Shown piece after piece: positions 1 to 64,000 of a stretch of DNA of 64,000 nucleotides (within the stretch, counting starts at the first letter, position 1; every line of letters starts with the position of its first letter). The DNA is from Spizellomyces punctatus DAOM BR117 (taxonomy: Eukaryota; Chytridiomycota; Chytridiomycetes; Spizellomycetales; Spizellomycetaceae). Location: the NCBI RefSeq assembly GCF_000182565.1, contig NW_015971553.1:124001-188000 (forward strand), written 5' to 3'. The position numbers and the translations under genes were made by a program. The notes beneath the pieces were generated by a model. That model made no database searches and was not told the DNA's origin. It worked only from the letters and a program-made list of their open reading frames with translations.

Positions 1-1394
1 GACGGGAGGCAGTAGCGGTGGCGGAACGTGGGATTCATCTCGACGAGTGTCGGGCGGAAATGCTGCAAACAACCCGGCCGGAACGATTGGATCAGGATTC
101 CCAAGTGCTTGGGGACAATCAAAATGGGATGCTCCTAGACGGGCTTCAGGTGGAAGCACCGTCAGCGCGGGAGGTGGCGCTGGATGGGGAGCTGGAACCA
201 GGCTCTCCGGTTCCAGTACATCATTAGCCGCCCCGAGCAATGGCCTCTCACTCAACATTTCGCGTCCCCCTTCGGCTGCTAGCATATCGAGTGTATCTAG
301 CCGTGCTGGAAGCGAAGTAGATGCCGACACGGTCACACCAAAGTCTATATGGCCGCACATTGCGCATGCTGGGGTCTCTGGGTGGACAAGTCCGTTCTCA
401 ACCTACCATCTCCGCAAGCCCCAGGTCGCGATTGGGCTGAATCCGCGGGTGCTTCTGCAGCAGCTCATACTTTTGGATGATGAGGATAGTCTGACCATTC
501 GAGCAGACGTAGGCGAAGCTGGCGTTGTGATGCTATATGAATTGTATTTTGAATCCTCTGGTGAGACATCATATTTTGCATGCGACTGCCAAAAACACAT
601 TTGCTCATTATTTTGCTGCTGCTTGCAATTCAGATGGTGGAAAAAAGTGTATGTACGAAATGGACGCTATGCCTCGATTAGATAGGTTAGGTCCCCTCCC
701 ACGACCGCGGTATCATCACATTTGTCAGATTGCATCCCAAGAATTCGCAAAGATCTTTGGAGCCTTGGGTGATACCAGCGATAAAGGTGAGGGAAACATA
801 TGGTGATACAATGCTCTCGCAGAACCAATTGCTCAACATGTCGTATTAGTGATCATTTCCGCGAAAAAGTCGTCCATCACATTTTGCTCTTCGGGTGCGG
901 AGGGAACATTGCAGGTTGGATTGGCGCAACGGCCACTTCCGAATGGGGAACCAGTATGTTGTCATTCTCGCTGTGCTATGTTTTCAAGCACAACTGAAAT
1001 CTGTTCTCCGAACCACTAGAATCCGCGTTTTAAAGTCCACTGCCACTCCGCCTCCCTGCGTCAGACCTTTGATTCGCGTTACCTTCGCGGGTTCACCCTC
1101 GCTACGCCACTCTCGCCGTCCGTTGTCTTGTACTTTGGTACCGGACGTACGCCTTTGCGCCTGACATTCCCCATCGTGGTAGACATGGAATTATCATCTG
1201 ATGGGACCAAGGAATCGATGACCCTTGCCTCTGGAAAGACGCTTGGCCCTGGCGGATTTTCTGTGAGTATGAGTCCTTTTGTGGGATCAGAGAGAGCTGG
1301 AGAGAGCAGTAGTAAACGACGGACTGTGATTGGTGTGGTGGAGTACATTTTATGGCCAGAAGCCGAACGAGGAATCGGAGATTTGAGGGTTTAG
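1..1394 (+). CDS. Divergent PCNA-like sliding clamp (5' end outside window)
   Basis: Exons 1-560, 634-786, 823-953 and 1020-1394 join in frame to about 405 visible residues; the start lies off the left edge. The last ~270 residues follow PCNA block by block: an F-x-T-Y/G-x-N stretch, EDSLTIRA (PCNA EDIITLRA), YEMDAMPRLDRLGPLP where PCNA has its interdomain connector, SQEFAKIF (PCNA SGEFARIC), an ISAKKSS..F..SG block, and RYLRGFTLATPLSPSVVL (PCNA RYLNFFTKATPLSSTVTL), ending in VVEYILWP. The first ~110 residues are Ser/Gly-rich and unlike PCNA. The connector sequence that binds PIP-box partners is divergent, so this is probably a paralogue, not the replicative clamp. The second intron could start at 769 (54 nt) instead of 787 (36 nt); both keep phase and the longer one aligns better. 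Rad1/Hus1 of the 9-1-1 clamp are the alternative, but the alignment favours PCNA. Confidence 0.72.
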
Positions 1395-1398
1395 ACAT

Positions 1399-1905
1399 TT
1401 CACAAATGATTTAAAGATTCTAGAGCATTGGGGAAGAAAAACGTACAGAATAGAGTGGCGAGAGTGTGGTAGCTTGGTGTCGTGGCTTCTGTGGGTTTCC
1501 AAGTTTGGTGTATTTTATAGACATCCGATAGACTCTATACTGCCTTACAGTCAACCCTAAGATCCTGCTGTATCTGCATAAGACAACTCCGAAGTGCTTC
1601 TGATTTCTCGTGGCGTTACCTTGGTTGCCTCATCAAGAATCACACGGCATATAAAAGATAGAGCATCCTTAAGTATGGAACACAACAAATCTGATTACTT
1701 TGGATCCTGTGGCAAAGCCCGACTTGAGATTTCAGTTACGGATCAGAAATTTACACTTGTTTTGGGTTTTTACAGCACATACAACAGCTAATCTACTTTA
1801 CAGATCTTGTTTGCTATAAACATTGAGACCAGCTATGGATCTACTTGCGCACTTTTGTTTACGTTCGTCTCATCTATATACATGTAACGTATACCAGCAG
1901 CAGCG
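1399..1905. other. Convergent intergenic spacer
   Basis: The 3' ends of the PCNA-like gene (+) and the oxysterol-binding protein gene (-) face each other here. I see AT-rich 3' UTR-like sequence and no supported gene. Confidence 0.6.
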
Positions 1906-3398
1906 CTACTTACACACAAACTGCTTTCCTTCCTTTAAAAATGGTTTTGCTCTATTCATATCGACAGGTGGGCCTGGCCTGCCAGCGCGATCACCTTTGA
2001 ACTCAAAGTACTCGCTCACAAAGTCTTCGTCACGTGCAGCACGTTCAGCAGCCAGCTTTCTCTGTGCATCTTCTATCCTTCTTTTCTCATTCGTGGCGAG
2101 TGTAAAGTCCTTGGCTAACAGTGCTGAGGTGACTGGTTCCCATATTCGGCGGGACTCGAGTGGATGTTGGTCTTCCAGGGGGAGTGTTTGCTTTTTGGCG
2201 GGAGTGGACGTGTGCATGTCGAAAAGAAGACGGGGTTTTGCGTCGCTGTCTTGAGTAGTTTTCACACAAAAGATTTGACCATTCCATTGGCCGTAAAGTC
2301 GGCACACCACATCCTTGTCCTTGATTTTACTCAATTTTTCCTTTTCTTTGCGCTCCTTGTCCGTATATGATTTGTCGGCTTCGTAATCATACTTGAAAAT
2401 CTTTCCTTCAATGGCGAACTTGGCCTTGCCAAACATGGACTCTTCCTTATACTCCAATACGGCTTTAAGGCCTGTCTTTGGGCAGGTGATAATGGCGCTC
2501 TCGCCCACGACGACGTATGGAGACCCAGAAAGCCAGCCTGTGACTGATGCCCATGGGTGTTGGATGTTGTATTCTTCGTCGTCAAGGGAGGTGAGCGTTA
2601 TGTAGATGCCGTGGTTTTGGGCACCTGGACCGACTTTGATGTCTGGATGATCACATAAGTTTTGGAAACCCTAGTCACGCAACACAGCAGATATAGAAAG
2701 CCAAACGACTCACTTGTTCCTGTGAATCTCGCAGAAATATGATCTACACCACGTCCAATAATACCCTTCTCCTTACATTCATAATAGTAGGCGGATACGG
2801 GAGGGTGATGCGAAATTTGCTCGGTGATACATGTGACTTTGAGCGGAGTATCATCTACAAGCGTTTTCTCGCTCTCCTGGTCGGTGTTTGTCTGGTCTGT
2901 CGATGTACTCGACCGTGGCTCGGCGGAAGGAGAGACATCATTGAGGGGTACATCCCACCAGCACAGGAACCGCTCCCCCAGGATCGAATTGTACGGTTTC
3001 CGAATGCGCTGGTCCTTCCATTTCGTGTCTTTTGAATACCACCATCTAATGACACGAAGCATACGCTCGAGAGGGTCTTCACCATCTGGGATTGTAACAA
3101 AGTAGTCAGGACGGTCCATGTAGTTCCAGAACTCGAGGTTAGACTCGGGTTCCATAAGAGAAGCCGGAAGGGAGAGGCGCCTACAAGTATTTTTAAGAAA
3201 ATGAGCATTCGATCTATCCAATTCGTTCATTCACATCACTCGTACTTACATGCTGCTCAAATCCTTGACACCCACCAACTTTTTTAGCATTCCAAACACA
3301 AACTTGACCTTGGACGTTCCTTCAGCATGGTCAAGGTTTTCCGTTTCCATTGCTACGGTCGCCGCGGTCTTGTCGTCCATCTTGTCTTTTCCACTCAT
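1906..3398 (-). CDS. Oxysterol-binding protein-related protein (ORD only)
   Basis: Exons complement(1906-2642, 2714-3180, 3250-3398) give 450 aa, starting MSGKDKMDDK. The product is a lipid-transfer protein of the OSBP/ORP family, moving sterol or phosphoinositide between membranes at contact sites. Diagnostic sequences are the EFWNYMDRPDYF block, the signature RIRKPYNSILGE around residue 110 and EQISHHPPVSAYYYE around residue 165, close to the family fingerprint EQVSHHPP. The C-terminal part carries the charged helix typical of the domain end. There is no PH domain, ankyrin repeat or obvious FFAT motif, so it resembles short yeast Osh4-7-type proteins. Intron borders are canonical (GTAAGT, GTGAGT). 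The gene is convergent with the PCNA-like gene. Confidence 0.93.
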
Positions 3399-4458
3399 TT
3401 CTGCTATTTCCAAAGGCCAAAGTCGCTGTCAAGCCAGAGCAGTTTGAAAGAAAACCCCAAGTTAACGACGGAGAAATCTAAAGAAGTTCAAATGGCGATC
3501 CTGGGGGGCAAAATGGAGGCCCAAACACGCGGCCATGTGGGGCACGTACCGCAGTGGCGTCTCGTCTAAATTATGAAACATAAGGGGGGGCCTCCGATGA
3601 TCATGTAAGAGATTTCTGTATTTCAACTTATTCAAGATGAATTGTTGAACAACGTAAGAGCAAGAATGCAAACAATGGAACAAAGCCACTGGAGGTTCGG
3701 ATATATATTCCACAAACGGAATCTCGACTATGAAGACGAGCATGGAAATCCAACTGCATGCACGGGGGGATGCAGCTCATCATGCTTCACACAAGTCCGC
3801 CTCCCATATGTACGATGATGGTCACCATGATAAACCCATTTGACTGCTCGTGGAATACGAATTGCCATTTGCATATGAAATAACATATGAAATAACTCAT
3901 TGCAAATTGCACGCGTAAAGTTCCCGCATTGGCGGAATTCGATTTTTCAAGCGTATGGACTACGAAATCATACGTAATCCGTAACTCCGATCTGTTTTCG
4001 TCATGCATCAGATAGACACGAAAAAAAATAAGGTTTTCATAACTGGTTGGTCTTTTTCATTCCAGTTGCTTTGCGATTCAAAAGTGCATCCTTCGTCATA
4101 TGCCAACTTTCCAACAATTCTTCTTGCTAGGTATTTGCTTCAAATTACCTCATGCGTCAGGCATGCTAGTCCTTTCGATGAGCGGGATTGTCCTTGCAGT
4201 ATATGGATGGTCTACCGAGCGCGCGCATTTTCCGTTGCAGCGCGTGTAAGATGGACTTGGGTAACGCCACTGAACTTCTTGAGGGTTAATACCGTCATTG
4301 TGATGCTGCAGCAAAAAAACAGTGGAGGTGCAGCTGCGTCAATCTGCAGCAGCACTTTAAAAGGGAGGCATGGAGGAGGTCGACCTCCAGAACATCAACT
4401 CTCAACATCTACTTCAAATAACTAGTCACTACACCTTCACATTAATCAAAGAAACAAG
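3399..4458. other. Divergent intergenic region
   Basis: About 1 kb separates the start of the ORP gene (-) from the stress-like gene (+). A perfect 12-bp tandem repeat (catatgaaataa twice) occupies 3872-3895. No supported gene; the open frames here use non-ATG starts and have unbiased composition. Confidence 0.6.
4356..4365 (+). promoter_or_regulatory. TATA-like element upstream of the 4459 gene
   Basis: TTTAAAAGGG lies 94 bp before the ATG and is followed by a pyrimidine/CA-rich leader, consistent with a strong or inducible promoter. Function is inferred from position only. Confidence 0.35.
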
Positions 4459-5302
4459 ATGGGTCTCATTAGCGCCTTGAAAAACGCTGGCCACTCCCAC
4501 TCCAACAATGAAAAGTCTTCCAATGTGGATTCCGACAGTACTGTAAACCAATCTTCCGCACCCCAATCGACCACAACTACCGACACATCTTCGGCTAACC
4601 CAACCGCCGGTGCCTCCGAGTACTGCCACACTCAAAACGCCCCCGTAACTCGCGAAAATGTTCGTGAACACCACGCTACAGAAGTGACACCCATTGTCTC
4701 TCGCGAACGCGACGAAACCATCGTCCAACAATCCGTCCAACCCATCCACGACCACGTTCAAGCCGAGACTCAGCATCACTACGCTCAGAACGCCGGTATC
4801 GCCCGTGAATCCAGCGAGGAGCTGAATGCGGAGGACGCAAGGCGGTACCAGAAAAACAGAGAGTTAGTTACTGGGGGACGTACGGTGGAACAAGAGAATG
4901 AGGGCGTCAGAGTCACTGCCCCGATCGTAAAGGAAAAGGTCAATAAGCACGTTATTGAGGAAGTTCAGCCCGTTATTGAGAGGACCATTGACCAGACGGT
5001 ATGTTAGTATGTTAAGCGATCGGCTGCAACCCTATGCGGTCGCATTCTACACACGGACAAAGTCTCATATCTTTGTCATGTTTTAGCACGTTGTGCACAC
5101 TGCACAGCCCATCTATGAACATCAGACAGCCGCTCCCAAGGTATTGATCCCCTACATCACAGTGTTTTTGAACAAATTCAATTCTAACTGATCATCCATC
5201 AAGGTCGCGGATGTACGCTACAATAACCCCATTTCGATGGAAGAGTTTGAAAAGCGAGGTGGCTCAATGAGTGGGACTGGGTTGAGCTGCGAAAGGCGTT
5301 AA
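4459..5302 (+). CDS. Fungal stress/allergen-like hydrophilic protein
   Basis: Exons 4459-4998, 5087-5140 and 5204-5302 give 230 aa. The protein is highly hydrophilic, with an S/T/N-rich N-terminal third (MGLISALKNAGHSHSNN). A repeated E/V/H/Q motif style follows, for example APIVKEKVNKHVIEEVQPV and VVHTAQPIYEHQTAAPKV. That pattern is seen in fungal proteins annotated as allergens or stress proteins, which are thought to be disordered or amphipathic. It ends after the conserved-looking VRYNNPISMEEFEKRGG. There is no signal peptide or membrane segment. Introns start GTATGT and GTATTG. I cannot assign a biochemical function; abundance under stress is inference from family resemblance and the TATA-like promoter. 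Confidence 0.8.
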
Positions 5303-5678
5303 GAAACGCAAACTGTAGCTACCTCTGCTACCATACCTTATTTGATAATATATTGCTGTCAACATACCGACAGTTTTGGTGTCATATATGTGTGCACAAA
5401 TAATAAATTCAATGTGAAATTACAGAAAGTACCACAAAAGAATGAATAACAAAAGTATCAAATAAAAGAAAACACGCCCTGCCCAATACGGTATCCTCTT
5501 TCCAAAGCTCCAGCCCAACTCCAACAGCAATGAAAGGTATGTCGCGAAATAAAACCGAAAGGCTCAAATCGCTGAGAAGAGGGAGAAATGCAATACTGAG
5601 CCCATACTTAACGCCTATTTGTAGTACAATCCCAACCGCAAGGTATCTGCCTATTATAGAAATGTACGCTGTGTCCGT
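5303..5678. other. Convergent spacer
   Basis: The 3' ends of the stress-like gene (+) and nrd1 (-) meet here. AT-rich, with AATAAA-like words around 5400-5410 and 5460; no gene seen. Confidence 0.5.
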
Positions 5679-7487
5679 TCAGAGAAAGCTTCCACTGCTA
5701 CCCAACAGCGAAGTTCCATTCAATAACGACTCAGTCTCCTCCATGGCACTCAATCCCATCCCACCAGTTGAGACCTTGTCTCCACCGTATCCGTTTTCAT
5801 TCGCAGGGCCTGCGGCAGCAGCAGCGGCAACAGCAGCGGCTCTTTGCACAGCACTCTCCCTAGGTGGGCGCGGTGGGTTGCCGCATCGGTCCTTCCCATA
5901 GTTTATCTTGTACTTTCCGTAGTCAGGAACCAACTTCATTGATTCAACAGCCTTGACAGCGCTCATAATGTCCACAAAATTCACGAAACCAATATTTTTT
6001 TCCGGAATGATGTTGACCAGCTCAATGTCGCCAAACTCGCTAAAGTCCTTGCGCAAACGGTCTTCCGTAATCAATTCGTCAATCGCTCCAATGTAGACGT
6101 TACGCGAAGCTCCCGATTGAACGGCAACTGCAACTGACTGTGGCAGGGAGGTCGCCTTTCCCCAACCAACCTTGAGCCGCTTCCCCTTCAGCACAACCCC
6201 TTCGTAAGTACCTCGGTTATAAAAGTTGACAGCTGAACTAGGATCGATGAACGTGACAAATGCAATGTTCTTGTCGGGCATATACTTGATATTTTGAAGA
6301 ATACCACCGCGAATGACCTGCGCATAACGAAAATCAGAAAAGCCAAAGCACTATTCGGGAATCGTGAAAGTAGAAACATACATCACACAAGTCCTTGGTC
6401 GTAACATCCGGGTGAATACTTCCGAGATATACTGTGCGATTTGTACCCGCATTGCCATTCATCTGGCCCGAAAGGCCATTGAACGGATCAAATGTCATCC
6501 CAAAGCCCATATTTTGTACGAGTCCTGCAAAAAAGACGATAAATCGGTGGAGCTGAAAGAAATGTACTTGATCACACCCAAAAACATACCAGCGACTTTT
6601 GGTTGGTAGGCACATCGATCCTTTCCATAGTTGATACGGCGATTTGCCCAACGCGAGTCGTTGGGAAGAGTACTAACCGCCTTCATCGCTGCAGCAATGC
6701 TCGCCATGTGAACGAAAGCAATCCGCTTTTCAAAAAGAATCTTGATCTGATCCACAGGACCAAACCGGCCAAACTCTTGCGTCAACATTGGTTCCGTCAC
6801 TCCTTCGTCAATGTTTCCAATGAAGACGTTCCGCGAGGCGCCTCCCTGGATTGCAGCGAGAATGGTTGGGGGAATAGTAGAGTGCTTTCCCCATCCGACC
6901 TTGATCTCCTGGGTGCCAATGTGAGGCCGTTTGGCTTGCGAATCCGCGTGAAACGCGTGGGCAGCGGTTGCTTCTACAAAGGTAACAAATGCGCAATTCT
7001 TCTCCTCGAGAATCTTGACTTGCTCAAGTGACCCTCCTTTCACTATGTTGATGACTTCCTCATATGAAACCAACGGCGGAAGGTTACCAAGATAGATTGT
7101 ACGCATCGTCTGATTGAAAGCATGGCTGGCAGCCTGATAGTGCTGGCTCGTATGGAATGCCGTTGACGGAAACTGGTTATAGGAACCGCTCTGGGAGAAC
7201 TGCGTCTGGTACTGATTCGGGTTCATCCCTTGATATGGGCCAAGGCCTTGACTTGCGCTCGCCTGCGGGGGAGGACTGCCGAGTCCAGCCATGCCACCCA
7301 TACCGGAGAGAACGTTCACGTAGGGGCCCATTGATCCGAACTGTCCGTAAAGATCAGCATTGTTTTGATTGAAGCCTCCGGGGGGGCTGGCACCGAGAGG
7401 ATATCCATAGGGAGTCTGCGGACTAAACCGCTGTTTCTTATAATTATCCACGGCTGGCTGAGGACCATAGTCATTGCTGCGCTTCAT
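5679..7487 (-). CDS. nrd1: Four-RRM RNA-binding protein, Nrd1/Msa2 type
   Basis: Exons complement(5679-6317, 6382-6524, 6590-7487) give 559 aa. A Q/N/G/S-rich N-terminal region (~1-127) precedes two RRM pairs: RRM1 from ~129 (RTIYLGNLPP), RRM2 ~218 (RNVFIGNIDE), RRM3 ~327 (RTVYLGSIHP) and RRM4 ~420 (RNVYIGAIDE). Each pair ends in the same tail, INYGKDRCA or INYGKDRCG, so the molecule is an internal duplication of a two-RRM unit. This matches fission yeast Nrd1/Msa2, a cytoplasmic regulator of differentiation and cytokinesis mRNAs. The C-terminus has an alanine run and low complexity. The ~2-kb region upstream may hold a long 5' UTR and regulatory sequence, as is common for regulators of differentiation. 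Confidence 0.9.
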
Positions 7488-9477
7488 CGCGGCAATGACG
7501 GGTTGAAGTAGGGATGGCAGTTTGCTAGTAAGTCATAGAGGAAGACAAGGATTTAGGCTTGTCACACTCCAGATTTGCCTGCACAGATTCACCAACCTTA
7601 GATTTCAATGGCGACAACAAAAAAGTCGTCGCAAATAATTCGAATTAGAAATTAAAATACAATCCGAGAGGAGACTAGAACCAGATCTATTAGTGATCAT
7701 CGATCAATCATACGTTTGCCTTCATGCCACTTACGATAAACCTGTACCAATATACTATGATACAGCTAGGGAGGTGTCTCAAAAAGCCAGTGTCGACAAT
7801 GGATCTAATGAAACATGGAAGAGAATACGACATATTAGTACAAGATCCTGGCAGATCACGCAGATGGTCTCCGACGACCGCACCAAAAAAAGTAAAAGAA
7901 TAACAAGAAAGCCGCACCTCCGAATGCAAAAACAAAAGGGTATGGTATATAAAATACACAGAAAGGAAGGAACAGGAAACAGAAAATAAACTTGAACAGA
8001 ACACGTCAAAGGGCAAGGATTTATTTTTACTGATGGGTGGGCGGAAGGAAGGAAGGGTGAGGACAAAGGGCAATAAAAACAAATCCGAAACCAACGCAAA
8101 CGCAACTGTAAACTGCATCAAGAAAACCAAGTTTCCCACCTCCCGCGTTCTCGCCGGATCGTCATGCAAAAAACCAAGCAAGCTACTTTTGCACGTGAAA
8201 CCTTGGACAGTCACCTAGTCCAGTTGACATGTCGACAAGATCTGCGACATTCAGGACATTATCCACCAAGCCTTCCTCTTTTCCACCCGGTATCATAGGT
8301 CGCTTGCCAAAAGACTCGATTCCCACACCCCTGTTGTCTCATCTCCACCCTCCAAGTCAAGCGTGATCTACTCACCAACTGAACCGACGACATGTACGCG
8401 CTGACCCTCAGTGACATGGGGATAAAACCAAGCGAACGGAAGCTCTTCCAACGTAGGCACAGGGCTGCGTGTGTCAAATAGACTCGACACACAAAAAAAG
8501 GGTTTCCTCGCTGGAAAGGGCAGGTAGGAACCTCCAAAGAAAAAATATATACGACAAAGGGAAGGGGAATATAAACCACCAAATAAAACCGACTCTGAGC
8601 TTCTTTTTTGACCAAAAGACCCTCCGATAGCCCCGCAACCTTCTTTGGTATGAACGACGACAAAGGTTTGCCCGTCGAACAATTCGAAAAAAGCAAAGCG
8701 GTGAAAAGCTAAAGGACAAGCGGCTTAAACCACCTCCGGTTGACAAGGGCAACCAGCAAAGCTAAACCAAGCAAACTAAACCAGCAAGCCACAGGCAAGA
8801 GTGTGCATTGGATTCAACTCAACTACTGATTATATCCAAGCGCAACCCACTCCAATGCAAAGTAGTTGCCAACAACAGAAAAGGTTTTTACTTTCTTCCA
8901 AAGTGTTTTTTCTTCTTCTGCCTTTTACACGTACAGTAGGTACGCGCCCTACCAACTTATGTTTTTTTTTTGTTTAGCGAACTTTGCAAAAGGGTTTACT
9001 GAGCGACTAGCAAATTGACCAGATTTGGTTGGACGCGTTTTAGTTTAATTGTTCGCCCTCTGCTGCGCGCACATGAAGAGTGTTCATTTTCGCAACTAGT
9101 TTCGTTTGCCCAAAAACACTCGAGTTTAAACAGCTCAGCTCAGAGTAATGTTTGCAAAACAATGTTTGCAAGATAACAATCACGCATCTCCTATATATTT
9201 CTATACTACTATACACAAAAAAAAAGGATAGAAAAACAAAAGGCAGTCTGGTAGATGACCATTGCCAGATTCCTACGCCGGATATGAAAAGCTCCATTTT
9301 ACGCAAAAAAAAGCATACACTCACATCCATCTTTCAACTACGCCATCGCATCCACATCATCTCCGCACATCCGCACACCATGCAGAAACGCGAGATAAAA
9401 GAAAATAAAAAAACAAACAAGAATACACAAAACAAAAAAAATAAAGAACCTATACAGGGAATCGAGTCTCCAGAGAC
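7488..9477. other. Long intergenic region (nrd1 upstream, RhoGEF 3' side)
   Basis: Two kb with no supported coding sequence on either strand; the long open frames (for example 7708-8214 and 8259-8696, minus) start at non-ATG codons and have F/S/C-rich noise composition. A/T homopolymer runs occur at 8961-8970, 9216-9225 and 9302-9311. It probably contains the nrd1 promoter and 5' UTR on the left and the RhoGEF 3' UTR on the right. Confidence 0.5.
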
Positions 9478-12400
9478 CTATACAGGCCCATCCCGCCCAA
9501 CACATACGCCAACAGGACTCGCTTTCTCAGATTCTTCTGTGCCAACTTTGGCTTCAACAGCTTTCAACTGATTCTTTAGCTGTCGAATTTCAGTTGCCAT
9601 AGCCTCACACTTGTTGACCAGATCCGCATACCACGCCTTTTCTAGCCGTCCAATGACCGGTCCATACTCTTCTTCCTCGTCCTCAGGAGTCGGAAGCGAG
9701 TCCAGACCTTCTCGTGTCGATTTTGATGCACAAAAGTTTTCGACACTTGCCAGTCGTCCTAGTCGGAGTCCGTTTCGTGGGGCGCTGTTCTCCATGGCCC
9801 GCTTGAGGCTGTTTGCATTGTCAGAATTGAGTCCAGCAAGGTTGCTACGAGCCCTTCTTAATACACGAGTTGGGTTCGCCGTCGACGTCTGATCCCCTGA
9901 TTCTTGCGTGTCATCTGGAGTGTGGTGCTCATATGCTGGTGGCGCCCCGCTACTCTTGCTCCTCAGTCGCACTGACAGTCGAGAAGATGTTGACTCTGTG
10001 GAAGCGATCCAATGAGGGAACGACGTGGGAGGCGACGTGGTACCATTGTTGATGGAAGTCCCAGCTTCACCGCCAAATCGATTCTTTAGGGTTTCAAAAA
10101 TGGTCTGTCGCTTGGCTCGTTCTGCTCTTGACGGAGAAGGAGGAACACTAATCTCGTCTCGAAGCAATGATGTCACCTTTTCCGATCCAGATGCTTCTTC
10201 CCTTGGTGGAACCGCAACAACTGGGATGAAGTCCTTTTCAGGAGGCGGAGGTGGGACGGCATCCATTTCCTTCTCAAGATTGGCAGTTTGGCCATTCTTT
10301 GAATAAATGTCTGGAATAGGTGGAACGGGTTCCATCGGTTCCTGGGCCCGTGAACCTTCTGCACTCAATAATCCATAAACGCCACTGTCTAACCCTCTTC
10401 GTCCGTCTTCTACGGCACCCTCCTCAGGAGGAGCGGCCACATTCGCAAGTGATCTCTTCGGGGCACCTGTAGAAGAGGTGGCCGCAGAGGCAGAAGTTAA
10501 GGGAGCCGACGGAAGTGGGGAAGGAAACGGTACTGATTGAACCGATGGCGTATAAGGCCGTGTTTTGCCAGGTTGTACACTTTCACCCGAGACTCGAACA
10601 CTTCTGGGGGGTGAAGGCGACATGTACGGCTGTTGCAACACAACAGGAGATGGAACTTGCATAGAAGAAACGACCGTGGTTTTGGAAGCACCTGCCAGGC
10701 CTTGTTCATTCCCTGCACTCTTACTCCTCCGTCGCGCCTTTGTTAAAAGACCTTTCAGATCTGCAAAACTAGATTTTCTCGACTCTTGCTTTAGCCGCAC
10801 ACTCTCCGACGATGAATCAGCCTTCATCTTGCCCGCTTTCAGCGCATCGGAAGACCGACTCCGTCTGAACAAACTGTCGATTGACCCGCGCACTACTTGC
10901 ACCAAATTTGAACTAGATGATTTACGCTGTGGTGATTTGTTCAGACTGGGCAAATCTGCCATCGACAGTGAGGAGGGTAAATGGTACGGGAATCTTCTGT
11001 TGCTGCTAGTCTCGCCCTCCTCGTAGTGCGGGAGTTGTACCGACGACGACCCTCTGTGCGACGTCACAAACGAGGAGCTGTCTTCACTTGACTGGTATTG
11101 GCGACCCAACCGAGCTCCAATAACGCCGTATCGCATACCATCTCCTCCACCTTCGCTCTGCTGTCTTTGCCGTGTGAAAGAGTCTGACCCACTCGCAGAT
11201 ACTTGCCCATGATTGCCATTCTCGCGCACGGGTGACGGTGGTGGTGCCGTTGGTACCACCGACCTATGCCCTGTTATCGTCGATGTTGATGTCGATTGCT
11301 GGCTTTGCGATTTCAGTGACATGCGATCTAAAGACGCCCGTCTACTTTTTGTCTCGGCAACAGTAGCGACGGGTTGCGCACTCACGGACACTTCACCGCG
11401 GATCTCGTCAGAAGTAGATTCTCCCGTATCTGAGTGGTAACTGATAAACTTTTGCCATTCGACAAGCTCAGTTTCAGATAATGACGAACCCTCCAGTACC
11501 GGTGGATGACTCAGTATTCGTTGCCTCCGACCCATGGATGAGACCGTAGTCTTGCCGTCCCACCGGGGCTGAATATTTGTCCTGTTTTCCAATGGTTCTA
11601 GTGAAGCTACGGTGGGAGCATTTGCTAGAGGCGCGAGAATGCTCTCCTTGAACGAATCCCTCGAGAGAGTATGGTGAGCAGGATTTGATATCAATGGCAA
11701 ATGCCCCTGAAGATGCTTCGACATTCCAACCGAGCCGGCCGATTCAGGACCGGGAGTGGGTGGTCGAAGGCGATTACCAATCGACGACCTTGGAGTATGC
11801 ATCCAGAGAAAGCTCGCAGGACTACTGGATTCACTATTAGTGGCACTAACTGGCGTGTGAGCACGTTCCAGTTCGTGCGGACCGCTTGAACCGAGGTCCG
11901 TTGTCGCGATGGTAAGCTTTACTGGGGAAGACGGCTGTTTAACTGCGTTAACAGATGGGCTTGACATCGACAGCCGCAACGAATTCATAACAGCAGTTGT
12001 CAACGTTGTCGCGCTTCCACTTGAACTTCCGCTATGCGCACGACTGCGCCTGCGTATGCTCTCTTTTACGATGGAAGGCAACGGCGGCATTGGTGGCGGC
12101 GGCTCTAGTATTGCTTGTGCAAGAGCTTCATCCGGACTTGGTATTGCTAGAGACGATGTTTTCCAGGACCGCGAAGACCCACCGCTCAACCGCTCACGCG
12201 GTGGGGTCCTCTGCGAGTCCATTGCGCCCGAGAGTGGGCCGACATCCCCTGGCTCGTCCGCAGCGTGATGAGGAAGAGCCATTTCAGCATTGGAGATAAT
12301 GCTCGCTCGTGGAAGGGGTACCGGATAGTGGGTGTTTCGAGTCTGCGATGCTTGGTCCAATTCCGTTGGCGATAACTCTGATCCCTTGAGTTTCTCGCGA

Positions 12401-14822
12401 GTCTCTTTCTTTCGAATAACCCGGATGAAAATGTTCCCATCCCCATCCTTGTCACTCTCCACCATGCTTTCCGCATATTCCCTCAAGTTTGGCACACTTG
12501 GCCGCTTCTTCCGAATCTTGGCGCTCCAGGTAGCAAACCACTTTAATGACCGTCCTGGCTTCCCCTCCACACCGTCTGACGCATTCATGTCCTCTGCACC
12601 AGTAGACTGAGAAATAGGGAATACTGCTCGTATGTTTCTATCAAGCAGGGCGTTCAACGCAGCAACCCATTTCTCTTTTTGTTCCGGATTGAACGCAGTA
12701 ATGGATAGTGTCCTCGCTTTGCTCTCTTCAGTGAGGTACGATATTTGAAACGATAGATTGAAAGCTGCAAACGAGATCAGGATCCTAGAATAGTCTCCAG
12801 GCAAGATCAAACTGGGCACCTACCATCTCCTTCCACATGGTCATTCACCGCAAGCACTACCGTCCTACTCAATGGTAATTTCTCAATAAGCTTAAAGGTT
12901 ATGTCTCCAGTTTTATTGTTCAGTGGCCGAGCGATGACCAAGACGTATTCGAGTAGATAGAATTTTCGCTCTCGTTTCCGAACGCTCTCCTGCAGTTTGA
13001 GATTTCCTTCTAGTACCATGTCACCGTACAACTCAAGAGACGGGCCCTGTTGATAGATTAGATTCGCATGGTCCGACAATGTTAAACAGTAATATTCCCG
13101 TACCTCCCACCCATCGATTCGCCCACTGAGGCTCCGGATCATGGCCCTGCGCTCAATGAGCTTCCTTCTATCCTCAATGCTGGTCAAAATCTTATCTAAT
13201 CGCTGGCAGGCGGTAGAGAGTGATTCGAAATCAGCGTGTTGCGGATCGGTTCCACTCAATAGATTCTTCAAAGCCATGGAAAACTTGTTTTTCCATTGAG
13301 CAGGTTTGTGCAGGAATGAAACCATATGGAGAATGGGCGGAGTGGAATTGCTGCTCGTCGTCTACAGCAAGTTTAGATATGGTTCAATCGGCTATGTCAT
13401 GCTCAAGTATATGATGTCCAGACATACCTGTAAAAATCGTGTCATCAATGAATTCTGCCCATACTTGGTCGAAACCGTCATAGCATTCGGTAGATTTCCA
13501 CAGTACTCATTATAAACTTCGCTGAATCGATCGGACTGACAAGGTTCTTTCGCTTCAGTACAATTGTTTTTTTGCAAGTAATTGCATTGGCGACATCTTA
13601 CCAAACTCAGGAACGCTTGGCCAAATAATTGTGACCCTCCGGCAGCGCTTTCAAGGGCCTCTACCAAATCCTTTTCAAAATCAACCAAATCTTCTATGTT
13701 TCCAAAAATTGTCTGATGATCGTTGGGCGGAAACCAATCGAGCTGATACAGTGGGTAGACAAATTCCTTTATGACAGAAAATAATGAGTTTCGAACGTCG
13801 TGATGCCAGCAATTGTCACATGTCACACTCACATCCATAAACCGCTGGAGAGACTCAAGATATTGCTTTTCCGCAGCGATAAGTGAGCCAGCCAGTGCGA
13901 TTCGATATCCCTCCTGCTTTGCAGTCTCTGGATCGGTATTTGCATCGGACGGGCATTGTACACTTTGGATTTCGTTGTTCATAAGCATTGTTTTGACACG
14001 GAGGTCGTCCAGCTCTTCAAGTGTGTTGGCAAATGGTCCAATCTACATGATCAAATGTATCAGCATCGGGTGCTATGTTCCCTATGTGGCGGATCAATTA
14101 ATGAGACGATTTTACCTCTCCGTCCGCCAGATCCTCTGGAGCCACGGTGTAGTTCTCCACATGATTCGCAGGAAACCATCCGACACGCTGGTCCAGCTGT
14201 CCTTCCCACCAACCTCCTTCTACCTTCCTCACCACCCGAATCACCTGGCCCTCTACAAAGGACAACTCATCATTTTTGTCCGCTGTGTATGGGTAGCTCG
14301 TGATGCAAAGTGTCAAATTCGCAGGGTTGAGAAGATGCTGCTCATCGCAGCTTTCATCCTTTTCCGGAGACCGCGGAAGCGACGTAGCCTGACGGTTACC
14401 CACCGGTGGTGAAGGTGAGCGACGCGCTGATATACCAGAGACATGTCAATGAGAGTGCAAAGGACCAATTCAAAAAACGGTGAGACTCCAGTACCTATGT
14501 CACACTCTCGTAGTATGTGCTGTCCGTCCACGCGGCGCAGTGGAGTTTTGCGGGCTCCGGGGTGTGGTCTCGATGATTTAAAGATGCTCACGGGTTTATA
14601 ATCTAATGTATTGGGTGACGAAGTGGGCGTTGCTTTCTCTGCATGGATGGAGGTGAAATGCTCTGGGATCCAGTGCTCCAACGTTGTTACACCTAAGGAT
14701 ATCGGGATCTCGGGTAGGGAATAATGGCAGTCTAGTGATCCCTCAAGGTGCGATCCTTCGCCTTTTCCCGGCAGAACCATCTGCGGGGCATCGCCAGGAG
14801 CTACTTCCTCAGTTGTAAGCAT
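9478..14822 (-). CDS. SH3-DH-PH Rho guanine nucleotide exchange factor
   Basis: Seven exons, complement(9478-12764, 12824-13361, 13428-13535, 13602-13766, 13833-14042, 14116-14426, 14495-14822), give exactly 1648 aa. Domains in order: an SH3 at ~140-200 (ITSYPYTADKNDELSF, GGWWEGQL, GWFPANHVENY); a divergent DH domain at ~245-440, starting AAEKQYLESLQRFMD and passing through TIFGNIEDL; a PH domain at ~445-590 ending WVAALNALL; then ~1000 residues of S/T/P-rich, probably phosphorylated, disordered sequence. It ends in a short coiled coil (CEAMATEIRQLKNQLKAVE). The SH3-DH-PH order recalls PIX/intersectin-type GEFs for Rac/Cdc42. Two 66-nt introns in the DH region are stop-free and in phase, so retention would insert 22 residues. 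A plausible non-coding or extra 5' exon ends near 14934 (AAC/GTAAGT). Confidence 0.88.
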
Positions 14823-16595
14823 CGTAGCAACACGAGCGCCAGTCTACATGAAATATAATGATCCTCTTCAGTAAACTCTCAAATGACAAATGGCCACAGC
14901 GATGCTCTGCTTTGTTCCATACACCGAAACTTACGTTCTGGTTCTTCTTTGATTCCAAATATGAACACTGTTTTCCCTGTTCAAGCGAAGCGATCGTAAA
15001 CAGCGAACAAGAGCGTTTTGAAGCGTGCCTTTCTGCGTTCCAAGCAGGCAGAGAGGCTCGTCCGACGAGGCTGCGCAGACAAGACCACGGCGGGGCTAAG
15101 TTTCAATGTCAGTCTGTTCAGCAGAGGTTGAAGGTTTGAGGCTGGTTCTGACGTTTGGGTAGCTCTCTTGATGTCTGTGCGGTGCCGCCAGTATGTGGGT
15201 CTTAACGCTGAGCTGACACGTCCACCCGTGATAGACAAAACGGTAGTGGTTTCCTTGGGCGACTCTCTCAAATCACGTTGTGTCAAAGGAATGGGAATGC
15301 ACAGAATAGCGCTGGGAGGCAATGTTAGCTTGTGCTGATCCTCTTGCACGAAACAAAAATTCTCGACATGCAGCTGTTTCACAAAAGCAGCTGGGAAGGA
15401 ACGAGATGTGCGATCTATGGGTAAGGAAATCGAGAGGGGGAAAAGGACGTCAAAACGAAGCGCCGGCCAAGGCAGAGTTCCTTCCTGACCTCCTCCCACT
15501 CCATGTTGGTTTCCAAGCCCCTTGATGAGTGATAAATGATTCCAATGCGGATTGTTATTTGGACTTTTGGCATGTGTTATGCATTCGATTTTTGGATAAT
15601 TTAATCATTTATCAGAAATGGACAGAGAGCAAAGGTGAAAATGGAGCACAAAGGCAAAAAGCAAAAAATCCCGTCATGCAAGCGGACAAGGCAAACATTG
15701 GGCAAACTTTGTCATCCGCATGGTTTTTATCAACACAAAAACAAAAGGCAAGATTGCGAGCAATTTGACACATGAGCGTTTGAAATTCGGCCGCCGTCGA
15801 CGTCATTTGCCGAGACTTTGCGGCTCTGCTCAAGTGTCAAAGACAAGTAGAAGGAACAACTCGCGAAGCCTCTGCAGGAACACAGCCAGACGAGTTTTGC
15901 ACGTGTAAAAAGCGTCCATCACGGCGGCGTGGAACAGGGCGACCCGCCAACTGGGTGCTGAGTTGCGACAAATGTTTTCATAAATTTGGCCAAACTACCC
16001 CAAACTTATGCCAATCCCTACGCAACCCTAACTCCAGTTATGAGGGGTGTGCAACGGACATTTTCGGACAGCTCCGATAAAATTATAACCGGCTTAAAGT
16101 GGTTTGTTTTCGGTGATCACCATCACATCAATTAATCGATCGTTGACGATTCAACCTTGTTCAATAAACTGTCACGCTTGTTGATGGTTTTCAAAGCAAC
16201 TTCTCTTGCCCGATACAGTGCCGTCTAGAGGATGTGCCTTCCAGCAATGCAATATAGCTTTGGAATCGAGTGTATGATGTATGATCCCAGGGCTATTGAT
16301 AAAGCGCGGGAGCAGATGGAGACAGTATGCGTTAGACGAACTTGCAAGTCAAGGACAGAATGGAAAGAAGTTATTTTGTTTGGGTGTTGAGCGCTGGTTT
16401 GCTCGCCGATCCAGCCGATCAACACGGCACGTGATTGCGGCATTCTCCTAAGTGTCGATCACACATTGCCTGCGCATGGTGTGTGTGGGGAAGCAACTTG
16501 TGCATTGCATTTCTTCCCCGCGCGCGGCCCATTTCTTTTATTTAGGCCGTCAGCGTATCCTCCCCCAGTCCAAAAGGTATCCAAATAATCAGAAA
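14823..16595. other. Divergent intergenic region
   Basis: Lies between the starts of the RhoGEF (-) and RING (+) genes. A credible 5' UTR intron of the RhoGEF spans about 14844-14933 (donor GTAAGT, acceptor TGTAG). Otherwise no supported gene; the 172-codon open frame at 14981-15499 (-) begins with a non-ATG codon and has no recognisable content. Confidence 0.45.
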
Positions 16596-19543
16596 ATGTC
16601 GGATCTCTTCCAATTCTACGCACGGAATAGAGGGGTTGTTGTGCCGGATTTGCTAGCCGCTAGTGTTCTACACAATCCGTCCAGTCAAGAAAGTCCATAC
16701 TCCCTTCTCGCTCTTCTCGGTTCAAAGTTTGATTTACGTCGATCAAAGGGGCTGACTTCGTACCTTGTACGCCATCCTGATGTCCTTGAAATCTTGTTCT
16801 CCACCCTATGTGGAATGGCTCCCGATGTGGTTGAGATCGAGCGCCACGTCATGTCCCTTCCCGCTGGGTCACTAGGAACTGATACGAAGCGGATGAGTTT
16901 TGTCAGTTTCTTGGAAAAATGCGAGACGTTGAGCAAAAGTGACGCGTCGGTTGAATCTTTATATAAAAGACTGCTGGATCTGCTGGAGCACGCTGATGTC
17001 TGCTTCGTATGCATGGATCGCAGTGTCGATATTGTCTTTGAATGCGGTCATGTTCTCTGCGAGGAATGCTCATTACAGATATTCGAACGATGCCCCTTTT
17101 GTCGGAGAAACATCAAGGATCCTGCGCATCGGATGCATCTATCCGACGTTCGAAATGCCAGTGCTATGGAGATAGAGGCGCCTGTCAAGTCAGCACCACA
17201 GCGTGCGCGTCAATCTTTAGAATTGCGAAAGGATAAATCTGCATATTTGGTAGAGCGTATTGAGGCTCTTCAGTGCAACACAACTACGCTGGATGAAGCT
17301 GAAAAGACAGAATGGAATCTGTTGGTTGATCGGGCACCGGATACTGTTAAGACTGCAACACAGTCAAATCCTTTCCGATCACAGGAGACCAAAGCCTGGG
17401 TTTGCGCAAAATTGATCCTAAAGCTTGCACCGCTTCATAAGGGCAAGCCATGGACGGAAGCAGAAAGGCAAACAGCGTTCGAGTAAGTGACTTATACGTG
17501 TCGTTCAACGTATGGCCTTGACTTTGACCGTCTTTTTCAATAGAATTGTTCGAAATGTCACTACACCATCGCAACTCCACCGATTTCTCGCCGTCATTGC
17601 TGGCAATGATCCTACTACCGATGCCCAGATTAGCCGCTCAATGCCCCGTAAACTCCGAACATTAGTGACGCATATTGTGAATAATATCAAATCCGGCGCT
17701 GATTCCGTAGACTTTCATCGGAGAGACGACAAGGGCTTTTGGAAAATGCTTTTTGCAAAAGTGCATATCACGGAGAAGAGAAAGCGCAAAAGGTTTGCGA
17801 AGGCTCAGGCTACCGGTATGTATTTATGTGACTTCAACCCTAAATGAGCGACAGTTTTAAAGCTTTCCCCCAGCCACCGTGCTCAGGACAAATAAGCTCT
17901 CCGACGACCAACGTGCTGAGGCGATCAAGTTTAAAGTTTTGGATACGAATGGACAACGTCCGAAAACATCAATCCATGATCTGAATGTTGCCATACGTGA
18001 TCGCGACGTGTCAGCTATAGTGGCTAGCTTGTCCAAAGATAGTGGCCTGTGTTTCCGATATCTTCGCTTACTGGCTACACGTTTGCGAGATAGCATCGAG
18101 GATGTAGAGAAATGGAGAGCTTTCGTGGAAAAGATGGCGCCACAGTGGAGTGTTCGACAGTTGATTGAACTCAAGCATATATTCGTAAAGTGCTTGGAAC
18201 AGTCAGAGGACGATAACAATGTAGAGATAGGAGCTGCCTCGAATCCTGTTGGTGAATCGGCGGAGCAGACCACGAAATGTAGGCGAGTCATACTTACCCG
18301 GAAGGGATCGCTGTATCAGGAGCCACCAATCAGTGATTCTGACGAGGCTTTCCCCCTCTATCCACGAAAGGACATAACGCATGTTGCTCTCCAGTGTCTG
18401 GAAGCACAAATTGAGAGTAAACTCACCTTGTCCGACAGATTCCATGGCGTGCTTTTGGAGGATACCCCAACATCACGGTTAGGCTACAGAGACCGCCTAC
18501 TGCCACGTGGCAACCCACCCAACGTTCCTCAATGGGCACTGAAGCAGATTTTCAATCGGGGCGACTTCATACCCCTTCCTTTGAACTCTGAAATTCTGGC
18601 GTATATCTATTGGAAGCAGAAAATAGACCGAGTCGACCTAGATCTATCCGTATTCGGAGTTGACGAACAATGCGTGGCTGTCGCAGGTGATACGAAATGC
18701 GATTATACCTCCCTAGACGCTTTCGGCGGTGCAATGCAGCATAGTGGAGACCTGATGTCAGCACCTAACGGGGCTTCAGAATATGTTCGCTTTCGCATTC
18801 GAGATGTCCTTCAAGCGAGTCCTCAGACGAGGTACCTTGTCGTCTCAGTGTTTTCTTACAATAAGGTGGCGTTTGATAATTTGGACTGTGCAATTGTCGG
18901 TGCTGGCGTTCTACCTGCTGGAGCAGCGGAACACGAGGGGGACGTGGAGAGCAACGCAAACCTCCATCTAGCCGAATCCGGCCCAGCGTCATCGACTACC
19001 CTCGGAGTCGCTGGTCTTCGTGGCTCATCGATGATGAACTTGGCTGGCATTATTGATTGCAACCCCGAGAATCCCGGGATGTGGTTGACTGGCATCAATG
19101 TTGGTGGCGCATCAAACTCGTTTCTTTCTGTTGACAGCAATGGGGTGACGGTTTGTAGGGACGTGGCGGGATTCTTGAAATGGAGAGCCACGAATGCCCC
19201 ACCAAGTGTGGAGTGGGTATTGGCACATGCCGGGGCAGCGATTGGAACTGTTGCTGTAAAAAAGTCCAGGGGAAAGCAAGAGTTGGAGAACATGCTGCAT
19301 GATATGAGTATAGATGAGACAACTCTGGGCGATCAACAAACGGGACAGAATGATGCGGAGGACTATTTTGAAATCTATCACCGACAGCCAACGGAAACTA
19401 AGGAGACGTTTATGACTCGCGTACTAACTCCTGGGATGGAACCTGATCTGTGCGTCAATGACTTGAAAGAAGTGGACGTTACAGGGAACGATGGGGGTGT
19501 GAAGCGCAAATGGCTGGATGATTGGAAGGTTGTATATGCCTAA
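16596..19543 (+). CDS. RING-finger protein with MXAN_6230/SCO0930-like C-terminal region
   Basis: Exons 16596-17482, 17544-17815 and 17874-19543 give 942 aa. A C3HC4 RING sits at 136-169 (C136, C139, C150, H152, C155, C158, C166, C169), suggesting a ubiquitin ligase. The middle is helical and unassigned. The C-terminal ~330 residues contain RGDFIPLPLNSEILAYIYW, RVDLDLSVF, CDYTSL, HSGDL.SAP.GASEYV and RYLVVSVFSYNKVAFDNL. I recognise this set from the bacterial family named MXAN_6230/SCO0930 RING domain-containing protein, which has the same RING-then-C-terminal-domain order; the DLDLS motif also recalls TerD-like folds. The start MSDLFQFYARN was chosen because the upstream in-frame ATG leads to a basic segment without family resemblance. 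Its cellular role is unknown. Confidence 0.85.
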
Positions 19544-19810
19544 CCCGGACTCAAGATTGTATATCCATTTTAATATGTGTAATTATCTCATGTGGTCGAA
19601 TACATCAACTGTAGCTACCAACTGGATTTTATCCAATCGTCTGAGCATTGGTTGAAAGTTGAGGTTACCCAGTGTAAAATCAGGGATGAGCATTATTCCC
19701 GAAATACATCACGGTTGCCTATTAACACTCTGGTACAACTACACATACCATCTAACTACAGTGATTCAAAAGTACATATATAAGAAACGAGGCTCCGAGA
19801 AACAATCAAA

Positions 19811-20414
19811 CTAGAGCACAAGAGCTACGACACCAGCCAAGCCAGCCGCAGCAGCACCAGTAACAACATTCATCAAGTTCTGGCCAACCGCACTGTTCTT
19901 CTGGGCTGACGTTGCAGGAGGAGTAGCTGTAGCAGACGGCGCTGAGCCGACCGGTGTGGGCGTCGCGGAGGGAAGAACAGAGGTAGTGGCAGTCAAGTCC
20001 CAAGGTGCAGGTCGAGGAAGGGCGGCAGGGTTCAGACCTGCGGCTCCGCAAAGAGCAGTTTGCTGCGGTAAAGCTCCTCCATCCCGTTCAGCAGTGACGT
20101 TAGGGCTGCTCGCGCACAGGTTGTAACAGTTGCTGAAGAACACAAGAAAAAAAATAGCGTGTTAGCGTCGGGTAAAGAATCAGAACACACTGCAAACACA
20201 GCAGGCAAAGAACATACACATTGTTGACTGCGGCATAACACAAACAGTACGAGTATAATGTCGCATTTGCCCTAGGACCCGTCTGAAGAGGGCCGCAAGT
20301 GGCCTGCCTAAACTGGTCAATGCTTGTCTTGCAAGCGGTGAAACCATTCATGTCACATGGTGCTTGCGCGAGGACCGAGGCGAAGAGAGTCAAAATGATA
20401 GTCAAGGACTTCAT
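19811..20414 (-). CDS. Small GPI-anchored, eight-cysteine secreted protein
   Basis: Exons complement(19811-20132, 20218-20414) give 172 aa. A clear signal peptide (MKSLTIILTLFASVLAQA) is followed by a ~85-residue domain with eight cysteines, including the pairs YCLC and NCYNLC. A P/S/T/A-rich stalk comes next, then a C-terminal hydrophobic tail (GAAAAGLAGVVALVL) preceded by small residues, as expected for GPI attachment. It is most likely a cell-wall or plasma-membrane surface protein. The cysteine spacing is not that of CFEM or a hydrophobin as far as I can tell. The donor used is AATGT/GTATGT; the nearby alternative GTGTAT breaks the frame. Confidence 0.85.
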
Positions 20415-21416
20415 GGCTGTTCAAGTGTTAGATGAGTGTGTAGCGATGAGATGCAAGGCAAGTCAAAGCAGCCAGTGCTTTTTGTACTGCGAACAAATGG
20501 AATTCCCAGCCCGATTTTTGCTTCTTTGGGACAAAATGAAATTCACGTCACGTTAACGACGTGAGGCTTCTTTCCTTTTTCGCTTCGTTTCCATCTGTTC
20601 CGCATTGCAAAAAAAAGGTTTTGGAAAAGCAAGCAGAGCGCTGCTGCGCAAAAGCGAAATGTGATGACGGAGAACAAACTTCCTGTTATGAAGGGGGGTG
20701 ATCCCCTAAGGCGAGTTTGGGGCGCGCGTTTCCAGCAGTTGCTGTGCGGTTGGTAGGACTGAACGCCATCAACACCCATGAGGTTGTTTACCCTTTTGCT
20801 ATTTGCTTGCAAAGGCAAGGTTGTTTGGGCATTTGGTTATGACTTGTAGTAGAATCACGCATTGGACCGCATACGCCAGAGCACACGCGTACACAACAAT
20901 ACTTGAAACTGTGTGCATTAGTGTTCAAAAATGGTTATCCCAGCCGGAGTGCGAGCTGCGTGCTTACTGGGTGGTAAGGCATTGCTTCATGTGTGGACCG
21001 AACGGATTAGAACGCATTCGCAGTGCCTGAAAGAACTTTGTCGGACTTTTGTCCACCGTCCTAATGCCATTTCGCAAAGCCTCCCAATTACACAATCCAA
21101 TATCTTGCATCGGCTGCAAGATATATTTATATGGATCGATCATTAAAGCCGGAAGGGAATTCTTGGATGTCACGATGCATATCCCTGGAATCCATTCTTT
21201 TGTCCAATGCAATGCAGTACCAGAGAGACCGCTGGATGATGGCTTAGCTCCGAGATGCACGTGCGAACCTTAAATATGCTATAGCCTGCAACTTTTCCTG
21301 AACCTTGTCCTTGGTCTTTCCCAGCCCATTGAAAGGGAAACAAAGGGACAGAGACAGCGCAGAAAGCTGGCAACTGAAAAGCAGGTTGGGGTGGAGAACC
21401 GAGATCTTGCGTAGCA
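20415..21416. other. Divergent intergenic region
   Basis: A 1-kb spacer between the GPI-protein start (-) and the spermidine-synthase-like start (+). No gene or repeat recognised; short overlapping open frames only. Confidence 0.5.
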
Positions 21417-23437
21417 ATGGCACGAACACGGAGAGCATTGCCCATCCAATACGTCTTGACACTTGCGCTAACATGTCTGACTGCTCCGCTCCTTTTTGCA
21501 AATGTTGCTCGTTTTGTTGCGCCAATCTACGGTCACTTCCTCGCAAGCCAGTACCACTTTCACGCTGCAACTGCGTCAGTTTTGATCGGTGGGGTGTTGG
21601 GTTACTTTAGAGTTCCAAAGAATGCACGGTTGCCTTTGTCGATAGGCATAGCGTCCCTATTGGGACTAATGATTGGCTACATGCGCTTCTCCTTCGACTA
21701 TAGTGGCACACTAGGTCCTACATTCGGCCCTCTTGTGAGCATGGCAATAGTCTATCCAGTCCTGGGCCTCCAAGCCGCAGCATTAGTATCGAGACTCCCG
21801 CAAAAGAAGATGGACAGTGCTCTCCTCGTTTGCGGAGTGTTAGTTGGCAGTTTTTTGAATGCGAAGAAAGTAGACACATTAGCTCGGAAGTTGGTGGATG
21901 TGAAGACGTGCGGCATCATCGACCTGGCAATTTATGGATGGATTACATTAGCGTTCTTGGATGCACTGGACATGTGGCCCCGCACGGTAGACGTACCATC
22001 ACCTGCGTTGCAGGAAGAGAAATCCAACGCAGATAGTAAAGGAGAAAAAAAGGGGAAAAAGAGAACATCTGGCAAACAAGAAGAAAAAAAGGAGACTGGT
22101 GTGCAATCGACCGCACCTCTTCCAGCATCCGACGGTCGTAGTGTGATGAGCAAGAGCTTTAACCTTATATTGGCTATCGCACTACCGCTGCTCCTACGGA
22201 GCTCTTTCGATGGAGGACTTCAGTGCAACTTGCCCTCTGTCAAGGTGAGAAGGTGAGTGATTGGATTTAGACATCCAAACCTCACATCGTCTTGTATTTA
22301 TTGGGAGATCGTAATGGAATCTAAGTCACCCTCTTTAGCCTGAGCAACACGGCAAGTACTCAATTCTAGCGCGTGACGAGTCTGTCACTGGCTACCTGTC
22401 GGTCATTGAGGATCCCAATCTCCACGATGGTACACGCTTTTTGCGCTGTGATCATTCTCTCATCGGCGGTGCTTACCTGCAGCATGAGATGGATTCTGTC
22501 TTTGGATCGTTCTACTATCTTGACTTTGTTCGCTTTGTCGACCGCAAAAAGGACGACACTGAGAGGGCTTTGCAGATGTAAGCACCTCGTCGTGGTATCT
22601 TTCCTTTCTACAAGCTTGATACTGACGGCAATATAGCGGATTGGGCATAGGTGTGACAACGCGGTCGCTGACCCTTCACACACCAATCCAGGTAGACTTG
22701 GTGGAACTCGACCCGATTGTGTATACCTATGCACGCAAGTATTTTGATCTACCGGAACCTCATTCTGTTCACTTTGGGGACGGCCGGGCTTTCCTCGATG
22801 AATCTCCCGACGGTGTATACGATTATGTTTTACATGATGTGTTCACGGGAGGCTTGGTTCCGTCAACGTTATTTTCGGTTGAAGCGCTTCAGAATGTCCG
22901 CAGGGTGTTGAAGCCCAACGGAGTTTTGGCTTTGGTATGGCTTATCTCTTACTCTGTCTTGACAAGCCGAACGGCTTTTTCTTAAATTGATATCTGATGT
23001 TAGAACTACGTTGGAACACTGGATTCTCTCGCCACTAAGGCCGTCATCAAGACTTTACATACAGTATGTCACGTCTTTCATGTCATTCCGTGGCTGCTAC
23101 TTATCAATTATAACAGGTGTTTCCGAACCTCGAATGCTATACAGAAGACCCTAAAGAAGCAGCCGGTCCGGATGCCATATATAACATTGTTTTCTTTGCG
23201 TCGAGCAAGCGGATTGTATTTCTCCCCCCGAGCCAGGATGACATGGCGAGAGGAGGCTTGTATGCAGAGTTTCTCAAGACATTTGATGATCATCGGGTTG
23301 ATCTGGATTTCAGAACCGTGGCTGGGGAGCTGATGACGGATAAGAAAAACATGTTGCCCAAATTACAAATTGAGAGCGCTAAGAAGCATTGGAAAGTGAT
23401 GAGGACGCTGTTCGGGATCGAGTTTTGGGGAGTCTAA
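21417..23437 (+). CDS. Membrane-anchored spermidine synthase-like protein
   Basis: Exons 21417-22244, 22339-22577, 22637-22934, 23004-23063 and 23117-23437 give 581 aa. The first ~180 residues hold about five to six hydrophobic segments; a lysine-rich linker follows (~200-235), then another hydrophobic helix. The C-terminal half is a Rossmann aminopropyl/methyltransferase of the spermidine synthase superfamily: IGLGIGVTTRSL (glycine-rich SAM loop), VELDPIVYTYARKYF, GDGRAFL, DYVLHDVF and a VRRVLKPNGVLALNYVG block. Whether it makes polyamines or methylates a substrate cannot be told; the gate-keeping DAF/DVF region reads HDVFTGG. It belongs to a fungal membrane-bound relative group, not to the canonical soluble Spe3. 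Confidence 0.85.
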
Positions 23438-23771
23438 AGACTTTGTATGCCGTTGTGCAAGGAGTGCCTTATTCCTAGGGCCAAAGTCTCTAATATATTT
23501 GATGTTCACTGCTTTGGCTGTGTATATCGCACATTAAACTGATATTGCCTTTTACCTAACGCCTGCATTGACTTGGTGCTATCTGTTGTCTTAATAACCT
23601 CACTTACAGCCGAATGGAATGTCACTAAATGCGCGACTGTTTGGATTGTGTCATGATGTGTCATCAGTCGGCAAGCCACGAGATAATGTTCTCCTTGGTA
23701 CATGGTCATCCTCATGTTCCTCGCACCCGTCGCTTTATGCTTCCAGCTATCAGAATTCTTGTAAAGCCAAT

Positions 23772-25341
23772 ATGGATCCTGGTGTTCAGTCTGCCATCAC
23801 TGAAGGCTACAATGCTCTTGGCAAGGTTCCCATATCAGCTCTGCTGAGGCACCGAAGGTACAGAAAGGGGTCGTCGGGTTTGATTTCTGTCCCAGACGAC
23901 ACAACGTTAGGCGAAGTGATGTCGCTGTTGCGGACTGAGGGAATCCTCGCAGTTCCCGTTTATAAAGAAGTTGAAGGGGATACCTTTGGCAAAGAATATA
24001 CTGGTGGGTATTCGTAGAAAACGCCGGTATCGACTTTAATTTACAATGCTTTTCGGTAGGCATCGTCAGCATCTATGATGTTCTGGCGTTCACGGTCTTT
24101 CAAAAAATATTTGATCAAATGGAGTATGTTGTTCCGTTTACCCACGCTGTGAACCCCCTGGTATGTCTGGAGTCTAAACCCTCTCTGGATTTACCAGCCC
24201 GGGGAGTAGCGAGTTTGTTGGAGATGACGAAGACAAACTGAAAGACTTTATCGACTCCATAGTGGAGGGGCAGCAAGTTTACTTTAACACTCCGGTGAGG
24301 TCGGGTTCATATTGACATTTTTAGTCATGGAGCCTCATGCCATGCAATTCGTGTGTAGGTTAGGGATCTTGTAGGCATGAGTCGCGAAAGCCAAGAATCC
24401 TGGACGTTGAACTCGTCCAGTCCTATATCAAGCCTTTTGCAAATGCTCACCACCGCAGCCTATCATCGCGTATTGGTAATTGACGAGGACGCTTTGGCTG
24501 CCTCTGCCATGGGCGACGACGATGGACCTGGTCCGACTGCTCCACCAACTGGATCATCTATCACAATGGTGACTCAGGTAGGTGTGATTAGTAGCAGCGG
24601 TTAAGGCATTTCTCTAGCTGATTGTTTTATACCAAGACGGACTTGTTATATTTCCTCATGGAACATACAGATATCGCCCCAAAATTGATGGCTACTATTC
24701 TCAATTTGCCTGCTCAAACTGTTGACGAACTTGCTGCACGACGTGCCACAGAAGGAGATGCAAACCAAGTGTCAGGAAACCGTAAACATACCAGTAGGGT
24801 AGTGACAGTGCCAGATTCGGTTACCGCGCTTGAAGCATTCCGGTAGGTCTGTCTATGAGATTCTTACATAGCAGCAGTGAAGTTACAGTTGGGTCCATAT
24901 TTTCAAGTGTCATGTACACACACGGAGTAACCGCCGTTCCAGTCATTGATAAAGACGGCGGATTAGCTGCCAACTTGAGTGCATCGGACCTTCGTGGGAT
25001 CAGTACAACAAATCTAGAGTGTCTCCTTGATAACGTCTATACCTTCCTTGAGGTAGACACTAGAAGACGAGCGGATCAAGTGAAAGCAGACCAACTCAAG
25101 TTTGTTGAACCTGAAGCATCATTGCAACAGGTCGTCAATTTGGTAAGATGATGATCAAGCGGATAACACTTTTGCAACCTTTGCAATTGTCATCTTACTG
25201 ATCAATCATTTATAGATGCTTGGGTCCCATGTACATCGTGTGTGGATTGCAGGAGAGGGGGATAAGCCTATTGGTGTCGTAACTCTCTCCGATGTCCTGA
25301 GTACACTTGTACCGGATGGGATGATGGCCGTGGAGCAGTAA
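23772..25341 (+). CDS. CBS-domain protein, four-repeat type
   Basis: Seven exons (23772-24003, 24060-24123, 24198-24294, 24359-24577, 24637-24842, 24908-25142, 25216-25341) give 392 aa with perfect phase. Recognisable CBS elements are PDDTTLGEVMSLLRTEGILAVPVY, LLQMLTTAAYHRVLVID, VPDSVTALEAFR joined to VMYTHGVTAVPVIDKDG, and VVNLMLGSHVHRVWIAG with GVVTLSDVL. Four CBS repeats forming two Bateman modules suggest a nucleotide-sensing protein of the SNF4/AMPK-gamma or Sds23 type, but neither family is decisively matched. The exon boundary inside the third repeat (donor CG/GTAGGT, acceptor TTCAAG) was chosen because it restores the CBS core. Confidence 0.85.
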
Positions 25342-26037
25342 AAGGTCGTCTGTTTGGTGTACCCACGGTGTGGCCGTGGCAGTGCATTTTGGTTCTTGTA
25401 TATTCTTTGGTTTCAATTCATTGAGGCATAATCACATCTTCCCTGATACTAATTTTGGTGGACTATTCTGAGTACCTCCGTTGTTTTGTTCCATTTGGAA
25501 ACAATACCAAGATTTGTATCCCATCATCAGGGTTGTGGATTGTCTGCGGAAAATTGTCTCAAATGGGAAATTTATATCTTTATTTACCGAACAATCACCT
25601 CTCCGAACAACATTAAGGGATAATAGACAGGTCTAGCTTTAAGACTGATACAACACGCTCCCTTGGGGATCCGGGCGCCACGGTCATCATCATGACAGCG
25701 ATCTGACTTTGGAAGCAAAACAAAATCGCTTTTGGAGTCAATTACCCAGAAATTTCCTTTGATATGAGGCGCACTGAACTTTGGCAGATCCTTACACATC
25801 CTTACTGGGTAGCTGAGCCGGTACGGATACGGCCTAGTAGAATCCCATAGTTTAGATGACAAAGAATAATCTCATCTTAAGAACAATGGCTTCCGGTAAA
25901 GCAAAAACCATGTATCGTCTCACAGTGCTCAATCGGACACTCTTGCGCTACTTTCTTTAAAGCGGAGAATAGCTCTGTTTTCTCGAGTTTATTTTCACAT
26001 ACTCGTGCTTCTTTCGTGTTTCGTTATTCTAAATAAG
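25342..26037. other. Intergenic spacer
   Basis: Lies between the CBS gene and the membrane-protein gene, both on the plus strand. A 92-codon open frame at 25584-25862 (-) has a reasonable composition but starts at a non-ATG codon and is not supported. Otherwise nothing recognised. Confidence 0.45.
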
Positions 26038-27720
26038 ATGGTGCCCGTTGACCAAGACCTGGTATGGCGCTCTTCCGGGATTTTCGGAGCTTATTCAGAG
26101 CCGGACATCTAATGTATTTTTCCTGATACCAGTGGCTAAACTCGGAATGGTGTGATTGGAGGTGTAGGTAGAGTCTCTTTCCCGGTTATATCGAGTTGAA
26201 TTTTAACCCGGCAACGGATACAGGGCGCATCACTGGCTGTGAACACGCAGAAGTTTGGAAGGGGTTTTATATCGGTATGTCAACTTCTCACAACCTTGTC
26301 AATATTATAATCCTCTGACAAGACTTTGTCCTTTTTAGCCCATACAATCGCATGCTTCATCCTAGTTAGTGAGTGTTGCCCTTGCAGGCGGTGACCTCAA
26401 AGTTAGGAAACCCATTAATGTCATTTCCGTAGTTCTCGGCTCGTGGGTCATCTACAGAAGGGTGTACAGAGACCTCTGGCAAAAGAAGTTAAGGCTGTTT
26501 GAATTTAGCAATGGAATTGTGAAGCCCCGCGGTACCGAGGTCTTCTTGATTGCCTCGTGTGTGCATCTTTTTGGTATGCAGCTGATTACTGCGTCTTTCT
26601 GTACTCCTGCACGGTTATTCACAGCAGTATCTCAACAGGAAGAGGACTTTATACCGCAATCGTGCTCGGGGACGGATTCAAGAGTCAGGCCGCGGCTGAA
26701 TTCATGGTATGCGCATCACATGTGTTCAGCCTGGGAGATGGTTTAATTTACCTGCTATTGCAGCATGAATGGCCCTGGGAGACTTTGTACTTTGCTTGCG
26801 TCTCCTTCACAATTGGAATGTAAGTAGCTGCCGATCCATCATCATAAAAGAATTTCTTCAAACCTCTTACTTTCTTCACAGTATTCATGCTACGCCAAAG
26901 ACCTATATGAACGGCAAAGGAACTTTGGATGAACTTAGTACTCTCACAAAAGTTCGACTCCCCAGTCAACGCACGCTCAACTTTCTTTTCTACTTCTTCA
27001 ATGCTCTGCCCCCTTTGACACTTCCATGGTTCTCCATCATAGACGGATATGGCCGTGATACTGAAAACTACGTCTTGGCTAATGCATTCAATACCGCACA
27101 TTATGTTTGTTGGTCAGCCTATTGCTGGTCGTTGGCAGCCGTTGTGCTGTATTTTGGCCTTAAGATGGTCATGATCTTGAAAGCCAATGCGGTGACGGGA
27201 GTGAAATCTTCGGAAAACGGGGTGTCACAGACTACTCTTCTGAAAAGGGCTATGATTATTGTGAGTTTCTTGTTTGCTTTTGAAGGTAATGTTGCGCACG
27301 CGTTCTGTGAAACTGATTCCTGTTCTGCTTCAATATGCAGCTGATTGTTACCCTACTCGGAATAACTGTTATTCTGATAAGCTTCGCTATCGTTCTCATC
27401 GTTTACGCCATTTGGAGGAGATTGGTTCAAGGCATCTTTCCTCTCTCCGTCATTGTTGGATTTATTTGGATCTTTGTCACACCTTTTATGATAGCACCCA
27501 TATATGTCGCCGTAGGCCTGGGGTGAGTTGGATATTATTCGCTATTTATTATCTGGATGGCTCACATGTCGTGTTTTGCAGAATCATTCATAGAAAGCCC
27601 GCTCCCGCAAGCAGCAGCAACAAATCCGGTAGTAAGGGCTCACAGTCTCAAAGTGAAAACTCGACTACAAGGAAATCAAAGCAGTCCCTGGCGAAGAGTG
27701 GTAATGCCCTTAATGCTTAG
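26038..27720 (+). CDS. Polytopic (about seven-helix) membrane protein
   Basis: About 400 aa. The downstream exons are secure: 26509-26819, 26882-27260, 27341-27522 and 27582-27720, with hydrophobic helices such as LNFLFYFFNALPPLTLPWF, VCWSAYCWSLAAVVLYF, LIVTLLGITVILISFAIV and VIVGFIWIFVTPFMIAPIY, then a short S/K-rich cytoplasmic tail. The N-terminal exons are less certain: 26038-26061, 26133-26163, 26224-26274, then either 26339-26368 plus 26403-26461 (needing a 34-nt intron) or 26388-26461 directly; both keep phase. Topology resembles a 7-TM receptor, but no family motif was recognised, so receptor function is only a guess. Confidence 0.7.
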
Positions 27721-27738
27721 GCAGATATGATGTGACGA

Positions 27739-27925
27739 GCAACTAGTTGTTTGTTGAGATGAATCATTGGAGATATGTTATCTCCGTCGTCTATTCAATG
27801 TAGTCATCAGAGATAGCCATTCTTTACCAACTAGTTGACTGATGGGATGAATGCATTTTTCTCATTGGAGATATGTCTCCGTCATTGATTCAATATAGTC
27901 GTCAGTAATAGTCATCTTTAACACC
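27739..27925. repeat. Imperfect tandem duplication, two ~90-bp units
   Basis: Both units (27739-27827 and 27828-27925) begin CAACTAGTTG and share GGAGATATG, a TCTCCGTC block, ATTCAAT.TAGTC and a TAGxCAT tail. The second has a small insertion. The repeat lies just after the stop codon of the membrane-protein gene, in its presumed 3' UTR. Confidence 0.7.
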
Positions 27926-28402
27926 GGATTAACCAGGAGGGAGTCCGAAGACACTTCTCAGGGCCCGAGACGCATATCTGCTTTCAACTTTATTTCATTA
28001 CGCTTAAGCTAATTCCTTAAACCCGTGGGAATTGGTGATGTGTGAAGGGCAACCCGACTTTATGGATCTTACAGAATTATTGAAAAAAATTCCTTCATCT
28101 AACCCCATCACAAACCATATCCTCTGCATCAGGAAGGGAGCAAATACTGTGACCTTTTCAAACAGTCGGCAGTGTTGGCAACCGGCGAAAGCATGCAGAA
28201 GAATCCGATTTATGCATGAGCGGTGTGACTCACAGGATGATGCACTCACGTGATCTGAAGCTAGTCACTTCGCGTAAAAAAAGGCTGGGTGCAAAAGCCT
28301 GCTTTGGCGAGTAAGTGGTTGAGATAGTAGCAGACTCATCAGCTTTTAGGCCTTTACAATAGAACACTTGTCGCAGCAAAACCAAAAAGCACGATCTTGC
28401 AC
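27926..28402. other. Upstream region of the NELF-A-like gene
   Basis: No gene recognised. The opposed open frames at 28004-28249 (-) and 28032-28253 (+) shadow each other and look like noise. Confidence 0.45.
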
Positions 28403-31117
28403 ATGGACGATCCCGGCTTGGCAGCTAACAAAGAGCAAGTGTGGCAGAATGTCTCAAATGCCGTCTCCCGTGACTGGGGTCTCTACGAAACTGTCTCTGT
28501 GAACCTTGATAAAAACTTGTTGGAGTATATAGTGAACGAGCGGTGGCCTACAATTCAGGGAGCTGAGCATAGTGCTTTGCGTGCAGGCCTGGTGCTGGCG
28601 GTTCTCATACCATCGCGGAAAAAGTTGATGTTGGATGCCAAACCTGCTGCTGAGAAGGTGAGTGGATGATTTACCTGGGCTATTGTGCGCAGGTCCTAGC
28701 GTTGTGGGTTCGGCGATCAGAACTCAGACTGTCGACTGGTCTGTCAGTCGACCCCACGTCTCCCGCTGTCTCCGTTGCCTGCCGCCATCCCAGCTGGTTA
28801 CCGCCGCAAGCTTTTTCAAGGGGCATGGGGGTGTTGTGGAAGGTTGACACATAGGGACTGTGTTCATCGGACTATAGACATCTATATACATGTAGAACGT
28901 AAGGCGGGTTTTTTATGTGGGGGAAGGATGTTCACACGCATGTTGAGGAGAGAGAACCGATTCAGTGGACCAAAAGTCCCAGCTTCAAAAGCATTAGAGA
29001 CAAACTGCCAAAGTGATGGACAGGTGCTTGCTTGCTCAGTTGATGATTGGTGTCAATATCGTATCTTTTAAGAACACTATTGCCCACTCTCAACATCATG
29101 GCGGCGCTGTTCGCAATTCTGGCCATGTCTGCAAATGCTTTCCCCACCCCACCTAGTTCTTGCATAAATGTCTCCTGCATTTGCCACAGCGTCCGCTATG
29201 TAGCCTGTATCTGTATGTCTGTATGTCCTATATGGTGCGAGTATCTGACCTCGGCATTTCGCCATTCCGCCATTCCATTTTCACATGCAGTTGGTCGCCT
29301 TAGCCCAACAAGACGAGGACGAATATGTCCGCGCCCTGGGAACGCTGGGCGGAAATCGAGTCAACGGAGGAAAGTTTGACGTTGAAATTGACAGGATGGG
29401 GCCTACATTCGTCGATGCACACAAGAAGCTGAAAGAGTCATGTAAGTGTAGCGACCCATCGATTTAGCGTTGTCAGCAGATGGAACTAATATTTATGTCC
29501 TCTTGCCATTGATATCAAGTGAGCTCCCTCGACTTCAAGTTTTATCCCCGTGAATTCTCGTATCTGAATGACCGAGTCATTCAGTCCATCAAAAGAAGCG
29601 GTTCGGACCACGTCGAGAAACCTGGCCTTAACATTAAGGCCGGGCACGGTGTGCCTTCCTTGTTGGAACGCCTGAAGAGCTATGGATTCAAAAGAGAACC
29701 AGGTATCACAATGTGGTTCTATCTCGCAGAGTTCCGCGGACGTTCAAAGCAATGCGATATCTCACACATCGTTGAATCTGTATAGTGCCCTCACCAGTGA
29801 GCCCCGCAACCCCAATGGAGATTCCGAAAGTCTCTTCACCCACTACCATCTCTCCAACCACTGCAACACCGAGTACACCAGCATGGATGCTTAGAAAAGG
29901 CGCTGGTGGTTTGAAAAACTCTGCATATGGCACAAGACGTGAGTATACCATATGGTCATGCGCTGCCAACGGCCTTTCTGAAATCTCTTATAGGCACAAG
30001 TGCCGGAACCAGCGGTCTCCGCAAAGGCTTCGAACGTGAACGCAAAGTTGCCATCCTTGGTTTGGACGAAATGCGAAGGGTAGAAGACGCAAGAAAAGCG
30101 GAGAAGGACGGTGAGAAAATCTGTTCTCGATGATGTCCGACCTGGTGGATTTATCTCCCATTGTCGTCTACAGAAAAGAAGGCAGAAAAGGAACGCAAAC
30201 AACAGGAAAAACAACGGGAAAAACTGGAACGTGAGCGACGAAAAGAGGAAGAGATCCAGAAAAAGATCGAAGAGGAGGAAGAAAAGTTGGCTGAAGAGAG
30301 GAAATTAGCTGTCGAAGAGGAGCAGCGGGCATTGGAAGATAAGGAATCAGCAGTCGAAGAAGCAAAGCAGGCTGCTTTGAATGGGCAGTCGGACACAAAT
30401 CCCATTGACGACATGAATACTATGAATGCCCACGAGTCAGTCGAGGAGCGGCATACAGGGCGTACGTAGCTAGTTTCATTGTAGTGGATATATGGTCACA
30501 TTTAACATACTCTCGCTCTCGTGCAGGCTTGAAGAGACGCCTCAGTCTAAGTGATTCTGAAGGTAACATACCATCTGCTGAACGTTTTTTCTGCCTTGGT
30601 CTACCTGATACTAACATCAGCACACAGATCCCGACAAGCGACACAAAACGACAGCTAGACGGACCACACTGACACCTCCTCCAATTTTATTCGATCCATA
30701 CCTTACTTCCTCTCGAGTCCAGTCTCCTGAAACTGTTTTAGGTCCAGTGAAATCAGAATCCCCGGATCGTGCTGATACTGAAGAGTCAGCGCAGACGCCA
30801 GAGCGACAATCTGCGGAACAGACGGCGGCAGTCATATTAGGTGATGCTGATGTGAGCGTGGAACACCGGGAGAAGCTGGTGGCCTTCTTACTGGGACAGT
30901 ACGGTAAGCGCGATATTCCTCTCTTCGTATGTTGCATTGAGATGGCCTGAATCATCCACCAACAGAACCCCATGCTGAGATATATCGCATTTCACTGGGT
31001 GTGGCAAATATACCGGGCAAAAGCGGTCGTCTGGTACCAAAGGAGGTCATAATCGAATTGGATTATGCTGCCGCGAAATGGTCAAAACGGGCAAAACCGA
31101 TCAAGTCAGCAAAGTAG
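28403..31117 (+). CDS. NELFA: NELF-A homologue (negative elongation factor subunit A)
   Basis: Nine exons (28403-28657, 29291-29441, 29520-29702, 29786-29938, 29994-30110, 30174-30461, 30527-30562, 30628-30903, 30966-31117) give 536 aa, against about 528 in human NELF-A. NELF pauses RNA polymerase II just downstream of promoters. The N-terminal helical domain aligns: SALRAGLVLAVLIPSRKKL then AAEKLVALAQQDEDEYVRAL, as in the mammalian SAVKLKLLLGTLHLPRR region. A middle block LRKGFERERKVAILGLDEMRR parallels LLRKERGVKLLDISEL. The C-terminal domain (EKLVAFLLGQYGE, IYRISLGV, EVIIELDYAAAKW) parallels the mammalian domain with VFEMNYATGQW. Residues ~287-360 form a long E/K-rich coiled coil. Intron 1 is 633 nt, far longer than any other here. 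Confidence 0.85.
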
Positions 31118-31395
31118 TGAATTGTGGCCGTTGTGATTGCAAAAGTGCGTTTATCAACGTATGATACCCCATTCTGTGTAGCTATAGCTTTGGTCGCAAT
31201 TTTGACAATAGCCATTGATGTGAAGCATAAACAGCAGCGCTCACTGTGACTTTGTAGACGTGATTCATGGCTTGAATTTAAGAGTATATCCTACTCGGGA
31301 CACTCCATATGTATGATCGTTGCAGCATTTTAGCATATACAGTTTCATGGCAGTCAGAAAAAATGTTATCTTTGTGCACATCTGACCAATACTGC

Positions 31396-34300
31396 TCATG
31401 TCAATGTGTCAATCTCAGAGCGAATTTCCTGCATCACATCAATACAATCCAGCTCAAAGAATGTTCCTCTGCGCTTTAGCTCCTCCACCAACCCCGTCAG
31501 GAGCTCAAATCCTTCCGCAGTTGACTTGTCCCCAAGCGCGCTCAAACACCCCAAGAGCGGCTCACTAAGAAAGATGACACATTTGCTTCGTGCTCTGCTG
31601 AGGGCCACATTGAGGAGGTTGCGGGAGAAGAGAAATGTGGTTTCCGATGATGGATGTGAAGACGCGTAGAGGATTAGAGTGACATCTGATTCCATCCCTT
31701 GCGATTTGTGTATTGTAAATATTTGAGGTGTGGGCGTTTCTGGAAGGAGTTGTTGCAACGGCAGTCGCTTTTTGTGGTGTGTTATTAGGTGAAGGATGGA
31801 CATTGGTCGGGAATGAGGAAGTCGACGAAGAAGGTTGGTTACATTCGCTGCTAATGCAGCTTCAGCCGATTCAATTAACGAACTCTTCCGAGTCCTGTCT
31901 CTGCAGATTGTAAAGTACGTGAGCAGTATACTACTAAATTGGCCAAGGAGATCTTCTCTCACCTCAAGATCACCATAACCATTGGTTTCCGTCTATCCAC
32001 GATGGTCGCGAAGACTGGTACTAGACTTTTGGCAGTTCGGATGTGTTCTTGGAATTCGGGCCGGGAGATGGGATTTCGTCCAATTATTTGCCCGATATTC
32101 TGCCGGGCAATTTCAGATGTGGCTGGTGCATAACTGGAGTACCCGACGAATCTACGAAGAATGCTCGCAGAGACCTGAATTGAAGAATAGCGTAAACATG
32201 GTACAGATAGTGAGAGTAGGTGGTTGTTTGTTACCTTATTCAATCTCCAGGTATCAACCAAACTAACCGGTACAACCCCTTCCCCGCCACGTCTAACGAT
32301 CCAGTTGAACAGGCTTTCACCCAACCAACCTTCGTCTCGTTTCGCCCCGAGTCGTCCTTTTGCCAGCGTACCAATCTGCAAATGATCCCCCACCATTAAA
32401 ACGGACCCGTTACGAGGGCACCACGGCAAAAGCTGCAATGCTACGCTCGTCTCAAGAATGGGTAAAAGAGATGCCTCTTCAATGCAAAGCATTACATCCG
32501 CTTCTGACATGTATGGGAGGACATGTGCAACCTTTTGCAATGCCCAGACGGTGCCTGCAATGACGACGTGGCGTTTGGCTTTCAGCATATTTTGCAAGGG
32601 TGTGTGTGAACATTTTCGGCTGCACTGACAGCGTTTTGAAGTTGTTGTGTAGTATATTATTTTGCCTTCAAAAAGACGAGGCGTGGATTCGGAAGTTGTC
32701 AGCCGAATGATGCGAGCTCCAATATCGGGACTGTTTGTGTGCTGAAGCATTTTTTGGATGACAGTGTCAATTGCGCTATGAGTTTGAGCGGCAAGTAGAA
32801 TAATCTGGGATCTGGTCGGGCGATGGACGATAGCTTGATGTATTCTTGAGAGGATGAGAGCACCAAGGAAGAAGCTTTTACCTACGAGATAGAAATCAGG
32901 CACAATTTGTGTGGGTGGAAAGTCTAGCTCAGATCTTACCTGTTCCAGGAGGTCCAATGAGAAGCTGCACCGGACGACTCTGGATTGCTTTTATGATAAC
33001 TTTGTGCTGTCGAGTCAAAGTAATTTTCTTCCCGGCATCCACAGCCAAACAGCCATCCTCATCTATGGGCCACCAACCATTCATTGGAATACCATTCGGT
33101 TTTGACGAGGGCAAAACGTCACCATTCACAAGTCGCATGACAACTGGGAGAGTTTGCTCATCATCGCTTCGTCCAATGTTTTGTGTTACAACATCGGCAT
33201 CCAAAGCCTGAAGATGATTGAGGGCTGGCTTGAGAGTTTGATTGGTATAGCGTCGGAAAAGCAGATACTGAGTGGAGACTGAAAGATTTGTTTGCGCATC
33301 AAAATTGAGAATGACATGTTCACTTGTTACATTGTCTTCGAAGTGAATGGTTGCAACGCAAAGATATGATGCATGGCCACGATCTGCTGCCCGCTTTGCC
33401 TGATACCGGTTGAATGCATCACACCTAAACATTGAGGAATATGAGAGATCCCGATGTAGAAGCAGTTCGGTTCGAAGTTGCTGATCATCCTCGGGTATCA
33501 CAAAATACTGGGTAAAGGCTGCTGGCTCGGTGCTGATTTGGTCGTCTATCGCTTCGGACATTATCTGGCATTGCCACGATTTGCCATTGTCTAGTGCTTT
33601 AATGGGCAAGACTACCATGGGACTGACAGCAAGCAGCCGCTCTTGTGAAAGCTCCTGCATATCTCGAGTAGCGTCCATGAGCCGCGAATACGCTAGCTGA
33701 GATAGCAAAGGTGTGCGAATCTGTAGTGGGGGTACGAAAGTGAAGGGCTTTTCTTGAATGGGTAGGAGGAGAGGCGTTGTAACCTTGTACATGTTCTGAA
33801 TGACGGCGAAGGTGCTGTTGATATAAGTGAATAGTTCGCTGTCCACTCTTCGTTCCATCTCCTCGATGTTACCATTTTGGCTTATTCGGAGATTATGGAT
33901 GTCAACGGCCAGCGTTCCTCGCGGGTCCTCGCGGACAAAGGCGGAGACATCAACAATGTCAGCCCCAGTCATAATATGATGCAACTGCGATATCGTAGAA
34001 ACGGGAAAAGGCAGCGCAAACATTGTGCGAGCCTCTTCCACAGCACACAGAGCACCTGTATGTACTCTTGTTGGATCGGCATGGCCTTCCTTCATGGCGG
34101 CCCCTATAGCTTCATCCACCACAATTGTTCTCAGCATGGTCTCCGCTGCTATTTTTACTTGACTATTAGTACCACCTTTGGCAAGTACGTCCACTAACAT
34201 CACGCCGAAGTTTCCCAGTTCCTCGGCTTCGCCTACCCAAACAGTGAGACTTTTTCCAGCGGTTTCTGCTGCTGACATGATACTGTGCAGTACGTTTATA

Positions 34301-37300
34301 TAGGCTTCAACCGTTGTGGGCGTTCCCACAGGGTAGACTTTCCAAGAACTTAGCGACGTCCCCGCAAAAATTCCATATCCGAGGAGGAGAGGGGTGTGGT
34401 CAATGGGGTCTTGGGAAATGCTGATAATCAGGGTTTGGTCTGAGCGGCAAGGAATCCGGAGGGAAGGTCGATTGAGATGAATGAGACGACTGGATTTAAC
34501 CGACAAAGCCTGTGGAACGTAAGGAACAAGTGTATTCCAAATTGAAGACAAAGAATCCTCACCCGTAATGCAGGTTTGTCAATTACTCGGCTGGCTTTTT
34601 CGTTTGGACTTCCCAAATCTTCAATATCTCGAATTCCTAATTCCCCACACAGGTCTTTTACCCGTCTATTCACCCCAGGGACAATCATCAAATCCATCTT
34701 CTCTTTTGCTTCGTTATAGCATTCATTCAAGTACTTGCAATCAGCACAATCCGGTGTGAGGTGGAAATCGGCTTCACCTTCAGGTGAAAGAATACTGGGA
34801 AGCTCATTGGTAAAAAAAGAGCGGATGCCCAAAGTGATATTTGGAATAGAAAAGGGAATCCGTTCACCGGGTTCCAATGGATAGTTGACTCCACTAGGTT
34901 GTCGGTCAGAACCTGGGAGCCATATTTGCCCAACTTGATCGATTACTATCTGGTGATTCTTTGCAAGCTGCAACATCGATTGTAGTATCATGCTATAAAG
35001 CGAGACTTGTATTTTCTGCGAAGGAAAAGTGCGAGGTGAATCCGTTGTCGATAATCCAACAAAATTGCTTCCTACCTGGTATGCTTTGATCCCAGTACTG
35101 AACTTTGCATCGATTATCTGAAGCACAGTAGTACCATTTTCAGCCCTTGTCAAGTGGAGAAAGTCTGGCTTAATGGTCTTGATACGTGGCTGCAAGCGGG
35201 CTCCCGATCTTGCCAAGCCAATCATGGCATTCACCTCGACCGGCACTTGAATGTTCGGCTCGTAAATATAGTGGCCGCTAGGGACACGTTCTATCAGAGC
35301 AATAAGTTGCTCTGCTGAGCCGACCTTTTCGCGAGATGAGCACATATAGCCGCTCTTCTCGATCCACTCCGTTATTCGCCGCTCCCAGTCATCTCCGCTG
35401 CGCTTTAAGAGTGAAGAAATCGGAGTATCGTTTCCATTCTGGAATGCGACCAATGGCGTTGCAAGGCGATGAAGGAGTCGAGGACAGCGCGTAATAAAGT
35501 AGCTCGCAATCTTTGTTGCACTCAAAGAGTGAGTTTCTGGGAGAAGCGGCCCGAATGTACCGGTGACATCATGCAAACTTAGGCTCGTCAAAGGTAGGCT
35601 GGAGGGTGTTGGCTGACCAGGTAAATTTGACGGAGTGGGCGAATACGACAATGAGCACCCTGTCATATTTTCTTGCGACAGCGCACCAATAGTGGTTCGT
35701 TCGGAATCTTGGGTAGGACAGCTCATGGGAGTGGCGATATGAAGCTTTTGCGAGACGGCGGCACCATCCTCTTCTTCATGATCACTCAATTCCAAATCCT
35801 CCGTAACCTCAGCAAAGATACACCTTGGTTGGCTCCAAGACACGCTCCTCGATTCCATAAACTCCTCCATCAATGTACGCCATGTCATTGTGGTCGGTGC
35901 ACCAAAGAACACGATATGGAGTGTGTACTTGGCTCTAGTCAGCGCTACATACACCCTTCTTCTCTCCTCCTCGCCTGACACCCCAATTTTACCGTTCTTA
36001 AGCTTTAAGAGAACAAACACATGGCCACGCTCTAAACCCTTGGCACCATGGATGGTTGAAATGAGGGTTTCTGCGAGAACATTGGTTGTCTCCGCTGTGC
36101 AAAAATCTGTGAAACGAGAGCACTCATCGTTACGGTAAGCGAGGATGGCGATGTCCGATGATGGAACGTTTTCCATTGCTACTAGTTTAGAAGCGGTTTT
36201 GTATGTGTGCCGGCACGCTTCGTCGAGCTAAAATTCATAATTATAAACAAATGGTTGATAAGTGATCTTTAACTTGAACCACCCATTGTACCGCTTACTG
36301 TAGTTTCGTAACAGACTCCAATGTCGCTACAGTTCATCTCTCTGCTGCCAGCAGGGACGCAAGATCTGAAGGCCCCTTTGTTTTCCTTTTGCCGTCGGGA
36401 CGCCAACGCAATTACCGAAGAATTGAAATCAATGATGCTCTGAATTGTACGATAGTTCGACAAGAGGGTGACTTCATTGAGATGATGACGGTCAAATCGT
36501 TTCTTGAATCTCTCCATAACCTCTGGAGCTGCACCACGAAAATGATAAATCGTCTGATCATCGTCTCCGACGACTGTGATTCGGTAAGGCCTGGGCGATT
36601 TTTCGATACCTGGGGAGCGGCTTCCGGATATCATATGTTTAATAAACATCTGGCGTCCAATCATACCGATGTTAGTTTCCAGACCATTTGTCGAGTACCA
36701 AACAAATTACCTCTTGCCATCTATCAACATCCTGAAATTCATCCACGAGAAGGTAATACTGGTCTCGGAAGTGTTCCGCCAGCTGCGGAGTCGAGCTAAG
36801 ATGCTTCACCACCCGTATCAATCTCGCTCGATGTGTACATATTCCCTCCCTCCATAGTTCATGTTCAATCTCCGTGATTCTCTCGGCATACGGCCGCAAC
36901 GCATCACATAGATGAGCAGTGCGATAAAGCGAGCTCAGTGCGTTCTCCAAAGACGTCCTGGACGCCTCGATATCGGGATTTGATTCATAGAGTCGGTCCA
37001 ATAGCTTTTTAATATATTCCTCGTCTGGAATGACAGTGTTTGGAGGATCTTCGATGAACTGGCGGCAATAAAATGAGGCGAGAGAATCGATGGTGCGAAC
37101 AAACGGCAAATTAATAGGTCTGTGATACCCCGCCAGTGAACTTATACGAGTCTTCAAGGTTTCCGCTGCATTTTTTGTAAAGGTGATGACAATCAGTCTG
37201 TGGGGAGAGATCTGTTGGGACAAGAGGAACAGGATCCTGCCAACTAAAGTAGCGGTTTTCCCTGTGCCTGGACTGCCAAGTTATGAGAAACATCTTCAAT

Positions 37301-38277
37301 TCAAAGATGTCCCTGAATGCGACGTACCCAGCGTTAACCAGTAGTGGGCGTTCCTTATCCGCCAGTACGGCACTCAACTGCTCAGGATTGAAATCATGGG
37401 CATCAACTGCATTCCTGAAGCTTTCAGCATGAAACTCCCGTAGTTGAGGATGGTTCTCAAACAGTGCCAATAGAAGGCAGTAAAATGGCGTGGTGGAGCA
37501 CAGCTCACATACGCGTTGGCTTAACTTTGTCGCTGCCTCATCCAGCATCTGTTTCGTTTCCTCTCGTCCGTAATCATGCAACACATTCTCAACCACTTTC
37601 CGACAATCAGAGAATCCTGTCACATTGGATAACTGTCCTCTAGCCAACGGGTCTTGCAAGGGCGGACGTGAGTTTTCTTCGGCACTTCTAAGCCAATGCT
37701 GTAGCCCTTGTAAAAGGTGTAGCACAGGAGGCCGATTACCATCAGACGGACCCTGAAATGGTACAGTACTTGTATTTTGGATTGTCCGAGAATCCCGCGC
37801 CCACCTGTCCATTGGTTGCTTGCCCTTGGTCCTTCCAATTCCTCCATTGAAATGGCTTACTTGTGGTGAAGGCACCTTGAATGGTAATGTTATTTTATCC
37901 GCAGGTTTCGGACGCTCATGCTCGTCAGCAGATGTGGATGAAGTGGTCCCAATCGTAGGTCCAGACACCACTGGTCCTTCCAGGTTCCCCTTTCCGCTCT
38001 CATCAGGTCCTAATCCATCAAGGAATTTGTTCGTCCGCTGTAGCTTGTCTGGAGACAGTCGTAAGATCCGCTCAACCAGATTGCTGGCTGCCCGGATGTG
38101 TTCTGCAGGGAGGCTCTGGAAGACATCCGCCAGATTTGTTGCAGCGAGGACTTGGGAAGAGGAATCGGCATCATCAGAGCCTTTGACTGTGTATGGCTGT
38201 TGCGGATGATTGATATCGCCTGTTCTGTGGCGTTTTCGTAAATCTTGTTCGTCAAGTAAACCCCGTTGCCGTCTCAT
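31396..38277 (-). CDS. Giant fusion: UvrD helicase, Cas4/RecB-type Fe-S nuclease, Dna2/UPF1-like helicase
   Basis: Eight exons, complement(31396-31900, 31963-32174, 32235-32881, 32940-34509, 34563-36227, 36299-36649, 36711-37272, 37328-38277), sum to 6462 nt, 2153 aa. SF1A helicase: Walker A NAGPGTGKT (315-323, completed by splicing), LLVDEFQDVD (492-500), VVGDDDQTIYHFRGA (~530), TIHGAKGLE (~680), VYVALTRAK (713-721). Nuclease: C869 in ITRCPR, KPD (D976), IDAK (994, 996), QVSLYS (1028), C1115-x2-C1118-x5-C1124, i.e. a PD-(D/E)XK fold with the four-cysteine Fe-S pattern of Cas4/AddB/Dna2. HhH-like segment ~1135-1163. SF1B helicase: GPPGTGKS (1695-1702, split by an intron), CIEEAS (~1834), VGDHLQ (~1864), TIHKSQGME (~2048), LLNVALSRAR (~2081-2090). 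The second half matches the layout of bacterial TM0106-type nuclease-helicases. Likely nuclear DNA repair or end processing; inference. Confidence 0.87.
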
Positions 38278-38525
38278 CCTCTACAATCCCAGCGCGCTGA
38301 TCCAACTCACATTTATCGGAATTTAAACGTGATTGTACTGGGTCCTGGTCAATACGTCGGTCGCTTTTGAACGTTGGCAAGGCGAATACACACATGTTTC
38401 GTGCAGATTTCCTTACGCCCACTTCCCTCCTCTGCGTGCAAACTATGAAGATACTAAAGTGCCCTGAACACAAGTTTCTTGATGTCAAACATATTTGATA
38501 GTATATATATTTCCATACACTCATT

Positions 38526-39585
38526 CTACCTGTATTCCACCCGACCCCTGACAAAAACAAAATGCTCATCGACAGCTCTAATCCCCAAATAATGTATCAA
38601 AGGATTACCCAGCCCTGCCGGACGATCTACCCAATTGAATCGAACGTTGGGAAATAAAACTGGTCGCTGCTGATTTTGCGAGTTGACTCGTCCGCATATC
38701 TGCCCTGATAAAGTATATCGCACTTCATCAATTAGACCAAGGTTCAGGCAGTCAGATGCAAAAGCTCCGCCTGTGGAAATATCTAATGTCTATGGTTGTC
38801 TGTGAGTAGAGGGCCCTTGAAGGATTATCAAGATTTTGTGCCTCGGATGACGGACGGACCTGGATCTGATAACTCTCCTTCAAAACTTTCATCAACTGTC
38901 TCAAATCCACCACATCTTCACCGCAAACAACGACATTCTCTGATTTCCCGCGCTCAGCCAAGCACCTGCTTCCGCGTCCGCCTGTGACGATAAGAACTTT
39001 CAAGTCAACCCGTTGGAAAACGGGATGGTCCAGAGGCAATTCCCCGCTGTTCGTTACAATGATTTGAAGAGGGTGATCAGGGCTTTTGAGGTTTGTCTGG
39101 CGATAGTTTTGTAGATCTTGGAACCTAAGGAAGCACATATACAATTTGGTCATCGATACGCTCACAACGGAAAATGCCCAAATCGTCTCACCTTGTAAAC
39201 CACCCATCAAATTCTGGTTCATTTCTCAGGTTGGCGCCAGTCACCAGCACGCCGTCTGCGCATGCCCATCCAAAATTGAGTATTCTCCAATCGGTCAACG
39301 AGCCTTTCACTTGCTCCATGTGCTTCATGGCAATAGGCCTAGCACAGAGTATCAAAGAACTTCAAATGGTACCACCCATCCGGTAGCAGCTTTACATACA
39401 TACCCAGCATCAGTGCATCCAATTTCCGCAAGCCCAATCACCCCGTCTAAGGATGTGACTGCATTTTGCCATACATATGGCCTGTCGTTGGGAACATGGA
39501 TGCCGTCAAGGGAGAGGTAAGAGGTAAGTTCTGGTAATTGAACCTCCGGAGAGGTGAACACTGCCAGAAATGGCGTTGAAGTCAT
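38526..39585 (-). CDS. RIB7: Riboflavin pathway reductase RIB7 (RibD C-terminal domain)
   Basis: Exons complement(38526-38782, 38856-39124, 39192-39338, 39404-39585) give 284 aa. The DHFR-like fold that reduces 2,5-diamino-6-ribosylamino-pyrimidinone phosphate with NADPH, the second step of fungal riboflavin synthesis, is indicated by RPYVWQNAVTSLDGVIGLAE, ADGVLVTGANLRNEPEF, HPLQIIVTNSGELPLDHPVF, LKVLIVTGGRG and LNLGLIDEVRYTLSGQI. Between the last two blocks the sequence reads ISTGGAF where the family usually has a VEGG-type motif. The third intron (38783-38855) uses a weak GTCCGT donor, chosen because it is the one that restores the frame across that motif, so this junction is the least secure part. 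Confidence 0.82.
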
Positions 39586-39982
39586 TATGGACAGACCGTC
39601 TATCGGCCTCTACCTATATCTCTGCTGTTGTTGTGGTTATGGTAAAAACAACGGTCTCTGATCAGCAACTGCGCAGACGCGTGCAAAAGCATCATTTGCC
39701 TATATCTCGTTCTTGGCTTTTTTTATTTTCTTTTTGGTTTACACCTTTTCTGGTTAATTACAAATAGTACGTCTGATCCTTTCAAATCACACGTCAATAA
39801 GGAAGCGTGAGATATTCTCATGCCCGAACCCCCCTTCCCTATTCCTGACTGTACGTATATAAGAAAATGTTAGATAAAGACGAACAGTTGGACACTTTTT
39901 ATGTGGTATGAGGTCGCCCAATCGGGTCCAAAGAAGAGCAAGATAAAAAAAAATCGGACCGGTTTGGTCGCTTCATAACGAA
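39586..39982. other. Spacer between STRAP 3' end and RIB7 5' end
   Basis: Both flanking genes are on the minus strand; the region should contain the RIB7 promoter and the STRAP 3' UTR. T-rich; no gene seen. Confidence 0.5.
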
Positions 39983-41386
39983 TTACTGTTGTTCCCACAA
40001 GCCGTATTTGATGCCGGGAACGGTTTGCCACAATCTGCGACAGTAGAGCCCCATATTAGCTCGACATCAAAAAGAGCCACGCAAACCCACCAATAAATTA
40101 CCTCACAGTTCCGTCCTCACTTCCCGTGGCATAGAGATGACCATCTGGGCTATAGCTTACGCAATGAATGGGTCCATGATGTCCTTTATATACCTCTGCC
40201 AATCGCAATAATATCATAGCAGAACGAGCAAATTTACCACTGGCTGTCCTTAGCTGCGAATTTTAATTTCCCACTCACCTTGCTCTTCCCCGGTCTTCCA
40301 ATCGTACACGCGCACCCACAGGTCTTGACTTCCGCCAACGACAAATTTGCCTCCAGAGGGATGGAGACTTGCCGACGATGCACTGATATTGACGTCAAAG
40401 GATTTTTCCAGAGCAGAGCTATTTCAAAAGGCTGGAATCAGGGGAACAGAAGATAATGTCAGGCATCCACAGTAAGATGCTCACCTCAATGCATTATAAA
40501 ACAACACTTTCTTCCCTGCGGTGCAGATGATGAACTTTTTATCCCACGAGAATCGTAAACTGGAAATTTCGGATTCAAATTCCCGGTTGCTGATTTCGCT
40601 TGATGTCCGGAGATCCCACACGCGAAGGTTTTTCCCATCTCCGGCAAAAACCAAGCTGAACATTTGATTCAGTTGAGTGACCGCAAATATGTCGATTCCG
40701 TCACGGGGATATACTCACCCATGATCACCATCCAATAAGGCTGTTTTGATCTCGTTCTCACATCCCTCCAATACTCTCATAGGCTCCCTCTTCCCATCCC
40801 CCTGCAGGTCAAAAATGCGGACCTTCTTCTCGTAACCGCCCGTAAGAACGTAACGCCCTTCTCCCGTGATATCCACACAGCGAACGACATGAGAATGGTC
40901 CAAGGTAACCTTTGCGACACCTGTAAGGTTATCCCAAATCTTTGCCGTAAAATCTGCGGAACCGGTAACGGAGAGAGTGGCGTCTCGGCTTAGACGGGCT
41001 GACCAGACCGCCCCTTTATGACCTATCACACCGTTATGTACTAGCATCAACAACGATACTTCGTGAGGGAAGCGTTGTACAATGCATACCTTGGAAGCTG
41101 CCAACCCAATCCCCAGTATTGCCTCTCCTCAAGATTGGCACTGAATCTATGTTACCACGGCGATATCAGCTCTGGAAGTGTAGTCCAAGCCACGTTAACC
41201 GCCATAGAAATGCCAACCTTTACAAGCACTAATCAAAAAGAAGTCGCCGGTATAGGTAAACGAAGAAAATCCCAAATCCACCACCGGCCGCGTATGTCCC
41301 GGGCACGTTAATGGGACTTGTTTAGCGGGCTGAATGGCATCAATTGGACGCACTGGTTGAGATAAGCGACGGCCGTTCTCAAGCAT
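39983..41386 (-). CDS. STRAP: WD40 protein STRAP/Unrip
   Basis: Seven exons, complement(39983-40034, 40102-40195, 40279-40418, 40485-40655, 40719-41022, 41090-41146, 41218-41386), give 328 aa. Near-continuous match to STRAP, a seven-bladed WD40 protein that associates with the SMN/Gemin complex and with mRNA translation factors: [104 protein letters not shown] and terminal YGLW. The first intron has an unusual GTTGGC donor, but the junction falls inside the conserved ISACKD/..LRRGNTGDW segment. It is divergent from glutamine synthetase across 452 bp. Confidence 0.93.
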
Positions 41387-41838
41387 CGATGAGGTTCTTG
41401 ACTTTTAGGTTCTGAGGCAAGGTATGTTTATCCTTGATGTTTGGCGCCAGTTTGCGATACCCGAGACAGTTCCAACGGTGTTCTCAGAAGCGCGGGGACG
41501 TGACCAACCACAGGAAGAGCACAGGGATCAGGATACGGGTAGAGAAGAGATGGAGCTTCTCTACAAAGAAGCCAATTGAGGATCCGGGGCGGGGAGGATC
41601 AGCGAAACCCAAAAGCCGATTCTCCTAAAAGCGATCATCAACAGACTCTGAATTGCTCAGTTGCCATTTCGGGTAAATAGACACCTTTCGAATCTCGCTG
41701 GAGACATTTTAGAATTGAGCCAGCAACGGTTTTTGTCGGCCGATTATGCACGCGTCGCGTCCGTTGTGGGTGGGGACGCCCGTCCGCAACGTTGGAAGAG
41801 TTGTCCAACCATCGCATACCCGCCGTCGTCAGTAAGAA
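41387..41838. other. Divergent promoter region STRAP / glutamine synthetase
   Basis: 452 bp between two divergent start codons; no coding sequence or clear TATA box recognised. Confidence 0.5.
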
Positions 41839-43383
41839 ATGTCAGATTCATCAAATATGGCCGTCAAGCCTTCGGACCTTGCATCTCAGCTCAAAAATGA
41901 CACCCGCGTTAAAGTCTCTGGTTGCGATATCGATGGTATAGCACGGTAGGGAGAAGCAATGAGGAATGCCAAACGACCCTGGAAAATTCAGATATTAACT
42001 CTGTTTTTAAATAGAGGCAAAATAATGTCAACTGAAAAGTTCTTGAAAGCTGCCGAAGAGGGATTTGGTAGCTGCTGAATGGGCTTGCCCTGATGAGGCT
42101 TTAGCACTAACCAGTTGGTATCGACAAGGCTTTTGCAACGTAACATTTGGCTGGGATATGCATGACAAAACGTATGATCCAAACGTTTTTCCCAATAAAG
42201 CCCGGGAAACAGCGTATCCAGACATCCTCGCCCGTCCTGACCTATCCACTCTCCGCCGGGTACCATGGGACGATAATGTTCCGCACTTTCTCTTGGACTT
42301 TTATACTCCCGACACTAATGAGCCGTACCCATTTTGTCCTCGTGCCCTGTTGAAAAGAGTGATCAAACATTGTGAGAAGGCTGGGTATATGCCATTTTGT
42401 GGAATGGAATATGAGTTCTTCAGCTTTCAAGGTATGTTGACCGTCGTCCATGATCATTGCAGATTTGCATTTGATCATCAGCTTTCTGATCTGTACCAGA
42501 AACACCCGAGACCTTGGCGTCAAAGCAAGGTCAAGATTTGAAGCCACTCACACCTGGCATGTTCGGGTACTCTCTCCTACGACCAACTTTAAACCAATCG
42601 TATTTCAACAGCATATATACGTCCTGCCTTTCCTACCGCATCCCCATCGAAGGGTTTCATACGGAGACTGGGCCAGGAGTGTACGAAGCTGCTCTGGCGT
42701 ACACTGATGCTCTTGAGATGGCAGACCGAGCCCATTTGTTCAAAACAGCTGCCAAACAGATCGGAATGCAGTATGGAATCATGCCAAGTTTCATGGCAAA
42801 ACCACACAGCAATCTACCTGGATGCTCAGGACACATCCACTTCAGTCTCAAATCCATCTCTACAAAAAAATCCGTGTTCGAAATGAAGGAAACCGAAGAT
42901 TCCATCAATAAGGTCTGCAGACAGTTTATCGCAGGGATATTGACCGCTCTTCCTTCGCTTTTACCTCTCTTCGCACCAACTGTCAACTCTTACAAGCGAC
43001 TCGTGGAAAATTACTGGGCACCTACTACTACGTCGTACGGTCTTCAAAACCGCACCTCGGCCATACGACTCATTCCGCCTTCACGGATTGAGTTCCGTGT
43101 CCCTGGAGCAGACGTGAACCCTTATCTGGCAATTGCTGGATGTTTGGCTGCAGGAGTTTGGGGCATTGAAAATGAACTTGATTTGAACGATGTCCCAGTC
43201 CAGAGATTACCAGGGGACTTGAAGGAGGCAACCAGCAAGATGTTGGAGGAAGGGAGTGTGGCGAGAAAAGTGCTTGGCGATGAATTTATTGAACATTTTG
43301 GAGGAACGCGAGTGGCGGAATGGAAAGAATGGTGTGGGGCTGTCACTGCATGGGAGAGACTTCGTTATATGGAGACAGTGTAG
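41839..43383 (+). CDS. Glutamine synthetase, type I-like (FluG/lengsin-related class)
   Basis: Exons 41839-41945, 42015-42067, 42129-42431 and 42500-43383 give 448 aa. Hallmarks: DIDGIARGKIMSTEKFL, FCNVTFGWDMHDKTY, MEYEFFSFQETPETLA, LTPGMFGYSLLRP, IEGFHTETGPGVYE, SGHIHFSLKS, NRTSAIRLI and EFRVPGADVNPYLAIAGCLAAG. This is the prokaryotic-type GSI fold, distinct from the standard eukaryotic GSII used in ammonia assimilation. Fungal members include the C-terminal half of FluG and candidate gamma-glutamylpolyamine synthetases, so the amine substrate is uncertain. Both ATP- and glutamate-binding motifs are intact. Confidence 0.93.
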
Positions 43384-43595
43384 GTAGCAATGTTTAGTAA
43401 CCTTTTTATAACGATTCGTATGGTGCTGTACCTTTTTGTATGTGATGGTATCTGCTTAGATGTCGCTTCTGTTTTGTATCTATCTAATCGTCACTATGAG
43501 AAAATTCCCATTTCATGCACCAGTTTCCAGCAATGCTATACAGTATTCCAGAGGTGACAACACTTCGCTAACCTCATCTACTACTACTTCTATCT

Positions 43596-44171
43596 CTACT
43601 TACTAGCCTGCTTACTCGCCAATAGCTCTTCGTAATTCTCTTTTGCAATATCCGCTAGCGTGCCATCATCAAGATTGTATTCTTGATCATATGCTTGCTT
43701 GATCTGTCCAAAAAGGTTTAGTTAACCACAAAATAATCTGAGGCTAGGGAGTGAATAACCTACAAATTTCAAGAAATCTTTTGTATCGCCTGTGGCAAAA
43801 TCCAGGTGTTACACATAGTGGTCACATATATGATAGCTTGCAAAAAAGCGTACCTATCAACTCGCCACTTTCTCGCCAGACCATCTGTTCCAGTCCTTCC
43901 GGAGTCTTGAATGTCCGATCGTGGGCCATACGGTTTGCCCACCCGTTTTGGATGAATATCTGACGTGCATAGTCTGGCCAATCGTCAGGATGTTGGGGGA
44001 GAAGAGTGATATGGAAAGAAGGGAGGTTGATATTGAGATGATGGGCAAGCATTTCAGCCTGTGGATCGAGTGGGTTAGTGGATTGGGATGAGGCTTTAAT
44101 TGCAATAAATTGAGGCTTGCCCGTGCATATTCGGGATCATTTGCTCGTCCAGCGATCATGAAGTAGGCCAT
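43596..44171 (-). CDS. Free-standing MDH1B N-terminal domain-like protein
   Basis: Exons complement(43596-43703, 43764-43789, 43854-44058, 44121-44171) give 129 aa. It matches the N-terminal domain of animal putative malate dehydrogenase 1B: MAYFMIAGRANDPEYARAEM (MDH1B [20 protein letters not shown]), DDWPDYARQIFIQNGW, a VWRESGELIG block (IIWRELLDRGGKG) and a terminal IAKENYEELL (IAQENLGAHI). No dehydrogenase domain follows; the stop is 36 codons into the last exon. MDH1B tracks with ciliated cells and organisms, so a flagellar link is plausible (inference). The first intron (44059-44120) has a GC-AG border with donor GCAAGC; the join is fixed by phase. Confidence 0.75.
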
Positions 44172-44422
44172 GTCTCCAGCGAAAGAGAAACTTGATGAAG
44201 GATATGCCAGATGAGTGGATCAGCGCAGATCGTCATTACAGTCAGTCATATTGAACAAGCCGCAGGGTAGCTATTTTTAGCCACTTGCAACCATCTGTTA
44301 ACATGGAGAGAAACCGCGTATATAACATAAATGAGGTAGAACACTCCCACCACCAACGAAAAAACACCTATACTACATGGACTATCAGGGAAACAATAAT
44401 GATCCTTCTAAACTAGTTCATT

Positions 44423-45978
44423 TCACTTTACTGTTCCCCTGGACCCGCTCCCAAACTGTTCACTTGCACTTATCAAACTTTCCACCATGCTTAAAAATGC
44501 GCTCGCATCCGCCGGGAGGTTGTCGGACACATGGTGGGAGTCAAGTGAGCTTGTGCATGAGTGAGCCGCGGGCCATGGAAAGTTGACGCCATTCATTGCG
44601 GGCTCTTGCCTACGAGGCATATCGCTTTTAAGCTGATGCTCTTCTAGCTTGAAGTGGGGGCTACAGGGATCGATGCCCATAACCAACAGATAATCCACTA
44701 CATCTGTCAAAGACAAGCCTGTCGGAAACGCGACAATTAGCTCATAAGTCCCGCCTTCCTCCTCTCGCACATGTAAATCTCTGAGTCCACTTTGCAGCAG
44801 CTTCTCCAGGATTATCGCTGTGGCTGTTAGATGATCTTTGTGTAATCGGGCGAGGGAACGGATTTCGGTAATGAGGGCTACTGTCAGGTTCTGTGAACCA
44901 GCTCTCGAAATAGAGTCCATTTCCCAGGCAGGGGGACCATAGAGGCTGTGTGAAAATAGGTGGGAGGTTAGGTTATATTTCATGTCCCCATGTCACATTC
45001 GACGAATAGGACTTACAAGATGGACATGGAGACCGAGACGGCCTTGCTGGATGCAGGGTTGACCTGCACGGGCGACCGCTTTGTTACGACTTTCTTTGCA
45101 GTACGTACTACAACGGCAGTGCCAGTGTTCTCTACAGCCGCACCCAGACCAGCGGGTTCAACGTCCACAGCGCGCTTCAACAAGACACCCAAGCGGGCAG
45201 GGCGAATAGACTTCACCGCCTTTGGAACCAGTCTCCTTTTTGGAGTCCTGGTCACACGTGCCCGTAACCTAGCTTTCAAATCATCACCCATCCCATTCTT
45301 GTCCTTCATCTCCTCTGTCACAGCACCAGGTAACACTTTGAAGCCAGCAAATGAGTTCGACACAGAAGGCCCATGACTTTGAAAAGTTTGCTGGCCAAAT
45401 CCAGTGGTGAAATTCCTCCGACCGCCAAACTGTCTGGATCCTTGAGTGAATCCTCGAGTACTGTAAGCGCCAAACATGGTGTTTTGCGCCGGGAAAATAC
45501 GGCCGAAAGGTGGAGCTTGGCCAATTGGACCCCTTCCAGTATAGAACCTGCCTCGGAAGGCTGATGTGTTCTTCGGCAATGCCCATGCAGTTGAAGTAAT
45601 ATTCTGAGTTGCCATTTTTCGAGCAATCCCTGGGAATACGGACCGAAGCGCATCAAGAAGGTGACTGTATGGAAGAAGAGGTAACTGAGGGGCGGCTTTC
45701 TGTAACAAAGAAGATACTGAGTCCTTGGTTTAGCTGTATTGCAAACGCTGTAAGTTACCAACCTGGGTCACTCCAGCACGAAGAAATAACTGGTGCAAAA
45801 CCGTACGACGAGCAACCTGCAACAGCCGACTCGACGAAGGAGAGGGAATGCCGCTGGAAGAATAGCCTTGGCTAACAGACACCTCGGTCGCCTCCCACGG
45901 CCTTGCGAGTCGGCCTTGGAGAGGATGCCCGAGCCCCTTCACGGGCCGCCAAAGGCTGCCCAAAAAGGATCGTAGCAT
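44423..45978 (-). CDS. Probable mitochondrial protein of unknown function
   Basis: Exons complement(44423-44945, 45017-45699, 45763-45978) give 473 aa. The N-terminus (MLRSFLGSLWRPVKGLGHPL, rich in R and S with no acidic residue until E29) looks like a mitochondrial presequence. Residues ~100-200 are G/F/R/Q-rich, followed by a basic stretch and then a compact, conserved-looking region: LYGPPAWEMDSISRAGS, LTVALITEIRSLARLHKDHL, IVAFPTGLSLTDVVDYLLVMGI. The tail is Ser-rich. I have a vague memory of similar fungal proteins carrying a casein-kinase-II-beta annotation but see no CK2-beta zinc site, so I assign no function. Confidence 0.7.
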
Positions 45979-46204
45979 GGTTCACCAAGGTTTGAACAAG
46001 ATTATACCTTCTTTGCTAGTTGGAAAGAAGGCACGAACCGCAGTTGACGTCTGCCACCCGTGCTTATGTAAGCGTGACACCCGTGATCAGATGAAAATAC
46101 CATGAACATTTAGTAGTGTAGAGGTGACAGAAACTGGCACTAGCTACTACACCAGGGAATGAACCGGCGACAACCGGTTCGGAAAAGCTAACTAACTACT
46201 ACTA

Positions 46205-46253
46205 GGCAATTATACACGTAATACGTAGCGGTTGTTCTAACCGGATAATTGCC
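46205..46253. repeat. Nested inverted repeat (hairpin)
   Basis: Outer arms GGCAATTAT (46205-46213) and ATAATTGCC (46245-46253) are perfect complements. Inside, CGGTT (46229-46233) and AACCG (46239-46243) form a second perfect stem with a 5-nt loop. Confidence 0.7.
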
Positions 46254-46355
46254 CACCACCACACGCGGTCCCTACTAGGCCTTGATCCAGAACTCTTGAT
46301 GCCATTGAAGCCAGAGTCTTCGCAACATTGGGGAGACTCGCAAGCTGGAGGATCT

Positions 46356-46637
46356 TCAGTGACAAGGCTTGGAGACTAAAAACTGCATGTCAGAAGATGA
46401 CCCGATGACAAGAAATGCAAGAAATGACATCGATACATACCAACCAAGCTCAACTAATGTGGCAGTATAATAGTAGGTTTTGTTATCGGATCCGATTGGT
46501 TGCCGCTGGTTCTGATCACGGTTGCTGTCGGGCGGTCGAGGTCCTCGACACCACCACATCTGTATTCTCATGATTCGACCGACAGTCGCGATGAGAAGAG
46601 TTGCACAGATGCTTTGAGTTGAGGGATAAAGAAACAA
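46356..46637 (-). CDS. Possible small membrane protein (weak)
   Basis: An open frame on the minus strand; its first ATG is at 46572 (MRIQMWWCRGPRPP). A credible GTATGT donor and a CAG acceptor lie near 46384-46440, which suggests splicing, but the frame after the junction either stops at once or continues to near 46240 depending on the acceptor. No family recognised. It may be part of an unrecognised gene or noise. Confidence 0.25.
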   Translation of the reverse strand: MFLYPSTQSICATLLIATVGRIMRIQMWWCRGPRPPDSNRDQNQRQPIGSDNKTYYYTATLVELGWYVSMSFLAFLVIGSSSDMQFLVSKPCH

Positions 46638-46772
46638 GAGGGAAGAGACAGAAGGCCCCCCTTTTATGGACCTTTGGCATGCGCCTCACCGCAGTTTAAA
46701 AAAAAAACATTACATTAGCATGCCTCACCGTTTTGAGCGATAGAGGGGGTGCTGATTATGCGATATGACTAA

Positions 46773-46786
46773 CCGGATTAATCCGG
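46773..46786. repeat. Perfect 14-bp palindrome
   Basis: CCGGATTAATCCGG, followed by ATAAT. Its CCGGATAAT half resembles the arm at 46241-46249, suggesting related elements or a repeated protein-binding site. Confidence 0.65.
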
Positions 46787-47066
46787 ATAATAATGGGTCT
46801 TAGTGCCATTTTCAATGACCTCCACACTATAGTGGACAGGAAAAGTACCATGCAATAAGTGATATTTTTTGATCCAGAGCATGGACACCAAACAACAGAT
46901 ATACACTGAAATCAATATACACAGAATTCCTACATGAGATGCTAACTAGCTACATCCCCTGTACAGATGCTAAAACCAAAATATGAGGAACCATGCAACC
47001 GTTAAACTGGTTACAGCAATGCAATCTCCCAATATGCCCGCTTTTGGCCTCCCCTAGCTACACAGC

Positions 47067-48430
47067 TTAGATGAATATCTCATCATACCGTGTCGTCAAC
47101 GGGCGCGTAGATCTAGGGTATGAGGTGGGATCAAGAGCTGTGAACGTGTGCCACGGGACGTGGAGGGTAGAAGTGCGGAGAGAACTATAGCAATTTTCGC
47201 AGAGATCTGCACAACGACATAAATGTGGTTAATACTAATTACAACACTCAAAATCTGTGCAGAGTTGAAGCATTACCATAGTGTCGGCATTCTGAGCATT
47301 TGTACCTCTTTCCCGCAAACCCACGTCTTCCGCAACCATCACATGATACTCCAACCCATACATCCTTGACATTTTTCAGTTCTTCAAAGCCATGAGCAGT
47401 ATCGTGCACGTCTCGTCTGTTTTCGAAACAGCGGCCACAGAGGTCATAGTCCGGACAGCTTAAGCATTTGTATCGAGGTCCTGTAAAGTGACGCCTTTCA
47501 CAGCCATCACAGATTACAGAATTCCACTTTACCACTGGATGGGTCTGCATTTCGGATGTCGATGTCCGATTGGATGCAGACGATCCTGGTCGTACTTGCG
47601 GCGATGCATTTGGAAGAACAGTAATTCCCCAGTTTCGGTTTGCCAGTGTCGAGTTCATGTGCATTTGTAGGCGCGAAAGATGTTGAGGGTTAGATTCCAG
47701 TTTGGTTAGCAAAGTGTCGATCAAAGGCTGAACCTCGCAGAGGAAGCTGTCAAAAGAATTAGATGATTCCTTGACCTCGCTGGTTCCTGATATCCCGGCC
47801 GAAGCCTCGTCAGATTGATTATGCTTTGCAGATGTGCCCTCGTGCTCGTCTTCATTACTGGATAGTGCATCCCTTATCGCTTCCGTCGCTCCACGCTCCC
47901 CAATATGCGGTTCTGCTGGTATCTCCTCTGCCACCAACTCGCATTTCTCGCATTCGCCTTCATCAGCATCGACCAACAGCGGAGCACGGAGAATGTTGCT
48001 CAGAACGGCCTTGTCCCCGCTATCTGGCGCGGTAGGGTCGTGCTCTGAACCAACTGCATCCGTTGCGGTTACTATACAGGCATCCTCAACCACATCTTTG
48101 CTGACAACCACAAATTCATCCCCCGACTCGTCGCCTTCCTGATCCATGACAACTAAAGAAACCTCTGTTATGTCTCCGTTCAGTAAGCGGTTTACGTCCC
48201 TTCATTTTTCTGGTGTCAGTCAAATATAATAGAATGTTATGAGGGCCCATAACTTACTCATCGCTTTGCAGCACAGTTTCATCGTCCACTGCCAACCTCA
48301 GCTCAATAGAGTTTCTGTCTGCAATAGAGTGGGCCTTGCACACACATTCCCGTAGTTCGTTAAAACTTGGCGTGTGTGGGAAAGTGATGTCCTTTTTAGA
48401 GTCCCTGTATTCTACAGAACAGTTGAACAT
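47067..48430 (-). CDS. PB1-ZZ-ZZ protein, p62/NBR1-like candidate autophagy receptor
   Basis: Exons complement(47067-47206, 47277-48199, 48258-48430) give 411 aa. An N-terminal ~80-residue region (MFNCSVEYRDSKKDITFP ... LRLAVDDETV ... INGD-like turn) has a PB1-like layout. Two ZZ zinc fingers lie at ~290-335 (CDGCERRHFTGPRYKC, CPDYDLCGRC) and ~345-395 (CDGCGRRGFAGKRYKC, CRHYDLCENC); the second is completed by splicing. PB1 plus ZZ is the architecture of SQSTM1/p62 and NBR1-type selective autophagy receptors. Just after the PB1 region is GDEFVVV in an acidic context, a good LIR/AIM candidate. No FW or UBA domain was found, so the assignment is by architecture. Confidence 0.75.
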
Positions 48431-48969
48431 TCCTGTTGCTGTCCTTTTGGCGGTGCGCTTCAAGTGCACAAGGGCTAGCTAAAATATAAACGCCTTTTAG
48501 ACGCCGTTCAGTTACTTTCACTGAACCTTTTAACCAAAAGGTCTCAACGAAAACGCAGCGCAACAGCTGGACCCGTCCAACTTGGCCACGAGTTGCCCTT
48601 CTGCGCGTGTTGCTTTGTAAACACGACACGTCAGCAGGTTTCTGTCACCTGATTCCTCAGTTTTTGCTTGCGGGCCTCTCGAATGTAACACCCTTTGACC
48701 AGACGGCCACGGCCCCCGTTGTGGGCAATGGATTTTACCCATTTCTTTATGGGATGTAGGATACTGCCGACGACGATGGTCGGCCTCGGATGAGTCTGGG
48801 ATTTGGGAGAAGCCATTAATGACTGAGCTGCTGGATATTGGATATGGTTCACGCCGGCTAGAAAGCATTAAAATGTGGTTTCTTTCGGACAAAACCCCGC
48901 TTGATTCGTCCACTTGGTCCTTGCACAGACAATTTGTAACTCCTTTACATCCATCTGCATTTTGTGAGA
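48431..48969. other. Divergent promoter region
   Basis: 539 bp between the PB1-ZZ gene and dUTPase; no coding sequence supported. An upstream exon of the PB1-ZZ gene cannot be excluded (acceptor TTTTAG near 48481). Confidence 0.4.
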
Positions 48970-49659
48970 ATGACCGCCGCCGAACCTATTGTCGCTGCTG
49001 TTCAGTCTACAGCCGCCGCTCCTCTACTTGTAAAGCGGTTGAGCGAAAAGGCGAGGCTCCCAAGACGGGGAAGCGCTTTCGCTGCTGGTTACGACCTCTG
49101 CAGGTACATTCTGGCCTTTATTTTGTCTCTCAGCCTATCCCATGCATATTCCTGAGCTCATAATGGCGATTATTAGTGCCAAGGCTATGAGCATTCCACC
49201 CCATTCACGAGCAATCGTGCCTACTGACCTATCAATTGCTGTACCTCCAAACACATACGGCCGCGTTGCCCCTAGAAGCGGGTTGGCTGTAAAACATTTT
49301 ATTGATGTTGGTGCTGGTGTTGTGGATGCCGACTACCGAGGTCCTGTCGGTGTTGTTTTGTTCAACTTTGGTGAAAATGAGTTCAAGAGTGAGTAACTAG
49401 TAATTGATTTATGTAATGGTTTACGAACGCTCACATGGTTGGGCATCTGTTAGTTGAGGAGGGTGATCGCATCGCTCAATTGGTATTGGAACGAATTGTC
49501 ACGCCTGAGGTTGTCGAAGTTAAGGTGAGATCTTGGAGAGCATTTCTACCGTATCCCTCCGTACGTTGTCCTGATCGGCTATTTGTCTGTAACTCAAAGA
49601 CGCTGGAAGAGACCGTCCGTGGAGCTGGGGGCTTTGGATCAACTGGGGTCTCGAATTAA
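48970..49659 (+). CDS. DUT1: dUTP diphosphatase
   Basis: Exons 48970-49103, 49177-49388, 49454-49524 and 49600-49659 give 158 aa. It hydrolyses dUTP to dUMP and pyrophosphate, keeping uracil out of DNA and feeding dTMP synthesis. All five trimeric-dUTPase motifs are present: AAGYDL (1), PRSG (2), [12 protein letters not shown] (3), EEGDRIAQL (4) and [10 protein letters not shown] (5). Length is typical. No mitochondrial presequence is evident at the chosen start [11 protein letters not shown]. Confidence 0.96.
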
Positions 49660-49952
49660 GCATATACCCATCTTGATAAACGCTCTATCGCCTGGCGGAC
49701 GTTCATTGTTCCAATAAATGGAAATACATATTTTTCTTATAACCATGGTCCATACTTGTAATACTGAGGATTCAATTGCCTTGCTTTATGCTGTGCTGCA
49801 AAATGTTTCGATTTACGCAGGTTGTACTGTTTGGAATTCATTTGGTTTATTCGGCGTTGCATATGTACCAAAAATCAAAGTCATTGACTTTTTACGAACC
49901 ATTGCACAGAATCACTCTCTCCAATGCCACCAATTGAGCTTTGAACCGTCGA

Positions 49953-50723
49953 TCAAGGCAAAGATTCCCTTGACCCTCCCCACCACTTCAATACATCTTC
50001 TTTGCCTCTAGCAAAACGTCCAAACTTCTCCAGTGTTCTAAATTTAATTGGTGTAGGATTCGCATCTGCTACCAAGCGCCTCTGAATGTACTCCAACCCA
50101 GACTTTTCGCATGGGACCATTTTATTCGGGTCTCCTGTTTTCGATTGATCCGCCTTGAGACCCTTTTCGATTCCCAGCCCTGCTTCCTCCGCCTCATCTC
50201 GTTCCCAGTCCCATCCAATTTCATGTTGGGTTGTGGCAGGGTATGTATATTTTTGGCGTGGGTAGCGAGTTCGGATGATACGGGGCACGTCATGGATGCA
50301 GAGGAGATCTGCCGTGTACGATTTAGGATCTGTTGTTAGGCCTTGCGGGAGTTTGGAAGGTAGGCCAGAGATAAAGGGGCGGGGAGTGGTGCTGGACAGA
50401 GGAGGTAGTTTCACATTTGATTTACTGTTGGCTTCCTGATACTAGAAAAGGACAAAAAGCTGGGTATGATTAACCTCATTCATATTTCGTAACGCGGAAT
50501 GTTGCAACCTTGTAGAGCTCTCGCATAAATCCCCAATTTTCGTTCCAGTTCTTTGCGGTCGACAGTTCATAGTTTGTCGTTTGCCGCCTGATAATTTCAG
50601 TATATTGTTGATGATGAAAACGACTGCGTCTTCTAATGCACAAATGAAATACCATATCGCATCATCATGAACCTGATTCCGTACTCGAGGAGGTTGTCCT
50701 CGTTGAACAGCTGCTTCCGCCAT
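49953..50723 (-). CDS. Probable axonemal microtubule inner protein (CIMIP-like)
   Basis: Exons complement(49953-50441, 50509-50587, 50653-50723) give 212 aa. Features shared with small ciliary microtubule-inner proteins: a HDDAIWRQ..NY...KNWNENWGFM block (compare the W..NWGFL motif of the C2orf50/CIMIP5 type), RYPRQKYTYPATTQHEIGWDW (compare YP.T...EIGW in the FAM183/C20orf85 types), and a terminal LEKFGRFARGKEDVLKWWGG. I cannot decide the exact family. The protein is basic, proline-rich and lacks signal or membrane segments. The first intron is 65 nt; a shorter 29-nt alternative was rejected because it destroys the tryptophan of AIW. Its presence implies a flagellated stage. Confidence 0.7.
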
Positions 50724-51282
50724 GATTATGTGATTTGGATTGGACAGTAGATCAAGTTCTAATATCAAAGTGAAAGAAGTGAAGCGTTCCAGCTTGGTCG
50801 ACCGTGTTTTGGGGGTATCAATGACTTGAGGTCGGAATGATACCAAAATAGCTATCGGTGAATAACGCAGTGCACGAAATGCAGGGTTACCGTAAGCTCC
50901 CCTGGTCAGAAGCATTTAAATTCTCCGATGTGCATACTATAAAGTTGGATTTTATGGAGCAAATGCAGTCGCTCCCTCTCTTGAGCTCACGCTGAGGGTC
51001 ATGGTCCTGTTGGTAAATAATACTCTTACACTTGGCAACACTTGCTTATAACGACTACTGATAATAAATAATATTCATGATTGTCAAAAAGACCACCATA
51101 GACTAATCTTAAAATCCATTTCATGAATGTGAAAACAGCGGTTTGTGAGATATGATCACGTGATATTGAAATGAAATGTCCCCCAAGCAAAAATCAAGTT
51201 CCAGTGCACAACCTCCTTTACATTCCTGCATCTGCTGTGTCCTCCTCCATTTCAGCCCCCAGACGCACAACAGTAGCAAACC
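50724..51282. other. Divergent promoter region
   Basis: 559 bp between the axonemal gene (-) and SPF30 (+); no gene or repeat recognised. Confidence 0.5.
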
Positions 51283-52059
51283 ATGGCTGAAGAACTCGCA
51301 CAATACCAATTTCAACTCGATCAGGTAGACGAAGCTATAGCCAAAGATCCAGACAATCCCGAACTGCACAAGCTGCGCGAAAACATTACCGAACTCATCA
51401 ATCTCTACAGCGAAGCCGTCAAACAACAGCAACAAACTGCTACGATAACTACAAGCGACAATAAGCGAAAGCGACCCGTCGGGGGATATGGGGAGGAAGC
51501 TGCGAAAAAAATATGCACGGTGGGTGCTACGGTTATGGCAAAGTTTTCCGGTGACGGCAAGTATTACGAGGCAGTCATAGATGCTGTTCTTGAGGAATCC
51601 ACAACGGCGGATGGCTCTTCAAAGTACATGGTCACATTCAAGGGATATGGAAACCAAGAAACAGTCATGTCATCCGATATACGACCTGTGTCTACCGCTA
51701 CCACATCCCAATCCGCCGCCAAAAAGCGTCCAATTGCACCACCGGTAACACCAGCAACAACAGCAGCAACCAACCCAGATGTGAACAAGAAGAAAAAGAA
51801 GTTCAAGTCCAAAGACGGTGCTAGCGTATCAAAGCGGGATAAGGAGCAGCTCGAGAAGCAAAAGGCATGGCTGTCGTTTGCGACAGGGGATAGTAAGAAG
51901 CGCAAAGCTTCTGTGGTCGCAGCCAAACCTCCATTAAAAAAGCCTAGTATTTTTGCTACTCCTGATGATCCAATGGCAAAGGTTGGCGTAATTGGGAGTG
52001 GGAAGCCTATGACGCAGTTCCAGCAAAGGGGGAAACACATCTTCATGCACGGAGAGTAG
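51283..52059 (+). CDS. SPF30: Survival motor neuron domain protein SPF30 (SMNDC1)
   Basis: Single exon, 258 aa. The N-terminal helix (LAQYQFQLDQVDEAIAKDP) and the Tudor domain (~70-130: GATVMAKFSGDGKYYEAVID ... YMVTFKGYGNQETV) match SMNDC1/SPF30, which binds symmetrically dimethylated arginines on Sm proteins and helps tri-snRNP join the spliceosome. The conserved C-terminal end is present: KKPSIFATPDD, KVGVIGSGKPMTQF. A KKKKKFKS nuclear-localisation-like cluster sits between. It is the only confidently assigned gene in the window without an intron. Confidence 0.95.
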   Translation: MAEELAQYQFQLDQVDEAIAKDPDNPELHKLRENITELINLYSEAVKQQQQTATITTSDNKRKRPVGGYGEEAAKKICTVGATVMAKFSGDGKYYEAVIDAVLEESTTADGSSKYMVTFKGYGNQETVMSSDIRPVSTATTSQSAAKKRPIAPPVTPATTAATNPDVNKKKKKFKSKDGASVSKRDKEQLEKQKAWLSFATGDSKKRKASVVAAKPPLKKPSIFATPDDPMAKVGVIGSGKPMTQFQQRGKHIFMHGE

Positions 52060-52504
52060 AATTGATTCCGCCAATATACTGAACGGAGGATTGTGATTGC
52101 GCTGCACCTGCAGTGGCCATCCGAGCTGCTGGAGTAATTTTCTCGACGATTTTTCTGGTGAATTCTTGTAAGATTTTTCATTGTAACAAAAACTGATTTA
52201 TTATTGAGGAAAGAATGGTATAATAAGTAAACTGCATTGTACACTAGCCTTATAAGACACGGCTTTGATTTGTGCGGCCTTTGATGGATCCTGAGCGACT
52301 GCCTTCCCACCCGAAATGCCAGCTGCTCAACTTGCCAATTGCTTCATTTTCAATGGCTGTAACAAGTAAAGAGGAATGTGCTCAAGTTTGCAGTAACTTC
52401 GCATAGAGTAATCTACAATTATATTGGCGTACGCAAGCATATGATCCATCCCAACAGCAAAGCCACACCAGAGTCCACCTAGATTCTGTTTGTCACGTTT
52501 CCAC
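52060..52504. other. Convergent spacer
   Basis: 3' ends of SPF30 (+) and MIC19 (-). The apparent 64-codon frame 52327-52521 (-) overlaps the last MIC19 exon in another frame and is not a gene. Confidence 0.5.
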
Positions 52505-53427
52505 TCAGTGTGATTCAACAAAGTTCTATAGCAGAAGATGAAATGAGAACAAGGACATTTTTGGAAATTGCACAGACATTATACTGACCCTTTGTGCTTG
52601 TTTGGCCTTTTCCTTCATGTTCTCTACTTCGCGCCAACAGTCTAGAGGCCGTGATGGATTGTTTCTACAAAGGGCATGATTAGGCTATGTGGAACAGATA
52701 ATGCAGAAGTCAAAATAAGTACCTATAGCATGATACGACAGCGTCTTGCGCTGCCACACATTCTGGATCAACTTTTGTCTTTGGTGGACTGTCAAAGTCA
52801 CAAAGTAAAAAATTCCAGGTCTTCACATCTCATCATAAGCCATTTGAAAACCTACATCTTCTGCCTCTTTAGCAAATCCTCCACTTCCCTCCGAACCTGG
52901 TCTGCAGATCTTTGCTCATGCACCAACCGCTTCTGTTGATGAAGCTCAATCTCCCTTTCTACACGCTGCTTTACAATTTTGTCAATATCTGCTGACTCGA
53001 CTGCCGGTTGTTGGGACTGCTCGGGTGCGGACTTTCGGTTGGGTGGAACGGATTGTGCTCCGAGGGGCATGTGCGGCGGAGGTGGGGGAGTGGGAAGGCC
53101 GGAGAAGCGGGCAAGAACGGGCTTGTGCAGGAACACTTATTAGCACATTCAATAACGCAATCAACCCAATCTTGTAGATTATTGTTTATGCACAATGCCG
53201 ACTTACGTCTGGTGGTTGGCCTTCCAACTTTCGGAGGAGATTGGGAGAGAACTATGTGAACAAAGAAACAAAGCGCGCAACAGTCGATTGTTTAGCCTTG
53301 TTTCTCTACACTTTGCCCTCCGCGGACCATGGTTGACCAGCGGACAAGGAGATGAACATACCTGGATTGCCACATCAGGCTCATTGTATATTACAATAGG
53401 CTCCTTCTTTGAGGACTTGGCTCCCAT
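52505..53427 (-). CDS. MIC19: MICOS subunit MIC19 (CHCHD3-like)
   Basis: Six exons, complement(52505-52525, 52589-52664, 52723-52788, 52856-53121, 53207-53251, 53362-53427), give 179 aa. The product is a component of the mitochondrial contact site and cristae organising system. It starts MGAKSSKKEP, an N-myristoylation-like MGxxxS context as in CHCHD3, followed by VAIQFSPNLLRKLEG (compare CHCHD3 lines on RLSENVIDRM). A proline-rich linker leads to a ~60-residue coiled coil (KQRVEREIELHQQKR). The CHCH-like end has CVAAQDAVVSCYRNN and DCWREVENMKEKAKQAQRNFVESH. Four very short exons make automated prediction likely to fail here. Confidence 0.83.
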
Positions 53428-53558
53428 CTTGTAGTCCTTGGGCAATCGTGTGCGCCTGGGTGATTTCTGTGTCAATGACATGAAGTGGACGAGATGTATT
53501 GTCATGGTAACAAGGATTCGATAGCCCGCAAAAGTGAAATTATAGACTGTTGCAAAAT

Positions 53559-53627
53559 TGCTGCAACCAGGACTCGAACCCATTGGCCAGCAAGTGCTCT
53601 GCTAATGGCGATGAATCAGCACGCAAC
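53559..53627 (-). other. Degenerate tRNA-like sequence
   Basis: Reading the minus strand, GGTTCGAGTCC (53570-53580) matches the Pol III B-box consensus exactly. Acceptor-like arms GTTGCGT and TTGCAGC pair at six of seven positions, and ATTTT follows the would-be 3' end. The anticodon loop lacks T33 and the D-loop lacks GG. Probably a tRNA relic or chance. Confidence 0.25.
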
Positions 53628-53656
53628 GGAAATAATATATTACTCTATGCCAAAAT

Positions 53657-55403
53657 TCAGTCATCATCAAAAAACCCATCGAAGAATCCACCTGCTCCAC
53701 TGCCCACTCCCGCCTCTTCATCCGAGATGAAAGGGCTCTCCCCCCATTGGTTTGTCTGAGAATCTGTTGGAGGTGGAGGTGGAGCGGGGGACGTCTGGCC
53801 TGACGCACCGCCTTGGGGTGCCTGTCCGGCAGCTCCCTCGTTTCCTCCCATACCGCCCATCATACCAAACGGAACAAAGACTCCGGTACCTGTTCCGCCG
53901 GCGCCCGCTGAAGGGGTAACGTCCCCTCCAGCGGTTGGAGCTGGCACACCGGAGCCGGTATTCTCCGCTTCACCCATACCTCCGAAGAAGGGTATTGGCA
54001 TGAAGCCACCACTAAGACAACATTGAGGTTAAATACATGTACACTGTGGGATGCAATGCTAAAAACGTACCCATGTGAAGAGTGTCTGCTAAAATAATCA
54101 ATATCAATGTTGACGGCGCAAGCTAGCATCACAGCGCGCTCATCCAGAGACAACGGGCGATCAACTCTTTCAACATCGTCCATATGAATCGCGTATGTAC
54201 CAGTATCTGTAAAGATCTGCCATTGACGTGGTCATCAGAAAGGTTTCCCTGACGCTTCGTTAACAGCCAGTTGCTTTATTATACCTCACGAGCAAAGCCC
54301 ACAAAATTGCGATTCACTTCACCGATCCGTATCCCGCTCTCGTCGAGTATATGAAAGTCCCATGCCCAAAAACCTGATAATGAACGCTTTAAAAATGCAA
54401 GCTATACGAGTTTCGCGGATAGATTGGTACCTGCATCTATCTGGGCAAATTGGCGGCGTTTCCAGAACAAGTCATACTTTCGGCGCCAGAGATGCCATAC
54501 TCTGAGAGGTGTTGCAATTGTTAGTCTCCCATGTAAGCAACCTACAGTGGTTATACATACTGTGTGACTTCACCAATGAGGTTGTCATCCGCGTCATGTA
54601 TCAATATCGTACTGTTAAGGAACCACTTCAACGGACGAGATACCTAAATGGGATTGGATGTCAGCTACTGACATGCAGTTACATGAGCAGTGAACACATA
54701 CTTTCAACACTACATTCCCACTTTGATCCAGGACCACTGCCTTGAAAGGCCGTCTGGTACGCAGAAACTGTCGAGCCAAAACACCAGAAAATGAGGTCTC
54801 CTCCTCTGCAATAAATCCAACATCTTGGCCATTGGCGTTCTTGATGGCGTACTTGTTTGCTTGTTCATACCCTATCACCCAGACACTAGTCATAATTTGA
54901 TCCTCCTTGATACAGACAATAACAGCGCGGCAAACGTACCAATAAGGACATTCATCATCTCAAGTTGCCTCGTCACCATCAAAGCAGGATGAGCCAACAC
55001 CGAATATGCACCCGACGCTTTCGTGAGGACCGCACCCTCTGGATCCCGCTCTGGTAAACGAACCGGGACGGTATTTTCTACCGTGGTTTGCAAAGCGCCC
55101 AGGGACAGATCTGGCTCAACTGCAGACGCGGGTTCATGTGTGGGTCGACGTATTGGAGGGCGAGGAATGGTGCGACGAGCAAAGCGGTCTGCAGATGCAG
55201 TTGAGAATGTACGCTGCCTGCTGATTGCTTGATATTCATTACTTACCTGAACTGAGACGAGCGCTATAACTCCGACATGAGGCCGACCACTTTGGTTGTG
55301 ATAGTGAAGCGCGTGGGATGGGTGTTCCAAACGCAGCTTTCAAGCTGAGAGGACCCAATAGCCTCATGGGTGAATGTCGATGAACGACTCTCAACGATTG
55401 CAT
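53657..55403 (-). CDS. Mitochondrial phospholipid scramblase-family protein (Aim25-like)
   Basis: Eight exons, complement(53657-54011, 54071-54216, 54285-54373, 54431-54501, 54561-54643, 54702-54871, 54940-55188, 55247-55403), give 439 aa. The start MQSLRVVHRHSPMRLLGPL is a basic amphipathic presequence. The scramblase/Tubby-like core follows: LEMMNVLIGYEQANKYAI, FLRTRRPFKAVVLDQSGNVVLK, VWHLWRRKYDLF, FWAWDFHILDESGIRIGEV and DERAVMLACAVNIDIDYFS. This is the usual fungal Aim25/PLSCR pattern. The C-terminal ~110 residues are G/P/S-rich and end FFDGFFDDD. Fungal members are mitochondrial; lipid scrambling activity is presumed, not shown. Confidence 0.92.
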
Positions 55404-55758
55404 CGTTTCTTCCAGCGTTGGTCGACCAATCTTCGGAAATGGAACTGTGGTCAAAATGTGACGTGTAAAGTTGAGTGAGTCAAAGCGTGGCTCTAGTGTG
55501 GCTGCGCATCAAGACTAACGGTGTTTTGCCATACGTCGAATAAAAAAATATTCCGAATTAAAGAAATATGAAAAATATAATTGGTATCGTTTAAGCATAC
55601 AATTACTACCATCTACCCCGACAACATTTTTTACTCAAGCAGCAATAAGCCAGGACACTCCCCGACATTTAACGCCCATGAGATATCCACCCTTTTTATT
55701 GATTTTCAACGGTTTTACTTTTTGTTGTATTTCCACTGTTCTTTTGCAGTGAATACTC
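55404..55758. other. Spacer between actin 3' end and scramblase 5' end
   Basis: 355 bp, AT-rich, containing the actin 3' UTR and the scramblase promoter; no gene. Confidence 0.5.
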
Positions 55759-57090
<1,332 letters not shown>

Positions 57091-57190
57091 GGCGAATGTG
57101 TGTGTTTACTGATATTAGGTGGAAAAGTAGAAAACGTAGGGTATGTGTTAAGCGATGGGAAGCAAGTTTGGGGGGGAAGACGATACACCC

Positions 57191-57198
57191 TTTTTATA
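57191..57198 (-). promoter_or_regulatory. TATA box of the actin gene
   Basis: On the minus strand the sequence reads TATAAAAA, about 100 bp upstream of the actin ATG, the expected place for a highly transcribed gene. A second TATATAG lies near 57298-57304. Confidence 0.55.
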
Positions 57199-59158
57199 AC
57201 AATCCCCTTTGCCTTTTGCAATGGGGCCCACGCTGTGCCTGAAAGGGTTGAAGCCACTTGAATTTTGCTTGGATTTCCCCTATGGAAATAGTCAATTTCT
57301 ATATATGGACTCATTGTTTACTCGCCACATGAGGCGCATTCAACGCGTTCTGGTCGCGATTGTTCGCGTTTAGGCTTCTGGACGTTTCCTTCTTTACCTT
57401 TGTTTCTTTCAACGATCTTGCTTCTTTTGCTGGGGACGCCTCCTTTTTTCCTTGGGCCCCCGCGGGAAAAACGCTTGCAAGAGCGGAACTTCTAGAAGCT
57501 TTGGATCATTATAGAACTCGCTATGCTTAAATTAACCTTAGATCGAACGCGCAGCTTAATGCACATCCAATGGGAAGGGTCTGCGCTATACAGTGCGTTC
57601 CGCTTCCCTTTCAACAATCACTTTCACTCTTTTAGGTTGGGCTGGGCCCGTGGAAGTCGATAGTTTTAACGATCCTTTTCTCCGTTTCGTTTGCCCAGCG
57701 GCAAGAAATGCAAACATTCCATACGTCTTCAATGCCAAAAGGCGCACGAAATTAAAAAGAAAGCCAAAAGAACAAGGTTAGCATCACGTGTCGAATGCTT
57801 TGGTTATCAGTTTCTGTATGAGGGTCTAGCTGACATGACATTCAACGTTGGGGGTTGAGCAAAACCAAGGTTCGTTGCCCAGACTAAGATGGGTGGGAAA
57901 AGATCAATGCTGACAGCGTCATCTGTACGTGTTTGGATCTCAACGTTCAAGGGACCAAAACCATCCAAAGCCCTGTCAGACCCGCAGTGTTGCTCCTAAG
58001 CTTGCAGACAAAATACTCTTGGCTGCCTTCCTTGCGTTCACCGCCTAACCCTCACCGCAATTTGCAATGGCACAGCTAACCCCAGTCAAAGGACAGTAGT
58101 TATGCGTCATCCTCTTTCGCATTCTTTTTCACAGTGCACCACCGCGGTCTCTCAAGTTCAATTGGAACTACAGGTGTATGGACGATTAACTGCTCGACGT
58201 TGCAATCAAGGTGGTGTACCCAGCAGGATAGCGCAAATATTCTTTCAATTTGGCGAGAATGTTACCGTTTGACTACTGCCTACTTACTGGTTTTAGGATT
58301 CAGTTGACTGTTTCGAATCAGCACAAAGTAGGTGAATTCTGTTTCGAATGTCTTCAGTTTTCATCTCTTTGGTTGAGGATGTCATGACCCCCACTGGTTC
58401 TGCAGCAGAAGGCGAGGGGACGTCGACAAGACGTTCGCCACAGTGGGCACTATCAATTGTTTATCATAAATTGGGATCTCCCGTAATGGTTTATGGGCGA
58501 GTGCGGAAGTCAACTCGAACTTCTTGGCCATTGCAAGTTGACAACGATGACGATGGAGTCATGCACCTTTTCACTGGAAGTATTAATATAAAACTCGCTC
58601 CAAACTTGACACTTTTTGTCATTGCTCAGTGAGGGTCTCTTCCGATCCTTGGCGTTGAATGACACATTCAAAAAAGTCAATTCAAAACTAAGGATTAGAA
58701 ATGACCTCATAGAGCAAACAAAGTACGCCAAAAACGTCCAAATACGCCAGAAATGCAAGCCCATGGATAGAAGACGGCCACCAAATAAAGGACAAGGATA
58801 GTCCAAGTCTTTAATGCTCCCGCTTGTCGTCTATTCGGTGTCACTTCTATGATGTGCTTTCAGGCGTATCGGATGAAGATGGGAGGGGAATGCATGAGGG
58901 AAGGCCTCCTTTTATATTCCACAGGCCTTGTCCAGTGGCGTATGGATCTCGTCCTAAAGAAGCGTCACAAAGAAAATGGGCCGAATATTTATCCACGTGA
59001 TCCTAATCAGATTACGGGAGCCCACATGGAAGGCACATGGCATGATCGGAGGGATTGCATAAGCACCCATGCGGTGCAATTTGAACGGCTTTTTAACACC
59101 TGTAATTTCATGCGTCGATAACAAGAAGAACGATCAAGGGTGAAACCTTTAGAAATTA
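57199..59158. other. Long intergenic region upstream of actin
   Basis: Two kb between the actin promoter and the pyruvate kinase stop. Short open frames (57593-57781, 58348-58632, 58849-59121, plus) have no recognisable content. It probably contains the extended actin promoter and pyruvate kinase 3' UTR. Confidence 0.45.
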
Positions 59159-61340
59159 TTAAGCCGATGATTGCTTGGAAGTTGCATGCCCTGCCCTAAC
59201 ACCAGATACCACATCGCCCCAAAGATGTCTAGCTTTGGCACTTCGGACTGCGTCTCCAAACCGAGCAATCCGTAGGGTGTTACTCAATCCGGGCCAAGGC
59301 GCATGGAAACCAGCACAGAACACAACAGGGTCTCCTTTCTGTAATCCCAATTCTTCTGCGGTTTTTAAAATGTCCCGTTCGGCTTGTGCGTAAATTTGGT
59401 CAGTGTTGGACACCAATAGCATTGTACCCGATTTTGTGGGCGATTGACCCGTCGGACTCGTCTTTGTTGGACTGGTATCCGCTTCAGGAGGTAGGCTTTT
59501 GGTTGAAACCGGGCCTTTTGACAGCAGAGACCGGATCTTGAGCACGGGTGTGAGAGTTGGGTACACGCCGTAATTGAGAACCAAGCGGCGATAGAGGGAA
59601 TAGCTGGACGTTACAGCTATAATAGGGCGATTAGGACGCCGTTTTGCGACATATATGGCCATGCTGCCTAGCGTTGTAAATACTATGATGGCGGAGGCAT
59701 TTGCTTCTTCTGCAGCAGCAACCGTCGCATCCGCGATCGGATACGCAAACTCTCCAGAGCCATCGTTGACACGGTTACCACGGTCACGGGCAGTAATGAC
59801 TTGAGGATGCATATACGTGTCTCCGTCTTCGGCCTGCTGGCAAACTCTCGCCATCTGAAGAGGCGAATGGTATCGTTATGGCGAGATTCAGAATAGGAAT
59901 GAAGTCGTTTCATACATACCATCTGGACTGTTTCAACGGGATATTTGCCAGTGGCACACTCTGCTGAAAGCATCACCGCATCTGTACCATCAAATACAGC
60001 ATTCGCAACATCGCTGACTTCTGCACGAGTTGGTACCGGAGAGTTGATCATGGTCTCCAACATTTGCGTGGCAGTAATGACTGGCTTGTCTATAAACAGA
60101 GAGTTATTTCCAGCGTCCTCCAAAGTGCTCATTTCATCTGCTCCTGCACTCACCGGCAGCATTAGCCTTTCGTATTAACATCTTTTGGATCACTGGGACT
60201 CTCTCCAGACTAATTTCCACACCCATATCCCCCCGTGCAACCATTATCCCGTCCCCAACCCTGATCAAATCATCAATAACATCCAACGCCTGCGGCTTTT
60301 CAATTTTGAGTATAATGTGCGGTCTCCAATTCTCCTCTAGCTCATCGACTTCTGCTTCAATGTCATCGTGAATTGGGTGGTGGCGGACACTGCCACGGCT
60401 GTTGGCCGACAACTGAGCATCGGAGTTCTTCCACTCTCCAAATAATCGTTTCAACTCCTCGACATCCTCCACTCTCTGAACAAAGGACATGGCAACGTAC
60501 TCTAGGCGCATTCGATAGGCGTACTGGGCATCTCTTTTGTCCTTGTCAGTTAGAGCTGCTACTCCCAATCGAATATCTGGTACGTTGATACCCTTGTGTG
60601 ATTTAAGTTCGCCGCCAACAAGAACGTCGCATTCCAATTCAGTGTCAGAGATGCGACGGGCTACGCGAAGTGTTAAATTTCCGTCGTCTAGAAGGATCCG
60701 ATGGCCATTCTCGAGTTGTTGAACGACCTCGGGGATCTTGGTCTGCAGAGGCCCTTCGTTAGAGGATACAATTCATAGGATATAAATGGCATAGCATACC
60801 GTGATGACACCATCAGTTCCTGGGCCAGATGAAACAACCAGGCGCACGGGACGACCCGGCGTAAGTTGAATAGTCGGCCCTGGTTTGAAATCATTGCAAC
60901 GGATCTTTGGTCCGCAGAGATCACCTGGGGAAGGAGATGATGAACCATGGACGTAATTAAAAGTCATTTGTTAGAACAAACCTAGAATAGCTACAGCGAT
61001 GTTGAGTTCATCGCTATGTTTCCGAATCTCCTCAATGATCGGTGTTTGCGTTTCAGGGTTTTCAATATGCGAAAAATTCAAACGAAACATGTTGACCCCT
61101 ACCAAAGAAGATTTATCAGTGCATCCATCAAAAATGTCTTATGTGTCATTTAGGCAACATACCGGCGAGAATCAATTCCTTAATCCTTGGGATGGAAGCT
61201 GGACCCAGTGTCCCAACAATCTTTGTCCTCCTCTTCTGCAAAGTCTTTTTCTTCATGGATGTTGCTTCGGCCGTACCCGCTGCTGCGAGAGAAGGGGTTG
61301 GACAGGGAGGAATGCTAACTGATGTAGGTGACATGGTCAT
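59159..61340 (-). CDS. PYK1: Pyruvate kinase (enlarged)
   Basis: Six exons, complement(59159-59854, 59920-60089, 60154-60742, 60800-60924, 60982-61098, 61163-61340), give 624 aa against ~500 in most fungi. It converts phosphoenolpyruvate and ADP to pyruvate and ATP, the last glycolytic step. Motifs: [115 protein letters not shown]. The extra length comes from a ~30-residue N-terminal extension, an acidic insert ([19 protein letters not shown]) in the barrel, and a T/S/P-rich insert ([20 protein letters not shown]) in the C-terminal allosteric domain. Confidence 0.95.
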
Positions 61341-62796
61341 CAAAGCGTAGGGTTTGGAAGCCGTTTAAGCCAATAAGGTGTCCCTTGGACAGGAGCAACA
61401 AAGAGGGCTTCGCTGGGCGCCGGCTTATGTGTAAACGTTCAATAGCGCTCTCCGATACCTCGCGAAGGAAGAAGGAGCACGACCAATATAGCAGGATATT
61501 GCCAGTATTCCTGCCTGACGAGGAGGGCCAATATATATGGTTGGAATCCTGCTGTGCTGTTGGCGTCGCGCTCTGACGCGTTGATTACGTGGATCACTTT
61601 GGCAGTGGTCCTTTGCAAGCATAGCACACGCTGGCAAATGCACAAGACTATTGGTACAGCTTATTTTTTTTTGCGCAGAAGGACATCCGATCATCATTCT
61701 CGTTCATAGCAATGCATGGCATTGGTGCATCAGCATATTCAGCTAGCTGTTAATAACAGATCAGTTCATGGCACAAGAAACAACAGTCATTGAGTTCTCA
61801 TCCGTGGAATTTACACGACAGTCTCACCCATCTCCAGCTGCTGGATGCTGGACAGCCGACAATCGTCTCCCTTCCACACCAAGGTCTGATTCTTTTCCAA
61901 ACCACATAGGCAAGAGTCACGTAATGTATAGCGATGTTATTTGGAGCCAGGCATCAATGAAGATCCTGGACTGTTGCTCCACAGTTGGTAAACAACTTCT
62001 ACAGCTCTTCAGAGACATCTACCCGAAATCGAATATGAGCCAATTCCCACAGCGTCTGTCGCATCATTTTCCAAATTCCATTACGTTGCTTCCCAAACTG
62101 TCCGTTGTCGAGAACTCGGGATGTTCCGTGCTTAAGGCTCCCATGTGCAGCATCAACATTTGGAGAGTACACATGAACAACGACAAACCAAATATCCGCG
62201 CAAGTTTAAACCAGCTCAGTGCACCCCATCTCAAGATATCACGACGTTATATGTACTTTGGCCATTTGATGTTCGAACTCAATTGTGAGGTCCTAGTTTA
62301 AATGGATAAAGCAGCGTCAACTTCAACGAGAAAATGTTCCACAGAGAATCACTTCGCCTGCTTAGAATGGCCGAGTGGCGAAAGGTCGCCTCGCTCATTG
62401 ACTTGGTTTGGTTATTGGATTTGCCCTGTCCAGATAAAAACTGTCATTTAAACTTTGGATCATAACCAACGTTTTTAAATTTTGGTCTTGGCTCGGAGGG
62501 GCAAACCTTCCTGAGAGCCGAGGCTTCGCAGATGTTCACCACTGAAGCTTTTGACAGTGGACATGCCCATCGGGACGAGTAGTACTGACTTCGATGGCAT
62601 TTAGAGCGAAATTAGAGATCTCAACTTATTTTTTGATCAACAACAAGAAGACAGAACAGAATAGTTTATCACAGAAAAACATAGTACAAACAAGGGTTCT
62701 AAAGGCAAACTTGCATACAGGATGAAAAACCAAAAAAAAAAACGGCTAGATAAGAGAAAAGTACTAGACAAAATAGTCCCGGACAGACCAAACAGC
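61341..62796. other. Intergenic region pyruvate kinase / ABC transporter
   Basis: Contains one 177-codon open frame (separate entry). Nothing else recognised; an A-box-like ATGGCCGAGTGG at 62368-62379 has no matching B-box downstream. Confidence 0.45.
61768..62301 (+). CDS. Hypothetical protein, weakly supported ORF
   Basis: An uninterrupted ATG-initiated frame of 177 codons starting MAQETTVIEFSSVEFTRQS. Composition is Ser/His/Pro-rich without a signal peptide, membrane segment or recognisable domain. It is not much longer than other chance frames in this window's intergenic DNA, so it may not be a gene. Confidence 0.25.
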   Translation: MAQETTVIEFSSVEFTRQSHPSPAAGCWTADNRLPSTPRSDSFPNHIGKSHVMYSDVIWSQASMKILDCCSTVGKQLLQLFRDIYPKSNMSQFPQRLSHHFPNSITLLPKLSVVENSGCSVLKAPMCSINIWRVHMNNDKPNIRASLNQLSAPHLKISRRYMYFGHLMFELNCEVLV

Positions 62797-64000
62797 TCAA
62801 TGTCCCCGGTCCTTGTCGGCTCGCTTTGCCATCTCCACCAAAATCGGGTACTCGCCCGTCTCTTCACACATGCCACGAAACACTGCATCGGGGCCGGGCG
62901 GCTTGGTCATCAGCTCGTAAGGTGACCCGAATTCAGCAACAGTTCCCTGCGATAGAACAAGGATCTTATCGTAATCGGCTACAGTCCTGTGAGTTGTAAA
63001 CAAGGCACGTTACACACTTGTTGAATAACCAATGTTTTCCAATTGCTGGGATTCGTACCTCAACCGATGTGCAACACAAAGCAACGTCGCTCCTCGGAAC
63101 TCTGTACGAATCGTTTCCTGAATCCTTGCATCCGTTTCATGGTCTACACTCGCCGTTGCCTCATCCAACACAATAACTTTACAGCTTCGCAACAACGCTC
63201 GCGCAAGGCAAAGGAGCTGCCGCTGGCCTTGAGAAAAGTTTTGACCACCTTCACTTACAATGGTATCCAAGGTAAGGATGTTAGCAGAGCGATAGGATGC
63301 AAGCGAAGTGTTTGATGAACGCCTTCTCGTGGTACGGGTTTCAGAAGCAAGGGAATTGACAGACGCGCGCCGGGAAAGAGTTGGTGTCGGTGTTAAACTT
63401 TGGTGGCGGGAGGGAACCAAGGATCCTGTCCGATCTTGTACCAGGTTAGTAGTCAAGCTTGAACCGTCACAGCTAACTCCAGCTGCATCTCTACCGGGAA
63501 TGGACACTGCAGTAGCATGCGAATCTAAAAGATGCGCTCTACGCAACGCTGTCCATAGTTGCAAATCGGTGTGCTCAGAAAATGGATCAAGATTGGAGCG
63601 AACTGTCCCCGTGAATAGGATAGGGTCTTGCGGAATGATAGTCAACCGTGACCTAAGATCTTGCAATCCAATCTGCGATATGTCAATATCATCAACCAAT
63701 ATTCGTCCGCCAGAAGCTTCCAAAAATCGGAACAGAGCCAAGGACAGGGTAGATTTCCCTGCTCCAGTACGCCCTAAATAAAATGTATTCTAGCTATGTC
63801 CGAAAAGATCCAGAACAATCATTCCCTTCACGATACATACCAACAATTCCGACTTTCTCTCCTGCCTTGGCAATAAAGTTAACATGTCGAAGAACAGGAG
63901 TCAAATCAGCGGAATATCTAATCAAGCAAGATGTCATGAAAAAAGGGCTGCCGTACGATAACACCAGAGCGATAAACGTACCGAACAGTGAGATCTTGAA
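62797..64000 (-). CDS. ABCC/MRP-type ABC transporter, C-terminal part (5' end outside window)
   Basis: Visible exons complement(62797-62986, 63059-63773, 63841-63917, 63982->64000) encode the second nucleotide-binding domain: [22 protein letters not shown] (Walker A split by an intron), [20 protein letters not shown] (Q-loop region), [20 protein letters not shown] (signature), [16 protein letters not shown] (Walker B and D-loop) and [20 protein letters not shown] (H-loop). The class is a full-length vacuolar or plasma-membrane exporter of conjugates. A ~75-residue Ser/Thr/Arg-rich insert lies between the helical subdomain (DSHATAVS) and the signature. The stop follows ADKDRGH. Confidence 0.93.

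Follow-up and report, generated by a model that had tools for sequence, protein, structure and literature searches.

The bacterial RecBCD, AddAB and AdnAB enzymes are multi-subunit complexes in which SF1 motors work with a RecB-family nuclease, and in AddB an iron-sulfur nuclease accompanies a helicase fold that is inactive. Bad, the DNA2-like helicase-nuclease of Geobacillus stearothermophilus, is a 5′-3′ translocase and helicase with a four-cysteine iron-sulfur nuclease (PMC7430649). Its domains are ordered as iron-sulfur nuclease, conserved central domain and SF1B helicase; the central domain is missing from eukaryotic DNA2 and its function was called completely unknown by Wilkinson and co-workers (PMC7430649). 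Bad is bacterial and adjoined by a methyltransferase gene, and no UvrD helicase is described for it in the available part of that report (PMC7430649).

A fungal gene that encodes the same three-part order behind a UvrD helicase was analysed in a 64,000-nucleotide stretch (the window) of contig NW_015971553.1 of Spizellomyces punctatus DAOM BR117, a free-living soil fungus. The gene lies on the minus strand (38277-31396), as do all features given below. The eight-exon model of the preliminary description, with consistent phases, GT-AG introns, a single terminal stop and 2153 aa, was reproduced on rebuilding, but it had overlooked a 60-nt, stop-free GT-AG intron (35016..35075) that separates DAK from QxxxY in the nuclease, and whose residues are missing from the annotated S. 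punctatus protein (P0001) and from four other fusion proteins. Annotated P0002 also lacks QxxxY around this intron. The corrected gene (31396..38277), whose annotated counterpart is P0001, thus consists of nine exons (38277-37328, 37272-36711, 36649-36299, 36227-35076, 35015-34563, 34509-32940, 32881-32235, 32174-31963 and 31900-31396) and encodes 2133 aa. The splice across 34510-34562, earlier taken as the key link between the two halves, is in phase and stop-free, as the single-chain reading had demanded, yet it separates the nuclease part from the central domain rather than one half from the other. The last intron (31962-31901; 62 nt) is one among several in-frame options; since it restores the frame and agrees with the annotated protein, a suspected frameshift near 31990 was dropped. 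A 63-nt intron spliced out in P0001 (33330-33268) is doubted, as the stretch is retained in P0002 and residues align across it in P0003 and P0004. P0005 lacks this stretch.

The fusion point itself falls within exon 4 (35076..36227), where UvrD motifs V and VI are followed, across the linker and in an uninterrupted frame, by PD and DAK of the nuclease; because these motifs share one exon, the fusion needs no splicing. A protein search returned five full-length fusion proteins, from Spizellomyces (two), Fimicolochytrium (one) and Geranomyces (two), at 36-98% identity, while the next match covered 16% of the query and later ones at most 23%. Chance is therefore excluded, the five being spread across three Spizellomycetales genera. 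The SF1A motifs, the nuclease PD and DAK, the four cysteines and most SF1B motifs are kept in these proteins where the annotated sequences cover them. At the level of gene models, a helicase-nuclease-helicase fusion in the order UvrD, nuclease, central domain and SF1B on one polypeptide is confirmed as real, and the comparison shows it to be intact and conserved in Spizellomycetales fungi, with domains, order, single frame and most catalytic residues retained. The same order was not found in eukaryotes beyond Spizellomycetales in the protein searches, nor does the literature searched point to one, and no description of the Spizellomycetales protein was found in that literature.

The polypeptide begins with an extension of ~296 aa (37389..38277), placed by model and alignment, in which basic residues close to the N terminus (RKRHR) were noted by eye as a possible nuclear signal. 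The UvrD-type SF1A helicase follows (aa ~297-727; 35910..37389), with UvrD-helicase (PF00580; 155 bits) and UvrD_C (PF13361; 51 bits) above the Pfam cut-offs and with the motifs GPGTGKT, DEFQD, GDDDQTIYHFRG, NYRT, HGAKGLE and YVALTRAK; motifs I-VI are kept in all five fusions, which places this half in the UvrD/Rep group of SF1A. In such helicases sub-domain 2B normally sits in a long insert that separates motif IV from motif V. Here 108 residues separate the two motifs and, judged by spacing alone, the long insert is absent; among the 98 of 264 sequences in which the motifs could be located, a spacing this short was found in nine, namely the five fusions, the window's protein and three bacterial TPR proteins. 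Among the 120 matches listed for the UvrD half, the named ones, a minority, are all bacterial; the full-protein search also lists plant proteins, with weaker scores. Fifty-five phage records match, none spanning >80% of the query, and the best 10 of the 55 fall in the UvrD half.

The nuclease (aa ~853-1104; 34719..35534), located by invariant alignment columns (A2, A4) and the motif table, is a PD-(D/E)XK enzyme of the iron-sulfur type for which cluster binding is predicted. Its residues are C869, PD (975-976), D994-A-K996, QxxxY and C1095-x2-C1098-x5-C1104. All 26 compared rows have the four cysteines and PD; 20 of them, every fusion row included, keep the C-x2-C-x5-C spacing exactly, and the last gap is longer in six distant rows. 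The iron-staple motif set of the AddB, Cas4, Dna2 and Bad type (PD, DxK, QxxxY and four Cys) occurs in the window's protein and across the fusion rows. One fusion row, P0002, is an exception for QxxxY, which its annotation omits. Pfam matched no nuclease domain in the fungal sequence itself, and PDDEXK_1 scored above cut-off in two of three relatives scanned; among the domains expected in the preliminary description, UvrD, AAA_11 and AAA_12 were recovered above cut-off but PDDEXK_1 was not.

Residues ~1105-1650 (33030..34718) comprise a stretch earlier labelled HhH-like and the central domain. The suggestion that the latter is a degenerate RNase H-like domain finds weak support: the central domain of the prokaryotic relatives described below matches the TM0106 RNase H domain (hhalign E 2.6e-4 with a probability of 42%, against E≥0.13 for pairs that should not match), but the fungal profile alone does not do so significantly (E 0.73). 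RNase_H_2 (PF13482) was not detected by the Pfam scan of the fusion protein and the RNase H acidic residues are not retained. The domain may be an RNase H-like fold devoid of catalytic activity, and the weak match offers a lead on the fold of Bad-type central domains.

The SF1B helicase of Dna2/UPF1 type (aa ~1650-2077; 31566..33030) is marked by AAA_11 (54 bits) and AAA_12 (57 bits; cut-off 27), by PDB profile matches to DNA2 and UPF1, and by the motifs GPPGTGKS, CIEEAS, GDHLQI, TWRLN, TIHKSQG and NVALSRAR. Its Walker B deviates from the canonical Asp-Glu, being Glu-Glu (E1814-E1815; 32475..32480) in five of five fusion proteins. PADLOC matches of the C-terminal half, the best being MkoA of the Mokosh system (67.6 bits), with DpdJ and others besides, lie in the helicase region and were taken as generic helicase similarity.

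Stand-alone nuclease-helicases that align over the whole C-terminal half of the fusion were found in Planctomycetota, Methanoculleus and metagenomes (P0121-P0124, L014-L016, L128, L129, L131 and L133); those compared are ~21% identical to it and have an Asp-Glu Walker B. A profile of this family (A1; four of the named proteins plus four others) matched the fusion profile at 100% (hhalign E 1.2e-77) over 1133 columns, the central domain included, so that the fungal central domain is homologous to that of the prokaryotic family. Such proteins are rare: with at most two candidates scored per genome, a single-ORF full-length relative was present in 6 of 392 Planctomycetota genomes, and one more was divided over two contigs. 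Neighbouring ORFs of at least 100 aa were searched with a profile of the fungal UvrD halves within the available flanks, L016 and L132 being treated as one place. A UvrD gene was near none of six close-clade loci and two of 11 loci overall (L020 and L088); none was found in the flanks of L014, L017, L019, L022 and L026, some of which are on short contigs. A bacterial operon of UvrD plus nuclease-helicase as the ancestor of the fusion is unsupported by these counts.

Fungi carry stand-alone forms as well. S. punctatus has a paralogue on contig C2 (L098:1792-6542; 1407 aa by our splicing) and Gryganskiella a protein of 1483 aa (P0125); both share the layout of the fusion's C-terminal half, while lacking the UvrD half and having the canonical Asp-Glu Walker B. 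The S. punctatus paralogue shares with the fusion gene a phase-1 intron at an identical position within the P-loop glycine codon (32882..32939). In trees both group with the fusions (support 99/98), although the long fungal branches call for caution about long-branch artefacts. Left out of the trees were L017 (two broken pieces), P0126 (partial) and the weaker matches P0128 and P0131 to P0141; L026, a very long branch, was in the first tree only, and P0005, a near copy of P0004, was left out of the tree with 99/98 support. The UvrD-half tree (28 rows) is star-like and does not place the origin of that half.

On our analysis, the best-characterised layout match of the C-terminal half is Bad, a kinship drawn from layout and spacing, not from alignment. 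Bad has 1245 aa and the fungal half 1288, and the nuclease Asp lies 671-687 residues from the Walker Lys in the four fusion rows, taken from annotations or models; the corresponding distance in Bad is 665 (D150, K815; PMC7430649). The TM0106 layout proposed earlier holds for the order of nuclease, putative RNase H-like domain and SF1B helicase, and hhalign relates the two (99.1%; E 9e-19); membership in TIGR03491 was nevertheless rejected, at 27.3 bits against a curated cut-off of 97.45 for a query without the first 106 residues.

Four other explanations bear on what the gene is and does. The fusion is known from gene models only, as it would be had two neighbouring genes been wrongly joined or a pseudogene begun to decay; with UvrD and nuclease motifs on one exon, an identical order in five proteins and a model free of frame breaks, such an error is exceedingly improbable, and the earlier claim of a single chain with SF1A helicase, Fe-S type nuclease and SF1B helicase is supported. 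Hardly more credible is an ordinary fungal Dna2. The Geranomyces annotation reads 'Tripartite DNA replication factor', DNA2 is the best PDB match of the SF1B half, and Dna2 too has an iron-sulfur-type nuclease before an SF1B helicase. Eukaryotic Dna2, however, is without the central domain (PMC7430649) and the UvrD motor that the fusion carries; canonical Dna2 (Pfam Dna2) is found in the S. punctatus genome only at C5:259 kb, as a separate gene, and the Dna2 nuclease domain (PF08696) has no match in the fusion protein at E≤0.1. Identity with replicative Dna2 was rejected.

The explanation that best covers the whole, with about an even chance of being right, is a Bad/DNA2-type module, kin to the rare prokaryotic proteins, attached at the C terminus of a compact UvrD-type SF1A motor and acting in bipolar fashion on DNA ends or flaps. 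Translocation would be 3′-5′ for the UvrD motor and, on the opposite strand, 5′-3′ for the Bad-type motor, both advancing the same way along the duplex, while the nuclease would cleave the strand fed through the SF1B motor. The enzyme would probably serve to process broken ends, flaps or stalled forks, or else to degrade foreign linear DNA. Bipolar movement like that of RecBCD is a plausible prediction. The fuller version, a eukaryotic single-chain RecBCD analogue in which both motors are active, with opposite polarities, beside an iron-sulfur nuclease, and whose Bad-type half came from prokaryotes, was duplicated and was fused once to UvrD in Spizellomycetales, is held tentatively, at somewhat below even. 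The short IV-V spacing of the UvrD half and the failure to find UvrD in the available flanks of the six close-clade loci weigh against the bipolar reading. Because Walker B is Glu-Glu in all five fusions, whereas each of the 22 other rows compared has Asp-Glu, the second motor may be slow or dead, and in an AddAB-like arrangement the UvrD motor, whose motifs are kept, alone would drive movement, with the SF1B part serving next to the nuclease to clamp or scan DNA. Motifs II and III deviate too (SL for the usual SQ/AQ; GT for PP/AP/GP/SP), but the Walker-A Lys (where covered) and the Arg of motifs IV and VI are retained, motif V (TIHKSQG) resembles that of RecD so that this helicase is not plainly decayed, and a D to E change can leave partial activity; we regard this arrangement as rather unlikely. 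A defence enzyme against viruses and mobile elements, derived from a prokaryotic restriction-like system, is less probable again. It would suit the rarity and patchiness of the prokaryotic relatives, the methyltransferase beside Bad (PMC7430649), and the neighbours of L020 (UvrD with a Cas4-like tail, methyltransferase-like, restriction-type and nucleosidase/effector-like genes, called from matches below curated NCBIfam cut-offs and from PADLOC), whose ORF layout L088 resembles, with a UvrD match. These operons, however, come from a distant clade rather than from the nearest relatives; around the fungal gene the window contains housekeeping genes and, among the genes scanned, no methyltransferase was noted, and a conserved chromosomal gene is equally compatible with repair.

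The fusion makes a Bad-type architecture available in fungi, may unite in one protein the kind of DNA-end processing machinery that bacteria assemble from several, and is a natural test of whether the two-motor logic of RecBCD can fit into one chain. As S. punctatus lives free in soil, work on the protein does not require handling a pathogen. With RecBCD, AddAB and AdnAB it has SF1 motors and a RecB-family nuclease in common, and in principle it would recapitulate the polarities of RecB and RecD; those enzymes are multi-subunit, whereas the fungal version is a single polypeptide with a different domain order.

The minus-strand gene at 38277-31396 was rebuilt as eight exons, as in the preliminary description, and the product was identical (2153 aa), with one stop and agreeing phases. 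Pfam placed UvrD-helicase at aa 297-556, UvrD C-terminal at aa 674-727, AAA_11 at aa 1676-1767 and AAA_12 at aa 1989-2096 (2153-aa numbering). The proposal that one gene joins a UvrD helicase, a nuclease and an SF1B helicase was borne out, but not the count of eight exons: a further GT-AG intron of 60 nt, stop-free, lies at 35075-35016 (minus strand), has no counterpart in the annotated protein and is lacking in the aligned relatives, giving a corrected protein of 2133 aa. UvrD motifs V and VI and the PD and DAK of the nuclease all lie on exon 4 (36227-35076) alone, which lets the fusion be read directly from the DNA; the splice junction earlier singled out as the key one falls within the second half. 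A separate 63-nt in-frame stretch (window 33330-33268) is spliced out in the annotated S. punctatus protein, while aligned residues are present in the fusion proteins P0002, P0003 and P0004; its removal is possibly an alternative or wrong splice.

The fusion gene is real and conserved. With the fusion as query, a protein search (7999 candidates with most words in common scored, so that rarer relatives may be missed) found the entire arrangement in five proteins: a variant hypothetical protein of S. punctatus DAOM BR117 itself (the best match, 98% identity), and those of Spizellomyces sp. 'palustris' (91%), Fimicolochytrium jonesii (40%) and Geranomyces variabilis (two, 39% and 36%). Query coverage then dropped, to 16% in the next match and at most 23% in later ones. 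A search with the C-half (nuclease, central domain and SF1B helicase) yielded at least 26 matches at E <= 0.001 among the candidates scored, and by Pfam lists the UvrD fusions among those listed were the same five only. Kept in the five-fusion alignment are the UvrD motifs, PD and DAK of the nuclease, four Cys and, where the annotated proteins cover them, most SF1B motifs. The annotation of P0002 omits QxxxY and that of P0005 omits the P-loop Lys and the residues following, which look like exon errors; in P0004 and P0005, additional residues coincide exactly with the position of the P-loop intron. Within the otherwise divergent UvrD-nuclease linker, a short motif, QDS..T (window about 35711-35694; aa 794-799), is invariant in all five. 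No published description of the fusion was found in searches of open-licence PubMed Central papers.

The C-half has stand-alone relatives in Planctomycetota, Methanoculleus, Gammaproteobacteria, Chloroflexi and Bacteroidota, among others. Against eight such prokaryotic or metagenomic proteins, the fusion profile matched with an hhalign probability of 100% (E 1.2e-77) over 1133 columns, from nuclease through central domain to helicase; where both ends were seen, the stand-alone proteins measure 1238-1504 aa. Of 392 Planctomycetota genomes, 17 matched at E <= 1e-60 (at most two candidates scored per genome), with a full-length single ORF in six and, in one more, two pieces on two contigs. The iron-staple signature of the nuclease (first Cys, PD and three further Cys) is present in all 26 rows compared, spaced C-x2-C-x5-C in 20 and with a longer last gap in six distant rows. 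The first residue of DxK is Asp in 24 rows and Glu in two; that of QxxxY is Q in 19 and E in six distant rows, P0002 lacking the motif by annotation. One Methanoculleus sp. copy (L017:4737-8515) lies in two overlapping frames, being either a broken gene or a sequencing error.

As for the TM0106-type layout proposed for the second half, the fusion profile matched TM0106 proteins encoded on four plasmids (hhalign 99.1%, E 9e-19), yet the score of 27 bits against TIGR03491 was far below the curated cut-off of 97. Between the bacterial family's central domain and the RNase H domain of TM0106 there was a weak match (E 2.6e-4, 42%; E was >= 0.13 for pairs where no match was expected, and a nuclease-nuclease control reached 97.5%), and the fungal profile alone gave no significant match to that RNase H domain (E 0.73). 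Strings such as TLQQEP and SISQDP stand in place of its acidic DIEGDP. Given the weak bacterial match and the lost acidic residues, a dead RNase H-like domain is plausible.

A stand-alone paralogue was found in S. punctatus itself (L098:1792-6542; contig C2, about 139.3-144.0 kb), with 1407 aa in nine exons by predicted splicing, which also places a 17-nt micro-exon inside its P-loop; Gryganskiella P0125 is another stand-alone form. In a 26-row tree, four fusion rows, this paralogue and P0125 formed one group (99/98), adjoining a Planctomycetota plus Methanoculleus group, and the same grouping had support of 95 and 96/97 in two earlier trees; it is provisional because of long branches. A phase-1 intron interrupts one and the same P-loop codon in fusion gene and paralogue, which backs common descent within fungi as weak evidence, since P-loops resemble splice sites and no other coinciding intron was noticed by eye. 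Exons of glutamine synthetase, actin and pyruvate kinase share the window with the fusion gene (of seven window stretches scanned, four had no Pfam match).

Among the matches listed, relatives of the UvrD half were UvrD/PcrA-type proteins of a generic kind, whose identity over the aligned part was mostly 25-34%; plant SRS2-like proteins came further down in the search with the whole fusion. An exon-by-exon search of the genome (24.0 Mb, 29 contigs), which may miss genes, found two UvrD-type loci, the fusion gene and a weak, divergent one at C2:2126-2127 kb, and no clear Srs2-like gene. Motifs IV and V of the UvrD half are 108 residues apart, and of 98 sequences (out of 264) in which both could be located, only nine had so short a spacing: the five fusions, the window's own and three bacterial TPR proteins. 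The usual 2B sub-domain, which in Rep and UvrD restrains unwinding, therefore seems to be missing.

In all five fusions the second helicase has Glu-Glu at Walker B, where all 22 other rows compared have Asp-Glu; this counts against a two-motor reading, as does the neighbourhood of six close prokaryotic loci, near none of which a UvrD gene was found. Two of 11 loci examined, L020 and L088, both of the distant clade, do have one nearby, that of L020 bearing a Cas4-like tail and neighboured by methyltransferase-like, restriction-type and effector-like genes (NCBIfam matches below curated cut-offs). Both stretches (L020:712-14254 and L088:1-12085; domains scanned in L020) form a defence-like group of UvrD, methyltransferase-like, restriction-type, nucleosidase/effector-like and nuclease-helicase genes. 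In two alphaproteobacterial plasmids (L138:5004-13597 and L139:5980-14822), the tblastn match to the prokaryotic stand-alone protein P0121 covers two genes, so that nuclease-side and SF1B helicase-side parts are separate in both; in L138, the one scanned, a DEAD-type SF2 helicase is fused to the SF1B part. Such modules have thus been joined by a second motor on more than one occasion; this is consistent with a two-motor mode without proving it, and an analogy of the fusion protein with RecBCD would be a reasonable hypothesis.

The closest characterised enzyme is Bad of Geobacillus stearothermophilus, which likewise joins an iron-staple nuclease, a central domain not present in eukaryotic DNA2 and an SF1B helicase (PMC7430649); the likeness is one of layout and spacing, not of aligned sequence. 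Bad is a 5'-3' translocase and helicase with ssDNA endonuclease activity, and in Geobacilli its gene adjoins a DNA methyltransferase gene (PMC7430649). From nuclease Asp150 to Walker Lys815, Bad measures 665 residues (PMC7430649); the same interval is 671-687 in four fusion rows, 667-701 in the close prokaryotic group (11 rows), longer in two fungal stand-alone rows (737 and 792), and 757-825 in eight of nine distant rows, the ninth having 670. The fusion belongs to the Bad/DNA2 kind of helicase-nuclease, as a new variant.
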